This document shows, in pieces, positions 1 to 64,000 of a stretch of 64,000 nucleotides of DNA. The stretch's first letter is position 1, and every line of letters begins with the position of its first letter. This DNA comes from Microbacterium oleivorans (GTDB lineage Bacteria > Actinomycetota > Actinomycetes > Actinomycetales > Microbacteriaceae), in the NCBI RefSeq assembly GCF_013389665.1, contig NZ_CP058316.1, positions 1,178,001 through 1,242,000 of the forward strand, written 5' to 3'. A program made the translations under genes and the position numbers. The notes under the pieces were generated by a model, which was not told the DNA's origin, made no database searches, and saw only the letters and a program-made list of their open reading frames with translations.

Positions 1-798
1 GGAAGAGTCGAAGGTCTCGAACGCCCCCTCGTCGAAGCCGATCGCGACGGTCAGGGTCTCTCGCGGACCGAGGTCGTTCGCCTTGGCCGTGATGATCGAC
101 CCGTCGGCGGATGCGGTGATGTCGGGGCAGGCGTCGGTCGCCCCGTCGCCGCCGACGTAGCAGGCCTGCCGGCCGGCGAGACTCTGCGCCAGCGCCGCAT
201 CGAGGTGGACGGTCGCCGAGACCTCACCGAACGGCTGCTCCCAATCCGTGCCGTTCACGTCCCAGTAGAACTCCAGCCCGGTGTCGGGGAAGCTCCACAC
301 GACGTTCTCCAGGTCGTAGGTGAAGACGAAGCTGGTGCGGCCGTGGAGGTAGTCGTCGCCTCGGGCGAGGATGCCGAAGGTGCCGTCGTCGCTGTCGGTC
401 TCCACCGGCCAGGCCCGGCCGTCCTCGTCGGTCACCGAGACCAGCTCGGGATGCAGCGGCTGGCCGTTGTAGGTCTCGGGCAGCAGCCGCCGCATCCCGC
501 GGTTCTGATCGGCATCGGGAAAATCGGCGACGAAGGTCTCGACGACCCGCATCCGAGCCGTGCCGTCGGCGTCGCGCGTGATGGTGTAGTCGACCGCGAG
601 CGAGTCGAACACGAACGCGTCGAGATCGCCGGAGACATCGGATGCCACCACGCCGCGCAGTGCCGGGGGAACCGTCGTCGTGATCGGAGCAGAGGTGGAG
701 GAAGCAGCGCTCGCCGCGGACGGAAGCGCCCACAGCAACAGGCATCCGATGACGGATACGACGACGAGCGCGAGCGCCGAACGCGTTCGCCGGATCAT
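1..798 (-). CDS. DUF2207 family predicted membrane protein, 3' end cut by the window
   Basis: The frame runs from ATG at 798 to the window edge without a stop (266 codons). The first 30 or so residues are a hydrophobic signal peptide ending near ALPSAASA. The following beta-rich extracellular part (VDYTITRDADGTARMRVVET, then a YDLENV segment) matches the start of DUF2207 proteins, which usually continue into C-terminal membrane helices lying outside this window. The function of the family is not established; a cell-envelope role is inferred. It is transcribed divergently from the MarR gene, with 35 bases between the start codons, so the two may share a control region. Confidence 0.75.
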   Translation of the reverse strand, partial: MIRRTRSALALVVVSVIGCLLLWALPSAASAASSTSAPITTTVPPALRGVVASDVSGDLDAFVFDSLAVDYTITRDADGTARMRVVETFVADFPDADQNRGMRRLLPETYNGQPLHPELVSVTDEDGRAWPVETDSDDGTFGILARGDDYLHGRTSFVFTYDLENVVWSFPDTGLEFYWDVNGTDWEQPFGEVSATVHLDAALAQSLAGRQACYVGGDGATDACPDITASADGSIITAKANDLGPRETLTVAIGFDEGAFETFDSS

Positions 799-820
799 GC
801 CGACCAGCTTAGGCGGGCAT

Positions 821-826
821 TAAAGT
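821..826 (+). promoter_or_regulatory. -10 box TAAAGT of a probable leaderless promoter
   Basis: TAAAGT lies 7 bases before the ATG at 834. That spacing would start the transcript at or next to the start codon, as in leaderless actinobacterial mRNAs. No Shine-Dalgarno sequence is visible. Confidence 0.5.
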
Positions 827-833
827 TGTCGCC

Positions 834-1265
834 ATGAACGATCGTCGTCGCGCGGTAGCCGCTTGGGAGAGCCTCTTCCGCGCTCAGCACGAGATCTTCG
901 ACGACATCAGCGGTGACTTCGCTCGCGACGAGCTCAGCCAGGCCGAATACGACGTCCTGCTCACCGTGACCCGTGGACCCGGCAACCGAGCGCGCCTGCG
1001 CGACATCACCGCGAACATGCTCATCAGTCAGCCGAGCGTCTCTCGCCTGGTCGACCGGATGGTCGCGCGCGGCCTCATCGGCAAGTGCAGCGACCCGACC
1101 GATGGCCGCGGCGCCATGATCACTGCGACGAACGAGGGCGTCGCGGCCTTCCGCCGACTCGCCGCCGAGCACGGCCGGTCGATCGCGGAGCGGATGTCGG
1201 TGCTGTCGACCGATGAACTCGAGCAGTTGGAGCAGCTCACGACGAAGCTGCGTCGCACCCGCTGA
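834..1265 (+). CDS. MarR family transcriptional regulator
   Basis: A 143-residue protein of normal MarR length. The winged helix-turn-helix occupies roughly residues 55-110, with the recognition segment ISQPSVSRLVDRMVARGLI followed by the wing DPTDGRGAMITATNEG, a characteristic MarR signature. Helices at both ends would form the dimer interface. Such proteins are usually ligand-responsive repressors binding near their own promoter. The divergent DUF2207 gene 35 bases away is the obvious candidate target, but the ligand cannot be read from the sequence. Confidence 0.9.
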   Translation: MNDRRRAVAAWESLFRAQHEIFDDISGDFARDELSQAEYDVLLTVTRGPGNRARLRDITANMLISQPSVSRLVDRMVARGLIGKCSDPTDGRGAMITATNEGVAAFRRLAAEHGRSIAERMSVLSTDELEQLEQLTTKLRRTR

Positions 1266-1450
1266 TCGCGAGACGGCAGCCCGGGCCGGCGAGCGCGCGG
1301 GCGGCCGGCGGGAGCGCGGCGGGCAGGCGGGTGGCCTGCGCGGGCGGCACGTGATGGCGCCGGTTCCTCCCCAAACGATGCCCATCGGGAGTCTCAAGGT
1401 TCGTAGCCATGTTCCCCTGCAATGTCGGTGGCTGCTGCGAAAATAGGAAC

Positions 1451-2866
1451 ATGCAAGCGAACAACGAGGCCGAGGCCATGGCGGGCGGGTCTCCGCACGC
1501 GGCCGCGTTCGCCGGATTCGATGAGTCGTTGCGCCTCCTCCACGCCGGCGAGGTCGCCGCGATGCGAGCCCTCGCCGAGTTGGGGCGGTCGGCCCTGCGC
1601 GAGGCGCATCGCGGCGGAGTCCGGGGCATGGCCTCCGACATGGAGCTGCGGTCGGTCGCCGCCGAGGCGGCGGGGATCGCGCGGCGGGGTGACCGGCGGG
1701 TGCAGTGGGAGATCGACCACGCGATGACGGTGGTGGATGAGTACCCGGCGATGTTCGCGGCGTGGGAGCAGCGCCTCGTCACGCGCGAGCACGTCGATGT
1801 CGTCGTGAAGGTCGGGCGGGCGGTGCCGGAGGAGGTACGACCGGAGTTCGACGCCGCCGCAGTGGCCGTGTGCCAGCGGGACATCGCGACGCGCGTGGCC
1901 GGGGCGTTGCAGAACCTGGCGGAGCGGATGCACCCGCGATCGTTCTCGGAGCGTCACCGGGAGGCCGCCGCCGGACGGTGCGTGCGGTTGTCGCCGGGCG
2001 TGGACGGGATGGCCGATCTCTCCGCGACGGTGCCGATGGTGATCGCCGCGGGGATCTACGACCGGTTGACGCAGATGGCGCAGTCCGTGAAGGACGCGAG
2101 AGCGGATGCCGTAGGCGCGGATGCGGGTGCAGTGGATGCCGCACGCGATGGTGCTGCCACCGCGCCCGACACCCGGACGATGGATCAGCTCCGCGCGGAT
2201 GTTCTCTCGGACCTCGTCCTCGGCGGTGCACCGGTCGTTGACCCGACCACCGGCACCGACGGGCGCGGGACGCTCGGCGCGATCCGCGCGAAAGTGCAGG
2301 TCGTGATCACCGCCGACACCCTCACCGGGAAAGACGAACACCCCGCCGAAGCGACCGGCACCGGACTCATCGACGCCGACACGGTCCGGGAGCTCGCCTC
2401 ACAGACGGGGACGTGGGACCGGATGTTCATCGACCCGATCACCCGCACACCGGTCGAAACCGACGCCTACCGGCCGTTGCCCGCGATGCGGCGGCTGCTG
2501 CAGACCCGCGACCAGCACTGCCGGTTCCCCGGATGCCGCAGAGCCGCGATCCGCTGCGAGATCGACCACACCATCGACCACGCCACCGGCGGCCACACCC
2601 ACATCCTCAACCTCGCCCACCTCTGCCAACGACACCACTCCATGAAGCAATTCACCACGTGGCGGGTGAAGCAGATCGGCGGCGGAGTGCTCGTGTGGAC
2701 CTCACCCCACGGCAGGGTCTACCGAGAAGACGTCCCCATCCCCACCGTCTGCTTCACACCAGAACTCGCCACACCACCACCACCCGGGCCACCCAGGCCA
2801 CCCAGGCCACCCGGGCCACCCGGCCGAGGTGCCGGCGCACCACCCGACGCGCCACCACCCTTCTGA
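1451..2866 (+). CDS. DUF222 / HNH endonuclease domain protein (13E12 repeat family)
   Basis: 471 residues. The N-terminal two thirds is the helical DUF222 domain. The HNH nuclease motif sits near residues 355-400, with paired cysteines (QHCRFPGCRR), the catalytic EIDHTIDHATGGHT segment, and LCQRHH as the final HNH histidines. These genes occur in multiple copies in actinobacteria; their biological role is unsettled although the HNH fold predicts metal-dependent DNA cleavage. I chose ATG 1451 over an in-frame ATG at 1409 because the family normally begins near MQANNE-like sequence; no strong ribosome site decides it. The tail is a proline-rich repeat (see 2786-2821). Confidence 0.88.
   Translation: MQANNEAEAMAGGSPHAAAFAGFDESLRLLHAGEVAAMRALAELGRSALREAHRGGVRGMASDMELRSVAAEAAGIARRGDRRVQWEIDHAMTVVDEYPAMFAAWEQRLVTREHVDVVVKVGRAVPEEVRPEFDAAAVAVCQRDIATRVAGALQNLAERMHPRSFSERHREAAAGRCVRLSPGVDGMADLSATVPMVIAAGIYDRLTQMAQSVKDARADAVGADAGAVDAARDGAATAPDTRTMDQLRADVLSDLVLGGAPVVDPTTGTDGRGTLGAIRAKVQVVITADTLTGKDEHPAEATGTGLIDADTVRELASQTGTWDRMFIDPITRTPVETDAYRPLPAMRRLLQTRDQHCRFPGCRRAAIRCEIDHTIDHATGGHTHILNLAHLCQRHHSMKQFTTWRVKQIGGGVLVWTSPHGRVYREDVPIPTVCFTPELATPPPPGPPRPPRPPGPPGRGAGAPPDAPPPF
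2786..2821 (+). repeat. four 9-bp tandem units in the HNH gene tail
   Basis: Four copies of RGGCCACCC (R = A or G) in direct succession encode a GPP/RPP collagen-like tripeptide run in the last 40 residues of the HNH protein. The run length is likely to vary between strains by slippage. Confidence 0.8.
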
Positions 2867-2996
2867 CGGGCCGGGGCCTGGAAGCAGCCTCCGTTCCGGT
2901 ACTGTCCCCTCGTCGCCGATCGGCGGATGTCAAGAGGGAACTCTGGAGCGCGGGCTCTCCTAAGGTGGGGAGCGTCGACGCACCGAGGAGACCGCC

Positions 2997-3434
2997 ATGA
3001 ACCGCCGCCTGACCGCCTTCGCCATCACCGCCGCCGCACTGCTCGCGCTCACCGGCTGCACCGGCGGCAACGACTCCCCCGAGGGCGGCAACGCCGCCGA
3101 GAGCACCCAGTCCGTCGAAGACGCCTGCACGCAGGTGAACGACGTCATGACCGAGGCGACCGCGGGACTGCAGGAGATCGACCCCTCCGACCCCGCGACC
3201 GCGGCGACCGCCCTCCGCACGATCTCCGACGGCATGGGAGACGCCGCCGACGCGGTCACCAACTCCGAGATCGCCGGCATCCTGCCCGATCTGCAGACCG
3301 CGTTCGCGTCGGCTGCCGAGTCCATGGAGGCCGTCGCCGCCGGCGACACCGAGCGCGCGTCCGAACTGAACACCGCCCTGACCGACGTTCAAGACAGCAT
3401 CGGCCGCTACACCGAGCTCTGCGGCGCCAGCTGA
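2997..3434 (+). CDS. putative lipoprotein of unknown function
   Basis: 145 residues. The N-terminus has a basic start, a hydrophobic stretch and the lipobox LTGC with the lipidated cysteine near residue 21. The following GGNDSPEGGN spacer is a typical flexible linker. The remainder (residues 35-145) is alpha-helical and acidic with no enzyme motif that I recognise; it may be a small helical-bundle binding protein. A good ribosome site (GAGGAG) lies 6 bases before the ATG. It is followed in the same direction by an L,D-transpeptidase gene but with a 125-base gap, so an operon is not certain. Confidence 0.85.
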   Translation: MNRRLTAFAITAAALLALTGCTGGNDSPEGGNAAESTQSVEDACTQVNDVMTEATAGLQEIDPSDPATAATALRTISDGMGDAADAVTNSEIAGILPDLQTAFASAAESMEAVAAGDTERASELNTALTDVQDSIGRYTELCGAS

Positions 3435-3559
3435 TCCGGCTCGGACAGGTCCGTTCCCCGGCGCTGCATAACGCTCTGGTTTCACTCAGGCCGCTTCGGC
3501 ACAGGCGTCGCGTACCATGATCCACGAGTGCGCGTCCACGCGCAGACGGGGGTACAGCG

Positions 3560-4999
3560 GTGACGGATGTCGCGTCGAAGCACGATCACGAGGGCACGGC
3601 CGAACACGCCGCGCTCGCGAGCGATGCTGAACAGCGCGTCGAATGGGCCCCGGCCGAGCCGACACGCAAGAAGCGCCGCCTCGGCCTGTGGATCGGAATC
3701 CCGGTCGGCGTCGTCGCGCTCGGAGCAGCCGCCGCGTCCCTGTTCCTGATCGCGCCCGGCACGACCATCGGCGGGGTTCCCGTCGGTTTCCTCACGCCCG
3801 GCGCCGCGGCAGCCGCCGTGCAGGACCGCCTCGACCAGACCACCATCACGCTCGGCGACGGCGGAGAGTCCGTCTCGGGTGCCGAGCTCGGCGCGCAGGT
3901 CGACAGCACCGCCCTCGCTTCCACGGCCTTCGACTCCCGACCCGCGTGGAACGTGACGCAGTGGTTCGGCGAGCCCATCTCCGCGCCTGTCACCCTCGAG
4001 GCGGACGTTGCCACGGCCGCCCTGCGCGGCGCAGCCGGCGATCTCTACGTCGAGCCGACCGCGGCCGGCGTCGCCTTCGACGGCTCGTCCTACGTCGTCA
4101 GCCCCGACGTCCCGGGCGCGGGCATCGATCCCGAAGCCGCACGCGCCGGGCTTCAGAGCGCATTCGATGCCGGGCAGACCGCCACGGTGATCGACCCCGA
4201 GCTCACGCCGGTCGCCTCACTGACGACCACGGCCGCTGCCGACGAGACCGCCGCCACCCTCAACGCGATGCTCGAGAACGTCGGCTTCTACGTCGGCGAC
4301 GAGCGCACCGTCCCCGTCGATCGCGCCGTCGCCGCCAGCTGGCTGACGGTCGGCACCGCCGACGACGGCTCGTTCGATGTCACCGCAGACGCGGCGCTCA
4401 TCCAGCCGCTCGTCGACACGCTGCCCGGGCTCGTCGACCGGGCTCCGGTCAACGGCGTCGTCTTCGCGAACGCCGCCGGAACGATCATCGACGACTCCGA
4501 CGCCGGACTCGACGGCCGGACGCTGCAGTCGACCGACGGGATCGCCGCGGGCTTCGCCGATCAGCTCGCCACCGGCGACGCCGTCTACCGCCTCCCGGTC
4601 GACGTCGTTCCCGTGACGACCGACACGATCACGAGGATGCTCGAGGTCGATCTCGGTGAGCAGCGCCTGTACCTCAAGGAGAACGGCGCCGTCGTGGACT
4701 CCTGGCTCGTCTCCACCGGCCGCCCCGGCGCCGACACCCAGACGGGCTACTACACGATCGGCTGGAAGACCCCGCTCCAGGACATGCGCGGCACCGCGGC
4801 GGACTCGGGCGTGAGCTACATCCAGCCCGACGTGAAGTGGGCGATGTACTTCAACGGCGACCAGGCGTTCCACGGCGTGTACTGGCACAGCAACTGGGGC
4901 AACCGGATGAGCGCCGGTTGCGTCGGCATGCCCGACTCCCGCGCCGCCCAGATCTACGAGTGGGCCGTCGCCGGCACCGACGTCTGGGTGCACGCCTGA
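3560..4999 (+). CDS. L,D-transpeptidase (YkuD) with N-terminal peptidoglycan-binding-like domains
   Basis: 479 residues from a GTG start. A cytoplasmic tail (1-38, ending in basic RKKRR) precedes one membrane helix (about 40-62). The extracellular part holds two PG_binding_4-type (VanW-associated) repeats at about 75-375 and a C-terminal YkuD domain. The catalytic motif is HGVYWH...SAGC, with the nucleophile near Cys454 and the general-base His about 11-16 residues earlier. Such enzymes form 3-3 or 1-3 peptidoglycan cross-links or attach proteins to the wall. The domain order is typical of actinobacterial family members. ATG at 3567 is out of frame, so GTG 3560 is the likely start. Confidence 0.92.
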   Translation: MTDVASKHDHEGTAEHAALASDAEQRVEWAPAEPTRKKRRLGLWIGIPVGVVALGAAAASLFLIAPGTTIGGVPVGFLTPGAAAAAVQDRLDQTTITLGDGGESVSGAELGAQVDSTALASTAFDSRPAWNVTQWFGEPISAPVTLEADVATAALRGAAGDLYVEPTAAGVAFDGSSYVVSPDVPGAGIDPEAARAGLQSAFDAGQTATVIDPELTPVASLTTTAAADETAATLNAMLENVGFYVGDERTVPVDRAVAASWLTVGTADDGSFDVTADAALIQPLVDTLPGLVDRAPVNGVVFANAAGTIIDDSDAGLDGRTLQSTDGIAAGFADQLATGDAVYRLPVDVVPVTTDTITRMLEVDLGEQRLYLKENGAVVDSWLVSTGRPGADTQTGYYTIGWKTPLQDMRGTAADSGVSYIQPDVKWAMYFNGDQAFHGVYWHSNWGNRMSAGCVGMPDSRAAQIYEWAVAGTDVWVHA

Positions 5000-5051
5000 G
5001 CGCGATGCCCTGAGGTCGGGATCGCCTCGTGCGCCCCGCACCGATCACCGT

Positions 5052-5057
5052 TAGCCT
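5052..5057 (+). promoter_or_regulatory. -10 box TAGCCT of a probable leaderless promoter
   Basis: TAGCCT is 6 bases upstream of ATG 5064, placing the transcript start at the start codon. This also supports ATG 5064 rather than the GTG at 5058. Confidence 0.5.
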
Positions 5058-5063
5058 GTGCTC

Positions 5064-5516
5064 ATGGCTGAGCTCCGCGTTGAAGAACTGTCGGCGTCCA
5101 CGATCGTCGCCGTGAACAACCTGTCGTTGAAGCCGGGACAGGAGCGATTCGTCGCGCCCGAGAGCTACGCGGTCGCGGCCACCGTGGTCAACCCCGCGAC
5201 CTCCTGGCAGCGCGTCATCCTCGACGGGGACGAGGTCGTCGGATTCGTCAGCGCCGGGTTCGACCACGAGGCACCCCAGGAGCACTTCCGCTCGGTCCTG
5301 TGGCGCATCAACGTCGACGCCGACGACCAGGGCCGCGGCGTCGGCCGGTACGCTGTCGAGAAGCTCGTCGACGAGGCCCAGGCCCGTGGTTTCGACTGCC
5401 TGGACGTCATCTACGAGGCCGGCGAAGGCGGCCCCGAGGCCTTCTTCACGCGTGTCGGCTTCACCCCCGTCGGCGAGACCGAGTACGGCGAGGTCGTCGC
5501 CGAGATCCGGTTCTGA
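5064..5516 (+). CDS. GNAT family N-acetyltransferase
   Basis: 150 residues, the usual length for a single GNAT domain. The acetyl-CoA binding motif A is visible as INVDADDQGRGVGRYAVEKL (pyrophosphate-loop pattern Q/RxxGxG/A), followed by the conserved beta-bulge region and a late FFTRVGFTPVGE segment that closes the fold. It resembles diamine or spermidine N-acetyltransferases, but the acceptor substrate cannot be assigned. The gene converges on icd across a strong bidirectional terminator. Confidence 0.9.
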   Translation: MAELRVEELSASTIVAVNNLSLKPGQERFVAPESYAVAATVVNPATSWQRVILDGDEVVGFVSAGFDHEAPQEHFRSVLWRINVDADDQGRGVGRYAVEKLVDEAQARGFDCLDVIYEAGEGGPEAFFTRVGFTPVGETEYGEVVAEIRF

Positions 5517-5532
5517 TCACCCCGTTCCAGCA

Positions 5533-5568
5533 AGAACGCCCCGGTCGCGCGAGCGGCCGGGGCGTTCT
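5533..5568. terminator. bidirectional hairpin terminator between GNAT and icd
   Basis: A perfect 12-bp stem (AGAACGCCCCGG paired with its complement at 5557-5568) encloses a 12-base loop, midway between two convergent stop codons. Confidence 0.85.
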
Positions 5569-5582
5569 GGTTCGTCGATGCG

Positions 5583-7799
5583 TCAGACGCCGTCGATGAT
5601 GCCGTTCAGCGTCGCCGAGGGGCGCATGACCGATGCGACCAGCGCAGCATCGGGACGGTAGTAGCCGCCGATCTCGGCCGCCGAGCCCTGGACCGCGACC
5701 AGCTCGTCGACGATCGTGGACTCGCTCGTGGCGAGGGCGTCGGCGATCGGGGTGAACGCCGCAGCGAGCTCCGCGTCGACGGTCTGAGCCGCCAGCTCCT
5801 GCGCCCAGTACAGGGCGAGGTAGAAGTGGCTGCCGCGGTTGTCGATGGTGCCGAGTGCGCGGCCGGGCGACTTGTCCTGCTCGAGGAACGTCCCCGTCGC
5901 GGCATCCAGCGTGTCGGCGAGCACCTTCGCGTGCGCGTTGCCGGTGTACTCGCCGAGATGCTCGAACGAGGCGGCCAGGGCGAAGAACTCGCCGAGCGAG
6001 TCCCACCGCAGGTAGTTCTCCGAAACCAGCTGCTGCACGTGCTTGGGAGCAGACCCACCCGCACCGGTCTCGAAGAGCCCGCCGCCGGCGAGCAGCGGCA
6101 CGATCGAGAGCATCTTGGCGCTCGTGCCGACCTCGAGGATCGGGAAGAGATCGGTGAGGTAATCCCGAAGCACGTTGCCGGTGACGGAGATCGTGTCCTC
6201 GCCCCGGCGGATGCGCTCGAGCGAGTAGCGCGTCGCCTCGGCGGGCGCGAGGATCTCGATCGTCAGGCCTTCGGTGTCGTGGTCGGCGAGGTATTCGTGC
6301 ACCTTCGCGATGAGGTTCGCGTCGTGCGCGCGGCTCTCGTCGAGCCAGAACACCGCGGGCACGCCGGTGGCGCGTGCACGGGTGACCGCGAGCTTGACCC
6401 AGTCGCGCACGGCGACATCCTTCGTCTGCGTCGCGCGCCAGATGTCACCTGCCTGCACATCGTGCGAGAGCAGCACGGCACCCGACGCGTCGACGACCTC
6501 GACCGTGCCCGCCGCGGCGAGCTCGAACGTCTTGTCGTGCGAGCCGTACTCCTCAGCCGCCTGAGCCATGAGGCCGACGTTGGGGACGGAGCCGATGGTG
6601 GCCGGGTCGAGCGGCCCGTTCGCGATGACGTCGTCGATGGTCGCCTGGTAGACGCCCGCGTACGACGAGTCGGGGATGACGGCGATCGTGTCGTCCTCGC
6701 CGCCGTCGGCGCCCCACAGCTTGCCGCCGTTGCGGATCAGCGCCGGCATCGAGGCGTCGACGATCACGTCGGAGGGCACGTGGAGGTTCGTTATGCCCTT
6801 GTCGGAGTTGACGTACGACAGCCGCGGCCCGGCGGCGATGGCCGCTTCGAACGCGGCGCGGATCTCGTCGCCGTTCGCGAGCTGCGAGAGCCCGGCGAGG
6901 ATGGCGCCCAGGCCGTTGTCGGGCGTGAGCCCGGCGGCCGTCAGGTCGTCGCCGAAGCGGGCGAAGACATCGGCGAAGAACGCGCGCACGACGTGCCCGA
7001 AGATGATGGGGTCGCTGACCTTCATCATCGTCGCCTTCAGGTGCACCGAGTACAGCACGTTCTCCTCGGCGGCCTGGGCGACCGTGTCGGCGAGGAAGGC
7101 GTCGAGAGCTGCGGCGGAGAGGAACGTTGCATCGACGACCTCCCCCCGCAGCACCTTCAGCCCCGACTTGAGCTCGGTGACCGTGCCGTCCTCGGCCGTG
7201 AAGCGGATCGAGAGGACGTCATCGGCGCCGAGCACCGTCGAGATCTCGTTCGACTTGAAGTCATCGTGCCCGAGTGTGGCCACCCGGGTCTTGGACCCCT
7301 CGGCGAACGCCTTGTTGCGGTGCGGGTGCTTGCGCGCGTAGTTCTTCACCGACAGCGGGGCGCGTCGGTCGCTGTTCCCCTCGCGGAGCACCGGGTTCAC
7401 GGCCGAGCCCTTGATGCGGTCGTAGCGGGCGCGCGCCTCGATCTCGGCGGCATCCTTCGGCTCGTCCGGGTAATCCGGGATGTCGTGGCCTGCCGCCTGC
7501 AGCTCGGCGACGGCGGCCTTCAGCTGGGGGATGGACGCCGAGATGTTCGGCAGCTTGATGATGTTCGCCTCGGGGAGGGTCGCGAGTCCGCCCAGCTCGG
7601 CGAGGGCGTCGCCGACCTGCTGCTCCGGCGTCAGACGCTCCGGGAAGGCCGCGAGGATGCGGCCGGCGAGCGAGATGTCGCGGGTCTCGATGGCCACACC
7701 GGCCTTGCCGGCGAAGGCCTCGACGATGGGCAGGAAGGAGGCGGTGGCCAGTGCCGGCGCCTCGTCGGTGTACGTGTAGATGATGGTCGAGTCGGGCAC
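5583..7799 (-). CDS. icd: monomeric NADP-dependent isocitrate dehydrogenase
   Basis: 738 residues, the length of the monomeric IDH-II family, which is unrelated in size to the dimeric 400-residue enzymes. It oxidatively decarboxylates isocitrate to 2-oxoglutarate with NADP in the TCA cycle. Family features include the N-terminal [36 protein letters not shown] in the substrate region, and [25 protein letters not shown] chose GTG 7799 because GGAGAG lies 6 bases upstream; a TTG at 7814 would bury that ribosome site in the coding sequence. An 18-bp palindrome shared with sucCD lies 62-79 bases upstream. Confidence 0.97.
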
Positions 7800-7860
7800 G
7801 TGTCGTCTCTCCAAAAGCGCGTCGAGGGTCGGTGTTCAGCGTATCGCACGGGGTCGGTTC

Positions 7861-7878
7861 TCTCGATGTCGAGATATC
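7861..7878 (-). promoter_or_regulatory. palindromic operator upstream of icd, shared with sucCD
   Basis: TCTCGATGTCGAGATATC contains a perfect 6+6 inverted repeat (TCTCGA-TG-TCGAGA). The identical 18 bases occur in the same orientation before sucC at 35681-35698. Read toward icd, TCGAGA could also serve as a -35 box for a TACGCT -10, spacer 17. Confidence 0.7.
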
Positions 7879-7900
7879 TCCCCGTGGGCGGGCTTCGCGC

Positions 7901-7906
7901 TAGGGT
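7901..7906 (+). promoter_or_regulatory. -10 box TAGGGT of a probable leaderless promoter
   Basis: TAGGGT lies 6 bases before GTG 7913, the spacing expected for transcription starting at the start codon. Confidence 0.5.
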
Positions 7907-7912
7907 GAGCGC

Positions 7913-8923
7913 GTGCCGCGCTTCGATCTGCCGCTCGCCGAACTGGAGAACTATCACCCGGCGGTGAGCGAACCCCGAGACTTCGACGAGTTCTGGGCCG
8001 CCACCGTGGCCGGATCCCGGGAGGCCGGGGGCGAGGTCGCGGTCTCGGCGCCGCTGGACCTGTTCTCGGCCGTGGAGGTCCGCGACGTCACGTTCCCCGG
8101 GTACGCCGGCGAGCCCGTCAAGGCGTGGCTGATCCTGCCGACGCACCGCGACGGCCCCCTCCCGGCGGTCGTGGAGTTCGTCGGCTACGGCGGCGGGCGC
8201 GGGCTCCCCGCCGAACGGCTCGCCTGGGCGGCCGCCGGTTACGCGTCGCTCGTCATGGACACCCGCGGGCAGGGCAGCGCATGGGGCAGCGGTGGGGACA
8301 CCCCCGATCCGCACGGCTCGGGGCCGGCGTTCCCCGGCTACCTCACCCGGGGCATCGAGACGCCCGAGACCTATTACTACCGTCGGGTCTTCACCGACGC
8401 CGTGCGCGCCGTGGATGCCGTCCGCAGCCTGCCCGAAGTGGATGCCGCCCGCGTCTCGGTGTGCGGAGGCAGCCAGGGCGGTGGCATCGCGCTGGCCGCG
8501 GCGGGCCTCAGCGACGGCCTGGTCGCCGTCATGCCCGACGTTCCGTTCCTCTGCCACTTCGAGCGGGCGATCGGGCTCACCGGTAGCGACCCGTACCAGG
8601 AGGTCGTGCGCTACCTCGCGGTGCACCGCGGTGCCGAGACCCGGGTCTTCGAGACGCTCTCGTACTTCGACGGCGTGAACTTCGCGCGTCGCGCCGACGC
8701 GGCATCCCTGTTCTCGGTCGGGCTGCTCGATCCGGTCTGCCCGCCGTCGACCGTCTACGCGGCGTTCAACGCGTACGGCGGCACCCGCGAGGAGATCCGC
8801 AAGGAGATCACCGTGTATCCCTTCAACGAGCACGAGGGCGGCCAGGGCCACCAGTGGCGAGCGCAGGCGGGCTTCCTGCGCGAGGTGCTGGGCTCGGCCG
8901 AAGACGGAGAGCGGAACGCATGA
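7913..8923 (+). CDS. acetyl xylan esterase / cephalosporin-C deacetylase family hydrolase
   Basis: 336 residues, full length for the AXE1 (carbohydrate esterase 7) family. The catalytic serine is in CGGSQGGG near residue 187, the aspartate in SVGLLDPVCPPSTVYAAFN and the histidine in PFNEHEGG. The family's DTRGQGS motif (residues about 118-124) is also present. Members deacetylate small acetylated sugars or xylo-oligosaccharides in the cytoplasm. The stop overlaps the ATG of the sugar-kinase-like gene (ATGA), so the two products are translated together; this suggests that a deacetylated sugar is passed to the kinase. Confidence 0.92.
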   Translation: MPRFDLPLAELENYHPAVSEPRDFDEFWAATVAGSREAGGEVAVSAPLDLFSAVEVRDVTFPGYAGEPVKAWLILPTHRDGPLPAVVEFVGYGGGRGLPAERLAWAAAGYASLVMDTRGQGSAWGSGGDTPDPHGSGPAFPGYLTRGIETPETYYYRRVFTDAVRAVDAVRSLPEVDAARVSVCGGSQGGGIALAAAGLSDGLVAVMPDVPFLCHFERAIGLTGSDPYQEVVRYLAVHRGAETRVFETLSYFDGVNFARRADAASLFSVGLLDPVCPPSTVYAAFNAYGGTREEIRKEITVYPFNEHEGGQGHQWRAQAGFLREVLGSAEDGERNA

Positions 8924-9843
8924 GCCAGCGGCGCGTCCTGGGCATCGACGCGGGCCAGAGCGGCATCAAGGTCCGCACCGCAGCAGCATCCGGGGGCGAC
9001 CTCGTCTCTCCCGGCATCCGCACCGGTGAACCCCTCCTCCCCCAGCTCGCGGCCGTCGTGGCCGAGACGGTCGAGCGCACGGGTGCGCCCGTCGATGTCG
9101 TCGTCGCCGGGGTCTCGGGCCTCACCGACGGAAACGCCGACGCAGGCGCCATGCTCGAGCTGACGCGATCCGCGGGCGTCCGGGGCGTGGTGCTCGCGCA
9201 CGACTCGACGACATCGTTCCTCGGAGCGCTCGGCGACCGGGCGGGCGCCGTGGTCGCCGCCGGCACCGGCGTCGTGACCCTGGCCGTGGGCGCCGAGACC
9301 ACCGCCCGCGTGGACGGGTGGGGCTGGATCATGGGCGATGCCGGCAGCGGGTACTGGATCGGACGCGAGGCGCTCGACGCCGTCATGCGGGCCTACGACG
9401 GCCGCGGGCCGACGACGGAGCTCACCGCCGCGGTGTCCGCCCTGTGGCCGGACCTGTCGCAGGCGTACATGAGCCTGCAGGCCGACCCCGACCGCGTCCG
9501 GCTCGTCGCGAGCTTCGCCGCCGTCGTGGCACGTGCCGCGGCCGGCGGCGACGCGGTGGCTCAGGACATCTCGGTGCGCGCGGCGCACGAGCTGGCTCAG
9601 AGCGTCCGCGCCGCCATCGCGCAGGTACGCACCGCTGAGGAGACCTTCGCGGTGTGCGCCCTCGGCGGTGTGTTCGGTTCGGCACCGCTGCTCGAGGCCT
9701 TCACGGCGGACCTGCACGCGCGCGACGACTCGGTGCGCCTGGTCGATCCGCTCGGTGTCGGCATCGACGGCGTCATGGCTCTCGCCGATCTCGACGACAC
9801 CCACCCGCTGTCGCTCGCGACGCACCGCGCCGGCGTCATCTGA
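8920..9843 (+). CDS. BadF/BadG/BcrA/BcrD ATPase family sugar kinase (N-acetylglucosamine kinase-like)
   Basis: 307 residues of the ASKHA fold. The phosphate-1 motif is GIDAGQSGIKVRTA near the N-terminus, phosphate-2 is AAGTGVVTLAVG, and WGWIMGDAGSGYWIGREAL is the sugar-binding signature typical of GlcNAc kinase-like members. It probably phosphorylates an amino sugar or other hexose. The ATG overlaps the stop of the esterase (ATGA); an upstream in-frame start near 8854 would lie inside that gene and is not needed. Its exact substrate is unknown. It converges on the ABC exporter operon. Confidence 0.88.
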   Translation: MSQRRVLGIDAGQSGIKVRTAAASGGDLVSPGIRTGEPLLPQLAAVVAETVERTGAPVDVVVAGVSGLTDGNADAGAMLELTRSAGVRGVVLAHDSTTSFLGALGDRAGAVVAAGTGVVTLAVGAETTARVDGWGWIMGDAGSGYWIGREALDAVMRAYDGRGPTTELTAAVSALWPDLSQAYMSLQADPDRVRLVASFAAVVARAAAGGDAVAQDISVRAAHELAQSVRAAIAQVRTAEETFAVCALGGVFGSAPLLEAFTADLHARDDSVRLVDPLGVGIDGVMALADLDDTHPLSLATHRAGVI

Positions 9844-9863
9844 CCCGCCGCGAGAGCCCCGCC

Positions 9864-11675
9864 TCAGACCAGCGACTCGCGCCAGGCGCTGTGCAGCTGG
9901 GCGAACTTCCCCGTTCCGGCGATCAGTGCATCGGGGGTGTCGTCCTCGATGATGCGCCCGTGCTCCATGACGAGTACGCGATCGGCGATCGCGACCGTCG
10001 AGAGACGGTGGGCGATGATGATCGCGGTCCGGTCGGAGAGCAGGGTGCCCAGCGCCTCCTGGATCTGTCGTTCGCTGGGGATGTCGAGCGATGCGGTCGC
10101 CTCGTCGAGGATGAGCACCGCCGGATCGGCGAGGAAGGCGCGGGCGAACGAGATCAGCTGGCGCTGCCCCGCCGAGACACGACCACCGCGCTTGTTCACG
10201 TCGGTGCCGTAGCCGTCGGGCAGGCGCTCGATGAACGCGTGGGCACCGACCGCCTTCGCGGCGGCCTCGATCTCGTCCATCGTGGCGTCGGGCTTGCCCA
10301 GGGCGATGTTGTCGGCGACCGTGCCGCTGAACAGGTACGCCTCCTGCGTGACCATCACGATGGCGCGGCGCAGGTCGCGGGGATGCAGCTGCCGCAGGTC
10401 GACGCCGTCGAGGGTGACGCGGCCCCTGGTGGGGTCGTAGAAGCGGGCGACGAGCTTGGCGAGCGTCGTCTTGCCCGCGCCCGTCGTGCCGACGAGGGCG
10501 ATCGTCTGACCCGCGGGCATGTCGAGCGCGAAGTCCGGAAGGATCGTACGGTCGGCCGAGTAGCCGAAGGTGACGTCCTCGAACCTCAGGTGCCCCCGGG
10601 CCTGGCGCAGATCGACCGGGTCGACCGGGTCGGGCACCGTGGGGTCCTCTTCCAGCACGCCCGAGACCTTCTCCAGGGCGGCCGTGGCCGACTGGTAGGA
10701 GTTGAGGAAGAACGCCACCTCCTGCATGGGCGCGAAGAAGTTGCGCACGTACAGCACGGCGGAGAGCAGGAAGCCGAGCTCGAGCGCGCCGTCGACGACA
10801 CGGAGCCCGCCCCACAGCAGCACGACGGCCAGGGAGACGGATGCCACGGCCATGAGAGCCGGCTCGAACGTGCCGAACAGCCGGATGGAGCGCATGTTCA
10901 CGTCGCGGTAGTCGCTCGAGAGCTGCCCGAACTCGGCGTCGTTGGCGGGCTCCTTGCGGAACGCCTTGACGGCACGGATGCCCGTCATCGACTCGACGAA
11001 CTTGACGATGACCTTGGCGCTGACCACGCGGGATTCGCGGTAGACCACCTGCGACCGCAGGTAGAACCAGCGCATGAGCAGGTAGAGCGGGATGCCCATG
11101 AGGGCCAGGATGACGCCCGACTGCCAGTCGAGCAGGAGGAGTGCCACGAGGGTGAACCCGCCGTAGAGCAGGCCGGAGACGAGCTCGTTGAGCCCGCCGT
11201 CGAGCAGCTCGCGGATGGTGTCGAGATCGCTCGTCTGACGCGAGATGATGCGTCCCGACGTGTAGGACTCGTGGAACTCGAGGCTGAGGCGCTGGGTGTG
11301 CAGGAAGATGCGCTTGCGGAGGTCGATCATGACCGCCTGGGTCAGGCGGGCCGCGACGACGGCGTACCACCCGATCAGCGCGGCACCGCCGATCGCGGTG
11401 ACGAGGAAGACGATGACCACGATGATCGTCGGCATCCAGTCGGCGCGCTCGGTGACCGCCGGCAGGGCGTTCGCGATGCCCCAGCCGACGAGGGCGGGGC
11501 CGGCGACCCGCAGCGCCGTGGAGACGACGAGTACGATCGCCGCCAGGACGAGCTGCATGCGCAGCGGCGAGACGAGCGAGCCGAGCAGGCGCAGCGAACG
11601 ACGCCGGATCTCGCGACTCTCGGCGCGCGTGTAGTCGGAGCGGTCCTCGCCGCTGGTTCCGGTGACGGTGCTCAC
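9864..11675 (-). CDS. ABC exporter half-transporter with the canonical catalytic glutamate
   Basis: 603 residues: six-helix exporter domain (about 30-330) then a nucleotide-binding domain. Walker A is GTTGAGKTT (about 392), the signature is the unusual VSAGQ rather than LSGGQ (about 500), Walker B ends in [10 protein letters not shown] with a normal catalytic Glu, and the H-loop is IIAHRLSTV. The GTG start overlaps the stop of the partner half-transporter (GTGA), so the two subunits are translationally coupled and almost certainly form a heterodimer. The substrate is unknown; multidrug or lipid export is typical. Confidence 0.92.
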
Positions 11676-13492
11676 AGGGTCGCCTCCCGCTTGTTCTGAC
11701 GTTCTTGCTCGTCCTCGAGGCTCGAGATGACGTAGCGGTAGTGCTCGCTCGATCGCAGCAGCTCGGAGTGCGTGCCGACGGCCGTGACGCGTCCGTCCTG
11801 CAGCAGCGCGACGCGGTCGGCGAGCGTGACGGTCGAGGGCCGATGGGCGACGATGAGCGCCGTCGTGTCGGCGAGCACCTCGCGCAGCGCGTCCTCGACG
11901 AGGGCCTCGGTGTCGACGTCGAGAGCCGACAGCGGGTCGTCGAGCACCAGGACCGCGGGGCGCGCTGCGACCGCCCGAGCGAGAGCGAGCCGCTGCCGCT
12001 GCCCGCCGGACAGGCTCAGCCCCTCCTCGCCGATGACGGTGTCGACCCCGTGGGGAAGCGTGTCGACGAAGCCCGCTTGCGCGACCTGCAGCGCTTCGCG
12101 GAGGACGCGTTCGGCCTCGTCGCCGCCGCCCGCGAGATCCTCGCGGCCGAGCAGCACGTTCTCGCGGACCGTCTGCGAGAACAGCGTCGCATCCTCGAAC
12201 GCCATCCCGACATGACGTCGCAGCTCGCTGATCGAGAGGTCGCGGATGTCGACGCCGTCGAGGGTGACGCGCCCGCCGGTGACGTCGTAGAGGCGTCCGG
12301 GCAGCGTCGTCAGGGTCGTCTTGCCCGAGCCGGTCAACCCGACGAGGGCCATCGTCTCGCCGGGGCGGAGCGACAGGTCGACGCCGTCGAGCAGATCGCG
12401 CTCGGTGCTCGCCGCATCCTGGTAACGGAAGCGGGCGCCCTCGAAAACCAGGGCACCGCGAGGCTCGGCGATCGTGGCCGGACGGTCGGGATCGGTGATC
12501 GTGTTCTGCTCGTCGAACACCTCGAAGATGCGGTCGGTGGCCGTTCGCGCGTCGACGAGGAACGAGAACAGGAAGCCGATCGACTCGACCGGCCACCGCA
12601 GGATCGTCGCCATCGCGAAGAACGCGATGAGCGCACCGCGATCGATCTCGCCCGCCTGCACGAGATAGATGCCCGCGCCCAGGCACAGCGCGAACGCGAT
12701 GTCGGGCAGGAGGACGAGCCAGAACCATATCCAGCCGACGGCCTTCGCCTTGCTGAGCTCGGTCTGGCGCAGCGTCTCGGCCTGCCGGGTGAACTTCTTG
12801 AGCGCGTGGCTGCCCCGGCCGAAGGCCTTCAGGACCCGGATGCCGTGGACCGACTCCTCGACGGCCGTCGCCAGGTCTCCGGCCTGGTCCTGGCTCTGCC
12901 GCGAGAGCAGGCCGTACTGCTTCTCGAACAGATAGCCCGAGATCCACAGCGGCGCCGACACGACGACGAAGATCGTTCCGAGCAGCCAATGCCAGCTGAA
13001 GAGGATCACCGAACCGACGAGGATCGTGAGCATGTTGACGATCAGCAGCACGATGCCGAAGGCGAGCCACCGCCGGATGAGGCTGATGTCCTGCATCATC
13101 CGGCTCAGCAGCTGCCCCGACTGCCAGCGGTCGTGGAACGACACCGGCAGGCGCTGCAGCCGTGAGAAGAAGTCGGTCCGCAGCTCGTACTCGACCCGCG
13201 TCGCAGGCCCCAGGACGAACCAGCGGCGCGCCCACACCATCAGCGCCTCGACGAGGCCGAGGAGGAGGATCGCCCCGGCGCCGAGCGCGATGAGCCAGGG
13301 ATCGCCGGAGTCGATGGGCCCGCCGTCGGCGACGATGACCTCCAGGACGAGCGGGATGCCGAGGGCGAGCAGACTCGCCACGAGGGCGCTGACGCCGCCG
13401 AGGGCGAGGCGCGGGAGGACGGGCTTGGCGAAGGGCAGCAGACGCGCAAGCGAACGGACGGTGGACAGACGGGGAGTCGTCGGAGAGGTCAT
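11672..13492 (-). CDS. ABC exporter half-transporter with a degenerate catalytic site
   Basis: 606 residues: six membrane helices, then a nucleotide-binding domain with Walker [10 protein letters not shown] (about 385), canonical signature LSGGQ (about 492), and Walker [12 protein letters not shown] in which Asp replaces the catalytic Glu. The H-loop is IVAHRPSTV. With the downstream partner this gives one degenerate and one consensus ATP site, the layout of heterodimeric exporters such as BmrCD and TM287/288. It is first in the operon; a 25-codon leader ORF and a candidate promoter lie upstream. Confidence 0.92.
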
Positions 13493-13615
13493 GATCCTGC
13501 AGGGTGGGAGCGGTGCCGGAGGCGGCGGGGAGCGCGCGAAGCGCGACGGTTCACGGCCCCGAGGGGCCTGTCGAGGACGAACGACGGGAGCGGCGCTGCG
13601 CTTCCCGGAGGATCG
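13493..13615 (-). other. leader RNA segment between the small ORF and the ABC exporter
   Basis: No gene is visible. In the sense of transcription there are two small hairpins: GGCCC/GGGCC around a CTCG tetraloop (about 13556-13569) and CGCGC/GCGCG around TTC (about 13533-13545). No U-run follows either, so they are not clear terminators. GCAGGATC just before ATG 13492 is a weak ribosome site. Confidence 0.45.
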
Positions 13616-13693
13616 TTATCGCTGGCGGGCGGAGAAGACGTCGATCGCGGCGGGGAAGACGACGGACTTCGTGAGAACGATGGCCGAGTGCAT
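13616..13693 (-). CDS. 25-residue leader peptide candidate upstream of the ABC exporter
   Basis: The ORF starts at ATG 13693, with a very strong ribosome site (AGGAGGAAGCC before the ATG), and ends with TAA at 13616. The peptide begins MHSAIVLTKSVVFPAAID; it is mildly hydrophobic with no recognisable domain. It is the first ORF after the candidate promoter at 13751-13778 and is 123 bases from the exporter start. A short, well-translated ORF ahead of a heterodimeric exporter resembles the arrangement of bmrB before bmrCD in Bacillus, where leader translation senses ribosome-targeting drugs. That role here is inference only. Confidence 0.5.
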   Translation of the reverse strand: MHSAIVLTKSVVFPAAIDVFSARQR

Positions 13694-13750
13694 GGCTTCC
13701 TCCTGAGATCGAGCGGGCGGACGCCCGCGTCTGGTGCGCGAGCCCTCCAG

Positions 13751-13778
13751 GCTATACCTGGGTATTCGCTGGGTGCAA
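13751..13778 (-). promoter_or_regulatory. candidate promoter with an overlapping operator, ABC exporter operon
   Basis: On the minus strand, TTGCAC (-35, 13778-13773) and TATAGC (-10, 13756-13751) are separated by 16 bases. A perfect inverted repeat ATACC-TG-GGTAT at 13754-13765 overlaps the -10 and could be a repressor site. Confidence 0.5.
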
Positions 13779-13810
13779 GGGTCGGAGAAGATCCGCGTTC
13801 CGCGGCTCGC

Positions 13811-14335
13811 TCACGCGAGCGCTTCGCGCGCGAGCAGGCTGCGCTTGACCTCGAGGCCCCAGGCGAATCCCCCCAGCGCGCCCCCGGTGCGCAGCACGCG
13901 ATGGCACGGGACGAAGAGCGCGGGTGCGTTGCGTGCGCAGATGGATGCCGCCGCCCGCACGGCAGCCGGCGACCCCAGCGCAGCGGCGAAGCCGGTGTAG
14001 GTCAGCGGCGCGCCCGGCACGATCCGGCGCAGCTGCTCCCACCCGGCGCGCTGCATCGTCGTGCCGTGCTGGCGGACGGGCACGGAGTCGATCGCGGCGA
14101 GGTCGCCTGCGTAATAGGCGGCGACGGCTGCCGCGGCATCCGTTCGGCCCGCGCGGATCCGGTCGGGGACGTCGGCCGCGCGCAACCGTCCCACGATGGC
14201 GGAGTGCTCGGCGGTCCATCCCGAGGCGAGTACGGCGCCGTCGTCCTCGAGGATCGTGAAGGGGCCGTCGGGGGTGTCGACCGTCTCGACGACGGCGGGT
14301 TCGACGAGCGCGTCGGGGGCGGGGGTCATGATCAT
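13811..14335 (-). CDS. ogt: methylated-DNA--protein-cysteine methyltransferase
   Basis: 174 residues, normal for Ogt/MGMT. The active-site motif PCHR is present ([14 protein letters not shown]), preceded by the DNA-binding helix region ([20 protein letters not shown]) and followed by [16 protein letters not shown], which closes the active site. It transfers alkyl groups from O6-alkylguanine to its own cysteine, a suicide reaction. The ATG overlaps the stop of the Ada-AlkA gene (ATGA), so both are coupled in one alkylation-repair operon. A longer upstream reading would lie inside that gene. Confidence 0.94.
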
Positions 14336-15831
14336 GCCTTCCGGGACGGGGCGGCGGTCGGCGCCGAGCGCCAGGCCTGGGTGACGGGGGCGGCGTACCA
14401 GAGGTGAGCCATGAGGTAGCTGCGCCAGGGCGACACGCGGGTCGACCAGGCGACCAGCTCGGACGGGCCGGCGGGGATGCCTGCGGCCGCCGCACCCGCG
14501 CGGGCCGCGACGTCTCCGGGGAGCAGCACGTCGGGATCGCCGAGGACGCGCATCCGCACGTAGTCGGCCGTCCACGGACCGATGCCCGGGAGGGCGAGGA
14601 GTGCCGCCCGCTGCTCGTGCGTGTCGTCGCCGGCCGAGAGCCGGAGTGTGCCGTCGGCGAGCGCCGTGGCCGCGCCGACGATGGCTCGGATGCGCGCCCC
14701 GGGTCCGCGCAGCACCTCGGCGCCGCGTTCGGCGATGACCGCCGGGGTGGGGAAGAGCGTCGCGGGACCGACCGAGGTCTCGAACGGGTCGCCGAGCGCC
14801 GCCGCCAGACGCCCCATGGCGGTGCGTGCCGAGGCGACGCTGATCTGCTGCCCGATCATGGCGCGGATCAGCATCTCGTCCGCGTCCATGGCGGCGGGCA
14901 GCCGCACTCCGGGGATCCGGGCCACCAACGGTGCCAGCTCGGGGTGCGTCGCGAGTGCCTCGTCGATCGCGACGGGGTCGGCATCCAGGTCGAACAGGCG
15001 ACGGACCCGGGCGATGAGGGCCGACAGATCCGACAGGGCCGTCAGCTCGGCCCGCAGGCGCACCCGGCCACCGTCGTCCTGACGCACCTCGAACCAGGCC
15101 GGGCCGCCGGCGAGACGGATCACGCGGGCGAACGACCGGTCGTCGCCGGCCTCGACCCCCGGGATGGCGTGGGCGCGCATCCAGCCGAACAGCCCGACCG
15201 CGTCGAACGGCTCGCGCACCGGCAGCACGAGGTCGATGCGCCCCGCCGGCCGCTCCCCCGGTCGGCGCTGCGCGCGCAGCTGGCCCGGTGCCAGCGCGAA
15301 CACGTCGGCGATCGTCTCGTTGAACTGTCGGACGCTCGCGAACCCGGCGGCGAAGGCGACGTCGGCGATCGGCAGATCGGTGTCGACGAGCAGGGTGCGG
15401 GCGGTGTGCGCCCGGTGGGCCCGCGCGAGGGCGAGGGGCCCGGCCCCCAGCTCGGCCGTCAGCAGGCGGGTGAGGTGGCGCGACGAGTAGCCGAGGCGGC
15501 TCGCCAGTCCCGGCACGCCCTCCCGATCCACGACGCCGTCGGCGATGAGTCTCATCGATCGTGCCGCCAGGTCACCTCGCACGTTCCATCGGGGCGACCC
15601 CGGCGTGGCCTCGGGCAGGCACCGCTTGCACGCACGGTATCCCGCCTCGTGCGCCGCGGCGCTCGTGGGGTAGAACGTCACGTTCGCCGGCTTCGGGGTG
15701 CGGGCGGGGCAGCTCGGCCGGCAATAGATCCCGGTCGACCGCACCGCCGTGACGAACTGGCCGTCGAAGCGGCGGTCCCGCGCATCGATGGCGCGATACC
15801 GCTCGTCGAAGCTCATCGCCGGGTCGGTCAT
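14332..15831 (-). CDS. alkA: Ada-like regulator fused to AlkA (3-methyladenine DNA glycosylase II)
   Basis: 499 residues with four parts in order: an Ada zinc-binding domain with Cys37, Cys41, Cys68 and Cys71 (YCRPSC then ACKRC); an AraC-type helix-turn-helix (about 95-180); an AlkA N-terminal domain (about 200-280); and an HhH-GPD glycosylase with [12 protein letters not shown] and the catalytic Asp in LLPGDVAAR. Cys37 or Cys41 would accept methyl groups from DNA phosphotriesters and switch the protein to an activator, while the C-terminus excises alkylated bases. This regulator-glycosylase fusion is known in actinobacteria. It probably autoregulates the operon with ogt. Confidence 0.93.
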
Positions 15832-15901
15832 GCCCTCAGCCTGACACGTCCGCCAGCCGCCGGCTCGCGGGAATCGGACATCGCGGCACGCGCCCCGCGG
15901 G

Positions 15902-16585
15902 TCAGGGACGCAGCGGCGCGCCCGACTCGTCGTAGTGGAGCGGACCGCCGGCGGGGAAGGAGAAGGAGGGCTGCGATTCGGGTCCCTCGAACGCCGGCAG
16001 GCGTCGCCAGACGTCGGCGGGCAGGCGCTCCTCGGCGAACACCTCGGTTGCCAGGTCGTGGGCCGAGCCGGGGACGCACGGGGTCTCGGTCGATACGCGC
16101 ACCTGCCCGCTCGCGGGGCGGATCGTGACGACGGTGCGCTCGGCGATCGTCCCCTCGCCGACCACCGTCACCTCGCGCGCGTCGCCGTCACCGCGATCGA
16201 CCGTCTCGCTCTCGACGCCCAGCTGCGTGAACGCCGCCGAGGCTGCCGCGGCGATCTGGTCCGGGTCGCGACCGGGCAGCTCGATGCCGCGCACCGCGGA
16301 GAGCCGGTAGCCGCTCTCGTCGCTGACGCCGAGCTGGCAGCCGGTCGGGTGCGCGCCGTAGGCGCCGTCGACGACGACCCACTCGGTCGGCTCGATGGCC
16401 ATGATGAGGGTGTGCAGGCCGTCCGCCATCGTCAGGAAGCGCTCCTCGGCCTGAGCGTACGATTCCGGCTCGTTCCCGGCCTGCTCCGTCGCCCCGGGGA
16501 CCGCCTGTCCGCCGCATCCAGTCATGGTCAGCGCCAATCCGACGGCGAGCGCCGTCATCGTCGTCCTTCGCGGGGTCGTCTTCAT
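15902..16585 (-). CDS. putative lipoprotein, third gene of the T7SS cargo-like operon
   Basis: 227 residues. The lipobox LTMTGC puts the acylated cysteine at about residue 24. The mature part has mixed alpha/beta character and no catalytic motif that I recognise ([20 protein letters not shown] is its most distinctive stretch, with further cysteines). ATG 16585 is preferred; a GTG at 16591 is equally in frame. It starts 7 bases after the stop of the DUF1023 hydrolase gene, so they are one operon. The position suggests a membrane-anchored protector (immunity protein) or accessory factor for the hydrolase, which is inference. Confidence 0.82.
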
Positions 16586-16592
16586 CGTCACG

Positions 16593-18284
16593 TCACGTCC
16601 GATAGGGATTCACGGGCAACCAGTCCAGCCAGTCCGGCAGATCCCAGAAGCCGCTCTGGCTCCCCTCGCCGTCCATCTCGGTGCCCGGTTCGCCCGTGAG
16701 CACGATCTGCTGGATGTTGTAGAACGACTCAGATCCTTCCACGAGATAGCCGTCGCCGTCACCCGAGGGGAGCGGTCCGTTGCCGCCCTGGTGCGCCGAG
16801 TGCCCCCCGGTGGGCGTGAGGTGCTCGCCGTCGGCGCCGTACCCGCCGTCGCTGCCGAACTCCGTCATGCCGGGCAGCGTCTCGGGCACCGTCCCGTGAC
16901 CGCCGCCGAAGCTCGTGTCCCGGCCGATCCGTGCCCACGCGTCGTCCTCCGACAGCGTCGCGTACATCTGCAACCCGTCCGCGTTCTCGAGGTTCGACAG
17001 CACCCGCGGGTAGCTCGGGAAGCCCGCCGAGCCGACGGCGATGAACTGGTCCACCCCGAGGGCATCCGCCTGCGAGCCGATCGCCAGCGCAGCCGTCGTG
17101 CTCCCGTAGGAGTGGGCGATCACCGCGGTCTCCGCGTCGGGGTGCACGGCATCCACACCGAGGAGGAAGGAGCGCAGCGCCGCCGCGCCGTCCTCGGCCC
17201 GGTCCATCGCCGGCTCCTCGAGCTCGTTGGGCGAGTCGTATCCGAACCACACCGCCGTGGCCAGGCCCGGGCCGGCGCTGTTGAGGGCGCGCGCCGAGTC
17301 GCCCCACTCGCCGATGCCGGTGACGTTGGAGTTCATGCCCGGAACCAGGACGTTGATGTCGGTGGCCGCGTCCAGGTCGCCGTACGAGAGCGCGGCGGTG
17401 ACCTGATCGGAGCCGTCGGGATCGAACGAGATGAGATCGGGCGGCGGCGCCCCCTGCGTCAGGGCGTTCCAGAGTGCCTCGATCTGCTCGCCCTGCTCGC
17501 CGGTGGGGTGCGAGTTGTAGAGGTCTTCGAGCCGATCCCGGTTCACCCGCGCACGCACGTCGTACGGGATTCCGTCGAGGTTGCCGATGATCTCGGGGTG
17601 GGCCGCGGCGATCTCCTCGTGCAGCTCCGGATTCGCCAGCCACAACGCCAGCACCTCGGCCGGACCGTCGGCTGCCAGCAGCTCGTCGAGCAGCGAGCGC
17701 GACGCCGCCGTCATCGTGCTGCCCGCCCCGGCGAGCTCGGCGAGCGCTGCGTCGTAGGCGGTGTCCCACGCGGCGTAGTGCGTTTCGTACTGCTCCCACA
17801 GATCGGCCAGGTCGCGCGCCGCCGCGTCGCGGACGGCGACGGCATCCTGCGCGTCGTCGTTAGCTCGGCGCACGTCGTCCGCTTCTCCCGAACGCGAGGT
17901 CCACAGCGCGAGGAGCCCCGCCTGCTCGGCTTCGTCGGCCGCGCTCTGCCAGGTCTCGTGCGCCGATTCGATGTCGTCGATGAGGCCGTTCGCCTGCTCG
18001 GCCGAGGTTGAGAAGGCATCGGCGTACCGCTGCAGGACTCCGGCGAGCAGCTCTGCCTCGGCGATCTCGGCCGCCAGGGCGCTCACGACGTCCTGCGCGT
18101 CCGCGCGCGCCGCAGTGACGGCGGCGCCGACACCGTCGACGTCCGTCACCGCCTGCACCGAGGTCCGCAGCTCGTCGAGCGAGCCCGCGACGCGCCCGAA
18201 CGCGCCGCTCCACCAGCTCATCGATCCCGTGTTGCCCTCGAGGCGCTCCAGCGGGAACGCCCGGTTCGGAGAACTCAGCGTCAT
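16593..18284 (-). CDS. DUF1023 alpha/beta hydrolase with an N-terminal helical domain, candidate T7SS cargo
   Basis: 563 residues. Residues 1-205 are almost purely helical and carry two secretion-like features: WSG at 25-27 (a WxG turn) and YAAWD at 170-174 (YxxxD). Residues about 300-563 are a DUF1023 alpha/beta hydrolase: the nucleophile elbow is AVIAHSYGST and a candidate catalytic His lies in PTGGHSAHQG. The ATG overlaps the stop of the small upstream gene (ATGA), and a lipoprotein gene follows after 7 bases. The substrate is unknown; lipid or ester hydrolysis is plausible. Secretion through the neighbouring T7SS is inferred from the helical domain, the motifs and the shared promoter element. 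Confidence 0.85.
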   Translation of the reverse strand: MTLSSPNRAFPLERLEGNTGSMSWWSGAFGRVAGSLDELRTSVQAVTDVDGVGAAVTAARADAQDVVSALAAEIAEAELLAGVLQRYADAFSTSAEQANGLIDDIESAHETWQSAADEAEQAGLLALWTSRSGEADDVRRANDDAQDAVAVRDAAARDLADLWEQYETHYAAWDTAYDAALAELAGAGSTMTAASRSLLDELLAADGPAEVLALWLANPELHEEIAAAHPEIIGNLDGIPYDVRARVNRDRLEDLYNSHPTGEQGEQIEALWNALTQGAPPPDLISFDPDGSDQVTAALSYGDLDAATDINVLVPGMNSNVTGIGEWGDSARALNSAGPGLATAVWFGYDSPNELEEPAMDRAEDGAAALRSFLLGVDAVHPDAETAVIAHSYGSTTAALAIGSQADALGVDQFIAVGSAGFPSYPRVLSNLENADGLQMYATLSEDDAWARIGRDTSFGGGHGTVPETLPGMTEFGSDGGYGADGEHLTPTGGHSAHQGGNGPLPSGDGDGYLVEGSESFYNIQQIVLTGEPGTEMDGEGSQSGFWDLPDWLDWLPVNPYRT

Positions 18285-18574
18285 GGCTCGCTCCTCCCGG
18301 TCAGCTCCCGGTCGAGGTCGCCGTAGCGCGAAGCGATGCCCGAGAGGGACGCCGCCACCGCCGAGGCGTCGCCGGATCGGTCCAGGACGGCGGCATGCAG
18401 AGCGCTCAGCCGCCGGTGCATCTCCAGGCGCAGGGTCGCGCGATGCGCGGGGTTGCCCACCCCGGTGTCGTCTCCCTGGATGTCGGCGTTGTCGAGGACC
18501 ACGTCGCTCGACCGCGTCTGCACGGCCTCCGCCGCGCTCGTGAGCGCGTGGTAGAAGATCTCGACGTCGGACAT
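18281..18574 (-). CDS. small helical protein, WXG100/Lap-like partner of the DUF1023 protein
   Basis: 97 residues, essentially two long helices (MSDVEIFYHALTSAAEAVQT and a C-terminal LSALHAAVLDRSGDASAVAA region) joined by a loop containing DTGVGNP. There is no canonical WxG. Size, fold and position resemble the small partner proteins encoded before T7SS substrates. ATG 18574 follows a GAGGGG ribosome site; an earlier in-frame start at 18619 lies upstream of that site. It is first of three overlapping or adjacent genes and sits 45 bases behind the conserved promoter element at 18620-18664. Confidence 0.78.
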   Translation of the reverse strand: MSDVEIFYHALTSAAEAVQTRSSDVVLDNADIQGDDTGVGNPAHRATLRLEMHRRLSALHAAVLDRSGDASAVAASLSGIASRYGDLDRELTGRSEP

Positions 18575-18619
18575 GACGACCCCTCGCACCCGGTCGACCC
18601 CCTCCGGGCCGACCGTCAC

Positions 18620-18664
18620 AACGTAGCGAGACGACCAGCGACGCGTCGATGGGGAGAACTCCCC
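18620..18664 (-). promoter_or_regulatory. T7SS-type promoter: palindrome plus -10, cargo operon copy
   Basis: The 20-mer GTCGATGGGGAGAACTCCCC (18645-18664) holds a perfect palindrome GGGGAG-AA-CTCCCC. Read on the minus strand, a TCGAC -35-like end follows the palindrome and TACGTT (18625-18620) is the -10, with exactly 19 bases between CGAC and the -10. The same layout recurs at 22132-22176. Confidence 0.75.
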
Positions 18665-18701
18665 TCCGGCGCAAGGCCTGGCATCAGCCGACCGACGGCG
18701 T

Positions 18702-18707
18702 TAGCGT
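18702..18707 (+). promoter_or_regulatory. -10 box TAGCGT of a probable leaderless promoter
   Basis: TAGCGT is 6 bases before ATG 18714, giving a transcript that begins at the start codon. Confidence 0.5.
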
Positions 18708-18713
18708 CGCGGC

Positions 18714-20138
18714 ATGAGCGAACGCACCTACGACCTGATCGTGATCGGAGCCGGTCCCGTCGGCGAGAACGTCGCCGACCGCGCCGTGCAGGGCGGCCTG
18801 ACCGTCGCCATCGTCGAGAGCGAGCTGGTCGGCGGTGAGTGCTCCTACTGGGCGTGCATGCCCTCGAAGGGGTTGCTGCGCGCTGGTGCCGCCCTCCGCG
18901 CCGCACGCGCCGTCGACGGGGCGAAGCAGGCCGTCACGGGTGACGTCGACGTCGCCGGCGTGCTCCGCCGTCGCGACACCCTCACCTCCGACTGGAACGA
19001 CTCGTCCCAGGTCGAGTGGCTGCAGGGAGCCGGTGTCGACCTGGTCCGCGGTCACGGCCGGCTCACCGGTCGCAAGCGGGTGAGCGTGACGGATGCCGAC
19101 GGCGCCGTCACCGAGCTCGTCGCACGCCATGCCGTAGCGGTGTGCACCGGTTCGGCGGCACTCCTGCCGGACGTGCCCGGGCTGGCCGAGGTCGGGGCCT
19201 GGACGAGCCGCGAGGCCACCGCCGTCCAGGAGGTGCCGGGCTCGCTCGCCATCGTCGGCGGCGGGGTGGTCGCGGCCGAGATGGCGACGGCCTTCGTCGA
19301 CCTCGGGAGCGAGGTGACGCTGATCGCACGCAGTCGACTGCTCGGCCCGATGGAGCCGTTCGCCGGCGACCTCGTCGCGCAGTCGCTCACCGAACGCGGT
19401 GCGCGGGTGCTGCTGCACACCGACCTCGTCTCGGCCCAGCGGGTCGACGGGCAGGTCGAGCTGGAGCTGTCGAACGGGACCCGGGTGCGCGCCGACGAGG
19501 TGCTCGTCGCGACCGGACGGGTGCCCCGCACCGACGACCTCGGCCTGGATGCCGTCGAGCTGACACCCGGCTCGTGGCTCGACGTCGACGACACGATGCT
19601 CGTCCGCGGCTCGGACTGGCTCTACGCCGTCGGCGACGTCAACCACCGCGCCCTGCTGACTCATCAGGGCAAGTACCAGGCGCGGGCCGCCGGCGACGTC
19701 ATCGCCGCCCGGGCCACGGGCGGCGCCGTCGACGACGCGCCCTGGGGCACGCACGTGGCGACCGCCGACCACGCCGCCGTCCCGCAGGTCACCTTCACCG
19801 ACCCCGAGGTCGCCTCGATCGGCGAGACCGAGGCGACGGCGCGAGCTGCGGGGCGCAGCATCCGCGTCCTCGACTACGACCTGTCGTGGGTGGCCGGCGC
19901 CTCCACCCGGTCTGACGCGTACGCCGGGCAGGCACGTGCGATCGTCGACGAAGACCATGGCGTCCTGATCGGGGCGACGTTCGTGGGGGCCGACGTCGGC
20001 GAGCTGCTGCATGCGGCGACGATCGCGGTCGTCGGCGAGGTGCCGCTCACGCGGCTCTGGCATGCGGTGCCGGCATACCCGACACTCAGCGAGGTGTGGC
20101 TGCGGTTCTTGGAGACCTACGGCCGGCCCACCGTCTGA
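18714..20138 (+). CDS. FAD/NAD(P)-dependent disulfide oxidoreductase (lipoamide dehydrogenase superfamily)
   Basis: 474 residues. The FAD dinucleotide motif is VIGAGPVGENVADRAVQGG, and the redox-active pair is Cys43/Cys48 in GGECSYWACMPSK. The NAD(P) motif is IVGGGVVAAEMATAFVDLG and the second FAD contact is YAVGDVNHRALLTHQGKYQA. In the dimerisation domain the HPT-type catalytic histidine of true lipoamide dehydrogenases and mercuric reductases is replaced (PAYPTLSEVW), so it is a divergent subgroup and should not be called lpd or merA. The physiological electron acceptor is unknown. It stands alone, divergent from the T7SS cargo operon. Confidence 0.88.
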   Translation: MSERTYDLIVIGAGPVGENVADRAVQGGLTVAIVESELVGGECSYWACMPSKGLLRAGAALRAARAVDGAKQAVTGDVDVAGVLRRRDTLTSDWNDSSQVEWLQGAGVDLVRGHGRLTGRKRVSVTDADGAVTELVARHAVAVCTGSAALLPDVPGLAEVGAWTSREATAVQEVPGSLAIVGGGVVAAEMATAFVDLGSEVTLIARSRLLGPMEPFAGDLVAQSLTERGARVLLHTDLVSAQRVDGQVELELSNGTRVRADEVLVATGRVPRTDDLGLDAVELTPGSWLDVDDTMLVRGSDWLYAVGDVNHRALLTHQGKYQARAAGDVIAARATGGAVDDAPWGTHVATADHAAVPQVTFTDPEVASIGETEATARAAGRSIRVLDYDLSWVAGASTRSDAYAGQARAIVDEDHGVLIGATFVGADVGELLHAATIAVVGEVPLTRLWHAVPAYPTLSEVWLRFLETYGRPTV

Positions 20139-20168
20139 GACCCGGCGCCTGCGTCTGCACCGGGGCGG

Positions 20169-20831
20169 TCAGGACCGCCGGGCGGTCCCGGTGAGGCGTG
20201 ACCACAGCGGATCGCCGGCGCTCATCCCGCCCCCGATCCGCATCACACCGCCGATCTGTCCGACGCCGCTGAGACCGGCCGCGAGTCCCACGAGCAGCGC
20301 GGGCACCGTCATCAGCGAGAACCCCGCCGCGACGTCGCGCGCGAACAACGCCAGACCGCCCACGGCGATGAGCAGCGCGAGCGTCGCCGTGATCAGACGG
20401 ACGAGGATGCGGGGCTCGAGGTTGACGGTGCGGGCCTGCACCCACCCGGCGCCTCGGGGCGCACGTGCGCCGTTCGCGTACGGGGCGCGCACCCAGCTCG
20501 ATGCGCCACGAGTGAGCGCACGGCCGCTGCGCCACAGGGCGACCAGCAGTGCGACGCCGGCGGCCGCCAGCAGGGCGGCGACGACGACGACCGCGACGTC
20601 GGCGGGCGAGACGATCCCGAGAGCGGCCATGGTCGCAGCCAGCCCGGCGGCGACGAAGAGGCCGCCCGCCGTCGCGGCGAACGCCGCGACCCCCAGTGCC
20701 CAGCGCGACCAGCGCTCGTAGTCCGCCCGCAGGGTCGCCACGGCGCGGTCCGCCTCGGCAGGCGACGCGGCGGCGACCCCATCATCGGAGAGCAGGGGCC
20801 GGGACGCGGTCTGGATCAGTGCGAACGCCAT
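20169..20831 (-). CDS. small integral membrane protein of unknown function
   Basis: 220 residues with four predicted membrane helices in two pairs (about 47-68, 74-98, 148-170 and 175-197) and a basic loop between the pairs. The N-terminus is cytoplasmic by its acidic helical start. I do not recognise the family. It follows the decayed T7SS genes on the same strand with a 10-base gap and may be the distal gene of the WXG100 transcript; a role in secretion is only contextual. It converges on the oxidoreductase gene. Confidence 0.8.
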   Translation of the reverse strand: MAFALIQTASRPLLSDDGVAAASPAEADRAVATLRADYERWSRWALGVAAFAATAGGLFVAAGLAATMAALGIVSPADVAVVVVAALLAAAGVALLVALWRSGRALTRGASSWVRAPYANGARAPRGAGWVQARTVNLEPRILVRLITATLALLIAVGGLALFARDVAAGFSLMTVPALLVGLAAGLSGVGQIGGVMRIGGGMSAGDPLWSRLTGTARRS

Positions 20832-20841
20832 GCGGAGAATG

Positions 20842-21661
20842 CTACGGCGCGGCGGGCTCGGGCTCGGTGGGCTCGGCCGGCTCGACGCCCACCGGTAGCG
20901 CCTGCGTCGTGGTCAGCGCGAAGGCCACGTGCAGGGCGAGCCCGGCGGCCTGGGACGGATCCGAGCACAGGCCCATGACGACCGCGTTGCCGGCGCCGCC
21001 CGGGAGCGCGATCTCGCCGACGGCGGTGACATGCGCCATCCCGCCGTCATCGGATGCCCCGAGCGTGACGGTGCCCGTGGACGGTGTTGTCGAAGCGCTC
21101 GGCCGGGTTCTGCCACGGACCGGTGAGACTGTCGACGAAGTCGGTGCCCTTGCTGTGCGCGTCCATGGCGGTGTTCATCGTCCAGTACGTGTTGGCGACC
21201 ATGTTCGGCAGGTTGACGTTCAGCGGCCGACCCCAGGAAGTTGGTGAAGGCGTTGCCGCTGTAGGAGCTCAGCGTGTCGCTGGCCGCCAGCAGGGAGCCG
21301 GCCGCGACGGCGGCGTCCGCATCGACCTCGTCCTTGAGCTGCCGCGCCCGGGCGCGGATCGACGCGAGTTGCCCCTCCGCGTTCGAGAGCGCCGAGGCGG
21401 CGTTCGAGACGGCATCCGGGTCGGCGTCCTGGGCGTCCTTGCCCGCCTCAGCCTGACTGTGCGGGGCCGGAATTCCTCGCTGAGTGCGGCGCGGAAAGCC
21501 GTCGCCGACTCACCGATCCAGGCGGCGTCATCCGAGCCGTCCATGGTCGCGAGGGCGTCGACGACGCCGTCGCAGCCTGTGGTGAGCGCGTCGACGTAGC
21601 CCGACAGGGTCGCCACGTCACCCGGAGCCGGGTCGAAGCCGAGAGCGGAGAAGTCGGTCAT
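20842..21661 (-). pseudogene. frameshifted T7SS-associated helical protein gene
   Basis: From ATG 21661 (MTDFSALGFDPAPGDVATLS) the reading is coherent to about 21467. It must then change frame near 21465 (GGCCCC run), again near 21230 (GGGGTCGGCCGC) and again near 21075 (CACGGGCACC) to follow the protein-like sequence to a TAG at 20842. The joined product would be about 270 residues: a helical N-terminus with a WIGESATAF turn, a helical middle (AEGQLASIRARARQLKDEVD-type) and a C-terminal segment ending in a PAEPTEPEP tail. It resembles a T7SS substrate or partner. The genes on both sides are intact, so decay is favoured over sequencing error. Confidence 0.7.
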
Positions 21662-21664
21662 GAC

Positions 21665-21790
21665 CCCGCCCCTCCTGCGGCACCATGCTGTCGCCGAGCT
21701 CGGTGTCGAGCTGCTGGAACGCTTCGAGGATCCCCTCGAGTCCGGCGCCGGCGTCCTCGGCGTAACGCGCGAGCTTGTCGCAGAGCGATG
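21665..21790 (-). pseudogene. remnant of a small T7SS-type helical gene
   Basis: Between the WXG100 stop and ATG 21661 one frame reads DKLARYAEDAGAGLEGILEA and then FQQLDTELGDSM, a clear helical C-terminus of a WXG-like protein with no start codon or N-terminal half. A one-base shift near 21675 (GGAGGGGCGGGG) would let it end at a TGA overlapping the next ATG. It looks like a truncated sister of the WXG100 gene. Confidence 0.5.
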
Positions 21791-21792
21791 GA

Positions 21793-22080
21793 TCAGCCGC
21801 CGGCGAGCTGCTGGTCGAGGTCCTGGATCGCGCGCATCATGCCCAGCAGCGAGTCGGACATGTCGTTGATGCCGTCGACCGCGTTCTTCAGACCCGTCGT
21901 CAGCTCGGAGTACCCCTCACCGAACTTGCCCGACGCGTGCTGCGTCTTGAAGTCATCACCCAGCAGCGTGTCGACCTGCGACTTCAGGGTGTCCAGCTGC
22001 CCCTGAATGTCATCACGAGCCTGCGACAGCGAGTTCGCAACCTGCTCCATCTCGCCATAAGACGCACCGAAATCAGCCAT
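21793..22080 (-). CDS. WXG100 family T7SS protein (EsxA-like)
   Basis: 95 residues, the canonical length. Two helices are joined by the turn LLGDDFKTQHASGKFGEGY, where the strict WxG is degenerate (DDF, then FGEG), as in several actinobacterial members. YGEME near the N-terminus fits a YxxxE pattern. Such proteins are secreted as helical-hairpin dimers and are recognised by the last ATPase domain of EccC/EssC. A good ribosome site (GAGGAGG) precedes the ATG, and the conserved T7SS promoter element lies 52-96 bases upstream. It is the first gene after the EccC-like ATPase gene but has its own promoter. Confidence 0.9.
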   Translation of the reverse strand: MADFGASYGEMEQVANSLSQARDDIQGQLDTLKSQVDTLLGDDFKTQHASGKFGEGYSELTTGLKNAVDGINDMSDSLLGMMRAIQDLDQQLAGG

Positions 22081-22131
22081 GACGGCCCTCCTCGTTCTTT
22101 GGTCCGACCCCCCTCCGGAGCCGATACCAGA

Positions 22132-22176
22132 AACCTACCGACGGCGCCCCCGGACAGTCGATGGGGAGAACTCCCC
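22132..22176 (-). promoter_or_regulatory. T7SS-type promoter: palindrome plus -10, WXG100 copy
   Basis: The 20-mer at 22157-22176 is identical to 18645-18664, and the -10 TAGGTT (22137-22132) is at the same 19-base distance as TACGTT in the other copy. Intervening bases differ, so the conserved parts are under selection. Confidence 0.75.
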
Positions 22177-22210
22177 ACTCCGGGGTCTGGTATACGGCCT
22201 CAGGCCACGC

Positions 22211-25200
22211 TCAGGACTCCACGATGGTGTCGACGGGCACCGCCGCGGCATCGCCCGAGGTCGCGGCATCCGCGGAGTCCCCGGCACGCGACGACGGGGC
22301 GTCCGGCACACGGGGCAGCGTCGCAGCGTCGACCAGGGGCATCTGCACCGTGACCGCGCGACCGGCCTGCACGAAGATGCCCCGCCCCTCGGGGAAGTCG
22401 CTGCGCTTGACCTTGGGGAACGGCACCTTGAAGACCGCATCGCCGTCGAAGGCATCGGGTTTGAGGATGATGCCCTTGCGTCCACCCTTGAAGTCGCCCA
22501 CCAGACCGAAGCCGCTGGTGACCTGCGTCACATCGGCGTCGCCGACGAGCAGATGGTCGCTGCGGTTCACGGCCTGGAACAGGCCCTTGAGCGCCCGCTC
22601 GGCCGACGAGTCGGCGAACTGCGGCACGTCCTCGACCACGATGAGGATGCGGCGTCCGAGCGCCTCGTCGGCGACGAGCTCGGTCAGCTCGGTCGCGAGC
22701 TCCTTCGCGTCGTCGGGGGTCGTCGCGCTGCGCATCCACGGCGCGAAATCGCGCAGCTGCGAGCGGCGTCCGCCGAAGTGGAACATCGTGACCTCGGGGT
22801 CCAGACGGCTCATCGCTGTCACGATCGCCTTCATCGCCGTCGTCTTGCCGGCCATCGGCGGGCCCGCGACGACGAAGGTGCCGACGGGATCGAACCCTCG
22901 AGCCGCGAGGGTGTCCTCGGCGACGCCGAGCACGGGGAACTCCCCGATGCGCGCCGGCAGGTCGGCGACGGCCAGGCGGGTGGGCAGCGAGCCGATCTCG
23001 GCGACCTCGCGGACCCCGCGGGCACGCAGCTCGTCGGCCAGCTGGCCCAGCAGCTTGGTCTGCTCCGCGACGTTGGGCGTGCCGCCCAGCACCGCGATCT
23101 GCGTCTCGAACCCGTCGACGATCGCGCGGCCCGGGGCCGATCGCTCGTCGAGCACGTCCTTGGGGGCGTTGAGCAGCCCGTAGGCGTTCTCGTCCGAGAG
23201 GCGCAGCACGATGCGGCGCGAGATATTCGAGCTCACCGCGGTCGGCACCGATCCCGACCGGTCGGCGGTGGCCACCACGTGGACCCCGAGCGGGCGCCCC
23301 TCGCCCAGGATCCGCATGAAGGCCTGGTAGAACGGCATCCGGGCGGAGGTGGACTCCCACTCGGCCCGGAACTGCGGCAGGCCGTCCAGGAGCAGCACGA
23401 TGCGCGCCTCATCCCGGCCGGTCAGCTCGCGGTACTCCCCGATCGTCGAGGCGTTCGCCGCGCTGAAGCGCTTGCCGCGGTCGTCGAGGACGGCGCCGAG
23501 CGACCGCATGATGCGCTGCACCCGCTCGGCGTCGTCGCCCGGGATGACCGATCCGACGTGCGGCAGGATCTCGAGGCTCTTCAGCGACCCCGAGCCGAAG
23601 TCGAGCCCGTACACCTCGATGTTCTCGGCGCGCCGCCCCGTCGTCGCGGCGGCGATCGCGATGGTGCGCAGGACGGTGGACTTGCCCGACCCGCTCGTGC
23701 CGTACACGAGCATCGAGCCGTCGCGGTCGGGCTCGAAGTAGACGGCCTCCTGCAGCTGGCGCTCGGGGATGTCGCTCTTGCCGATGAGGATCGCTCCCCC
23801 GCGACCCGACGGGAGCGCCCGGATGTCGACCGTGGTCTCCAGGTCGTCCAGCCACGGCCGGCGGGGCTCGGGGATGCGCGCCTGGTTGGCGGCCGCGACG
23901 AGCGTCGCCACGATGCGCTTCTGGTCGTTGGGACCCGGATCGACCTCGGCCGCAGGGTCCTCGGGGATCTCGTCGACCTCCCAGCGCTGCACCGACCCGA
24001 AGCGCAGCTCCGCGATGGTGACATCGGCGGCGACGACCTCGTCGGAGCTCCACCCACCGGCGTACGCCGACTGGAACGGGACGAGTCGGCCGGGGCCGGT
24101 CTTGGCGATGCCCCGCCCGGGGATGCTCGGGTCGAACCGGGCGGCGACGGGGTCGTCCACGACATCCTTCGAGTCCGACTCGTCGGCCATGCGCAGTGCG
24201 ACGCGGAGGTTCGTGTTGGCGCGGAGGTTGTCCTTGATGACGCCGGCGGGACGCTGCGTCGCCATGATGAGGTGGATGCCGAGCGAGCGCCCGCGCTGGG
24301 CGATGTCGACGACGCCGTCGACGAACTCCGGCACCTCGCCCGCCAGGGCCGCGAACTCGTCGATGACGAGCACGAGCGCCGGGGGCGTCTCGGGGTCGCG
24401 GCGCTTCTCGAGCTCGAGGAGGTCCTTGGCCTTCTTCCGGTTGAAGAGGTGTTCGCGGTGGTGCAGCTCGGCGCGCAGGCTCGTCAGCGCGCGGCGCACG
24501 AGGTGCGGGCTGAGGTCGGTGACCAGGCCCACCGTGTGCGGCAGCTCGACGCAGTCGGCGAACGCCGACCCGCCCTTGTAATCGACGAAGAGGAAGGTCA
24601 CGCGGTCGGGGCTGTGCGCCGCGGCCATGCCGAGCACCCACGCCTGCAGGAACTCCGACTTGCCGGCACCCGTCGTGCCGCCCACGAGGGCGTGCGGTCC
24701 CTGGGTGCGCAGGTCGAGCGTCATCGCGTCGGTGGCCCCCTGACCGACGATCGCGCGGAGGTTGCCCGATTTCTTCAGTCGCGGCATGGCGGCACCGGAG
24801 CGGTCGAGGATCGTGTTGTTCTCGCGCCAGCGCTCCACGGCGAACGACGGCTCGGACGCGAGCTCCGACCCCACGAGCGAGAGGAACATCACGGAGTTCG
24901 GGATGTCGGACGAGTCCTCGATGATCGTGCTCGCGTCGGTCACCGGTGCGAGCCGCTTCGCCAGCACCGTCATCAGCTCGTTGGAGACGCCTTCGACCTC
25001 GGTGACCGGGTACTCCACACCGCTGCGCACCGTGCCCACCCGCGCCCGGTCGAGACCGGCCGTGACATCGACGAACGTGCGGCACACAGCGGGGAGCGCG
25101 TCGACGACGGGGGCGACGAAGATCCCGTACACCCCGACGTCGGCGCCGCGCTCGAGCACCTGCGTGAGCCGGGCGCGGTCGACCGGCGCGTCGGAGGTGA

Positions 25201-26818
25201 CGATGACGACCACCGCGGTCTGCCCGGGGAACGTCGACTCCTCGGCGGCGCGGCGCACGTCGGTGCCGTATCGCATCGGATCCCAGTCGTCGTCGAACGG
25301 CAGCCGTGGGGCGGCCGCCGCCTTCGAGCGGCGCATCACGAGCTCCTCGAGGCCCGAGAGCATGGCGGCTCCGGTGGATGCCGAGTCCGACAGCGGCATC
25401 TCGCGGAACGGGCTGCGCTCGCTCGAGGTGTGGGGCAGCCACTTGAGCCACTCGAGCTCCTTTGCCCACTCCGGCTCGGTGAGGGCGACGGCGGCCAGGT
25501 CGTTCGGCGAGTGCAGCCCGAACAGCTGCACCGACAGGCCCCGCAGGGCGTCGGCGGCCTCGCGGGCGCCGCCGGCGACGCCGATGACCCCGACGCTCTG
25601 CAGCGACTCGAGGACGGGGACGCCGTCGATCATGCGGTAGCGATCGCGCAGACGATCGACCCGTTCGACGTACTCCTGCAGCGCGTCGGGGTTGTCGGCG
25701 CGTTTCACGCCCGTGCGCGAGGGCGCCTCCGAGGTGCCCATCCGCACGGCCAGGAAGTTCCAGTGCTCGGGACGCCGCGTCCAGAGCATCGGTCCCAGCT
25801 GCATCGCCTCCTCGAACACGACGGCCACCGGCGGCACCTCGGTGTTGCGCACCTCGCGCTCGCGCGGACGCAACCGGTAGAGCTTCTCTTCGAGCTCCTC
25901 GAAGGTGCGCTCGAAGATCTCTGCTTCCTTGCGCTGGCGCTGACCCACCTGGGTGCGCTGCGAGATGAAGTTGCCGAGGAGCATCATCGGCGTCATCGCG
26001 ACGATGAGGAGCGTGCGGGGCTGATTGGTGATCGAGAAGAGCGCGATGCCCAGGATGATCGGAGCCACCAGCATCGGCCAGGGGAACAGCCGCGACACGG
26101 GATCCTTCGGCATCCGCGGCTCTTCGAGCTCCTCGCCGACGTAGCGCGGCTCGACGCGGGGGCTGCGGTTGAACAGGAGACTGCCGCCGCGCTCGAGCAC
26201 CGGGTCCTGCTCGACGGGCGCGAAGCCCTCGACCATCGAGACCACGAGCTCGCTGTCGCCGAGCTGGAAGCGCTGCCCCGGGATCACCCGCAGACGCTGG
26301 ACGAGGCCACCGTCGATGACGATGCCGTTGGCGGAGTTGAGGTCGACGAGCTCGACCGATGCGCCGACCTCGATGCGGGCGTGCCGCTTGGAGACGAGCC
26401 GGTCGTCGAGCACGATGTCGTTGCCCTGCGCCCGTCCGATCGTGAAATGCCCCTCGGTCAGCGAGAACTCGCGACCTGAGAGGGGGCCGCCGACCACGTG
26501 CAGGATCGCGGCGACGGGTCCGCCGGCGCCCCGGCTCGAGACGTAGTCGGGCCCCAGGTTGGTCACCGACGCCACGAACCCCGACCCCACGGGCGCATCG
26601 CCGACGAGCATGTGGGGGTCGAGCATGATGAAGTCCGGGGACGTCGGCGGGGCGACCGTCAGGGTCAGCACGTCGTCGGGCCCGGCGGAGACCTCGCGGC
26701 GCGGATCGCTGTCGACGATACGGCGAGCGACGTCGTGGACGGTGGCCGTGGAATCCGACGTCACGACGATGTCGGTGTCGGTGTGGTCACGGCGCTGAAG
26801 GGTCAGCTTGAGTCTCAA
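22211..26818 (-). CDS. eccC: EssC/EccC-type FtsK/SpoIIIE ATPase with an N-terminal FHA domain
   Basis: 1535 residues. Residues 1-60 may form a ubiquitin-like or divergent FHA fold. A clear FHA domain is at about 105-195 (FTIGRAQGNDIVLDD, KRHARIEV, LNSANGIVIDG). Two membrane helices lie at about 241-283. Three FtsK-like ATPase domains follow, with Walker A motifs GGTTGAGKS (about 714), GTSGSGKST (about 1038) and GPPMAGKTT (about 1317), all intact. This is the motor of type VII secretion, and its last domain binds WXG100 substrates. The start is TTG 26818, fixed by AGGAG 6 bases upstream. FHA fused to the ATPase is the EssC-like (T7SSb) arrangement rather than the mycobacterial one. Confidence 0.93.
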   Translation of the reverse strand: MRLKLTLQRRDHTDTDIVVTSDSTATVHDVARRIVDSDPRREVSAGPDDVLTLTVAPPTSPDFIMLDPHMLVGDAPVGSGFVASVTNLGPDYVSSRGAGGPVAAILHVVGGPLSGREFSLTEGHFTIGRAQGNDIVLDDRLVSKRHARIEVGASVELVDLNSANGIVIDGGLVQRLRVIPGQRFQLGDSELVVSMVEGFAPVEQDPVLERGGSLLFNRSPRVEPRYVGEELEEPRMPKDPVSRLFPWPMLVAPIILGIALFSITNQPRTLLIVAMTPMMLLGNFISQRTQVGQRQRKEAEIFERTFEELEEKLYRLRPREREVRNTEVPPVAVVFEEAMQLGPMLWTRRPEHWNFLAVRMGTSEAPSRTGVKRADNPDALQEYVERVDRLRDRYRMIDGVPVLESLQSVGVIGVAGGAREAADALRGLSVQLFGLHSPNDLAAVALTEPEWAKELEWLKWLPHTSSERSPFREMPLSDSASTGAAMLSGLEELVMRRSKAAAAPRLPFDDDWDPMRYGTDVRRAAEESTFPGQTAVVVIVTSDAPVDRARLTQVLERGADVGVYGIFVAPVVDALPAVCRTFVDVTAGLDRARVGTVRSGVEYPVTEVEGVSNELMTVLAKRLAPVTDASTIIEDSSDIPNSVMFLSLVGSELASEPSFAVERWRENNTILDRSGAAMPRLKKSGNLRAIVGQGATDAMTLDLRTQGPHALVGGTTGAGKSEFLQAWVLGMAAAHSPDRVTFLFVDYKGGSAFADCVELPHTVGLVTDLSPHLVRRALTSLRAELHHREHLFNRKKAKDLLELEKRRDPETPPALVLVIDEFAALAGEVPEFVDGVVDIAQRGRSLGIHLIMATQRPAGVIKDNLRANTNLRVALRMADESDSKDVVDDPVAARFDPSIPGRGIAKTGPGRLVPFQSAYAGGWSSDEVVAADVTIAELRFGSVQRWEVDEIPEDPAAEVDPGPNDQKRIVATLVAAANQARIPEPRRPWLDDLETTVDIRALPSGRGGAILIGKSDIPERQLQEAVYFEPDRDGSMLVYGTSGSGKSTVLRTIAIAAATTGRRAENIEVYGLDFGSGSLKSLEILPHVGSVIPGDDAERVQRIMRSLGAVLDDRGKRFSAANASTIGEYRELTGRDEARIVLLLDGLPQFRAEWESTSARMPFYQAFMRILGEGRPLGVHVVATADRSGSVPTAVSSNISRRIVLRLSDENAYGLLNAPKDVLDERSAPGRAIVDGFETQIAVLGGTPNVAEQTKLLGQLADELRARGVREVAEIGSLPTRLAVADLPARIGEFPVLGVAEDTLAARGFDPVGTFVVAGPPMAGKTTAMKAIVTAMSRLDPEVTMFHFGGRRSQLRDFAPWMRSATTPDDAKELATELTELVADEALGRRILIVVEDVPQFADSSAERALKGLFQAVNRSDHLLVGDADVTQVTSGFGLVGDFKGGRKGIILKPDAFDGDAVFKVPFPKVKRSDFPEGRGIFVQAGRAVTVQMPLVDAATLPRVPDAPSSRAGDSADAATSGDAAAVPVDTIVES

Positions 26819-26848
26819 CGAGGGCTCCTGTCAGCGGGTGCGACGACG

Positions 26849-28270
26849 TCAGCGGATGGTCACGACCGCGTGGCGGTCGCCGAAGCGGATGGTGTCGCCG
26901 TGGCGCACCTCGACGGGGCGGCCGGGCTCGAGCGGCTGCTCCGAGCCGCCGCGCACCAGCACGCTGCCGTTGGTGGAGCCGCGCTCGACGGCGACGGCGC
27001 GGTCGTCGTGGCGCAGCAGCGCCCAGTGGGTCTTGGAGATCGAGCGGGTCGGATCGACCACGGGCACCGGGGTGACCTCGACGTCGTCGGGCCCGGTCCC
27101 GGGCGCGCGACCCAGCACGACCCCTCCCCCGCCGACGGTCACGGTCTCGCCGGAGTCGAGGGTCAGCTCGACCGTGACGGGATGCGGTGCCGGGGCAGCC
27201 GCGGCGGGGGCCGGCTCGGGCTCGGCGGCAGGGACCGCGGTGGGGGCCGGCTCGGGCTCGGACTCGGCGGCGGGGGATGCGGCGGGGGCCGGCCCCGGGT
27301 CGGGCACGCGGTCCTCGAGCAGCGGCGGCGGCGTCCAGGCGGCCGCACCCGGGCCGGGGTCGACGATCGCTCCGGGCGCGATCGCGGCAGCGGCGGGAGC
27401 CGGCGTCTGCGGGCGAGCCGCGGCCGCGAAAGGCGTCGCCGCGACGGTGGTCGGGATCCCGGGGCGGGGCTCCTCCGCGGCCTCGTCGCCCGTCTCGCCC
27501 ACGACCGGGTTGCCGGGGCGGGACCGCACCGCGCCGAGGACGCCGCCCTTGTTGCGGGCGAGCGGCACATAGGCCTCCGAGCCCGACGAGACGCGGGGCG
27601 TGGCGAGCGAGGGGAGCTCCGTCTTGACGTCGAGGAGGTCGGTGGAGACGGTCTTGCGGGCGATGCGCATCCGCTTCTCGTCGTACGGGTGGAGCCCGCG
27701 GCGCACGTCGACGAGCCAGATCGCCGCGGCCAGGTCGGGCCAGCTGCGTCCGCGGCGGTCGCGATCGAACAGCGGCGACAGAGCGATGACCAGGAGCGGT
27801 CCCACCAGCGGCACCACCAGGCTCGCGCACAGGACGAGGTAGCGCACGACGGCGCCGCGCCAGAAGCCGGGGCGTTCCAGGGTGCGGACGTTGACCGCCC
27901 GCAGGCCCGTGAAGGCCTTGCCGAGCGTCACGCCGCGACGGCCCAGCAGGATGAGCTGGACGAGCACGAATGCCGTCGAGAGGGCCCAGCTGACGGCACC
28001 GAGGACGATCAGGAGCACGATGTCGTCGCGACCGGCGAGAGCGGCGACCGGGTCGGGGTCGAGCGCGACGGTGAGCAGTGCCGGCAGCACGACGACGAGC
28101 ATCGGCGTCTGCACGAGGAGCAGCACCAGCGCCTCGATGATCGTCGCCAGCACCCGCCGCCCGAAGGGGGCGCGGATCAATCCGAGCGATGCGGCGTACT
28201 CCGGCCGTGGCCGCCCGTCGGCGTCGAGGCCCTCGATCGTCCGAGCGCGCTCATCGATCTCCCAGATCAC
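26849..28270 (-). CDS. RDD-family membrane protein with a C-terminal FHA domain, T7SS-linked
   Basis: 473 residues from GTG 28270, preferred because GGGGAGG lies 5 bases upstream; GTG 28294 is an in-frame alternative. Order: a short cytoplasmic lead, an RDD domain with several membrane helices (about 40-190, beginning APFGRRVLATIIEALVLLLV), an alanine/proline-rich linker (about 230-370), and an FHA domain (about 375-473; VVLGRAPG, SISKTHWALLRHDDR, STNGSVLV). It probably reads Thr phosphorylation near the secretion apparatus. It ends 30 bases before the ATPase TTG start and is likely to be co-transcribed with it. Confidence 0.88.
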   Translation of the reverse strand: MIWEIDERARTIEGLDADGRPRPEYAASLGLIRAPFGRRVLATIIEALVLLLVQTPMLVVVLPALLTVALDPDPVAALAGRDDIVLLIVLGAVSWALSTAFVLVQLILLGRRGVTLGKAFTGLRAVNVRTLERPGFWRGAVVRYLVLCASLVVPLVGPLLVIALSPLFDRDRRGRSWPDLAAAIWLVDVRRGLHPYDEKRMRIARKTVSTDLLDVKTELPSLATPRVSSGSEAYVPLARNKGGVLGAVRSRPGNPVVGETGDEAAEEPRPGIPTTVAATPFAAAARPQTPAPAAAAIAPGAIVDPGPGAAAWTPPPLLEDRVPDPGPAPAASPAAESEPEPAPTAVPAAEPEPAPAAAAPAPHPVTVELTLDSGETVTVGGGGVVLGRAPGTGPDDVEVTPVPVVDPTRSISKTHWALLRHDDRAVAVERGSTNGSVLVRGGSEQPLEPGRPVEVRHGDTIRFGDRHAVVTIR

Positions 28271-28377
28271 ACGTTCCTCCCCGAAACGGCTCACTCACCG
28301 AAGCGACCCTATCGCCCGGCGCCCGTCCGCCGTTCACCTCTTGACTCCGGCCGCCGTTCCGGGGCGGAAGAGCGGCC

Positions 28378-28398
28378 CTCCCGGTCGAGGACCGGGAG
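28378..28398 (-). terminator. hairpin terminator after purH
   Basis: A perfect 9-bp stem (CTCCCGGTC/GACCGGGAG) with a GAG loop lies 1 base beyond the purH stop. No U-run follows. Confidence 0.7.
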
Positions 28399-28399
28399 C

Positions 28400-30004
28400 T
28401 CAGTGGAAGAAGTGCCGCTCGCCGGTGAAGAACATCGTGACTCCGGCGGCGCGGGCCGCGTCGACGACCTCCTGATCGCGCACCGACCCACCGGGCTGGA
28501 TGATCGTCTTGATGCCGGCGTCGATGAGGACCTGGGGGCCGTCGGCGAAGGGGAAGAAGGCGTCGGATGCCGCGACCGACCCGGACGCGCGATCGCCCGC
28601 CCGCTCCACCGCCAGCCGGCACGAGTCGACCCGGTTGACCTGCCCCATGCCGATGCCCACGGTCGCCGAGCCCTGTGCGAGGACGATGGCGTTCGACTTC
28701 ACCGCGCGGCACGACTTCCACGCGAAGATCATGCCCTCCAGCTCGGAGGGGTCGGGGCGCTCGCCCGAGACCAGCTGCCAGTCCTTCGCGACCGACTCGA
28801 TGTCGTCGGGGAAGCGGTCGGCGTCCTGCAGCAGCAGCCCGCCCGAGACGAGCCGGACGTCCATGCGCTCCTGCCGCCAGTCGGCCGGCAGTCGCAGCAC
28901 GCGCAGATTCTTCTTGAGCTTGAACACCTCGAGGGCCTCGGGCTCGAAGTCGGGGGCGACGATGACCTCGGTGAAGATGTCGCGCAGATTCTCCGCCATC
29001 TTGAGCGTCACGGTGCGGTTGGCGGCGATCACGCCGCCGAAGGCCGAGACGGGGTCGCACTCGTGGGCCCGCAGGTGCGCCGACGCGATCGGGTCGAGCG
29101 CCTGCGGCGCGGTGACGGCGATCCCGCACGGGTTCGCGTGCTTGATGATCGCCACGGCGGGCTTGATCATGTCGAACGCCGCCCGCAGCGCGGCATCCGC
29201 GTCGACGTAGTTGTTGTACGACATCTCCTTGCCCTGGAGCTGCTCCGCCTGGGCGATGCCGTGGCCCCCCGCGCGCGTGTAGATCGCGGCGCGCTGGTGC
29301 GAGTTCTCGCCGTAGCGAAGTGTCGCCATGCGTTCGGCGCGGATGGTCAGGTGCTGCGGCAGCTCATCACCCTCGAGTGTGGCCTCGGCGAACCATGTGG
29401 CCACCGCACGGTCGTACTCGGCCGTGTGCGAGAAGGCGCGCGCGGCCAGGTCGCGGCGCTGCGCGAGGCTCGTGCCGCCCGCGGCGACCGCCTCGATGAT
29501 GGCCGGGTAGGACGAGGGAGACACCACGATCGCGACGTTGGCGTGGTTCTTGGCCGAGGCACGCACCATCGCCGGTCCACCGATGTCGATCTGCTCGACG
29601 ACGTCGTCGCCGGTGGCCCCCGAGGCGACCGTCTCGACGAAGGGGTAGAGGTTGACGACGACGAGATCGAAGGGCGCGATCGCGAGGTCGGCGAGCTGCG
29701 TCTCGTGGCTCTCGAGGCGCAGGTCGGCGAGCAGCCCCGCGTGCACGGCCGGGTGCAGCGTCTTGACCCGGCCGTCGAGCGACTCGGGGAATCCGGTGAC
29801 CTCGGCGACGTCGACGACGGCGAGACCCGCCTCTCGCAGCAGGGCCGCCGACCCGCCGGTCGACACGATCTCGACACCGGCGTCGGACAGCGCCTGGGCC
29901 AGCGGGAGCAGGTCGGTTTTGTCGCTCACCGAGATGAGGGCGCGGCGCACGGCGACGACGTCGCGCGAGCGGTAGAGGGCGGGGTCGTGGCTCGGTCCGG
30001 CCAT
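28400..30004 (-). CDS. purH: bifunctional AICAR formyltransferase / IMP cyclohydrolase
   Basis: 534 residues, full length. The N-terminal MGS-like IMP cyclohydrolase domain starts [20 protein letters not shown] and contains [13 protein letters not shown] and [13 protein letters not shown]. The C-terminal AICAR transformylase has [17 protein letters not shown] and [14 protein letters not shown]. It catalyses the last two steps of de novo IMP synthesis. ATG 30004 has GAGGAG 7 bases upstream. It follows purN by 40 bases in one operon, which begins with the perM-like gene. Confidence 0.97.
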
Positions 30005-30044
30005 GGCGGTTCTCCTCGGTACGGGTGCGGGGCCTGCGGCGCGG

Positions 30045-30659
30045 TCAGGCCGTGGGCGCGGTGGGGGTCGGGAAAGCGGGGGCGGCGAGGTCGAGCTCGC
30101 CGGTGGCGATGCGGCGGACGACGTCGATGAGCAGGCGCCGCTCGACCGGCTTGATGCGGTCGTGGAGCGCGGACTCGTCGTCGTCGCTGCGGATGGGCAC
30201 GCGCTCCTGCGCGAGGATCGGGCCGGTGTCGACGCCGGCATCGACGACGATGACGCTCGCGCCGGTCTCGGATGCCCCGGCGGCCAGCGCGTCGCGCACG
30301 CCGTGCGCCCCGGGGAACTCGGGCAGGTACGCCGGGTGGGTGTTGATGATGCGGGGGGCCCAGGCGTCGACGACCGCCGCGGGAAGCAACCGCATCAACC
30401 CGCTCAGGACGATGAGGTCGGGTCGCCAGGCGGCGAGCTGTCGTGCGAGCTCCTCACCCCATTCCTCGCGGGTGGCGAACTCGCGGAACGGGACGGCGAA
30501 CGTGGGGATGTTGTAGGCGTCCGCGTGAGCGAGCCCGTCGGCGGGGCGATCGGCCCCGACGACCGCGACGCGAGCGGGGAATCCGGGCTCGGCGGCGGCA
30601 TCCAGCAGAGCCCGCAGATTCGAGCCGCCGCCGGAGATGAGGACCGCGACCGTCAGCAC
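30045..30659 (-). CDS. purN: phosphoribosylglycinamide formyltransferase
   Basis: 204 residues. The N-terminal [15 protein letters not shown] binds phosphoribosylglycinamide, and the catalytic triad region is visible as [25 protein letters not shown] (Asn, His) followed by DAGVDTGPI (Asp). It uses 10-formyl-tetrahydrofolate in the third step of purine synthesis. The start is GTG 30659 with AGGACG just upstream. The preceding gene ends 4 bases earlier, so translation is probably coupled. Confidence 0.96.
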
Positions 30660-30663
30660 CGTC

Positions 30664-31953
30664 CTACTCTATCGGGGCGGCGTCCGCGCCCCGAGCCTGC
30701 CCGGAGGCGTCGACGCCGTCCGGCTCCGCAGCGCCGGACGGCTCGCGGCGCGAGGTGCGCGGACCCAGCAGCGCGATCGCGGCGCCCAGACCGATCTCCA
30801 CCGCGAAGGCGAGCCCGACGGCGCCGGCGGGAGGTCCGATCTGAGTGAGCCGGTCGGGGCCGAGCGCCCCGGACGCGAGCGTCGCCAGACCACCGGCGAC
30901 GAGGCCGCCGACGACGACCATCGCACCCAGCGCGACCAGTCGGGGCGCGACGGGCTCGGCGGCGGCGCGCGAGGCGGGCTCGGGAAGACGGCGGCGAGCG
31001 GCGAGCCCGCCGACGAAGCCGGCGGCCACGAACAGCAGGGCCAGAAGCAGGGCGATCGAGGGCGTCGACGGCGGGATCGCCCCCAGCACGGGGATCCCCG
31101 GGAGGACGCCGAGCTGGGTGCCGGATGCGGCCACCGTCGCACCCGCGCCGAGGGTGAAGCCCGGCCCGGCGGCGAACGAGCCCGCCCAGATGACGAGCGT
31201 CGGCAGATAGGCGAGCTGGCCGAGCGTGATGGCGGTGGCTCCGACCGCGTCGGCGTTCGCGGCCTGGAAGAGGGTGACGATCTCGCCGCCGCGAGCGAGC
31301 ACGGCGACGCCGACCAGCAGGGCGCCCACGGCGACGAAACCGAGGACCGCGATGGCGACACCGCGGCCGGCAGCCGACACCGCACTCGCATATCCCCCGC
31401 GATCGAGCCGCACGAAGACGGCGTCGACCGGTCCGTCGTCGCCGTCGCGCCAGGCTCGGACGACGGCGCCGAGGAGGGCGGGAACCCCGAACACCAGGGT
31501 CGGGAAGAGCACGGCCTGCCACGCCTCGACGCTCGCGAACGGCGTCGTCGCGGTGGCCACGAGCACGCCCGAGAGCGCGGCCACGGTGGCAGCACCCGCC
31601 GCGACACCGGTGAAGCCGGCCCCCGCGGCGGCCGCTCGCCCGCCGGAACGCGCCGCGAACAGGGCGATGAACACCGCGACGGCGAGCGGGGCGAGTGACA
31701 CCGGGATCGCGAGGGCATCCGCGGCGATGCCGGTGGCGACGGTGTACTCCTGCGGGAGCACGACGGTGACGGGCACGAGGTTGCCGAACTGCCACAGGCG
31801 CACGGCGGCCGGCCACAGCGATGCCCAGTCCGCTCCGCCCGCGAAGGCGGCTGCCCACAGCACGGTGAGCGGCGCTAGTGCGGCGACAACGCCGACGGCC
31901 ACCGCGACGAGGGCGTCGAAGGCGGAGAGGAGGGCGACGAGCAGGCGATTCAT
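30664..31953 (-). CDS. PerM-like cell division membrane protein (DUF6350)
   Basis: 429 residues with about 10 hydrophobic helices and a charged C-terminal tail. The sequence and its position directly before purN match the actinobacterial DUF6350/PerM family (Rv0955 type), linked in mycobacteria to cell division and to stabilising FtsB during chronic infection. There are no catalytic motifs. Its stop (TAG) lies 4 bases before the purN start, an operon arrangement conserved widely in actinobacteria. The cell-division role is known for the family only in mycobacteria. Confidence 0.85.
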
Positions 31954-32033
31954 GCCTGATCGACCCTACCCAGCGAGTCTGTGCGTGTCGGACCGGACGC
32001 GCGCGGGGCACTAGCGTCGTCTCGGAGGATTTT

Positions 32034-33470
32034 GTGAACACTACGCAGGAACGCGCACCCCACGGCGCCATCGACCGCTTCTTCGACATCAGCCGCCGCG
32101 GCTCGACGGTCGGAACCGAGGTGCGCGGCGGCCTCGTCACCTTCGTGACGATGGCCTACATCGTGATCCTGAACCCGATCATCCTCTCGGGCAAGCCCGA
32201 CGTCGACGGCACGACGCTGGACTTCGCCGCCGTCAGCGCGGCCACCGCGCTGACGGCCGGTGTCATGACGATCCTCTTCGGCCTCATCACCCGGCTGCCC
32301 TTCGCCTTCGCCGCGGGGCTGGGCATCAACGCGTTCGTCGCCTTCGGCGTCGTGGGCGAGGTCACCTGGGCCGAGGCCATGGCGCTGGTCATGATCAACG
32401 GCGTCATCATCGTGCTCCTCGCGGCCACCGGCCTGCGCAAGATGATCTTCGACGCCGTCCCTGTGCAGCTCAAGCTGGCCATCACCGTCGCGATCGGCCT
32501 CTTCATCGCCTTCATCGGCTTCGTGAACTCCGGCTTCGTCACCGCCACGGGCGAAGCCTCTCCCCCCGTCGGGCTCGGGACGGGGGGCTCGATCGCCTCG
32601 GTGCCGACGCTCATGTTCGTGATCACCCTGCTGCTGACCGGCATCCTGGTCGCCCGCAAGGTCAAGGGCGGCATGCTCATCGGCATCGTCACCGGGACGC
32701 TGCTCTCGATCGTCGTCGAGGCGATCTGGCACCTCGGCGCCGCCACCGACAACCCCGGCGGATGGGGGTTGACCGTGCCCGCGCTCGACGGGTCGCCGGT
32801 CGGCATCCCCGACCTGAGCCTGATCGGTGCGGTCGACTTCGGGTTCGATCTCGGCAAGGTCAGCATCGTCACGCTCGTGATGCTCGTCTTCACCCTCGTC
32901 TTCTCGAACTTCTTCGACGCGATGGGCACGATGACGGGCCTGGCGAAGGAGGCGGACCTCGCCGACGCCAAGGGCGACTTCCCCCGCATCAAGTCGGCTC
33001 TCATCGTGGAGGGGGTGGGCGCGATCGCCGGCGGCGCGACCAGCTCGTCGTCGGCGACGGTGTTCGTCGAGTCGGGTTCGGGCATCGGCGAGGGCGCCCG
33101 CACCGGCCTGGCCAACGTCGTGACCGGCCTGGTCTTCCTCCTGGCGATGTTCTTCACCCCGCTGACCTCGATCGTGCCGACCGAGGTCGCCGCCGCTGCT
33201 CTGGTCATCGTCGGCGCCATGATGATGTCGCAGATCGCCCACATCGACCTCACCGACTTCCGCGTGCTGCTCCCGGTGTTCCTCACGGCCACCGTCATGC
33301 CGCTCACCTACTCGATCGCCAACGGCATCGGCGCCGGGTTCGTGTCGTGGGTGCTCGTGAACGCGCTGTCGGGTCGCGCCAGGCAGGTCAGCCCGCTCCT
33401 GTGGGTCGTCGCCGGCGGCTTCGTGGTCTTCTTCGCCCGCGGCCCCCTCGAGACGCTTCTCGGGGCCTGA
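32034..33470 (+). CDS. NCS2 family purine permease (AzgA-like)
   Basis: 478 residues with 12-14 membrane helices. Signature segments include GGLVTFVTMAYIVILNP at the start, the substrate motif FAAGLGINAFVAF, and SNFFDAMGTMTGLAKEADL and SSSATVFVESGSGIGEGARTGLA in the AzgA (COG2252) branch, which takes up adenine, guanine or hypoxanthine with protons. GTG 32034 is set by GGAGG 5 bases upstream; longer in-frame extensions have no such site. It is divergent from perM-purN-purH, which fits a salvage role next to purine synthesis. Confidence 0.93.
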   Translation: MNTTQERAPHGAIDRFFDISRRGSTVGTEVRGGLVTFVTMAYIVILNPIILSGKPDVDGTTLDFAAVSAATALTAGVMTILFGLITRLPFAFAAGLGINAFVAFGVVGEVTWAEAMALVMINGVIIVLLAATGLRKMIFDAVPVQLKLAITVAIGLFIAFIGFVNSGFVTATGEASPPVGLGTGGSIASVPTLMFVITLLLTGILVARKVKGGMLIGIVTGTLLSIVVEAIWHLGAATDNPGGWGLTVPALDGSPVGIPDLSLIGAVDFGFDLGKVSIVTLVMLVFTLVFSNFFDAMGTMTGLAKEADLADAKGDFPRIKSALIVEGVGAIAGGATSSSSATVFVESGSGIGEGARTGLANVVTGLVFLLAMFFTPLTSIVPTEVAAAALVIVGAMMMSQIAHIDLTDFRVLLPVFLTATVMPLTYSIANGIGAGFVSWVLVNALSGRARQVSPLLWVVAGGFVVFFARGPLETLLGA

Positions 33471-33491
33471 CGCCCCGGTGCGGGGAACAGC

Positions 33492-33523
33492 GAGGGGGCG
33501 GATGCCGCAGCATCCGCCCCCTC
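33492..33523. terminator. bidirectional hairpin terminator between the permease and sucD
   Basis: A perfect 14-bp stem (GAGGGGGCGGATGC and its complement) around a CGCA loop, between two convergent stop codons. Confidence 0.88.
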
Positions 33524-33539
33524 GTCTCTCGGTGAAGCG

Positions 33540-34469
<930 letters not shown>

Positions 34470-35636
34470 TCAGGCGTTGGCCAGCTCGGCGGCCTTGTCG
34501 GCGCCCTCGTCCATACCGGCGGCGAGCGTGACGAGCGGGTGGTTCGCGTCGGCGAGGATCGCACGGCCCTCGTCGACCTGGTTGCCGTCGAGGCGCACGA
34601 CGAGCGGCTTGGTGGCCGAGTCGCCGAGGATCTCGAGCGCCTTGACGATGCCTTCGGCCACCGCGACGCACGACGTGATGCCGCCGAAGACGTTGACGAA
34701 GACGCTCTTGACCTGCTCGTCGCCGAGGATGACGTCGAGTCCCGAGGCCATGACCTGAGCGTTGGCTCCGCCGCCGATGTCGAGGAAGTTGGCGGGCTTG
34801 ACGCCGCCGTGCTTCTCGCCGGCGTAGGCGACGACGTCGAGCGTCGACATGACCAGGCCCGCACCGTTGCCGATGACGCCGACCTGGCCGTCGAGCTTGA
34901 CGTAGTTCAGGCCCGACTCCTTGGCCTTGGCCTCGAGCGGGTCCGCCGCGCCCTTGTCCTCGAGCTCCTCGTGCTCGGGGTGACGCACCTCGCTGGCGTT
35001 CTCGTCGAGCGAGACCTTGCCGTCGAGGGCGACGATGTCGCCGGCGCCCGTGCGGACGAGGGGGTTCACCTCGACGAGGGTCGCGCCCTCGCCCTTGTAG
35101 ACGTCGTAGAGCTTGACGAACACGTCCGCGACCTTCTCGACGAGGTCTGCGGGGAAGTTCGCGGCCTGGGCGATCTCGACGGCCTTGGCCTTGTCGATGC
35201 CCTGCAGCGGGCCGACCTCGACGCGCGCGAGCGCCTCGGGACGCTCGACGGCGAGCTCTTCGATCTCCATGCCGCCCTCGACCGAGCACAGGCTCAGGTA
35301 GGAGCGGTTGGCGCGGTCGAGCAGCACCGAGAAGTAGAACTCCTCGGCGATGTCGGCGCCCTGGGCGATCATGACCCGCTGGACCACGTGGCCCTTGATG
35401 TCGAGACCGAGGATGGCCTCGGCTGCCGCGTAGGCCTCGTCGGGGGTCTTGGCGACCTTGACGCCGCCGGCCTTGCCGCGACCTCCGGTCTTGACCTGAG
35501 CCTTGACGACCACGACGCCGCCGATCTTCTCGGCCGCCGCCTTCGCCTCCTCAGGGGTGTCGGCGATGATGCCGGCGAGCACCGGCACCTCGTACTTCTC
35601 GAACAGGTCTCGGGCCTGGTACTCGTAAAGGTCCAC
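34470..35636 (-). CDS. sucC: succinyl-CoA synthetase beta subunit
   Basis: 388 residues from GTG 35636 ([15 protein letters not shown]), with GAAGG upstream. The ATP-grasp fold is recognisable: [19 protein letters not shown] binds nucleotide, EVNPLV binds metal, and [32 protein letters not shown] contacts the alpha subunit. The length and these motifs are standard. It is first in the sucCD operon; the icd-type palindromic operator lies 45-62 bases upstream, suggesting joint control of both TCA steps. Confidence 0.97.
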
Positions 35637-35680
35637 TGCAATCCTTCGCTGGGCGACGGTGGGGTGACGGGCGGGAACAA

Positions 35681-35698
35681 TCTCGATGTCGAGATATC
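35681..35698 (-). promoter_or_regulatory. palindromic operator upstream of sucCD, shared with icd
   Basis: Identical 18-mer to 7861-7878 (TCTCGATGTCGAGATATC) in the same orientation relative to the gene, within the likely promoter region. Confidence 0.7.
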
Positions 35699-35771
35699 GC
35701 CCGATCGGAAAGCCTACTACCCGCACCTGGCGCGCCCGTGCCCGGCCCCCGCCGAAGGGAGGGGGTCCGGG

Positions 35772-36374
35772 TCAGATCCAGCCGCGCTCGCGGGCGAGGA
35801 TCGCGGCCTGCTGACGCGTGGCGAGCCCGAGCTTGCCCAGCACCGAGGAGACGTGGTTGCGCACCGTCCCGGCCGACAGGTGCAGGGATGCCGCGATCTC
35901 GGCGATCGTCTCGCCGCGGGCCCCGGCGCGCAGCACATCGAGCTCGCGGTCGGTGAGGGGGCTGCGCTCGTCGCTGAGGGCATCGGCGGCGATCTCGGGG
36001 TCGACGTAGCGGCGTCCCGCGGCCACCTCGCGGATGACGGCGGCGACGTCGTCCGCGCGGCGCGACTTCGGCACGAAGCCGTCGACGCCGGCGCTCAGCG
36101 CACGCCGCAGCACGCCGGGTCGAGCGGGCCGGGTGACGACGACGCAGCGCGCAGGTATGCGCTGACGGATGCGGGCGGCCGCCTCGACCCCGTCGATTCC
36201 GGGCATCTCGAGGTCGAGGAGGCAGACGTCGGGTCGCAGTTCGAGCGCCCGCTCGACCGCGCTCTCGCCGTCCCGGCACTCCGCGACGACCTCGAGGTCG
36301 TCCTCGAGACGGAGAAGCGCGGCGAGCGCCGAGCGGATCATGTCCTCGTCGTCGGCGATCAGCACCCGGATCAT
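35772..36374 (-). CDS. NarL/DesR-type response regulator
   Basis: 200 residues. The receiver domain (1-115) has the acidic pair in IADDEDM, the phosphoacceptor aspartate in VCLLDLEMPGIDG, the switch threonine in VVVTR and the lysine in VPKS. The C-terminal LuxR-type helix-turn-helix (about 140-200) reads LTDRELDVLRAGARGETIAEIA and HLSAGTVRNHVSSVLGKL. Its ATG overlaps the stop of the kinase gene by 4 bases (ATGA), so it is its cognate partner. Its target genes are not evident, because the operon contains only the two regulators. Confidence 0.94.
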   Translation of the reverse strand: MIRVLIADDEDMIRSALAALLRLEDDLEVVAECRDGESAVERALELRPDVCLLDLEMPGIDGVEAAARIRQRIPARCVVVTRPARPGVLRRALSAGVDGFVPKSRRADDVAAVIREVAAGRRYVDPEIAADALSDERSPLTDRELDVLRAGARGETIAEIAASLHLSAGTVRNHVSSVLGKLGLATRQQAAILARERGWI

Positions 36375-37630
36375 CGCGGCATCCCCTCGCCCGTCGCGGG
36401 CCGCGGCGTGGACGCAGGGAGGATCGACACCGCCGGCACGGTCACGACGACATCGAAACGATCGTCGTGACGGCCGGTGCGCAGGTCGCCCCCGACCACC
36501 CCGACGCGGTGGGCGATGCTCTCCAGGCCCGAGCCCTCGCCGAGCGCAGAACCCGGACCCCGGTCGTTGGCGAAGCTCAGCCTCCAGTACCCGTCGTCAC
36601 GGCCCAGCCGCAGCTCCGCCCACGCACCGCCGCCGTGCTTGAGGACGTTGGTCGTGCACTCGCGGATGACGGGACCGAGGATGTCGGCGGGCGCGAGTAC
36701 GGCGTCGGCGGAGACGTCGAGCCGGACGGTCAGACCCGCCGCACGCAGCAGGTCGGCGGCGTTGGCGAGCTCGTCGGGCAAGGGCACGCCGCGGAAGCGT
36801 CCCGCGAGCTCGCGCGTGCCGGTGCGCGCCGCATCGACGGACGCACGCGCCAGACGGATCTGCTCCGCCGCGGCATCCGGATCGCGCGCCAGCATCCGTT
36901 CGGCGAGCTCGAGTTGCAGCGCGATCACCTGCAGATGATGGCCCTGCAGATCGTGCAGCTCCCCCGCGAGACGCAGACGTTCCTGCGTCGCGGCGAGACG
37001 CGACTCCGTGGCGCGGGCGCGGTTGAGCTCGAGCACCACGTCCCACGACCACAGCGAGAGCGCGATCGTGCCGGGAAGCGCGATGCCGAAGGTCGCGAGC
37101 GCGAAGCCCATCGATTCCGCGCCCGGCACCGTCGCGGCGAGCCGCGACCTCTCGGCGAACCAGAGGACGACGAGCGCGATCTCGGCGAGTACCACGCCTC
37201 GCCAGCGCACTCCCGGCCCCCAGCGCACGAGGCACAGCACGGTCGCCAGCACCGACCCGGCGAAGAGGAACGACGTGGTCGTGACGCCGATCACGACGGC
37301 CCCGAAGATCCCGAGCACCACCGGCCACGACGTGAAGCGACGCAGGCGCGGCACCCGGTCCGCGTCGCTGACATCGCCGTCGCGGCGATATCGGGCGAGC
37401 AGGATGATCGTCGTGACCAGGACGGCGACGGCTCCGGCGGCGTACCCCACCGTGAGAAGCGGCTGGTCGAGGCGCCGCGTCACCATGAACACCCACAGGG
37501 CCCAGACGGCGAGCGCCGACATCGTGAAGAGGACGATCGAGACGGCGATGTACCACGAGGTGGCCACCACCTCCCGGGCGAGCGTCGCGGGACTCGACGC
37601 CGACGGGGTGCGGGATTGGCGGGGGCTCAC
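36371..37630 (-). CDS. sensor histidine kinase, DesK-like (HisKA_3)
   Basis: 419 residues with six predicted membrane helices in the first 190 residues and almost no extracellular domain, so it probably senses something within the membrane. The phosphoacceptor His is in RLRLAGELHDLQGHHLQVIAL (DesK/NarX dimerisation domain). The HATPase_c domain at the C-terminus has a TTNVLKHG N-box and a SGLESIAHRVGVVGGDL G2 box. DesK relatives sense membrane thickness or fluidity; that is only a family analogy here. Translation of the response regulator is coupled to it. Confidence 0.92.
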   Translation of the reverse strand: MSPRQSRTPSASSPATLAREVVATSWYIAVSIVLFTMSALAVWALWVFMVTRRLDQPLLTVGYAAGAVAVLVTTIILLARYRRDGDVSDADRVPRLRRFTSWPVVLGIFGAVVIGVTTTSFLFAGSVLATVLCLVRWGPGVRWRGVVLAEIALVVLWFAERSRLAATVPGAESMGFALATFGIALPGTIALSLWSWDVVLELNRARATESRLAATQERLRLAGELHDLQGHHLQVIALQLELAERMLARDPDAAAEQIRLARASVDAARTGTRELAGRFRGVPLPDELANAADLLRAAGLTVRLDVSADAVLAPADILGPVIRECTTNVLKHGGGAWAELRLGRDDGYWRLSFANDRGPGSALGEGSGLESIAHRVGVVGGDLRTGRHDDRFDVVVTVPAVSILPASTPRPATGEGMPR

Positions 37631-37741
37631 GTGGCCAGGGTACGACCATGACGTTTGTCATGCCCCGGCCTGCGGAAGCTCCCGATGAGAGGTGACGCTC
37701 CGGCACTCCCGCGACCGGGCGGGCGCCGCTGTGATGGAGTC

Positions 37742-38242
37742 ATGTCGAACCGGTTCTCCGACCTCGTTCTCGGCTTCCAGGACCTCGTGGCCCAGATGCC
37801 CGACCTGCTCCGCCCCGTCATCGTCGCGCTCGCCGGCGCCGTCCCCTTCATCGAGGGCGAGGGCGCCGCCGCGATCGGAATCGTCGGCGGCATCCACCCG
37901 GCCGTCGCCGCCGTCGCCGGCGCGATCGGCAACTTCCTGTGCGTCGCGGTCGTGGTTCTCGTGTCCTCTCGCGTCCGGACCGCCGTCACGACCCGCGGCG
38001 GGGCGCCCGAGAAGCCGAAGTCGGCGCGCAGCGAGAAGTTCCAGAAGGCGTACCACCGCTACGGAACCCCCGGGGTGAGCCTTCTCGGTCCGCTTCTGCT
38101 CCCGACCCAGTTCACCGCCGCCGCCCTGACCGCCACGGGCGTTCCGCCGCGGACGGTCCTGGCGTGGCAGGGCGCCGCGATCGTGCTGTGGACCACGATC
38201 ATCACGCTGTTCATCACCGGCGTGCTCTACGTGGCCACCTGA
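37742..38242 (+). CDS. putative small multidrug efflux-like membrane protein
   Basis: 166 residues with four or five membrane helices and a basic central loop (APEKPKSARSEKFQKAY). AVPFIEGEGAAAIGI and GTPGVSLLGPLLLPTQFTAAALTATG match a family annotated as small multidrug export proteins, distantly DedA-like. Experimental support for drug efflux in that family is thin. It is divergent from the two-component operon and could be its target. Confidence 0.75.
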   Translation: MSNRFSDLVLGFQDLVAQMPDLLRPVIVALAGAVPFIEGEGAAAIGIVGGIHPAVAAVAGAIGNFLCVAVVVLVSSRVRTAVTTRGGAPEKPKSARSEKFQKAYHRYGTPGVSLLGPLLLPTQFTAAALTATGVPPRTVLAWQGAAIVLWTTIITLFITGVLYVAT

Positions 38243-38300
38243 GCGCAACCCCCTGGCCGTATTCAGCGGCCGGCATGCCACGGAATGCAGGATGGGGGGC

Positions 38301-39995
38301 ATGACCGCCCTCGAGTCCCGCCCGTGGCTGTCGGCCTACGCCGACGGCGTCCCCTCCGAGATCGACGAGGTGACCCAGACCCTCACCGAGATGATCTCGG
38401 CCAGCGTCGCCGAGCACGGGCAGCGCACGGCCCTGGAATTCTTCGGCTCCGCCACGACCTACCGCCAGCTCGGGGACGACATCGATCGAGCCGCCGAGGG
38501 GCTGCGTCGGCTCGGCGTCACCGCCGGCGACCGCGTCGCCATCGTCCTGCCCAACTGTCCGCAGCACGTCGTGGCCTTCTACGCGGCACTGCGCCTGGGG
38601 GCGATCGTCGTGGAGCACAACCCGCTCTATACGGCTCGGGAGCTGCGGCACCAGTTCGAAGACCACGGCGCGCGCTTCGCCGTCGTCTGGGACAAGATCG
38701 TCGACACGATCGGCGATTTCCCCGAGGACCTCCGGGTCGAGCGGATCGTGAGCGTCGACGTCACCGAGGCGCTGCCGTGGGGCAAGCGGATGCTGCTGCG
38801 CCTGCCGGTCGCCAAGGCCCGGGCGTCGAGGCAGCAGCTGACGGCCCGGCCGCGGACCAAAGCGGCCCTGCCGTGGTCGAAGCTGACCGCGGGGCGCCGT
38901 ATCTCGGATCGGGTCGCCGGCCCGACCCTCGACGACGTCGCGCTGCTGCAGTACACCAGCGGCACGACCGGCATCCCCAAGGGCGCCGTCCTGACCCACC
39001 GCAACCTCCGCGCCAACGCGATGCAGGGGCGCGCGTGGGTGCCCGGACTCACCCCGGGCGAGGAGACGTTCTACGGCGTGCTCCCGCTGTTCCACGCGTA
39101 CGGGATGACGCTGTGCCTGACGTTCGCGATGAGCATCGGGGCCAAGCTCGTGCTGTTCCCGAAGTTCGACGTCGGCCTGATGGCGGATGCGGCGAAGAAG
39201 AGCCCGCCGACGTTCCTGCCCGCCGTGCCCCCGATCTACGACCAGCTCGCCCGCGCGGCATCGCGCGGCACGATCGACCTCTCGCGGGTGCGCTTCGCCA
39301 TCTCCGGCGCGATGAGCCTGCCCGTCGCCACCGTCACCCGCTGGGAGGAGGCCACCGGCGGACTTCTGGTCGAGGGCTACGGCATGACCGAGTCCTCCCC
39401 CGTCGCCCTCGGAAACCCGATCGGCCCGTCGCGCCGCCCGAGCACCGTGGGGGTGCCGTTCCCCAGCACCGAGATCCGCGTCGTCGACCCGGACGATCCG
39501 ACGGTCGATCGTGAGCCGGGCGAGGAGGGCGAGCTGCTGCTGCGCGGACCGCAGGTGTTCTCGGGGTACTGGCGGCGGCCCGAGGAGACGGCGGACGCGC
39601 TGCTGCCCGGCGGTTGGCTGCGCACCGGCGACATCGCCGTGGTCGGGGCCGACGGTTTCGTGACGATCGTGGACCGGCTCAAGGAGCTGATCATCACCGG
39701 CGGCTTCAACGTCTCGCCGAGCGAGGTCGAGGACACCCTCCACGCCCACCCCGACGTCGAGTCGGCCGCAGTGGTGGCGGCTCCGCGATCCTCGGGCGGC
39801 GAGGAGGTCGTCGCCGCGGTCGTGCTGCGCGAGGGAGCCGAGCTCGACGTCGAGGGCCTGCGCGACTTCTGCCGCACCCGCCTCGCGGCGTACAAGGTAC
39901 CCCGGCGCATCGTCGCGGTGGACGACCTGCCGCGCTCGTTGATCGGCAAGGTGCTGCGCCGCCAGGTGCGCGAGCAGCTGCTCGCCGCGGACTGA
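38301..39995 (+). CDS. long-chain fatty acid / aryl acid--CoA ligase (AMP-binding enzyme)
   Basis: 564 residues of the ANL superfamily. The P-loop-like motif is LLQYTSGTTGIPKGAVLTHRN, followed by GYGMTESSPV (motif A5), WLRTGDIAVVGADGFVTIVDRLKELI (hinge and A7-A8) and the catalytic lysine in PRSLIGKVLRRQ. It activates a carboxylic acid as acyl-AMP and transfers it to CoA. The sequence is closest in style to FadD-type ligases; chain length cannot be read. ATG 38301 is chosen over ATG 38292 because the GGGGGG ribosome site lies between them. Confidence 0.92.
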   Translation: MTALESRPWLSAYADGVPSEIDEVTQTLTEMISASVAEHGQRTALEFFGSATTYRQLGDDIDRAAEGLRRLGVTAGDRVAIVLPNCPQHVVAFYAALRLGAIVVEHNPLYTARELRHQFEDHGARFAVVWDKIVDTIGDFPEDLRVERIVSVDVTEALPWGKRMLLRLPVAKARASRQQLTARPRTKAALPWSKLTAGRRISDRVAGPTLDDVALLQYTSGTTGIPKGAVLTHRNLRANAMQGRAWVPGLTPGEETFYGVLPLFHAYGMTLCLTFAMSIGAKLVLFPKFDVGLMADAAKKSPPTFLPAVPPIYDQLARAASRGTIDLSRVRFAISGAMSLPVATVTRWEEATGGLLVEGYGMTESSPVALGNPIGPSRRPSTVGVPFPSTEIRVVDPDDPTVDREPGEEGELLLRGPQVFSGYWRRPEETADALLPGGWLRTGDIAVVGADGFVTIVDRLKELIITGGFNVSPSEVEDTLHAHPDVESAAVVAAPRSSGGEEVVAAVVLREGAELDVEGLRDFCRTRLAAYKVPRRIVAVDDLPRSLIGKVLRRQVREQLLAAD

Positions 39996-39999
39996 CCGG

Positions 40000-40028
40000 G
40001 AGCCGGGTCGAGCCCCGGCATCCGGCTC
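40000..40028. terminator. weak hairpin terminator between convergent genes
   Basis: A 7-bp stem GAGCCGG/CCGGCTC with a 15-base GC-rich loop, between the acyl-CoA ligase stop and the oxidoreductase stop. Confidence 0.45.
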
Positions 40029-41547
40029 AGCGCAGGCGGCGCAGGCCGGTCGAGGCGGGACCCTCGATGCGGGCGCCCTCTGCGGTGAACCGCGAGGCGT
40101 GCAGGGGGCAGTCCCACGTGCACTCGAGGTCGTTCCACTCGAGCACTCCGCCCAGGTGCGGACAGACCGCGCTGACGGCCCGGGTCTCGCCGGCCACGGT
40201 CGACACGCCCACCGGGCGTCCGTGATGCTGTGCGACCGTCCCCGCGCCCTCCGCGGGGCGTGCGACCGGCGTCGACCGCGACACCGCCTCGGCCCAGCCA
40301 CGCGTCGCGACGGCGCCGACCTTCGCGTTCTCCTTCGCACCGCGGGCGAGGTCGGCGGGGACGGTGAGCCGGGTGCCGATGACCTTCATCCATGCCGTGC
40401 GCTCCCGCAGCTTCTCGCCGCGCAGCTCGCTGGCGATCCGCAGCGCCGCCGCCGGCGCGTTCGTCAGCCCCCACTTGGCGTAACCGGTCGCGAAGCGCAC
40501 GCGCCCGAGGGTGCGCGGCATGACCCCGATGAACGGCACGCGGTTGTGCGAGGTGTAGTCCTGTGCCGACCAACGATGGGTCTCGGCGCCCACGGGGAAC
40601 GTCTCGCGCGCCCACGCGATGAGTTCCTCGAGCATGCCGAGCTCGCTCTCGGTCCGCCCGACCGGGTGTCCCGCCCCGCCGACGATCAGCTGCGGCGCCC
40701 CATCGGCTCCCGCGCCGTCTCCGGCCGTCACGGTCCGTACCGACCGGGTCGGGCTGTCGGCCGACAGATACATGCCGTCGGGTACGTCGCCCTCGAGGTC
40801 GAACGACACGCACGCCGACCGCATCCCGCTGATCTTCGCGAAGTACAGTCCACGGTCGGTGATGGGGGCGCCCGTGGCCAGCACGATGTTCGCCGCGAAC
40901 AGCGGGCCCGCGTCGGTCTCGACCCGCGGCCTCGGCACGACGCGCACCCGGCGCACCGCGGTGTGCAGGTGCAGCCGCCCGCCCGCCGCGACGAAGGCGG
41001 AGGCCAGTGCCGTCAACAGGCTCATCGGGTCGATCGCGCGCTGACCGTCGAGCGCCACCGCCGCTGCCATGTGCACGGGACCGGCGGCGAGCTCGTCGGC
41101 AGTGGCGAGCCGGACGCCGAGCCCCGCCTCGCGGGCGGCCCGATACTCCTCAGTCACCGCCGCCACGCCGTCCGCGCCCTGAGCGTGGGTGATCGCGGTT
41201 CGGACGGTCGTCGGCACGCCGAGCTCGTCCGCTGCGTGGGTGACCCACTCGAACCCGTCGCGGTTCGCATCGGCGTACGCGCGCACGAGGGATGCCGGAT
41301 GGTGACGGCGCAGCGACGACAGGGTCGTGCCCTGCAGCAGCGAGATCTTGCCGGTGTTCGAGCCCGAAGCGAGTTCGCCGATGCTCCCGCGCTCGACGAC
41401 CGCGACATCCATGCCGGCCCGCACGAGCTCCAGCGCCGTCGCGAGCCCGGTCAGACCCGCCCCGACGATGACCACGTCGTGGCGCCGACCGGGTTCGACG
41501 GGCGTTCCCGCGGGCAGGGACACGTCGGATTTCCACAGCGGCGTCAT
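40027..41547 (-). CDS. FAD-dependent oxidoreductase (DAO) with a C-terminal Rieske [2Fe-2S] domain
   Basis: 506 residues. The FAD motif is VVIVGAGLTGLATALELVRAGMDV near residues 27-50, and the DAO fold continues to about 400. The C-terminal Rieske domain has the full cluster ligand set CPHLGGVLEWNDLECTWDCP followed by LH (CxH and CxxH). This domain pairing resembles the actinobacterial and bacilloid YhfW-type proteins, whose substrate is unknown. ATG 41547 is preferred to TTG 41559. The oxidoreductase is divergent from the TetR gene 60 bases away and may be under its control. Confidence 0.9.
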   Translation of the reverse strand: MTPLWKSDVSLPAGTPVEPGRRHDVVIVGAGLTGLATALELVRAGMDVAVVERGSIGELASGSNTGKISLLQGTTLSSLRRHHPASLVRAYADANRDGFEWVTHAADELGVPTTVRTAITHAQGADGVAAVTEEYRAAREAGLGVRLATADELAAGPVHMAAAVALDGQRAIDPMSLLTALASAFVAAGGRLHLHTAVRRVRVVPRPRVETDAGPLFAANIVLATGAPITDRGLYFAKISGMRSACVSFDLEGDVPDGMYLSADSPTRSVRTVTAGDGAGADGAPQLIVGGAGHPVGRTESELGMLEELIAWARETFPVGAETHRWSAQDYTSHNRVPFIGVMPRTLGRVRFATGYAKWGLTNAPAAALRIASELRGEKLRERTAWMKVIGTRLTVPADLARGAKENAKVGAVATRGWAEAVSRSTPVARPAEGAGTVAQHHGRPVGVSTVAGETRAVSAVCPHLGGVLEWNDLECTWDCPLHASRFTAEGARIEGPASTGLRRLR

Positions 41548-41593
41548 GACGGCATCCAACGCCGTCCCGGGGACGGCGGCAACGCCTTGACAC

Positions 41594-41599
41594 TAGGCT
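41594..41599 (+). promoter_or_regulatory. -10 box TAGGCT close to the TetR start
   Basis: TAGGCT ends 8 bases before ATG 41608, so the transcript would have essentially no leader. Confidence 0.45.
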
Positions 41600-41607
41600 C
41601 GGTGCCC

Positions 41608-42273
41608 ATGAGCGAGGCCTCCCGCACCGCCGGTGGCGCCCTTGTGGCCGCAGCCGTCGCCCTGTTCGACGAGCAGGGGTACGAGCGCACCTCGGTCGAT
41701 GACATCGCCCGAGCCGCCGGTATGTCGCGGTCGACCTTCTTCCGTCAGTACGGCGGCAAGGACGATGTCGTCTTCGCCGACCACGACGTCGCGATCGCCA
41801 CTCTGCGCGATGTCCTCGCGGCCCACCACGAGAGTCCGTGGCGGGCCGTGTGCGACGCCGTCCTGGCCGCGTTCGACCATTTCGCGGCCGATGTCGGACT
41901 GGCGCGCCGCCGATATCGCGTCGTGCGCGGCGTGGCCGCCCTGCGCGACCGCGAGATCGTCACGGTGTTCCGGTACGAGCGCCTGTTCGCCGAGCATCTG
42001 CGCGGGCGTCTGCCCGACCTCGACCCGGCGGACGCGGTGGCCTTCAGCGCCGCCGTCACGGCCGTGCACAACCACGTGCTGCGCCGCGTGATCCGCGGTG
42101 AGGACGGCGTCACCCGCGCCACCCTCGAGGTCGCCCTCGACGACCTCCTGCACCGCTTCGGCGTGCACCCCGACGGCGAGGAGCCGGCGCACGACGACGT
42201 GGTCGTGGCGGTCTTCCCGCGCCGGATGCCGCTCGCCGAGATCACGCGGCGCCTGCGCAACGACCTCTCCTGA
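41608..42273 (+). CDS. TetR family transcriptional regulator
   Basis: 221 residues. The N-terminal DNA-binding domain reads ALFDEQGYERTSVDDIARAA then GMSRSTFFRQYGGKDDVVF, a textbook TetR helix-turn-helix (residues about 12-60). The C-terminal ligand domain is helical and unassigned. Possible targets are the divergent Rieske oxidoreductase and the acyl-CoA ligase beyond it, or the acyl-CoA dehydrogenase downstream, which would suit a fatty-acid regulator; this is inference. Confidence 0.92.
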   Translation: MSEASRTAGGALVAAAVALFDEQGYERTSVDDIARAAGMSRSTFFRQYGGKDDVVFADHDVAIATLRDVLAAHHESPWRAVCDAVLAAFDHFAADVGLARRRYRVVRGVAALRDREIVTVFRYERLFAEHLRGRLPDLDPADAVAFSAAVTAVHNHVLRRVIRGEDGVTRATLEVALDDLLHRFGVHPDGEEPAHDDVVVAVFPRRMPLAEITRRLRNDLS

Positions 42274-42397
42274 GGTGGACGCACGCTGCGGGCCCGAGGC
42301 CCTGCGGGGCGTTCCGTGACGCAGAGTGACGACACCGGCAGGCTCCCGCGCCGGTGTGGCTGGCGCACGACGTCCGGTGGCTGGCGAGGATGGAGGT

Positions 42398-42892
42398 ATG
42401 GGCATCACCATCCGCGAGCCGAGCGCCGCCGACGCGGGCGGCCTGGCCGACCTGCACGTTCAGACGTGGCGCGAGGCCTACGGCCACCTGCTCCCGGCGG
42501 GCTTCTTCACGCCCGAGTTCGTGGAGGGACGGCACCGCATGTGGACGCACGTGCTGGCGGACGCACGAACAGACATGACAGTCCGCGTCGCAGATGCGGA
42601 GGGCACCCTCGTCGGATTCGCTTGGGCGGGTCCGACGGTGACGAGCGGCGCTGCCCCGCCGCGTCGGGAGCGCCAGCTGTACGCGATCTACGTGACGGCG
42701 GCCCACCACGGGAGCGGCGCGGGTCAATCTCTGCTCGACGCGGTCCTGGGCACCGGGCCGGCCGAGCTCTGGGTCGCGAGGGAGAACCCTCGCGCGATCG
42801 CCTTCTACCGTCGCAACGGGTTCGCCTTCGACGGGATCGAGCAGATCGATCCGACCGCTCCGCTCATCACCGACGCGCGGATGGTGCGCTGA
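42398..42892 (+). CDS. GNAT family N-acetyltransferase
   Basis: 164 residues. It opens ITIREPSAADAGGLADLHVQ, has the acetyl-CoA motif LYAIYVTAAHHGSGAGQSLL at about 90-110, and ends with AIAFYRRNGFAFDGIEQ. The order and spacing are those of a single-domain GNAT. The acceptor is unknown. TGGAGGT directly before ATG 42398 is a strong ribosome site. Confidence 0.9.
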   Translation: MGITIREPSAADAGGLADLHVQTWREAYGHLLPAGFFTPEFVEGRHRMWTHVLADARTDMTVRVADAEGTLVGFAWAGPTVTSGAAPPRRERQLYAIYVTAAHHGSGAGQSLLDAVLGTGPAELWVARENPRAIAFYRRNGFAFDGIEQIDPTAPLITDARMVR

Positions 42893-42941
42893 TCGGCCCC
42901 AGGCGTGACACCGAGTTCCATTCGCGGCGATACTGGATGCC

Positions 42942-44189
42942 ATGAGCGATGAAGCCGACCACGACACCGACGTCCTCCCCGGCGAGCGCGTCACCTCATA
43001 CGAGCTGACGGGCCGCCGCGACACCGACTACTACGGCGCCTTCGCGGACGTTCACGGCGAGGACCGTGCCGCGTGGGACCGCGCCCGCGCGTTCGTCGAC
43101 GAGGTGGGCGACCGGATGCAGCGGGCCTGGGACACCGCGCAGTATCCCCTCGACCTCGTCCGCCGCATGGGCGAGCTCGACCTGCTGGTCGACGGGATCG
43201 AGCACCCGGACCTCACCCGCATCACCCCGCTCGGGGCGGGCCTGGTGACGATGGAGATCTCGCGCGGCGACGGCTCGCTCGGCACCGCTCATGCCGTTCA
43301 GGGCGGCCTGGCGCTGCGCACGCTCGCCCTCTTCGGATCCCCCGCCCAGCAGGAGCGCTGGCTGCGGCCCCTCGCGAGCGGCGAGGTGCTCGGCGCCTTC
43401 GCGCTCACCGAGCCCGACCACGGCTCGGACTCGGTCTCGCTCGAGACGGTCGCCCGTCGCGACGCTGGCGGCTGGGTGCTGCGCGGAGCGAAGAAGTGGA
43501 TCGGCAACGGCGCCTCGGGCGGCATCGCCTTCGTCTGGGCCCGCGTCGACGACGAGGGCGACGAGCTCCACGGCGCCGTGCGCTGCTTCCTCGTCGAGCA
43601 GGATCGCCCCGGCTATACGGGAACCGTCATCACCGGCAAGGGCTCGCTCCGCGGCATCCATCAGGCCCACATCGCGCTGCGCGACGTGCGTCTTCCGGCG
43701 GACGCGGTGCTCGAGCGCACGCGGTCGTTCCGGGATGCCTCGACCGTCCTCTACGCCACCCGTTCCGGAGTCGCGTGGTCAGCGCTCGGTCACGCGACCG
43801 CCTGCTACGAGGCAGCGGTGACGTACGCCGGCCGACGCATCCAGTTCGGTCGCCCCCTGGCCCACTCGCAGATGGTGCAGGAGCGGCTGGCCCAGATGCT
43901 CGACGAGCTCACCGCGATGCAGCTGTACTGCCGCCGCCTGGCCGACCTCGAGACCGCGGGCGGACTGCGCCCGACCCAGGCCTCCCTGGCGAAGTACCAC
44001 AACACGCGCGCCGCGCGACGGATCGCGCAGACCGCGCGCGACCTCCTGGGCGGCAACGGCATCCTGCTCGAGAACGGCGTCATGCAGCACATGACCGACA
44101 TCGAGGCGATCCACACCTACGAGGGCACCGAGAGCGTGCAGGCGCTGCTGCTGGGACGCGACATCACCGGCGTCGGCGCGTTCGCCTGA
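42942..44189 (+). CDS. acyl-CoA dehydrogenase
   Basis: 415 residues of the ACAD family. FAD and substrate contacts are visible as GAFALTEPDHGSDSVSLETVA and WIGNGASGGIAFVWARV, and the C-terminal domain has RIQFGRPLAHSQMVQERLAQML and GGNGILLENGVMQHMTDIEAIHTYEGTES, including the glutamate of the glutaryl/short-branched-chain subgroup. It oxidises an acyl-CoA to the 2-enoyl-CoA, passing electrons to ETF. The closest named style is glutaryl-CoA dehydrogenase-like, but the substrate is uncertain. Confidence 0.92.
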   Translation: MSDEADHDTDVLPGERVTSYELTGRRDTDYYGAFADVHGEDRAAWDRARAFVDEVGDRMQRAWDTAQYPLDLVRRMGELDLLVDGIEHPDLTRITPLGAGLVTMEISRGDGSLGTAHAVQGGLALRTLALFGSPAQQERWLRPLASGEVLGAFALTEPDHGSDSVSLETVARRDAGGWVLRGAKKWIGNGASGGIAFVWARVDDEGDELHGAVRCFLVEQDRPGYTGTVITGKGSLRGIHQAHIALRDVRLPADAVLERTRSFRDASTVLYATRSGVAWSALGHATACYEAAVTYAGRRIQFGRPLAHSQMVQERLAQMLDELTAMQLYCRRLADLETAGGLRPTQASLAKYHNTRAARRIAQTARDLLGGNGILLENGVMQHMTDIEAIHTYEGTESVQALLLGRDITGVGAFA

Positions 44190-44240
44190 GCCCGCCGCGG
44201 GCGGATGCCGCCGACCCACCGCCCGGATTCGTGCCGGATG

Positions 44241-45338
44241 TCAGCGCTGGGCGCGGTCGGCGGCGATCGCCTCGTCGATACGGCGCTGCGTGCGGCCTCG
44301 ACCGCGGACGAGGAGGATCGCGACGAGCCCGAGGACTCCCACGCCGAGGACGACGACCGCGAGCGACGACCACGGCACGGCCGGCGTCGAGAAGCCCGCG
44401 GATGCCGCCTCCGGCAGCGGCACCCGGTCGTCGCCGAGCGACACGGGGGTGACGGTGATCTCGCCCGCCGCGAAGAAGAGCGGGGCCAACGGCATCTCGA
44501 TGCGCTGCGTGGCCGTTCCTCCCGGGAGCACCTCGAACGCCTCTCCCCCGGCCTCGCCGGGCAGCAGCCCCAGGGGACCGGACGCGTCGGCTGCCGCGCT
44601 CGCGCCGAACCGGACGTTGCCGGTGTTGGTGACGCGGTACTCCACGCTCAAGGTTCCCGAGGCGAACGGCATCCATGACGGCGTGAAGGTCGCCGTCGCC
44701 GCGTCGACGCGCAGCGCGGGCGCGATCTCGCCGGCGACCTGCAGGTGGACGCGCACCCCGACGCGGTGCGTGAGCGTCACCCCGGCGTCCTCGATCGACA
44801 GGGCGACCACGATGCCGGCGGGATGGTCGCCGGGCGTGGCGTCGGCGGGAACGGCGATGGTCACGGGCAGCACCCGGGTCTCCCCGGCCGCGAGCGCGAG
44901 CGCCCCGCCGTCGAGGCCCTCGACCCGCACCCAGGCCCCGCCCGACGCCGGATCGTCGGTGCGCACGTCGAAGGCGCCGTCGGCGCCCACGACACCGTCG
45001 CCGGTCGCGACGGCGAACACGGCGGGTTCGGCTGAGTGATTCGTCACCGCGACGGCATCGCTCACGCTCGCGCCGGGATAGACGACGTGCCGGAGCGACA
45101 CGCGGCCATCGGGACCCGCGGCGTCCGCCGGGACGACGCCCCACTCGGTGGCGGGAGGCTCGGCGGCCTCGGCAGCCTCAGCCCCCTCGAGCGCCGAGCT
45201 CGACACGGGCGCGGCGACGGTCGATGTGGCGGCGGCCGCGGGGGGAAGGACGGCGGCGTGGCCGACGAGGAGCGCCGTGAGAACGGCGAAAGCGCCGGCC
45301 GCGGGCAGCGCGGCGCGACGGGAACGGAAGCGGGGCAT
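44241..45338 (-). CDS. DUF916-like (WxL-binding) surface protein with a C-terminal membrane anchor
   Basis: 365 residues. A signal peptide (about 1-35) is followed by an acidic linker. A first beta-sandwich (about 60-175; VYPGASVSDAVAVTNHSAEP, then WVRVEG and ADATPGDHPAGIVVAL) matches the DUF916 pattern. A second Ig-like domain (about 185-290) is like DUF3324. One membrane helix lies at about 320-345 and a basic cytoplasmic tail ends the protein. In Firmicutes such proteins bind WxL-domain proteins at the cell wall. The gene lies 60 bases after a phosphatase whose C-terminus looks like a WxL domain, so they probably work as a pair. Confidence 0.82.
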   Translation of the reverse strand: MPRFRSRRAALPAAGAFAVLTALLVGHAAVLPPAAAATSTVAAPVSSSALEGAEAAEAAEPPATEWGVVPADAAGPDGRVSLRHVVYPGASVSDAVAVTNHSAEPAVFAVATGDGVVGADGAFDVRTDDPASGGAWVRVEGLDGGALALAAGETRVLPVTIAVPADATPGDHPAGIVVALSIEDAGVTLTHRVGVRVHLQVAGEIAPALRVDAATATFTPSWMPFASGTLSVEYRVTNTGNVRFGASAAADASGPLGLLPGEAGGEAFEVLPGGTATQRIEMPLAPLFFAAGEITVTPVSLGDDRVPLPEAASAGFSTPAVPWSSLAVVVLGVGVLGLVAILLVRGRGRTQRRIDEAIAADRAQR

Positions 45339-45360
45339 GGGGGGATCTCCGGATCGGGGT

Positions 45361-45392
45361 GGTGGGGGCGGGCACACCGGCCCGCCCCCACC
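45361..45392 (-). terminator. strong hairpin between the phosphatase and DUF916-like genes
   Basis: A 13-bp stem GGTGGGGGCGGGC with its complement and a 6-base loop lies 6 bases beyond the phosphatase stop. It may be a partial terminator that lowers expression of the downstream gene. Confidence 0.6.
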
Positions 45393-45398
45393 GATGCG

Positions 45399-47270
45399 TC
45401 AGTCCTGCGCGAACAGGGTGAGGGTGATCTCGCTGCCGTAGCGACCCCCGGCGGCCTCGGCCGGGATCGACAGGTCGAGGTCGGCGCCGACGACCGTCGC
45501 GCCCAGGCGCGAGGTCCGGTCGGCCGCGGCGAGCGTCGCGGGAGCCTCGAGCGTCGCGCGGCCACCCGCGGCGGCGCCCGACTCCGAGCGCACGATGCGC
45601 GGCGTCCAGGCGAGGTTCTTCGCTGCGAGCGCGCGGTTGCCGGCCGCGAAGTCGGATGCCGACCCGGCCAGGGTCCAGCCGCGGCCCTGCGCGCGGACCT
45701 CGTTGCGCGTGTCGGCGACGGTCACCAGCGGCAGCGTCGCGTCGAGGTTCGCTCCGGAGCCGTCGAACGACACCCGCTCGCCGTCACCGGCGACGCTCAG
45801 GCTCAGCGCACCGTCGGCGTGCTGCCCCGCGACCGTGGCCTCGAGCGCGACGGCATCCGCCGAGCTGCGCTCGCCGTGTCCGAGGAAGTCGAAGATCGTC
45901 TCACCGACCGCGGTGTTGTCGAGGTAGGCGCCGCGCACGAGGTCCCACTGGTCTGCGCGCGCGTCGAGGACGTCGGCTCCCGCACCCCTGGCGAACAGCG
46001 GCACGAGGGCGTTGGTGTGGCCGCCCGAGTGCCAGGTGAGGTCGGGCAGCTGTCCCGCGGCGCCGGTCATGGGCGTCCAGCCCGCCTCGGGTCCCGCACC
46101 GGCACCGGCGAGGTAGCCGGTCTCGTGGTCGGCGGTCACCACGACGAGGGTCTCGTCCCAGGAGCTGTTCTGCTCGACCCACTGCTCGACGGCCTCGACG
46201 GCGTCGTTGAAGTCGATCTGCTCCTCGATCAGGCGCGTGGTCTGGTTGGCGTGACCGGCCCAGTCGACCGCACCGCCCTCGATCATGAGGAAGAAGCCTT
46301 CCTCGCCCTGGTCGAGCACGTTCAACGCGCCGCGGGCGAGCGTGTCGAGGTCGGCGACGTCGTTGGCCGGGTCGGTACCGGGCAGCACGTCGTCGTCGGC
46401 CAGGCCCGGACGGTTGTACTGCAGTGTCTCGGCGACCTGGGCGAGCCCGAACACCTTCTCGGGCACGTCCGTGCCCGCAGCCAGCGCCTCGAAGTCGGCC
46501 CGATCCTCGACGAAGGCGTAGTCGGTGCCGCCGGTCGAGACCCGCTCGTAGTCCTGCTGGGAGATCCAGGTCCAGTCGGCCGGCCGGGGCTCGTGCGCGT
46601 CGGTGTAGAGGGGGTGTCCCCCGCCCATCAGCACGTCCACCCCGCTGTCGATCATCTCCGTCGCCAGGCCCCGGTAGTCGTTGCGGTCGGCGTTGTGGGC
46701 GATGAAGCCCGTGGGGGTGGCGTGGTTGAACGGCACCGACGTGACGAGCCCGACCTTCTTACCGACGGCCTGGGCCTGCTCGCCGACGGTGAGCAGGCGG
46801 TCGCCGCCGGGGGTGAGCCCGAGCACACCGTTGTTCGTCTTCACGCCCGTGCCGAGCGCTGTACCGGCGGCGGCGGAGTCGGTGGCGCCCGAGGCGACCC
46901 AGGCGAAATCGCCCCAGGCCTGCTCGGTGACGTACTCGGCGCGTCCCGAGGCGGAGTGGTGCGACTGCCCCACCTGGACGGGCCACTGCTCGTACCCTTG
47001 ACCGGGTGTCGACGGTGCATGCGAGACGGCACCGGTGGCCGGGTCGACGGACACCTGGTGCGCGCTCGTGCCGCTCTCGTAGAGGTTCGCGGCATCGAAC
47101 TGGTTGTAGCCGGCGCCATCCGAGATCAGCAGGATGATGTTCTTCGGCGTCGAGGGCGCCGCCTCGTCGGTCGCGGTCGCGGCCACGGCGGGCAGGGCTG
47201 CCGCCACGAGTCCGGCGGCGACGCCGGTGGCCGTGAGGGTGCGGAGGCGCGGGTGCGCTCTGCGGTGCAT
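45399..47270 (-). CDS. alkaline phosphatase with a C-terminal WxL-like domain
   Basis: 623 residues with a signal peptide ending near AVA-ATA (about 31). The alkaline phosphatase domain (about 40-475) has LLISDGAGYNQF, the phosphoserine motif GATDSAAAGTALGTGVKT, metal ligands in TADHETGYL and the final histidine in WHSGGHTNALVP. A further beta-rich domain (about 490-623) carries the WxL motif WTL at 532-534 in VADTRNEVRAQGRGWTLAGS, then IPAEAAGGRYGSEITLTLF, like wall-binding WxL domains. It hydrolyses phosphomonoesters outside the cell. PHO-box-like repeats upstream suggest induction by phosphate limitation. Confidence 0.9.
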   Translation of the reverse strand: MHRRAHPRLRTLTATGVAAGLVAAALPAVAATATDEAAPSTPKNIILLISDGAGYNQFDAANLYESGTSAHQVSVDPATGAVSHAPSTPGQGYEQWPVQVGQSHHSASGRAEYVTEQAWGDFAWVASGATDSAAAGTALGTGVKTNNGVLGLTPGGDRLLTVGEQAQAVGKKVGLVTSVPFNHATPTGFIAHNADRNDYRGLATEMIDSGVDVLMGGGHPLYTDAHEPRPADWTWISQQDYERVSTGGTDYAFVEDRADFEALAAGTDVPEKVFGLAQVAETLQYNRPGLADDDVLPGTDPANDVADLDTLARGALNVLDQGEEGFFLMIEGGAVDWAGHANQTTRLIEEQIDFNDAVEAVEQWVEQNSSWDETLVVVTADHETGYLAGAGAGPEAGWTPMTGAAGQLPDLTWHSGGHTNALVPLFARGAGADVLDARADQWDLVRGAYLDNTAVGETIFDFLGHGERSSADAVALEATVAGQHADGALSLSVAGDGERVSFDGSGANLDATLPLVTVADTRNEVRAQGRGWTLAGSASDFAAGNRALAAKNLAWTPRIVRSESGAAAGGRATLEAPATLAAADRTSRLGATVVGADLDLSIPAEAAGGRYGSEITLTLFAQD

Positions 47271-47343
47271 GGAGGTTCCTCTTTCGTATCGCGGGGGACG
47301 ATCGGATGCCGCTGACAGCGGCCACCCCACGCTCGCCGCCGCG

Positions 47344-47405
47344 GATGACCGAGGACCGACGCCGCCGTGACCCGCGGGTGAACAACGGTCGCCGCGCGCG
47401 TGACC
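47344..47405 (-). promoter_or_regulatory. PHO-box-like array of 11-bp-phased repeats upstream of the alkaline phosphatase
   Basis: On the minus strand GGTCACG, GTTCACC, GGTCACG and GGTCATC occur at relative positions 0, 22, 33 and 55, all multiples of 11. GTTCACC-type heptamers with 4-base spacers are the PhoP direct repeat unit known from Streptomyces. Confidence 0.6.
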
Positions 47406-47475
47406 GGCCGGCGGGCGCGTGCATGCGCCACCCCGACCGCGAGCGCAACCCCCGCCCGCAGGCGGGCCGGTCCGC

Positions 47476-47481
47476 TAGCGT
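47476..47481 (+). promoter_or_regulatory. -10 box TAGCGT of a probable leaderless promoter
   Basis: TAGCGT is 6 bases before ATG 47488. Confidence 0.5.
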
Positions 47482-47487
47482 CGGAGC

Positions 47488-48639
47488 ATGACCCTGTTCC
47501 GCCGGAGCCCCGCGCCCCAGACCGCGGTGGCCGACGCCATCGACCGCAGCACCGAACGACCTCCGGCGAGCCTGTGGGCCGACGGCTTCGGACGCCTCGC
47601 GATCCGCGCCGTGCAGGTGATCATCCTGGTCATCATCGCGATCGGCATCGTCTACGTGCTGCGCCAGGTGTCGGTGGTCGCGATCCCGCTGATCCTCGCC
47701 CTCATCTTCGCGTGCGCGTTCGCTCCGGCGATGAACGCGATGCGGCGGCGCGGCGTGCCCTCGCTGGTTGCGACGATCCTGACACTGCTCACGATCGTGG
47801 TGCTGCTGACGGGTCTGTCGTGGCTCATCGTGTGGGCGGTCCGCGATCAGTGGGACGACCTGTACTCGCAGGCAGAGAGGGGCTTCCAGCAGCTGATCGC
47901 TTGGGCGCAGACGCTGCCGTTCTCGATCGACCAGGATCAGATCGACGAATGGCTCGATGCGCTCGGCGACTTCGTCACCAGCGCGCAGTTCGGCTCGGGC
48001 GCCATCGCGGGCGTCAGCGCCGTGGCGACCTTCATCACCGGCGCCGTGCTGCTCGTGGTCATCCTGTTCTTCTTCCTCAAAGATGGACCGCGCATGTGGG
48101 AGTTCCTCCTGCGCCCCTTCCGCGGCTCGAACGAGGACCGTGCCCGCCGCGTCGGCGACAAGACCGTCGTCGTGCTCGGCTCGTACATCCGGGGCACCGC
48201 CGCGGTGGCCGCGGTCGACGCGATCGGCATCTACATCTTCCTGCTCATCCTGCACGTGCCACTGGCGATCCCCCTCGCGGTGCTGGTGTTCCTCCTCGCC
48301 TTCATCCCCATCGTGGGTGCCACCCTCGCCGGCATCCTGGCGGCCCTCGTGGCGCTCGTGGCCAACGGCCCGGTCAACGCGCTCTTCGTCGTCGGCGCGG
48401 TGGTCCTGGTCAATCAGCTCGAGGGCAACTTCCTGCAGCCGGTGCTCATGGGCCGCACGATGAAGCTCCACTCGTTCGTCGTGCTGGTCGCCCTCGCCGC
48501 CGGCACCGCGATCGGCGGCATTCTCGGCACGCTGCTCGCCGTGCCGATCACGGCCGTGGTGTGGGGCATCATCCAGGTGTGGGACGGGCCCGATCTGCCG
48601 GCCCGCTGGGCTCGCCCCAAGCACAAGCCCCTTTCCTGA
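47488..48639 (+). CDS. AI-2E family transporter (PerM/TqsA family)
   Basis: 383 residues with seven or eight membrane helices in the typical arrangement: two N-terminal pairs, a long amphipathic soluble stretch (about 120-175), then the conserved SYIRGTAAVAAVDAIGIYIF, FIPIVGATLAGILAALVAL and LVNQLEGNFLQPVLMGRTMKL signature. Members export autoinducer-2 or act as Na+/H+ antiporters; the substrate here is not determinable. It is divergent from the phosphatase operon. Confidence 0.92.
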   Translation: MTLFRRSPAPQTAVADAIDRSTERPPASLWADGFGRLAIRAVQVIILVIIAIGIVYVLRQVSVVAIPLILALIFACAFAPAMNAMRRRGVPSLVATILTLLTIVVLLTGLSWLIVWAVRDQWDDLYSQAERGFQQLIAWAQTLPFSIDQDQIDEWLDALGDFVTSAQFGSGAIAGVSAVATFITGAVLLVVILFFFLKDGPRMWEFLLRPFRGSNEDRARRVGDKTVVVLGSYIRGTAAVAAVDAIGIYIFLLILHVPLAIPLAVLVFLLAFIPIVGATLAGILAALVALVANGPVNALFVVGAVVLVNQLEGNFLQPVLMGRTMKLHSFVVLVALAAGTAIGGILGTLLAVPITAVVWGIIQVWDGPDLPARWARPKHKPLS

Positions 48640-48667
48640 AGGGCGTCCTCGCGAGAAGGATCGGCTC

Positions 48668-49711
48668 ATGGTCTACGACATCCCCGCGCCGATGCTCGCG
48701 AAGTCGGTTCCCGCGGTCCCCGACCCCGACCTCACCGACTGCGGGCTCTCGTTCGAGCCCAAGTGGGACGGTTTCCGCGCGATCGTGGCGTGGGACGGCA
48801 GCGACGTGGTCATCGGCAGCCGGGGATCGAAGCCGCTGACGCGGTATTTCCCCGAGCTCGTCGATGCGTTCTCGCGGCTGCTGCCCGAGCCCTGCCTGCT
48901 CGACGGCGAGATCGTCGTGGCTCGCGACGACGGCGACGGGCGCCGCCTGCAGTGGGAGGCGCTGTCGCAGCGCATCCACCCGGCGGCATCCCGCGTCGCG
49001 CTCCTGAGCGAGCAGACGCCGGCGATGTTCATCGCCTTCGACCTCCTCGCCCGCGGCGAGCGCGACCTGCTGGCCGAGCCGTTCGCCGTGCGGCGCGCCG
49101 AGCTGGTCGACCTGCTGCGCGCCGTGCCCGATCCGATCCACGTCACCCGCGCCACCGACGATGTCGAGACCGCGCGCCGCTGGCTCGCGGAGTTCGAGGG
49201 TGCGGGGCTGGACGGCGTCGTCGCCAAGCCGCTCGCGGCGCCCTACGCGCCCGGCAAGCGCGCGATGTACAAGATCAAGCACGCTCGCACCGCCGACGTC
49301 GTGGCGATCGGGTACCGCATCCACAAGTCCGGCTCGGGGGTGGGCTCGCTCCTCGTCGGGCTCTTCGACGAGGACGGCGACCTGCACGGGGTCGGCGGGG
49401 TGGCCGCCTGGAGCGACAAGCGTCGGCTCGACCTCGTCGACGAGCTCCAGCCCCTCGTCGAACGCGATGCCGACGGCGCCGCCATCACCGGAGAGTCCGA
49501 CCGCTCGCGGTTCGCCGCATCGAAGGACGTCTCGTTCGTGCGGCTGCGCCCGGAGCGCGTCCTCGAGGTGCGCTACGACCAGCTCGAAGGCCGCCGATTC
49601 CGGCACACCGTCCAGTTCGAACGGTGGCGGCCCGACCGCGACGCGCGATCCTGCACCTTCGATCAGCTCGAGACGGTCGTGGCCTACGACCTGGCCGACG
49701 TGCTCGACTGA
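48668..49711 (+). CDS. ATP-dependent DNA ligase, LigC type
   Basis: 347 residues. The AMP-accepting lysine is Lys32 in EPKWDGFRAI (motif I). Motif III is visible as CLLDGEIVV, IIIa as FIAFDLLA, IV as GLDGVVAKPL and V as YKIKHARTADVVAIGYR, followed by an OB-fold. The length and lack of extra domains match LigC ligases involved in end joining or short-patch repair, not the essential NAD-dependent LigA. A LigD-type polymerase gene lies 3.6 kb away on the opposite strand. The gene starts 28 bases after the AI-2E transporter gene. Confidence 0.93.
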   Translation: MVYDIPAPMLAKSVPAVPDPDLTDCGLSFEPKWDGFRAIVAWDGSDVVIGSRGSKPLTRYFPELVDAFSRLLPEPCLLDGEIVVARDDGDGRRLQWEALSQRIHPAASRVALLSEQTPAMFIAFDLLARGERDLLAEPFAVRRAELVDLLRAVPDPIHVTRATDDVETARRWLAEFEGAGLDGVVAKPLAAPYAPGKRAMYKIKHARTADVVAIGYRIHKSGSGVGSLLVGLFDEDGDLHGVGGVAAWSDKRRLDLVDELQPLVERDADGAAITGESDRSRFAASKDVSFVRLRPERVLEVRYDQLEGRRFRHTVQFERWRPDRDARSCTFDQLETVVAYDLADVLD

Positions 49712-49720
49712 GTCGCCGCC

Positions 49721-49749
49721 TGTCACCGGGCGTTCACGCCGTGGACATC
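49721..49749 (+). promoter_or_regulatory. PHO-box-like 11-bp repeats upstream of the PAP2 phosphatase
   Basis: TGTCACC, GTTCACG and GGACATC are each followed by a 4-base spacer, giving three 11-bp units. A TAGCGT -10 box begins 20 bases after the last unit (49770-49775), the position expected for activation by PhoP. Confidence 0.55.
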
Positions 49750-49850
49750 GGGTGTTGCCGGGTCCTGCCTAGCGTGCGGGAGTCGCCCAGGGGCGCGGCT
49801 CGTGCTGCGTCGCTCGGGTGCGGCATCCCTCCCCCACCCGAAGGACACGC

Positions 49851-51965
49851 ATGCCCTCCGCAGCCCCCCGTCGCCGTCCGGCGCGACGACACGCCCTCGC
49901 CCCCGCAGCCGCCCTCGGCGCGCTCACCGCCGCGAGCCTCGCCCTCGGATGCGCGCTCCCCGCTGCCGCGGCGGGCGACGACCTCCTCGCCGACGACGCG
50001 ATCGCGCCCCACCCCGCCGCCTACGGCACCTTCGTCGAGACCTACCTCGCCAACAGCTCCGACAACGGCACCCCCACGACGAACCCGGCCATCGGCGTGC
50101 TGTCGGGAATGCTCGAGCTCTGGCAGCCCGGGGCGAGCTGGGACTCCGGACGGGCGACCCCTGTCGGCGCGGCCGTGCTGGAGGCCAACATCGCCCACAA
50201 CGTCCGGGTCGCCCAGACCCGCACCGACGCCGACGAGGCGGCGGCGTGGATCTTCGACCGCCGCCACCAGAGCTACAGCGCCCTCGACGGCCTCGGCTCG
50301 GCCGCCCCCGCGTTCCGCGCGGCGATGAACGCCGGCACCACCATCCCGGCCGAGGTCCCCGCCGACGCCACCTCCGTGCGCTACGACGATGCGGGCAACG
50401 GCAACGGCGCGTGGGCCGACCGCGATGCGCCCCTCGGAGCAGTGGTCGAGCTGGTCGACACGGTGCGCGGCCCGTCGGCCTCCTCCAACCCGTCGAAGAA
50501 CTTCTACAGCTACAAGCGTCCGTTCCGCTGGGTCGACGACGCGCTCATCGTTCCCGCGCTGCTGCCGGTGCGCAAGCCCGACACCGAGGCCGAGAGCGAC
50601 GGGGGGTTCCCCAGCGGTCACACCAACGCGGCCTACCTGGCCTCGCTGGCCCTCGCCGACGCGGCACCGCAGTACCAGTCGCAGCTGATCGCGAACGCGG
50701 CGGAGATCGGCGACAGCCGGATCGTCGCGGGGATGCACTCCCCGCTCGACGTCATCGGGGGCCGCATCCTCGCCACGGCGCTCACGGCCGCGAGCCTGAA
50801 CGACCCGGCCAACGCCGCGCTCCGCGCGAGCGCCGCTGCCGAGGCCCAGGAGCTCCTGGCCACCCTGCCCCCGGCGGACGGCGCCGCCGACGACTACGAC
50901 CTGCTCGCCGCGCAGTACCTCGACCGCATGACCTACGGTTTGCCCGCGACCGGTGACACGACCCTGCCCGCGCGTGTCCCCGCCGGCGCCGAGGTGCTCA
51001 TCGAGCACCGGCTGCCCTACCTCGACCAGCAGCAGCTGCGGTGGGTGCTGCACTCGACGGCCGTCGCCTCGGGGCACGCCGTGCTCGACGACGCCGAGGG
51101 CTGGGGCCGGCTCAACCTCTTCGAGGCCTCGAACGGATTCGGCGCGTTCGACACCGACCTGACGGTGACGATGGATGCCGCCGCCGGCGGCGCATCGGCC
51201 GCCGACGAGTGGCGCAACGACATCGACGGCGCCGGGTCGCTGACCAAGGACGGCACCGGCGTGCTCACACTCTCGGGTGAGAACACCTACACCGGGGGCA
51301 CGGTCATCGCAGCCGGCGCCGTCGTCGCCGGCTCCCCGGGCGCGCTCGGCACCGGCGACGTGACGCTGGCTGCGGGGCGGATGGCGGAGACCACCGACGG
51401 CCTCGTGGTCGGCGGCGACTACCGGCAGGCCGGGGAGGCCGCGCTGGAGCTCGCTCCCTCGGGCGGTCAGCCGGCCCTCAGCGTCGCGGGCGAGGCGACC
51501 CTCGACGGCACGCTGCGCGTCGACCTCGCCGGCGCGACGCCCGCCGCCACCCACCGCCTCATCGCCTACGGCTCGGTCACCGCTGGATCGGCCTTCGACG
51601 CCGTCGAGATCACCGGGGCGCCCGCCGGGTTCGACGGTGAGCTCGACTACCGCACCGACGGGGTCTACCTCGTTCCGGTGGTCACGGCTCCCGGCGAGAC
51701 CCCCGACGGGGAAGGACCGGGGGCTCCGACGACCCCGGCGGTTCCGGACGTCCCCGGCGACGGCGCCCGGCCGGACGCGGACACCGCCGGCGGCCCCGGC
51801 GGCGCGCAGGCGGGAGAGGCCGTTGCCACCGGACCCACCGGCGAGCGCATCGCCCGTACCGGTGGCGACGGCGCGCCGACCGGCGCGCTCATCGGCGGCA
51901 TCCTGCTCGTGTCGGCGGGCGCGCTCGTGCTGGTCTCGCGCCGCAAGCGTCCCGTCCAGCACTGA
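49851..51965 (+). CDS. secreted PAP2-type acid phosphatase with a beta-repeat and a sorting-signal-like C-terminus
   Basis: 704 residues. A signal peptide ends near residue 41. The vanadium-peroxidase-type phosphatase signature is complete: KNFYSYKRP (about 217), FPSGHT (about 253) and SRIVAGMHSPLD (about 289). From about 455 to 510 there is an autotransporter-type passenger repeat (LTKDGTGVLTLSGENTYTGG). The C-terminus has a proline/glycine linker, IARTGGDG (about 667), a membrane helix and a basic RRKR tail: the layout of a sortase substrate with a non-standard motif. AAGGA sets ATG 49851. It is probably displayed on the surface and phosphate-regulated. Confidence 0.88.
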   Translation: MPSAAPRRRPARRHALAPAAALGALTAASLALGCALPAAAAGDDLLADDAIAPHPAAYGTFVETYLANSSDNGTPTTNPAIGVLSGMLELWQPGASWDSGRATPVGAAVLEANIAHNVRVAQTRTDADEAAAWIFDRRHQSYSALDGLGSAAPAFRAAMNAGTTIPAEVPADATSVRYDDAGNGNGAWADRDAPLGAVVELVDTVRGPSASSNPSKNFYSYKRPFRWVDDALIVPALLPVRKPDTEAESDGGFPSGHTNAAYLASLALADAAPQYQSQLIANAAEIGDSRIVAGMHSPLDVIGGRILATALTAASLNDPANAALRASAAAEAQELLATLPPADGAADDYDLLAAQYLDRMTYGLPATGDTTLPARVPAGAEVLIEHRLPYLDQQQLRWVLHSTAVASGHAVLDDAEGWGRLNLFEASNGFGAFDTDLTVTMDAAAGGASAADEWRNDIDGAGSLTKDGTGVLTLSGENTYTGGTVIAAGAVVAGSPGALGTGDVTLAAGRMAETTDGLVVGGDYRQAGEAALELAPSGGQPALSVAGEATLDGTLRVDLAGATPAATHRLIAYGSVTAGSAFDAVEITGAPAGFDGELDYRTDGVYLVPVVTAPGETPDGEGPGAPTTPAVPDVPGDGARPDADTAGGPGGAQAGEAVATGPTGERIARTGGDGAPTGALIGGILLVSAGALVLVSRRKRPVQH

Positions 51966-51991
51966 CGGTCCACGCCCGGATACGCCCGGCC

Positions 51992-52028
51992 GATCCTCCC
52001 ACCCGCACCCGATGCGGGTGGGAGGATC
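51992..52028 (+). terminator. 16-bp hairpin that terminates the PAP2 gene and contains the thrE ribosome site
   Basis: GATCCTCCCACCCGCA pairs perfectly with 52013-52028 around a 5-base loop. The 3' arm contains GGAGG (52021-52025), the only ribosome site for ATG 52034, which would be masked when the stem forms. Confidence 0.75.
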
Positions 52029-52033
52029 GAACC

Positions 52034-53332
52034 ATGCGGGATGACCAGAGCGACCCGGTGCCCGACGGCACCGCCGAGCTGCACCTCGAACCGGTCCGGT
52101 TCATCGCCCGCACCGACGCCGTGCTCCGCCTGGGGATGCTCATGCTGGGAGCCGGCGCGTCCTCCGCACGGGTGCGCGACACGATGGACCGCACCGCACG
52201 GGCTCTCGGTCTCGAGCGCCTGGAGTCGCGCGTGGGAATGACCGACATCGTCATCACCGCGCAGCGGGGGCAGCTGTTCCGCACGCGCGTGGCCGAGGTG
52301 CGGCATCCGGTGGTCAACTCCGAGCGCATCGCGGAGGTCATGCACCTGTCTCACCGCGTCGCCGACGGCGTCACCGCCGACGAGCTGCAGCGCGAGCTCG
52401 ACCGCATCGAACGGATGCCGCCGCGCTACCCCACCGCGGTGCGGGTGCTCGCCGCCGCCGCGGCGTGCACGGCTTTCGCCTTCCTCAACAACGGCGGGTG
52501 GGCCGAATGCCTGAGCGTGGCGCTGGCGGTCGCGCTGGGCCAGTATGTGCGCATCCGCGGGGCCCGGCTGCAGGTGAACGAGTTCCTCCTCGTCTTCCTC
52601 TCGGCCGCCACGGCCCTGCTGACCTTCCTCGGGGCCTCGCACCTCATCGAATCCATCGGCGCCCCCTCTCCGCAGTACGGCGCAGCGCTCACGAGCGCGG
52701 TGCTCTATCTCGTACCGGGTTTCCCGCTGGTCACCGGCGCCCTCGATCTGGCCCGCCTCGACCTCAACGCGGGGGTCAACCGCGTCGTCTACGCCGGTCT
52801 CGTGCTGCTGTCGACCGGATGCGCCGTCTGGGCGGTGGCGGCGATCTTCCAGACCAGCGCCGTGGCCGTCGCGACCCCCGGACTCGGCGAGCCGTTCCTC
52901 TCGCTCGGGCGGCTCGTCGCGGGATTCGTGGGGGTGATGGGTTTCGCGCTGCTCTTCTCGACGCCGTGGCGCACCGCCCTCGCCGCGGCCGCGATCGGCG
53001 CCGTCGCCAACGTCGGGCGCCTGCTGATGATCGACAACGGCGCGATGCAGCCGGTGGCGGCCGCGGCGGCCGGTGTCGCCGTCGGCTTCGGGGCGTTCGC
53101 CGTCTCGCGCTTCGTCCGCTCGCCGCGCATCACCCTCACGGTGCCGGCGGTCCTCATCATGGTTCCCGGCGCATCGGCGTACCGCGCGATCGTCGCCACG
53201 ATCGAGTCGGACACCCTGAGCGCCGTGCAATACGGCGTGACGGCCGTGTTCGTCGTCGTCGCCCTCGCCGTGGGGCTCACCGTCGCCCGCGTCGTGACCG
53301 AACGCGAGTGGCTGCGCCCGTCGGCGAACTGA
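52034..53332 (+). CDS. thrE: threonine/serine exporter family protein (ThrE)
   Basis: 432 residues, both ThrE halves fused. The N-terminal DUF1212 region includes LRLGMLMLGAGASSARVRDTM and ESRVGMTDIVITAQ, followed by five membrane helices. The C-terminal DUF3815 half contributes a further five (SRFVRSPRITLTVPAVLIMVPGASAYRAI). In Corynebacterium ThrE exports threonine and serine by proton motive force. The fused form is normal in actinobacteria. Translation may be limited by the hairpin covering its ribosome site. Confidence 0.93.
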   Translation: MRDDQSDPVPDGTAELHLEPVRFIARTDAVLRLGMLMLGAGASSARVRDTMDRTARALGLERLESRVGMTDIVITAQRGQLFRTRVAEVRHPVVNSERIAEVMHLSHRVADGVTADELQRELDRIERMPPRYPTAVRVLAAAAACTAFAFLNNGGWAECLSVALAVALGQYVRIRGARLQVNEFLLVFLSAATALLTFLGASHLIESIGAPSPQYGAALTSAVLYLVPGFPLVTGALDLARLDLNAGVNRVVYAGLVLLSTGCAVWAVAAIFQTSAVAVATPGLGEPFLSLGRLVAGFVGVMGFALLFSTPWRTALAAAAIGAVANVGRLLMIDNGAMQPVAAAAAGVAVGFGAFAVSRFVRSPRITLTVPAVLIMVPGASAYRAIVATIESDTLSAVQYGVTAVFVVVALAVGLTVARVVTEREWLRPSAN

Positions 53333-53344
53333 CGACGACGCGTC

Positions 53345-54373
53345 TCAGGCCTCCGGATGCCGGGCGCGGCTGGGCTGCACCCGCGGCGGCTCGCCCGGCA
53401 TCTTGGGGAACTCCGGGGGGAACGGCAGCTCGCCGAGCCCGGCGTCGAGGTCGCGCTGCCACCAGTCCAGCAGCGTGTCGACCCGCCCCGGGGCGTCCTG
53501 CAGACCGGCCCACGGGTCGCCGAGCTCACGGAGGCGTCCGGGCACGGTCCGCACCGTGAACGACGACGGTTCCACGCCCGCCTCGAGCTCGTCCCACGTC
53601 AGCGGCGTCGACACGGGCGCGGCGGGCAGCGCTCGGGCACTGTAGGCGCCGGCCATGGTGCGGTCGCGGTTGGCCTGGTTGAAGTCGACGAAGACGCGCT
53701 CGCCGCGCTCCTCCTTCCACCAGTTCGTCGTCACCCGATCGGGCATCCTCCGCTCCAGTTCACGCGCCGCCGCGATCACCGCGTGCCGCACGTCGAGGAA
53801 CTCGTGGCTGGGCTTGATCGGGCAGAACACGTGCAGCCCCCGGTTCCCGCTCGTCTTCACGAAGGCGGTGAGCCCCGCTTCGGCCAGCACGTCGCGCAGC
53901 GCGGGAGCCACCGCGGCGGCATCCCCGAAATCGGTGCCGGGTTGCGGATCGAGGTCGATGCGCAACTCCACCGGGTTGTCGGTGTCGCGCGCGAGCGAGG
54001 CCCAGGGGTGGAACACGACGGTGTTCATCTGCACCGCCCACACCACCGCAGCCGCCTCGTTCATCACGACCTGCGGATGACGCCTGCCGCTGTTGTACGT
54101 GCAGACGACCTGGTCGACATAGTCCGGCGCCCCCTTGGGCGGGTTCTTCGAGAAGAAGCGCTCGCCGTCGATGCTGTCGGGGAAACGCTCGAGCGAGATC
54201 GGTCGATGCCCGTTCGCCCGCAGGAACGGTTCCGACACCGCCAGCACGTAGTCGGCGTACTCGTGCTTGGTGATGCCCTCATCGGGCCACAGCACGCGGT
54301 TCGGGCTCGATACGCCGACCTCACGGTCGCCGTGGGGTCCGGGCACGGTCAGGGTGATGCGCTCGCTCGCCAT
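53345..54373 (-). CDS. LigD-type polymerase (PrimPol) domain protein for non-homologous end joining
   Basis: 342 residues, a stand-alone polymerase domain. Key segments are SSPNRVLWPDEGITKHEYADYV at the start, SKNPPKGAPDYV, the metal-binding RIDLDPQPGTDF and KTSGNRGLHVFCPI, then VFVDFNQANRDRTMAGAYSARA. It adds nucleotides to broken ends and works with Ku and a ligase. No nuclease or ligase domain is fused. The LigC-type ligase at 48668-49711 could supply the sealing activity. Ku is not in the window. Confidence 0.93.
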   Translation of the reverse strand: MASERITLTVPGPHGDREVGVSSPNRVLWPDEGITKHEYADYVLAVSEPFLRANGHRPISLERFPDSIDGERFFSKNPPKGAPDYVDQVVCTYNSGRRHPQVVMNEAAAVVWAVQMNTVVFHPWASLARDTDNPVELRIDLDPQPGTDFGDAAAVAPALRDVLAEAGLTAFVKTSGNRGLHVFCPIKPSHEFLDVRHAVIAAARELERRMPDRVTTNWWKEERGERVFVDFNQANRDRTMAGAYSARALPAAPVSTPLTWDELEAGVEPSSFTVRTVPGRLRELGDPWAGLQDAPGRVDTLLDWWQRDLDAGLGELPFPPEFPKMPGEPPRVQPSRARHPEA

Positions 54374-54454
54374 GGCCCGACCCTAGGGGTCGGCGCGCAC
54401 CCGAGGTACCCCCTGGACAGGCCGCGAGGCGATCACGCGGAGATCCACGATCCG

Positions 54455-54481
54455 GCGGATGCCGCAGCGCGCAGCATCCGC
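54455..54481. terminator. hairpin terminator between the SseB-like and LigD-type genes
   Basis: An 8-bp stem GCGGATGC/GCATCCGC with an 11-base loop lies 23 bases beyond the SseB-like stop. It is plausible but weak evidence, because this word is common in the genome. Confidence 0.45.
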
Positions 54482-54503
54482 AGAATGCGAGATCCCCTCG
54501 GGA

Positions 54504-55610
54504 TCAGCGGTCCGAGTCGGAATCCGGCGCGGGCTCGGAGCCGCCGTCGGCGGGGGTCGTGGCGGCCGCCGGGGCCTCCTCGGGATCGTCCGCCCGCACC
54601 AGCACCGGACCGAGGTCGGCTCGGTCGACGTGGATCCACGGGCCGCCCGGATCGACGATGACGCCGGTGAGCTCGGGGTTGCCGATCAGCGCGCGCGCGA
54701 TCTGCGCTGCGGTCACCGGCACCGGCCGGTCGCCGCGCTGCAGGACGAGGACCTCGAGCGGGTGCGAGTAGACCTCGAGGCGACGCTCTCCCGACGCCGT
54801 GCGCGACTCGGCGAGACCGATCTGCCCGCTGTCCGCCGCGGTTCCGGCCGCCACCCACAACGGCGCGGCGGCGAGAGCCGTCCCGACGGCGCCCGGGGTC
54901 TGCGCGTCGCGCGGACCGGCGAGGAGGTTCTTGATCGTGAAAGCGGGGTCGCCCTCCTCGAAGGCCTTCTTGATGAGCGGGGCCGGGAGCACGATGCGCG
55001 AGCCGGCGACGGCGTGGTCGATGATGAGACCCTCGTAGGGCCCCTCGATCGCGTTGCGGAACACGCCCGCCACGGGGAGCCCCAGCGCCGACGTGTCGCG
55101 GTCGCCGTCCGCCTCGACGCTCGCGCGGAGCGAGGCACCGCCCGTGAAGGCGAGCAGGAAGCGCGCGCCGTCGACGTGGGAGACGGCGAGCGTGATGGGC
55201 TTTCCCTCCGCCGTGAGCGCGCGAGCGTCACCCCGGACGCGGACGTACAGCGTCCCCTGCATGCTCTGACGCATGACGTTCATGACGTCGACGTTGCCCG
55301 GCTGCTCGGGCAGCACCGTCAGCGCGGCCTGCACGAGGGTGTTGTCGGGCATCCCGCTCACCGTCTCGGTGCGCGCCGGGGCCTCGGCGGGCGGGCGGGT
55401 CGTCGACCGCTGCGGCTGCGCGGGCGGGGCCGGCCGCGCGGGCGCGCCGAACGTCGACATCGAGATGCCGACGTGGGGCACGACCTCCGGCGCGGGCTCG
55501 ACGACGTCTGCTGCGCCGCCGTTCTCGGCACCGGTGACCTCGTCGTCGACCGCGTCGGTTGCTGCAGGCTGGCTGGTGGTGTCTCGCGCAGAGCGCTTGA
55601 AGATCGCCAT
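54504..55610 (-). CDS. SseB family protein
   Basis: 368 residues. A disordered, proline/alanine-rich N-terminus (1-90) precedes an SseB N-terminal domain (about 90-215; TLYVRVRGDARALTAEGKPITLAVSHVDGARFLLAFTGGASL) and an SseB C-terminal domain (about 240-340). SseB was named for enhanced serine sensitivity in E. coli; its molecular function is unknown. The acidic tail (DGGSEPAPDSDSDR) suggests a soluble cytoplasmic protein. It is downstream of the UvrD-like gene on the same strand. Confidence 0.82.
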   Translation of the reverse strand: MAIFKRSARDTTSQPAATDAVDDEVTGAENGGAADVVEPAPEVVPHVGISMSTFGAPARPAPPAQPQRSTTRPPAEAPARTETVSGMPDNTLVQAALTVLPEQPGNVDVMNVMRQSMQGTLYVRVRGDARALTAEGKPITLAVSHVDGARFLLAFTGGASLRASVEADGDRDTSALGLPVAGVFRNAIEGPYEGLIIDHAVAGSRIVLPAPLIKKAFEEGDPAFTIKNLLAGPRDAQTPGAVGTALAAAPLWVAAGTAADSGQIGLAESRTASGERRLEVYSHPLEVLVLQRGDRPVPVTAAQIARALIGNPELTGVIVDPGGPWIHVDRADLGPVLVRADDPEEAPAAATTPADGGSEPAPDSDSDR

Positions 55611-55653
55611 GCGTCGAGCCTAACCCGCGGGCCCGCCGGGAGCTCGGCGGGCG

Positions 55654-58101
55654 TCAGAGCTTGACGATGGGTGCGATCTTGATGAGCAGCTTCTTGGCCC
55701 CCGCCGAGTCGAAGCGCACGTGGGCTACGCGCTTGGCGCCCTCCCCCGTGACGGCGTCGATCCGCCCCTCTCCGAAGTCGTCGTGCCGGATGCGATCGCC
55801 GGGTGCGAGCTCGAGGTCGCCGTTGTCGCGCACCTTCGCGGGGATGCGATTGGCGAACTTGGCGATGTCGCTCGAGGGCTCGCGGCGCGGAAGCGGCACG
55901 AGGTCGTCACCGTAGCGTTTGCCCGCGCCGCCGGAGCCGGGGGCGCGACGTGCGTTGAGCGCACGGGACTGCATCCCGCCGCGCGAGTTCACGTCGCCGG
56001 GCGACTGCCGCCAGTCGATGAGGTCATGCGGGATCTCCTGGAGGAACCGGCTGGGCATCGCCGCCGACACCTCGCCGAACTGGGCGCGGGTCATCGCGAG
56101 CGAGAGGTGCAGGCGCTTGCGTGCGCGTGTGAGCGCGACGTAGAACAGCCGGCGCTCCTCCTGGGGGCCCCCGGGCTCACCGGCCGAGATCCGGTGCGGG
56201 ATCAGGTCCTCCTCGACGCCGGTGACGAAGACCGCGTCGTACTCGAGCCCCTTGGCCGTGTGCATCGTCATGAGCGAGACCGTGCCCGACGCGTCGTCGA
56301 GGTCGTCGGCATCGGCGACGAGCGCCACCTCGGTGAGGAAGTCGAGGATCGTGCCGTCGGGGTTGTTGCGCGCGAACTCCCGGGTCACGGCGACGAGCTC
56401 GTCCAGGTTCTCGAGACGGGCCTCGTCCTGGGGGTCGCGGCTCATACGCAGGGCGTCCATGTACCCCGACTTGTTCAGCAGAACGTTCAGGCCCTCGGTC
56501 ACCGCCGTCGGGGGCGCCACCTCCCCCGAGCTCGGCAGCATGATCTCGGTCGCCTCGGCGAGCACCGCGTCGAGCTGGCTGATCGCCGCCTGGATCTTCG
56601 GGCCCACGCCCAACGCCGAGGCATTGGCCAGGGCGTCGCGGAAGGTGATCTGCTGGTCGGCGGCGTACCGCGCGATCGACGTCTCGGTCACATCGCCGAT
56701 GCCGCGGCGGGGACGGTTCAGGATGCGGCGCACCGCGAGCTCGTCGGCCGGGTTGGCCACGGCCACCACGTAGGCCAGGGCGTCCTTGATCTCGGCTCGG
56801 TCGTAGAACTTCGTGCCGCCCATGATCTTGTACGGGATGGCGGCGCGGATGAAGATCTCCTCCAGCGCGCGCGACTGCGAGTTGGTGCGGTAGAACACCG
56901 CCATCTGCGAATACGGCACCGAGGAGCGGTGCAGCGCTTCGATCTCGTCGGCGACGAACTGCGCCTCATCGTGCTGCGAGTAGCCGGTGAACCCGACGAT
57001 CGCGTCGCCCGCGCCGACATCCGTCCAGAGCTTCTTGTCCTTGCGGTCGAAGTTGTTCGCGATGACCGCGTTGGCCGCCGACAGGATGTTCTGCGTCGAC
57101 CGGTAGTTCTGCTCGAGGAGCACGACCTTCGCCCCGGGGTAGTCGCGCTCGAACTCGGTGATGTTGCGGATGTCTGCCCCGCGGAACGCGTAGATCGACT
57201 GGTCCGAATCGCCGACGACCGTCAACGAGGCGCCGTCGATCTCGGGCGCCGTCTCGGGCTCGAAGATCATCATGCCGCCCGCGGAGAACGAGTCTCCCGC
57301 GGAGCCCTGCACCGGCCGCGTCAGCTCGTGGATGAGCGCGTACTGGGCATGGTTGGTGTCCTGGTACTCGTCGACGAGGATGTGCCGGAACCGCTTGCGG
57401 TAGACGTCGGCGACGTTCGGGAAGGCGCGGAAGAGGTACACCGTCTGGGCGATGAGGTCGTCGAAGTCGAACGCGTTCGCGCGCTGCAGCGACGACTGGT
57501 AAGCGGCGAACATCTCGACGAAGACGCGCTCCGCGGGGTCGGACATGTTGGCCTGGCGCGCGTACGAGTCGGCGTCGGCGAGCTCGTTCTTGAGCTTCGA
57601 GATGCGGCTCTGCACGCCCGCGGGGGTGAGCCCGAACGCATCGGCCTCGTGCTCCTTGACCAGCCGCTTGATGAGCGCGCGCGAGTCGCCGGAGTCGTAG
57701 ATCGTGAAGTTCTTCGTGAAGCCGAACTGCTGCGCCTCGCGGCGGAGGATGCGCACGCACGCCGAGTGGAAGGTCGAGATCCACATGCCCTGCGCGCTGT
57801 CGCCGATGAGCTGCTGCACGCGCTCGCGCATCTCCCCCGCCGCCTTGTTGGTGAAGGTGATCGCGAGGATCTGGCTCGGCCACGCCTCGCGTCCGCGCAG
57901 CAGCGAGGCGATGCGGTGGGTCAGCACCCGGGTCTTGCCCGAGCCGGCGCCGGCGACGATCAGCAGCGCGGGACCGCGGTAGGTGACCGCCTCGCGCTGA
58001 GGCGGATTGAGCCCCTCGAGGAGATCGGCGTCGGGGCGGCCGGCGTCGGAGGGAACGGTCGCGGACGAGCCGACGATGACGGGCTTGATGGGCTCTGGCA
58101 T
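55654..58101 (-). CDS. pcrA: UvrD/PcrA-type superfamily 1 DNA helicase
   Basis: 815 residues. Motif I is IVAGAGSGKTRVLTHRI, Ia is AITFTNKAAGEM, II is ILVDEYQDTNHAQ, III is VVGDSDQSIYAFRGAD, IV is LEQNYRSTQNIL, V is LMTMHTAKGLEYDAVFVTG and VI is RRLFYVALTRARKRL. The C-terminal segment (PGDRIRHDDFGEGRIDAV to IAPIVKL) is the Tudor-like RNA polymerase contact domain of PcrA/UvrD. It unwinds DNA 3' to 5' in nucleotide excision repair and removes stalled complexes. The length and motif set are complete. Confidence 0.96.
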   Translation of the reverse strand: MPEPIKPVIVGSSATVPSDAGRPDADLLEGLNPPQREAVTYRGPALLIVAGAGSGKTRVLTHRIASLLRGREAWPSQILAITFTNKAAGEMRERVQQLIGDSAQGMWISTFHSACVRILRREAQQFGFTKNFTIYDSGDSRALIKRLVKEHEADAFGLTPAGVQSRISKLKNELADADSYARQANMSDPAERVFVEMFAAYQSSLQRANAFDFDDLIAQTVYLFRAFPNVADVYRKRFRHILVDEYQDTNHAQYALIHELTRPVQGSAGDSFSAGGMMIFEPETAPEIDGASLTVVGDSDQSIYAFRGADIRNITEFERDYPGAKVVLLEQNYRSTQNILSAANAVIANNFDRKDKKLWTDVGAGDAIVGFTGYSQHDEAQFVADEIEALHRSSVPYSQMAVFYRTNSQSRALEEIFIRAAIPYKIMGGTKFYDRAEIKDALAYVVAVANPADELAVRRILNRPRRGIGDVTETSIARYAADQQITFRDALANASALGVGPKIQAAISQLDAVLAEATEIMLPSSGEVAPPTAVTEGLNVLLNKSGYMDALRMSRDPQDEARLENLDELVAVTREFARNNPDGTILDFLTEVALVADADDLDDASGTVSLMTMHTAKGLEYDAVFVTGVEEDLIPHRISAGEPGGPQEERRLFYVALTRARKRLHLSLAMTRAQFGEVSAAMPSRFLQEIPHDLIDWRQSPGDVNSRGGMQSRALNARRAPGSGGAGKRYGDDLVPLPRREPSSDIAKFANRIPAKVRDNGDLELAPGDRIRHDDFGEGRIDAVTGEGAKRVAHVRFDSAGAKKLLIKIAPIVKL

Positions 58102-58165
58102 GGCCCTGCAATTCTAGGCGCGGGCACCGACGCTGCCTCCCCTCGCCGATGTCGCCGCCGGGCGA

Positions 58166-58171
58166 TAGCGT
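58166..58171 (+). promoter_or_regulatory. -10 box TAGCGT of a probable leaderless promoter
   Basis: TAGCGT ends 7 bases before ATG 58179. Confidence 0.5.
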
Positions 58172-58178
58172 CGGCGGC

Positions 58179-58610
58179 ATGGATGCACGGGTCACCTTCA
58201 TCACGTTGGGCGTCCGCGATCTCGCGGCCACGCGCCGGTTCTACGTCGACGGGCTCGGCTGGGAGCCGGCGTTCGAGGCCCCCGGCGAGGTGATGTTCGT
58301 GCGCGTGGGGCCTGCCGTGATGCTGTCGCTCTGGGACCGGGCGGCCTTCGAGGCCGAGATCGGCGCGACCCAGACCGGCCCCGGCGTCCCCCCGGTCGCC
58401 CTGGCGCACAATATGCCCGACGAAGCCGGAGTCGACCGGGTGATCGCGGATGCCGCGGCAGCGGGTGCCGAGATCGTCGCGCTGCCGGCCCGCCGCGAGT
58501 GGGGCGGCTACTCGGGGTACTTCGCCGATCCCGACGGGTTCCGCTGGGAGATCGCGTACAACCCCGGTCCGCTCGGCGTCGAGCTCATGCGCGACGCCGG
58601 GCTGGCCTGA
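58179..58610 (+). CDS. VOC family protein (glyoxalase-like)
   Basis: 143 residues with the paired beta-alpha-beta-beta-beta modules of the vicinal oxygen chelate fold: VTFITLGVRDLAATRRFYVDGLGWEP opens the first, and GYSGYFADPDGFRWEIAYNP closes the second, providing the candidate metal-binding glutamate. The substrate is unknown. The stop lies 10 bases before the GTG of the alpha/beta hydrolase gene, so they are probably co-transcribed. Confidence 0.9.
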   Translation: MDARVTFITLGVRDLAATRRFYVDGLGWEPAFEAPGEVMFVRVGPAVMLSLWDRAAFEAEIGATQTGPGVPPVALAHNMPDEAGVDRVIADAAAAGAEIVALPARREWGGYSGYFADPDGFRWEIAYNPGPLGVELMRDAGLA

Positions 58611-58620
58611 CGTTCGCGGC

Positions 58621-59532
58621 GTGGACATCGAGCTCGTTCTGCCCGAGCTGCGCGAGCCGATGCGGCGCGCTCAGCTCACCGCGCCGCGATGGCTGGTGCG
58701 CCTCGCGGTCCGGGTGATGCCGGTACCCCGCTCCCGCAGCGTGCGCGTGTCTCGAGCACGCGCGGCATCGGCGGGACTCCGGGTGTACCTCCCCCGCGGC
58801 GCACGGTCGGGCGCGGGCCTGCTGTGGATCCACGGCGGCGGGCTCCTCTTCGGCGACGCACGGCAGGACGAGGCGCTCTGCCTGTCGACGGCCGAGCGCC
58901 TGGGAATGGTCGTCGTGTCGGTCAACTACCGGCTGGCGCCCGAGCACCCCTTCCCCGCCGCGCACGACGACGTGGCCGCGGCGTGGGCCTGGTTCGTGCA
59001 TCACGCCGGTGAGCTCGGCGTCGACCCGCACCGCCTCGTGATCGGCGGCGAGAGCGCGGGAGGCGGGCTCGCGGCTGCGCTGGTGCAGCGGGTGCGTGAC
59101 GAGGCCGGCGTGCAGCCCCGCGGCCAGTGGCTGTTCGCGCCCATGCTCGATGACCGCACGGCGGCGCGGTCGGAGCTCGACGACCGGCGGCACTTCGTGT
59201 GGGACAACGCATCGAACCGCGAGGGCTGGACGGCGTATCTCGGGAGCCCGCCCGGGTCTCCCGACGTGCCGGCCTCGGCGTCACCGGCTCGGCGCAGCGA
59301 CCTGTCGGGCCTGCCGTCGACCTTCCTGACGTGGGGCGATATCGAGCTGTTCGCCGAGGAGGACCGCGCGTACGCCGACGCCCTCCGGGCCGCCGGCGTC
59401 CCGGTGACGACCGATGTGGTCACCGGTGCGCCGCACGGCTTCGAGAACTGGGGGAGGAAGGCGCCGGTGGCGCAAGCGCTGATAGCGCGTGCGCAGGACT
59501 GGCTTCGGACGACCGTCCACGACGCCGGGTGA
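58621..59532 (+). CDS. alpha/beta hydrolase, hormone-sensitive lipase family
   Basis: 303 residues. The oxyanion-hole motif is IHGGGLLFGDA, the nucleophile Ser lies in GGESAGGGLAAAL, the Asp in TWGDIELFAEE and the His in GAPHGFENWG: a complete HSL-type triad. It is likely to hydrolyse short acyl esters. The start is taken as GTG 58621, directly after the VOC stop; earlier in-frame starts would overlap the VOC gene. It is the last chromosomal protein gene before the tRNA-like sequence and the mobile element. Confidence 0.88.
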   Translation: MDIELVLPELREPMRRAQLTAPRWLVRLAVRVMPVPRSRSVRVSRARAASAGLRVYLPRGARSGAGLLWIHGGGLLFGDARQDEALCLSTAERLGMVVVSVNYRLAPEHPFPAAHDDVAAAWAWFVHHAGELGVDPHRLVIGGESAGGGLAAALVQRVRDEAGVQPRGQWLFAPMLDDRTAARSELDDRRHFVWDNASNREGWTAYLGSPPGSPDVPASASPARRSDLSGLPSTFLTWGDIELFAEEDRAYADALRAAGVPVTTDVVTGAPHGFENWGRKAPVAQALIARAQDWLRTTVHDAG

Positions 59533-59620
59533 CGAGGCGGCGTCACACGCGGTAGCACGGCGACCCCGGCCTTCACAACGCTGGCGCTCGTCCGCGGGGG
59601 CGTCGTAGCGTGGGGATCAT

Positions 59621-59696
59621 CGCGGCGATCCGGGTGGTCCCGGGCATCGGCTCATAACCGATCGCGTTGCGGGTTCGACTCCCGCCGTCGCGTCCA
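59621..59696 (+). tRNA. tRNA-Met(CAT)-like gene, probable integration site
   Basis: The sequence folds as a tRNA. Acceptor CGCGGCG (59621-59627) pairs with CGTCGCG (59686-59692) with one G-T. The D-stem is CCGG/CCGG with a short loop containing GG. Anticodon stem ATCGG/CCGAT encloses CTCATAA (anticodon CAT at 59653-59655), T-stem GCGGG/CCCGC encloses TTCGACT, and CCA is encoded. The short D-loop and A at position 8 are unusual, so it may be a degenerate or element-borne copy. The C1:G72 pair and the AT-containing anticodon stem argue against initiator tRNA. An integrase gene begins 77 bases later. Confidence 0.6.
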
Positions 59697-59755
59697 ACCG
59701 GAACTGGTCTCGTTCCCGCTCTATGACTGGCAGAGCGCTCGCCGACCTGACTTCG

Positions 59756-59784
59756 TGGACACACTGTGGACACTATTTGGACAC
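59756..59784. repeat. three 11-bp-spaced TGGACAC repeats at the integrase end of the element
   Basis: TGGACAC occurs at 59756, 59767 and 59778, an exact 11-bp pitch that puts all copies on one face of the helix. They are between the tRNA-like gene and the integrase stop (the last copy runs into the gene) and are candidate integrase arm or Xis sites. Confidence 0.65.
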
Positions 59785-60933
59785 AACCGCAGCAATGCGT
59801 GCCTGATCGAGGGCCATCGAAACGGCATCGATGTCGTCATCGAACAGGTCCGCGTACACGTCCAGCGTCATGGCCGCGGAGGCGTGTCCGAGGAGCTTCT
59901 GCACCGCTTTCGGGTTCGCTCCCGATGCGATCGCCAAAGACGCAGCCGTGTGCCGAAGATCGTGGATCGTCATCCGCTCGAGGCCCGCCTCGGCGAGCGC
60001 AGCGACGAACCACGAACGTGACGCACCCGACGTGCGCGGCCGCTGCAGGTGCTCGAGACCACCACCAAACAGGAGCGCGTCACGGGGCTTCCCCTCGCAC
60101 AGCTTCGCGATCGGCATCACGAGGAACGGCGGGAAGCTCACCGACCTGCGCTTGTGCGTCTTCGGCGTTCCGACGTGAACCTCAGCGCCGACCCTCACAG
60201 CGTTCTCCGACACCGACAGGCGTCGCCGCAGCGTGTCCACGTCACGCACCCTCAGCCCCGTGAGCTCACCCCACCGCATGCCCGTGTACGCCGCCACGTA
60301 AATCACCGTCGCCCGCTCCGCGCTCCCCCGACCCGCAGCAGCCGCCAGACGGTCCACCTCCGCGTGCGTGAGGTACCGGTGAGGCTTCGACACCTTCCGG
60401 GGCAAAGCGACGCCCCTGGCAGGGTTGTGCGCGATCCTCCGGTCCCTAACCGCCACCTCGAGCACCGATGCCAACGCGTTGTGCGCTCGCGTCACCACCG
60501 TCGCGCTCTTCGGGCGCCCCGCGAGTGCCTCGCCGCGCTTCCCGGGCGTCCGCGACTCCGGCGCCGTCCCGGCCGACAACTGACGCACCCACTCGACGAC
60601 CGCCGAATGCCGCACAGCCGACACCTGCACCACACCCCACCGCGGTTCCACGTACACGCGCCACGCATCCGAGACGGCCCGGAACGTCGACGGTTTCAAC
60701 GTCGCCGACTTCGACGCCAACCAGTCTCGACCCAGATCACCGACCGTCACCCGCGCGCTCGCCGGGTCGATGAACTCGCCCCGCGCGATCGACACGTCGA
60801 CGTTGGCCAGGAACAGCTCAGCGTCCCGCTTCGTTTTGAAGCCCCGCTTTGACGTCTGCTTCCGCTCTGGCGTCCGGTATCGAACGCGATAACGCCGGCC
60901 TTCGCTCGTCGGGTACGCCTCAACCGTCCCCAT
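59773..60933 (-). CDS. tyrosine-type site-specific integrase
   Basis: 386 residues. The N-terminal AP2-like arm-binding domain (about 1-60) contains RRYRVRYRTPERKQTSKRGF, followed by a SAM-like core-binding domain (about 65-165). The catalytic domain has Arg220 (YTGMRWGELTGL), His324 and Arg327 (HDLRHTAAS), His350 (LLGHASAAMT) and the nucleophile Tyr360 (DVYADLF). All active-site residues are present, so it should be functional. It mediates insertion at the adjacent tRNA-like site. ATG 60933 overlaps the preceding gene by 14 bases, implying coupled expression with it. Confidence 0.95.
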   Translation of the reverse strand: MGTVEAYPTSEGRRYRVRYRTPERKQTSKRGFKTKRDAELFLANVDVSIARGEFIDPASARVTVGDLGRDWLASKSATLKPSTFRAVSDAWRVYVEPRWGVVQVSAVRHSAVVEWVRQLSAGTAPESRTPGKRGEALAGRPKSATVVTRAHNALASVLEVAVRDRRIAHNPARGVALPRKVSKPHRYLTHAEVDRLAAAAGRGSAERATVIYVAAYTGMRWGELTGLRVRDVDTLRRRLSVSENAVRVGAEVHVGTPKTHKRRSVSFPPFLVMPIAKLCEGKPRDALLFGGGLEHLQRPRTSGASRSWFVAALAEAGLERMTIHDLRHTAASLAIASGANPKAVQKLLGHASAAMTLDVYADLFDDDIDAVSMALDQARIAAVVSK

Positions 60934-61561
60934 CTTGTGGCCTCTCTCGAGGGGCGGTCGCATCCCGAGCCGCCTGCACAACGCGTCGAACCAGGGAAGC
61001 AAGCTCCGCCTCTGACACGACGTGGTCGAAGTAACCAGCTCGGCGCGCTCGAGCTATCCAGTTGGCAGCGGTCCGCCGCTGCATCCCGAAGAACTCTGCC
61101 ACGGCTTGGCCAGGGTTGTCCGATGCGATCTCGGCCGACCTGTAGAGCATCGCGATGTTCAGCAGCGAGACAGCGTCGGGCACGGCGAAGTCGCTGATCG
61201 GGGACGCTTCGCGTGCGGCCGAGAGAGCATCGACTGCATCCGACCTCACCATCCGCTCGGCTGGCTCCATCGCGCTCAACGCGGTGGCCCTGACGACTTC
61301 CTGCACGCGCACGGTGCGCAGAAGAGCACCCGTAATCTCGGGCCCGTCGAGCGGAGCACGCAGGTCGAGTGCGGTGAGCCGGTAGCGGCCAGCATTCGCG
61401 CTGTACTCGATCGAGACATTCGCCTCGATCACCTGGCCCTCGGCCAGCGCGGAAACGGTGTCCGGGCCGAGCCGCCATCGTCCGCGCACGACTGGGAAGA
61501 CGCGCAATCCAGGAGCGACAGTGATCGGCTCGCCCTCTCGGTCGATGTTCTGCTCAGGCAT
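60920..61561 (-). CDS. unknown protein with a C-terminal helix-turn-helix-like segment, candidate element repressor
   Basis: 213 residues, not assigned to a family I can name. Residues about 10-75 are beta-rich (FPVVRGRWRLG, ANVSIEYSANAGRYRLTALD). Residues about 80-150 are helical. About 155-185 reads AVAEFFGMQRRTAANWIARA, which looks like a DNA-recognition helix pair. It lies between the integrase and a divergent control region with two inverted repeats, the position of an immunity repressor in many prophages. It overlaps int by 14 bases, so repression of its promoter would also silence int. Confidence 0.65.
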   Translation of the reverse strand: MPEQNIDREGEPITVAPGLRVFPVVRGRWRLGPDTVSALAEGQVIEANVSIEYSANAGRYRLTALDLRAPLDGPEITGALLRTVRVQEVVRATALSAMEPAERMVRSDAVDALSAAREASPISDFAVPDAVSLLNIAMLYRSAEIASDNPGQAVAEFFGMQRRTAANWIARARRAGYFDHVVSEAELASLVRRVVQAARDATAPRERPQDGDG

Positions 61562-61581
61562 TTCGTTACCGTACCAGGGTT

Positions 61582-61645
61582 CATGTTGTTGACATGAGTA
61601 TGAAAGTCGGCCTATCGTCGTCCTTACATACCCGTGTCATGGACA
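61582..61645. promoter_or_regulatory. divergent control region with two inverted-repeat operators
   Basis: CATGT-N5-ACATG (61582-61596) and TGTC-ATG-GACA (61635-61645) flank the rightward promoter; both contain the shared word GACATGA on the plus strand. They are candidate operators for the AlpA-like or repressor-like proteins encoded on either side. Confidence 0.5.
61589..61618 (+). promoter_or_regulatory. rightward promoter of the mobile element
   Basis: A perfect TTGACA -35 (61589-61594) is followed at 18 bases by TATCGT (61613-61618), or at 17 by CTATCG. The -35 lies inside the first inverted repeat, so a bound repressor would block it. Confidence 0.6.
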
Positions 61646-61660
61646 TGAAAGGGACCTCAG

Positions 61661-61873
61661 ATGAACGACGACGATCTTCTCACCCCGGCCGAGGCGGCGA
61701 AGCTGCTGCGCATGAACGTGCCGGCGCTCGCTCAGCTGCGCTACCGAGGCGGGGGCCCTGTGTTCCGTCGACTCACTGCCCGCACGATCGTCTACAAGCG
61801 CCGCGACCTCATGACGTGGGTCGAGAGCTCTGGCCACACCCGCACCGACGCCCCGCTCAAGGCGACGGCGTGA
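61661..61873 (+). CDS. AlpA/excisionase-like small DNA-binding protein
   Basis: 70 residues with one MerR-like winged helix: LLTPAEAAKLLRMNVPALAQ then YRGGGPVFRRLTARTIVYKR and DLMTWVESS, the layout of AlpA and phage Xis proteins. It is encoded just right of the divergent promoter. Such proteins regulate int and direct excision. AAAGGGA before ATG 61661 is a fair ribosome site. Confidence 0.85.
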   Translation: MNDDDLLTPAEAAKLLRMNVPALAQLRYRGGGPVFRRLTARTIVYKRRDLMTWVESSGHTRTDAPLKATA

Positions 61874-61883
61874 CCACAGAAAA

Positions 61884-61908
61884 AGGCCCCGGGGTCGAGC
61901 CGGGGCCT
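61884..61908 (-). terminator. intrinsic terminator oriented leftward, after the AlpA-like gene
   Basis: Stem AGGCCCCGG/CCGGGGCCT with a 7-base loop. The A-run at 61879-61884 is a U-run for leftward transcription; no U-run exists rightward. It would stop antisense transcripts entering the AlpA-like gene. Confidence 0.6.
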
Positions 61909-61938
61909 GAGATCGATAACCCTCGAGAGGAACCGACG

Positions 61939-62694
61939 ATGACCACAGTAGACCACCGGACCGACACCTCGCGGTACGTCGACGCGCTTGTCTCCACGCC
62001 TTCGAACGGCACGCCCGAGCCCAGACGACTTCACCTCGCGCCCACCGCGAGCATGGTCCGCCTGCACGACGCGATCTCCCCTGAGGAGCTTCGAAGCCTG
62101 CCCGTCCGCGTTTCCCACACCACCAGTCAGCTCGGAGTCCAGACGTACAAGGTCGGCGCGCACGACTCCTACCGGGAAGCATGGGGGCTTCGCGTCAACC
62201 TCGACCCGCGACACCGCGCGATCATCATCGTGCTCGCTCACGGCGCCACGACCGGCGACCTGCAACGTGCTCGGGAAGCGGCCCGGCTCATCCGTGACGG
62301 ACAGAAGTCGGACGGCTGGGAAGAGGTCAGTCTGCCTCGGGAAGGACGCGCCCTCGTGTACAAGCTCACCCTCGAGTCTGGCGACGTCGCGACAATCGAC
62401 CCCGACCCGGTGCAGCCCTGCACCGAGGAGGGCTGCGCTGAGGTGTGGCACGGCATCCACGACCGCCACATCATCGCTCAGGCACATCGCTCGTTCGGCG
62501 ACCTCAGCACCTACCAGATGGAGGTCTCGAAGCCCGTCATGGACGACGACGAGGAGGGGTACCGTCTCGTCGTCTACATCGACGACTTCGCCGGCGACCA
62601 GGTCGCTGCGGCCGCTCTCATCGCCGATCTGCAGCGCATGGGAGAGAAGCTGAACCAGGCGCGCGCGGCGGGTCGGCTGAGCGGCGCGGCATGA
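61939..62694 (+). CDS. unknown mobile-element protein
   Basis: 251 residues. I do not recognise a family. Residues 30-160 form alternating strands and helices (YREAWGLRVNLDPRHRAIII, then GATTGDLQRAREAARLIRDG). A CTEEGCAEVWHG stretch (about 157-168) has two cysteines and a histidine that could bind metal. The C-terminal helix is DFAGDQVAAAALIADLQRMG. GAGAGG precedes ATG 61939. Its stop overlaps the next ATG (ATGA), the first of a chain of three coupled junctions. Confidence 0.75.
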   Translation: MTTVDHRTDTSRYVDALVSTPSNGTPEPRRLHLAPTASMVRLHDAISPEELRSLPVRVSHTTSQLGVQTYKVGAHDSYREAWGLRVNLDPRHRAIIIVLAHGATTGDLQRAREAARLIRDGQKSDGWEEVSLPREGRALVYKLTLESGDVATIDPDPVQPCTEEGCAEVWHGIHDRHIIAQAHRSFGDLSTYQMEVSKPVMDDDEEGYRLVVYIDDFAGDQVAAAALIADLQRMGEKLNQARAAGRLSGAA

Positions 62695-63170
62695 CTCACG
62701 TCGGCGCTGAGCTCCTGTGGCTGCGCTCCCGCGCCCGCCTGACACTCGAGGAGGCCGCACGGGCAGCAGGCGTGACTCCGGGTCGCCTCGCTGCGGTAGA
62801 GAGCGGCGTGGAAGCAATCACGCCCGCCAGCGCGGTCCGGTTAGCCGGCTCGCTTGTCGAAGTCATCCGAGCACGCTTCGAAGCCGCACAGCCCGCCCCC
62901 TCCCTTCCCCCTGCCGACCTCGCCGCGATCCTGTTCGTGCTCCGTGAGAACGGACCCAGCACGCACAACGAGATCTACGCCGCCTACGTCCAAACGACCG
63001 CGCACCCCCGCCTCGCCGAGGACTGGGTGCGATGGGCCGTCAGCCACCTCCACCAGGCCGGCTACGTGACGTACGACTCCATCGCCGGCCGCGGCCCTCA
63101 CGGGCGACGAGCACGCCGATGGATGCTCATCACACCCGCCTCCCCCGACCCGATCGATGCGACGGCATGA
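62691..63170 (+). CDS. XRE-like helix-turn-helix plus winged-helix protein
   Basis: 159 residues. The N-terminus reads LLWLRSRARLTLEEAARAAG then VTPGRLAAVESGVEAITPAS, an XRE-type helix-turn-helix (about 5-60). Residues about 75-145 form a second, winged-helix unit (FVLRENGPSTHNEIYAAYVQ, then VSHLHQAGYVTYDS). Two DNA-binding units suggest an element regulator or replication accessory. Both ends overlap neighbours by ATGA, so it is translationally coupled on both sides. Confidence 0.8.
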   Translation: MTHVGAELLWLRSRARLTLEEAARAAGVTPGRLAAVESGVEAITPASAVRLAGSLVEVIRARFEAAQPAPSLPPADLAAILFVLRENGPSTHNEIYAAYVQTTAHPRLAEDWVRWAVSHLHQAGYVTYDSIAGRGPHGRRARRWMLITPASPDPIDATA

Positions 63171-63247
63171 CGAACAGACACATCCCCTCGGCGAGCGCAC
63201 GAGCGAACGCTGCGCTCGCCGAGGTCTGCACGCCGGAGGAGTCATGA
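63167..63247 (+). CDS. 26-residue coupled ORF before the initiator-like gene
   Basis: The ATG overlaps the preceding stop (ATGA) and the TGA overlaps the next ATG region. The peptide MTNRHIPSASARANAALAEV and a short acidic end contain one cysteine and no known motif. Its coding sequence carries the GGAGGA ribosome site of the next gene, so its main role may be translational coupling. Confidence 0.5.
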   Translation: MTNRHIPSASARANAALAEVCTPEES

Positions 63248-64000
63248 TGGGCGCAGGTCTCGCGCTACAGGCGTTCGCCGTCGCCGATCGCGTCGGCCTC
63301 GGGCACCCTGCCACCCGCCTCTACGTCTACATGGCGACGGTGGCGATCGACAGCGATGCTGCGCCCGCTTTCTGGGGCGGGCGCGATGCCCTCGCCCAGG
63401 CGATCGGTAAGAGCGGCGGCGCCGGCCATTCTGCGGTGAAGCGAGCCATCCAGGAGCTCACGACGGCCGAGCTCATCACCGCTGACAACCAGGCCCACCG
63501 AGGCATGTCCGCGAGGTACCTCATGCGCGACGGTGCAGGCAGCTCACTCACCCCCAAAGGGGACCGCTCAACGACCCCCTTGTTATCCACACTGGGGACC
63601 GCTGAGCGGTCCCCTTCCTCCGAGAAAGGGGACCGCTCAGCGACAGAAAGGGGACCGCTCACCGGTCCAAAGGGGACCGCTCACCGGTCCCCCGAGGAGG
63701 AAGAGGAAAAAGAGGAGGAGCTACGCGCACGCGCGACCCCCACCCTTCCCCTCGATGGCCTCGACTCCCCCGCTTATCCGACGCAGTGCGAGAAGCACCA
63801 GAACGGACCGAACTCGTCACCGTGCTTCGCGTGCGGTGAGGCACGCAAAGACCACGCGCGCCGTGACGGCGCCGCCCGTCGACGCGCACGCCCCGCCGCA
63901 CTCAAGCACCGCATCATCGACGGCCGCCGCGTCTGCGACAACCGCCCCCACGTCCCCACCCGTGACGGCAGTTGCATCAACTGCGAGATCCGACCCGACG
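63247..64000 (+). CDS. replication-initiator-like protein with an internal iteron array, cut by the window end
   Basis: 251 codons to the window edge, no stop. Residues about 1-95 are a winged-helix domain (LYVYMATVAIDSDAAPAFWG, then IGKSGGAGHSAVKRAIQELT and ARYLMRDG), like the DNA-binding N-termini of phage O or plasmid Rep proteins. Residues 100-150 are a low-complexity linker translated from DNA repeats in three different frames. A very acidic run (EEEEEKEEE) follows, then two cysteine/histidine units (CEKH...CFAC and CDNRPH...CINC) that look like zinc ribbons. The Rep assignment rests on the fold and the embedded iterons and DnaA box. ATG 63244 is an alternative start. Confidence 0.7.
   Translation, partial: MGAGLALQAFAVADRVGLGHPATRLYVYMATVAIDSDAAPAFWGGRDALAQAIGKSGGAGHSAVKRAIQELTTAELITADNQAHRGMSARYLMRDGAGSSLTPKGDRSTTPLLSTLGTAERSPSSEKGDRSATERGPLTGPKGTAHRSPEEEEEKEEELRARATPTLPLDGLDSPAYPTQCEKHQNGPNSSPCFACGEARKDHARRDGAARRRARPAALKHRIIDGRRVCDNRPHVPTRDGSCINCEIRPD
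63556..63690 (+). repeat. iteron-like array inside the initiator-like gene
   Basis: AAAGGGGACCGCTCA occurs at 63556, 63625, 63647 and 63669, the last three at exactly 22-bp pitch. A partial copy GGGGACCGCT at 63594 forms the left arm of a perfect 10+1+10 palindrome (63594-63614). Because 22 is not a multiple of 3, the copies are read in different frames, so conservation is at DNA level. Confidence 0.9.
63583..63591 (+). promoter_or_regulatory. consensus DnaA box
   Basis: TTATCCACA is a perfect match to the bacterial DnaA box consensus and lies between the first iteron and the 21-bp palindrome, supporting an origin of replication here. Confidence 0.75.

Follow-up and report, generated by a model that had tools for sequence, protein, structure and literature searches.

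A probable iteron-type replication origin inside the initiator gene of an integrative element of Microbacterium oleivorans

The gene that starts at position 63244 of the window, meaning the whole 64,000-nucleotide stretch of Microbacterium oleivorans DNA analyzed here, carries repeats, a palindrome, and a DnaA box in the middle of its coding sequence. What are they for, and is it the DNA or the encoded peptide that matters? The initial annotation had proposed a replication origin embedded in an initiator-like gene of a mobile element. Judged from sequence comparisons, the stretch is very probably the origin of a 9.4-kb integrative element, placed inside the element's own initiator gene. The best reading is a self-encoded, iteron-type, and probably DnaA-assisted origin that would work like those of pSK41 RepA_N or lambda O.

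Architecture of the element and of the repeat-bearing gene

The existence of a mobile element is confirmed by 26-bp att repeats, one of them in tRNA-Met, together with an integrase and an xis-like gene. It spans ~9.4 kb and comprises the integrase, an HTH regulator, the xis-like gene, an XRE-type gene, the iteron gene, small ORFs, a β-rich protein, and a DprA-like gene with its neighbor. Its features are, in window numbering:

59621-59696, tRNA-Met(CAT), host of the attL core
59669..59694, + strand, attL core of 26 bp at the 3' end of tRNA-Met(CAT), from repeat match
59773..60966, - strand, tyrosine integrase (PF00589, E 7.1e-23)
61661..61873, + strand, excisionase-like HTH_17 gene (PF12728, E 4.2e-8; phrog_66, E 7.5e-5)
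62691..63170, + strand, XRE-type HTH gene directly upstream of the initiator gene (PF01381, E 3e-5)
63244..64000, continuing to 64041, + strand, predicted iteron-bearing initiator gene, 265 aa (from frame and start, relatives, PHROGs)
63244..63540, + strand, predicted winged-helix N-terminal domain, ~residues 1-99 (AlphaFold2 and fold matches)
63787..64000, continuing to 64041, + strand, Cys/His-rich C-terminal domain, common to relatives
69095-69120, outside the window, attR core of 26 bp, identical to the attL core and 9426 bp away from it

The distance from the tRNA to the right flank is 453 bp in genome G529 and ~2.9 kb in G536, and the shorter gap is consistent with insertion of the element in the window genome. 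No exact empty site was observed; among the matches listed (149 genomes), none extended more than 27 bases across the junction. Among 10 element proteins searched with Pfam and 10 with PHROGs, neither a helicase loader nor a primase was recognized, and the element proteins searched gave no match to capsid, portal, or terminase.

Past the window, the DprA-like gene (L005:9291-10957, window numbering 67291-68957) matches PADLOC ShosA with an E of 5.7e-67, and the gene overlapping it shows a weak adenine phosphoribosyltransferase match below the cut-off (E 0.0041). ShosT is a phosphoribosyltransferase, and the two genes are perhaps a ShosTA-like anti-phage pair carried as cargo. Repetitive β-rich proteins that appear tail-like by eye are encoded in the window element (L005:7425-8264) and in that of Microbacterium dauci (L015:12763-13395). 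A phage portal gene lies in the same genome away from the element (G000:C1:687595-688560) and perhaps belongs to a resident prophage able to act as helper.

The repeat-bearing gene ends 41 bp beyond the window. Its N terminus, which the initial annotation had called a winged helix, is predicted as such by AlphaFold2 (pLDDT 84.7, pTM 0.80), and the fold matches agree. RepA_N initiator structures (4pt7, 5kbj, 4pta) are among the top matches beside other winged helices, CRP-type regulators match at similar Z, and a putative O protein stands at rank 16 of the viral fold search. With PHROGs, the window protein matches phrog_3171 ("replication initiation protein," E 2.7e-5); P0002 (37%), the one relative found by protein search besides the window protein itself, also matches "replication initiation protein" (E 7.8e-9). 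The lambda O-like phrog_391 is matched weakly by both (E 0.051 and 0.0059, respectively). RepA_N (PF06970) was not found by sequence, the window protein matching 0 Pfam families at E 0.1 and the family being absent from the Pfam hits of seven relatives at E 1. The Cys/His domain is common to P0002, the proteins of M. dauci (L015) and phage Megan (L016), and those of mycobacterial phages. Repeats in the middle of an initiator gene, a trait of RepA_N-type and lambda O-type systems, are present herein by position and frames, and the whole set of sites occupies the linker that separates the predicted winged helix from the Cys/His domain:

63556..63570, + strand, iteron 1, exact 15-mer AAAGGGGACCGCTCA
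63583..63591, + strand, DnaA box TTATCCACA, the sole TTRTNCACA in 98 kb
63594..63614, no strand assigned, iteron 2, full 21-bp palindrome GGGGACCGCTGAGCGGTCCCC, an in-register copy of the unit
63625..63639, + strand, iteron 3, exact 15-mer AAAGGGGACCGCTCA
63647..63661, + strand, iteron 4, exact 15-mer AAAGGGGACCGCTCA
63669..63683, + strand, iteron 5, exact 15-mer AAAGGGGACCGCTCA
63694..63723, + strand, purine tract directly downstream of iteron 5 (purine 0.93, A+T 0.50)

The genome count bears out the four annotated copies of AAAGGGGACCGCTCA at 63556, 63625, 63647, and 63669: the 3.35-Mb genome contains four on the forward and 0 on the reverse strand, all in this gene (reversed-pattern control, 0 and 0). 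The exact 22-bp pitch is true for the last three copies. GGGGACCGCTGAGCGGTCCCC was rightly described as a perfect palindrome of the same unit; it consists of two 10-bp arms around one central base, is one of two palindromes with 10-bp arms in 98 contiguous kb, and counts as a fifth copy in register, with successive unit starts 35, 34, 22, and 22 bp apart. The DnaA box is likewise perfect. Genome-wide, there are 13 occurrences of TTRTCCACA (7 for the reversed-pattern control), and seven of the 13 lie within 1.927-1.977 Mb, a cluster that we infer to mark oriC. Counted from the ATG at 63244, the frame offsets of the four 15-mers are 0, 0, 1, and 2, and that of the palindrome copy is 2. The claim that the repeats are read in different frames and give different peptides thus stands insofar as all three frames are used, but the copies at 63556 and 63625 share one frame and encode KGDRST and KGDRSA. 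The purine tract is a candidate opening region and also codes for the acidic part of the linker; in L015 and L016, 0.77-purine stretches directly follow the array. A strongly A+T-rich opening region was not found at the window array.

The origin may be real and the element nonetheless a relic, having lost excision or self-copying. Such a state would fit the one-contig assembly, in which the repeats occur at a single place and no excised form is visible, but the initiator, integrase, and xis-like genes are open, the 15-mers are exact, and the two att cores match at all 26 positions, leaving the relic little probability.

Selection on the DNA and recurrence of the layout in relatives

In synonymous-codon permutations, which leave peptide and codon usage unchanged, identical 11-mer pairs in different frames were counted. 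The window gene contains 36 such pairs at a shuffle mean of 0.07, and 36 was reached in 0/1000 shuffles. The test set consisted of 20 genes, with 16 further genes as controls. Cross-frame pairs at 0/1000 shuffles were found in 10 of the 20 (the window gene, M. dauci, Megan, six M. abscessus phage genes, and Farewell), and those of L027 were reached by 1/1000 shuffles. None occur in IdentityCrisis, whose repeats are all within one frame, or in Rem711, L008, L010, L011, L013, L022, L025, and L026 (9/20 genes). All 16 controls have 0 cross-frame pairs, and in-frame pairs occur in two of them (one pair in one, three in the Megan ERF gene). Chance and peptide constraint are excluded for the window repeats, and the initial claim of selection on DNA rather than on peptide is borne out. 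Plain tandem expansion is rejected as the source of the array because the units occupy different frames at unequal spacing.

Further relatives were found in M. dauci (L015, the same locus as L053), phage Megan (gp53, L016), and mycobacterial phages and prophages (L017-L020, L030-L032). A genus-wide profile search gave a match in 33 of 366 genomes, window genome included. The genus is identified as Microbacterium through G503, in which two proteins of locus L101 are 100% identical to those of the M. dauci record. Eight of its 29 new loci (L065, L067, L068, L070, L071, L075, L078, L079) were left out before the count because the match is mainly C-terminal or the N terminus different, resulting in 21 winged-helix genes; L065, with an HTH and a 24-bp in-frame array, may belong with the winged-helix relatives. 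Four further listed profile matches have no locus, and one of them, G624:C34, was used for its neighborhood only.

Nineteen of the 21 same-genus winged-helix genes contain in-gene repeats at 0/300 synonymous shuffles, 17 of them across frames. The repeats of L076 are weak across frames (3/300), those of L058 in frame only, and L061 has a two-copy repeat only; L057 (31/300 shuffles) and L063 (14/300, short open frame) are without a clear array and are counted among the 21. Each relative has a unit of its own sequence, such as GGGCACCCTCAGA in M. dauci, AAAGGTACACGCTCAGCG in Megan, ACGACCGGACACC in several M. abscessus prophages, and ACCGGAACNGCNGTTCC in GD21-1 and IdentityCrisis. Spacings of 22-24 bp rank at or near the top in all but three of the 19 arrays (exceptions L056, L058, L061). 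The arrays of M. abscessus and IdentityCrisis mostly have 33-34-bp spacing, some with one 22-bp step, and Megan and the mycobacterial phages show the same layout as the window gene. The initial annotation had further expected the DNA repeats to be kept and the linker peptide not. The repeats are kept, each with its own unit, but other parts can be less conserved than the linker because similar units encode similar peptides: between the window and Megan proteins, identity is 49% in the linker, 41% in the winged helix, and 33% in the C terminus.

In more distant winged-helix genes, the repeats are located past the 3' end of the gene (L008, L010, L012) or straddle or occupy that end (L009, L011, L013), and in L010 and L011, an A+T-rich stretch and a TGTGGATAA box stand beside them. 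Downstream of the distant gene of L012 (L012:2097-2302), there are dense repeats with an 8-bp step, unlike the 22-bp arrays. The plasmid collection gave no tblastn match for the window protein or P0004; a pattern scan of viral contigs listed 600 stretches and 0 relatives, and one of genome contigs at least one relative among the matches listed. As a family probe, phrog_3171 was rejected: it matched 7/299 genomes, and the proteins examined have other N termini. Of the four of seven such loci tested (L022, L025, L026, L027), three are without repeats and L027 has a 5-bp tandem. Farewell (8-bp tandem, cross-frame, 0/1000 shuffles) and Rem711 (no cross-frame repeats) were excluded, having mainly the C terminus in common. 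A CCCGA 5-bp tandem is seen in L068, L070, L071, L075, and L027, which encode different proteins with a similar Cys/His C terminus.

DnaA-type boxes are enriched in these genes. Within the 21 same-genus genes, TTRTNCACA occurs 10 times in 14,220 bases, compared with once in 60,067 bases of flanks. It is present in nine genes, absent from the other 12, and lies at most 60 bp from the array in six of the nine. Mycobacterial relatives carry TGTGGACAA, TGTGAACAA, TGTGAATAA, or TGTGTATAA in the linker; in the Megan gene, no DnaA box was found. The box of L072, L076, and L080 is found 88-101 nt beyond the array; because it codes for a VDN or VDK motif, a peptide reason for its presence is possible in these three genes.

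Carriers were checked in 20 of the 33 genomes at 21 places, including the window and a second place in G624, without G705 and G696; these places are not the 21 genes counted for repeats. A tyrosine integrase lies within 4 kb in 17 of the 21 (not in G629, G645, and G611; 12.7 kb away in G616). The portal family PF04860 occurs in five of the 20 genomes and in none within 20 kb of the places, some contigs ending sooner. Hence, these genes appear to reside mostly in small integrative elements in Microbacterium, and in phages in Mycobacterium, where genes of the same type lie near DNA polymerase III β clamp or DnaQ genes. In the wider L008 locus (L047:7345-9328), a distant winged-helix relative is followed by ParA and a small gene; the surroundings contain, by eye, transposase-like ORFs, and the region looks like an integrated plasmid backbone. 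For the M. dauci element, a search for att sites found none.

Could the repeats instead be operators, at which the winged-helix protein binds its own gene as a transcription regulator for operon control, without any replication? This is unlikely given the phased mid-gene arrays with DnaA box enrichment, the β clamp, DnaQ, or ParA genes near relatives, and the PHROGs initiator assignments, even though CRP-type regulators match the fold at similar Z and HTH genes lie directly upstream. Initiators often also autoregulate, which would suit this explanation as well.

Co-variation of unit and winged helix

Across 25 genes (L057 and L063 left out), winged-helix similarity and unit similarity show a rank correlation of 0.44 (0/5000 permutations), and the C terminus a weaker one of 0.27 (also 0/5000). 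Restricted to 15 non-redundant genes, the two correlations are 0.45 (4/5000) and 0.20 (358/5000), with rank-regression weights of 0.40 and 0.13, respectively. Two M. abscessus phages exemplify this: the C termini of GD08-2 and GD21-1 are 97% and their winged helices 49% identical. In 60-bp bins, their DNA identity is 0.35-0.77 at nt 61-540, covering winged helix and array, which ends near 527, and 0.90-0.98 from nt 541 to the end; the first 60 nt of the GD21-1 gene have no counterpart in GD08-2. Their units are related, both containing ACCGGA, yet different (local score 9/26). Between IdentityCrisis and GD21-1, whose winged helices are 64% and C termini 55% identical, the unit is nearly the same (19/26). 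As a correlation, the unit thus appears to follow the winged helix better than the C terminus, as expected if the winged helix reads the unit.

The same co-variation bears on whether the repeats are a parS-like partition site or a packaging recognition site within the coding region. Direct repeats act as parS in mycobacteriophages, as described in PMC7157519, and one distant relative adjoins a ParA gene. Nevertheless, with the unit co-varying with the winged helix of its own gene, DnaA boxes present, and neither ParA nor ParB recognized among the searched element proteins (Pfam, PHROGs), such a role is very improbable.

For the iteron-type origin, the following mechanism is proposed. The winged helix would bind the iteron units and, at the palindrome, would do so as a dimer. 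The main pitch corresponds to about two helical turns, so that neighboring bound units would align on one face of the DNA and stack at this spacing. Host DnaA would join at TTATCCACA, the adjacent purine tract would open, and the Cys/His domain, together with DnaA, would recruit host helicase and primase. The linker peptide would be largely a by-product of the DNA. Integrase-driven excision would create a circle able to copy itself, as the initial annotation had suggested.

On balance, it is likely that these genes form a widespread, unnamed actinobacterial initiator class, in which winged helix and in-gene iterons are one cassette exchanged between phages, satellite-like islands, and plasmid-like elements. 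A single exchange would alter origin specificity and incompatibility together, and the common Cys/His domain and the DnaA boxes would keep the tie to the host machinery. The profile matches in Microbacterium (33/366 genomes) suggest self-copying by small integrase-bearing islands. Probable origins are marked in phages whose genes are annotated merely as "helix-turn-helix protein" or "hypothetical," and the class offers many natural protein/DNA pairs for learning winged-helix site choice.

Comparison with known replication systems

A description of this initiator family was not found in searches of one open-access library. The window element may be akin to phage satellites of the PICI type, having an integrase, an xis-like gene, and att sites and no match to capsid, portal, or terminase among the searched proteins; one β-rich protein could be tail-like. 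PLE, a satellite of a Vibrio cholerae phage, is described as integrated, with its own RepA of RepA_N fold and semi-palindromic iterons (PMC7145576), and thus combines integration, initiator, and iterons as in the window. The PLE iterons, however, are reported as non-coding, its integrase is a large serine recombinase, and its replication needs phage ICP1.

The RepA proteins of the actinobacteriophages Miko, Rachaly, and Jeeves have an N-terminal HTH, and the origin was placed within or beside repA (PMC7157519); they are likened to the window protein by description only. In that account (Wetzel et al.), the origin was suspected within or beside the mycobacteriophage repA, with no repeats identified there and repeated motifs not found between the tail genes and parS-L. 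These proteins are larger (320-350 aa), and the prophages are extrachromosomal with parABS (PMC7157519).

In lambda, four iterons are bound by O dimers to form the O-some (PMC3985674), and ori-lambda is part of the O gene (PMC7157519). The window gene likewise carries its iterons in its own coding sequence. In contrast to lambda, the window element has no recognized helicase loader gene among the proteins searched, a DnaA box lies inside its array, and clear sequence kinship was not seen beyond the weak phrog_391 match.

Compared with the RepA_N family, the window protein has no Pfam RepA_N match and its C-terminal domain is Cys/His-rich. DnaA boxes are present here, whereas none were detected in staphylococcal plasmids according to the review PMC5703833. 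Furthermore, the window units are G+C-rich and without the central poly-A tract described for most RepA_N iterons (PMC7145576). For pSK41 Rep, the same review describes a winged-helix N-terminal domain of ~120 aa that binds four boxes in the middle of its gene, a deletable linker, and a separate C-terminal domain; with its predicted winged-helix domain, mid-gene repeats, linker, and separate C-terminal domain, the window gene follows this plan. In pPR9, N-terminal domain and origin were naturally swapped over a common C-terminal domain (PMC5703833). The window gene would accordingly represent an actinobacterial counterpart of the RepA_N in-gene origin.
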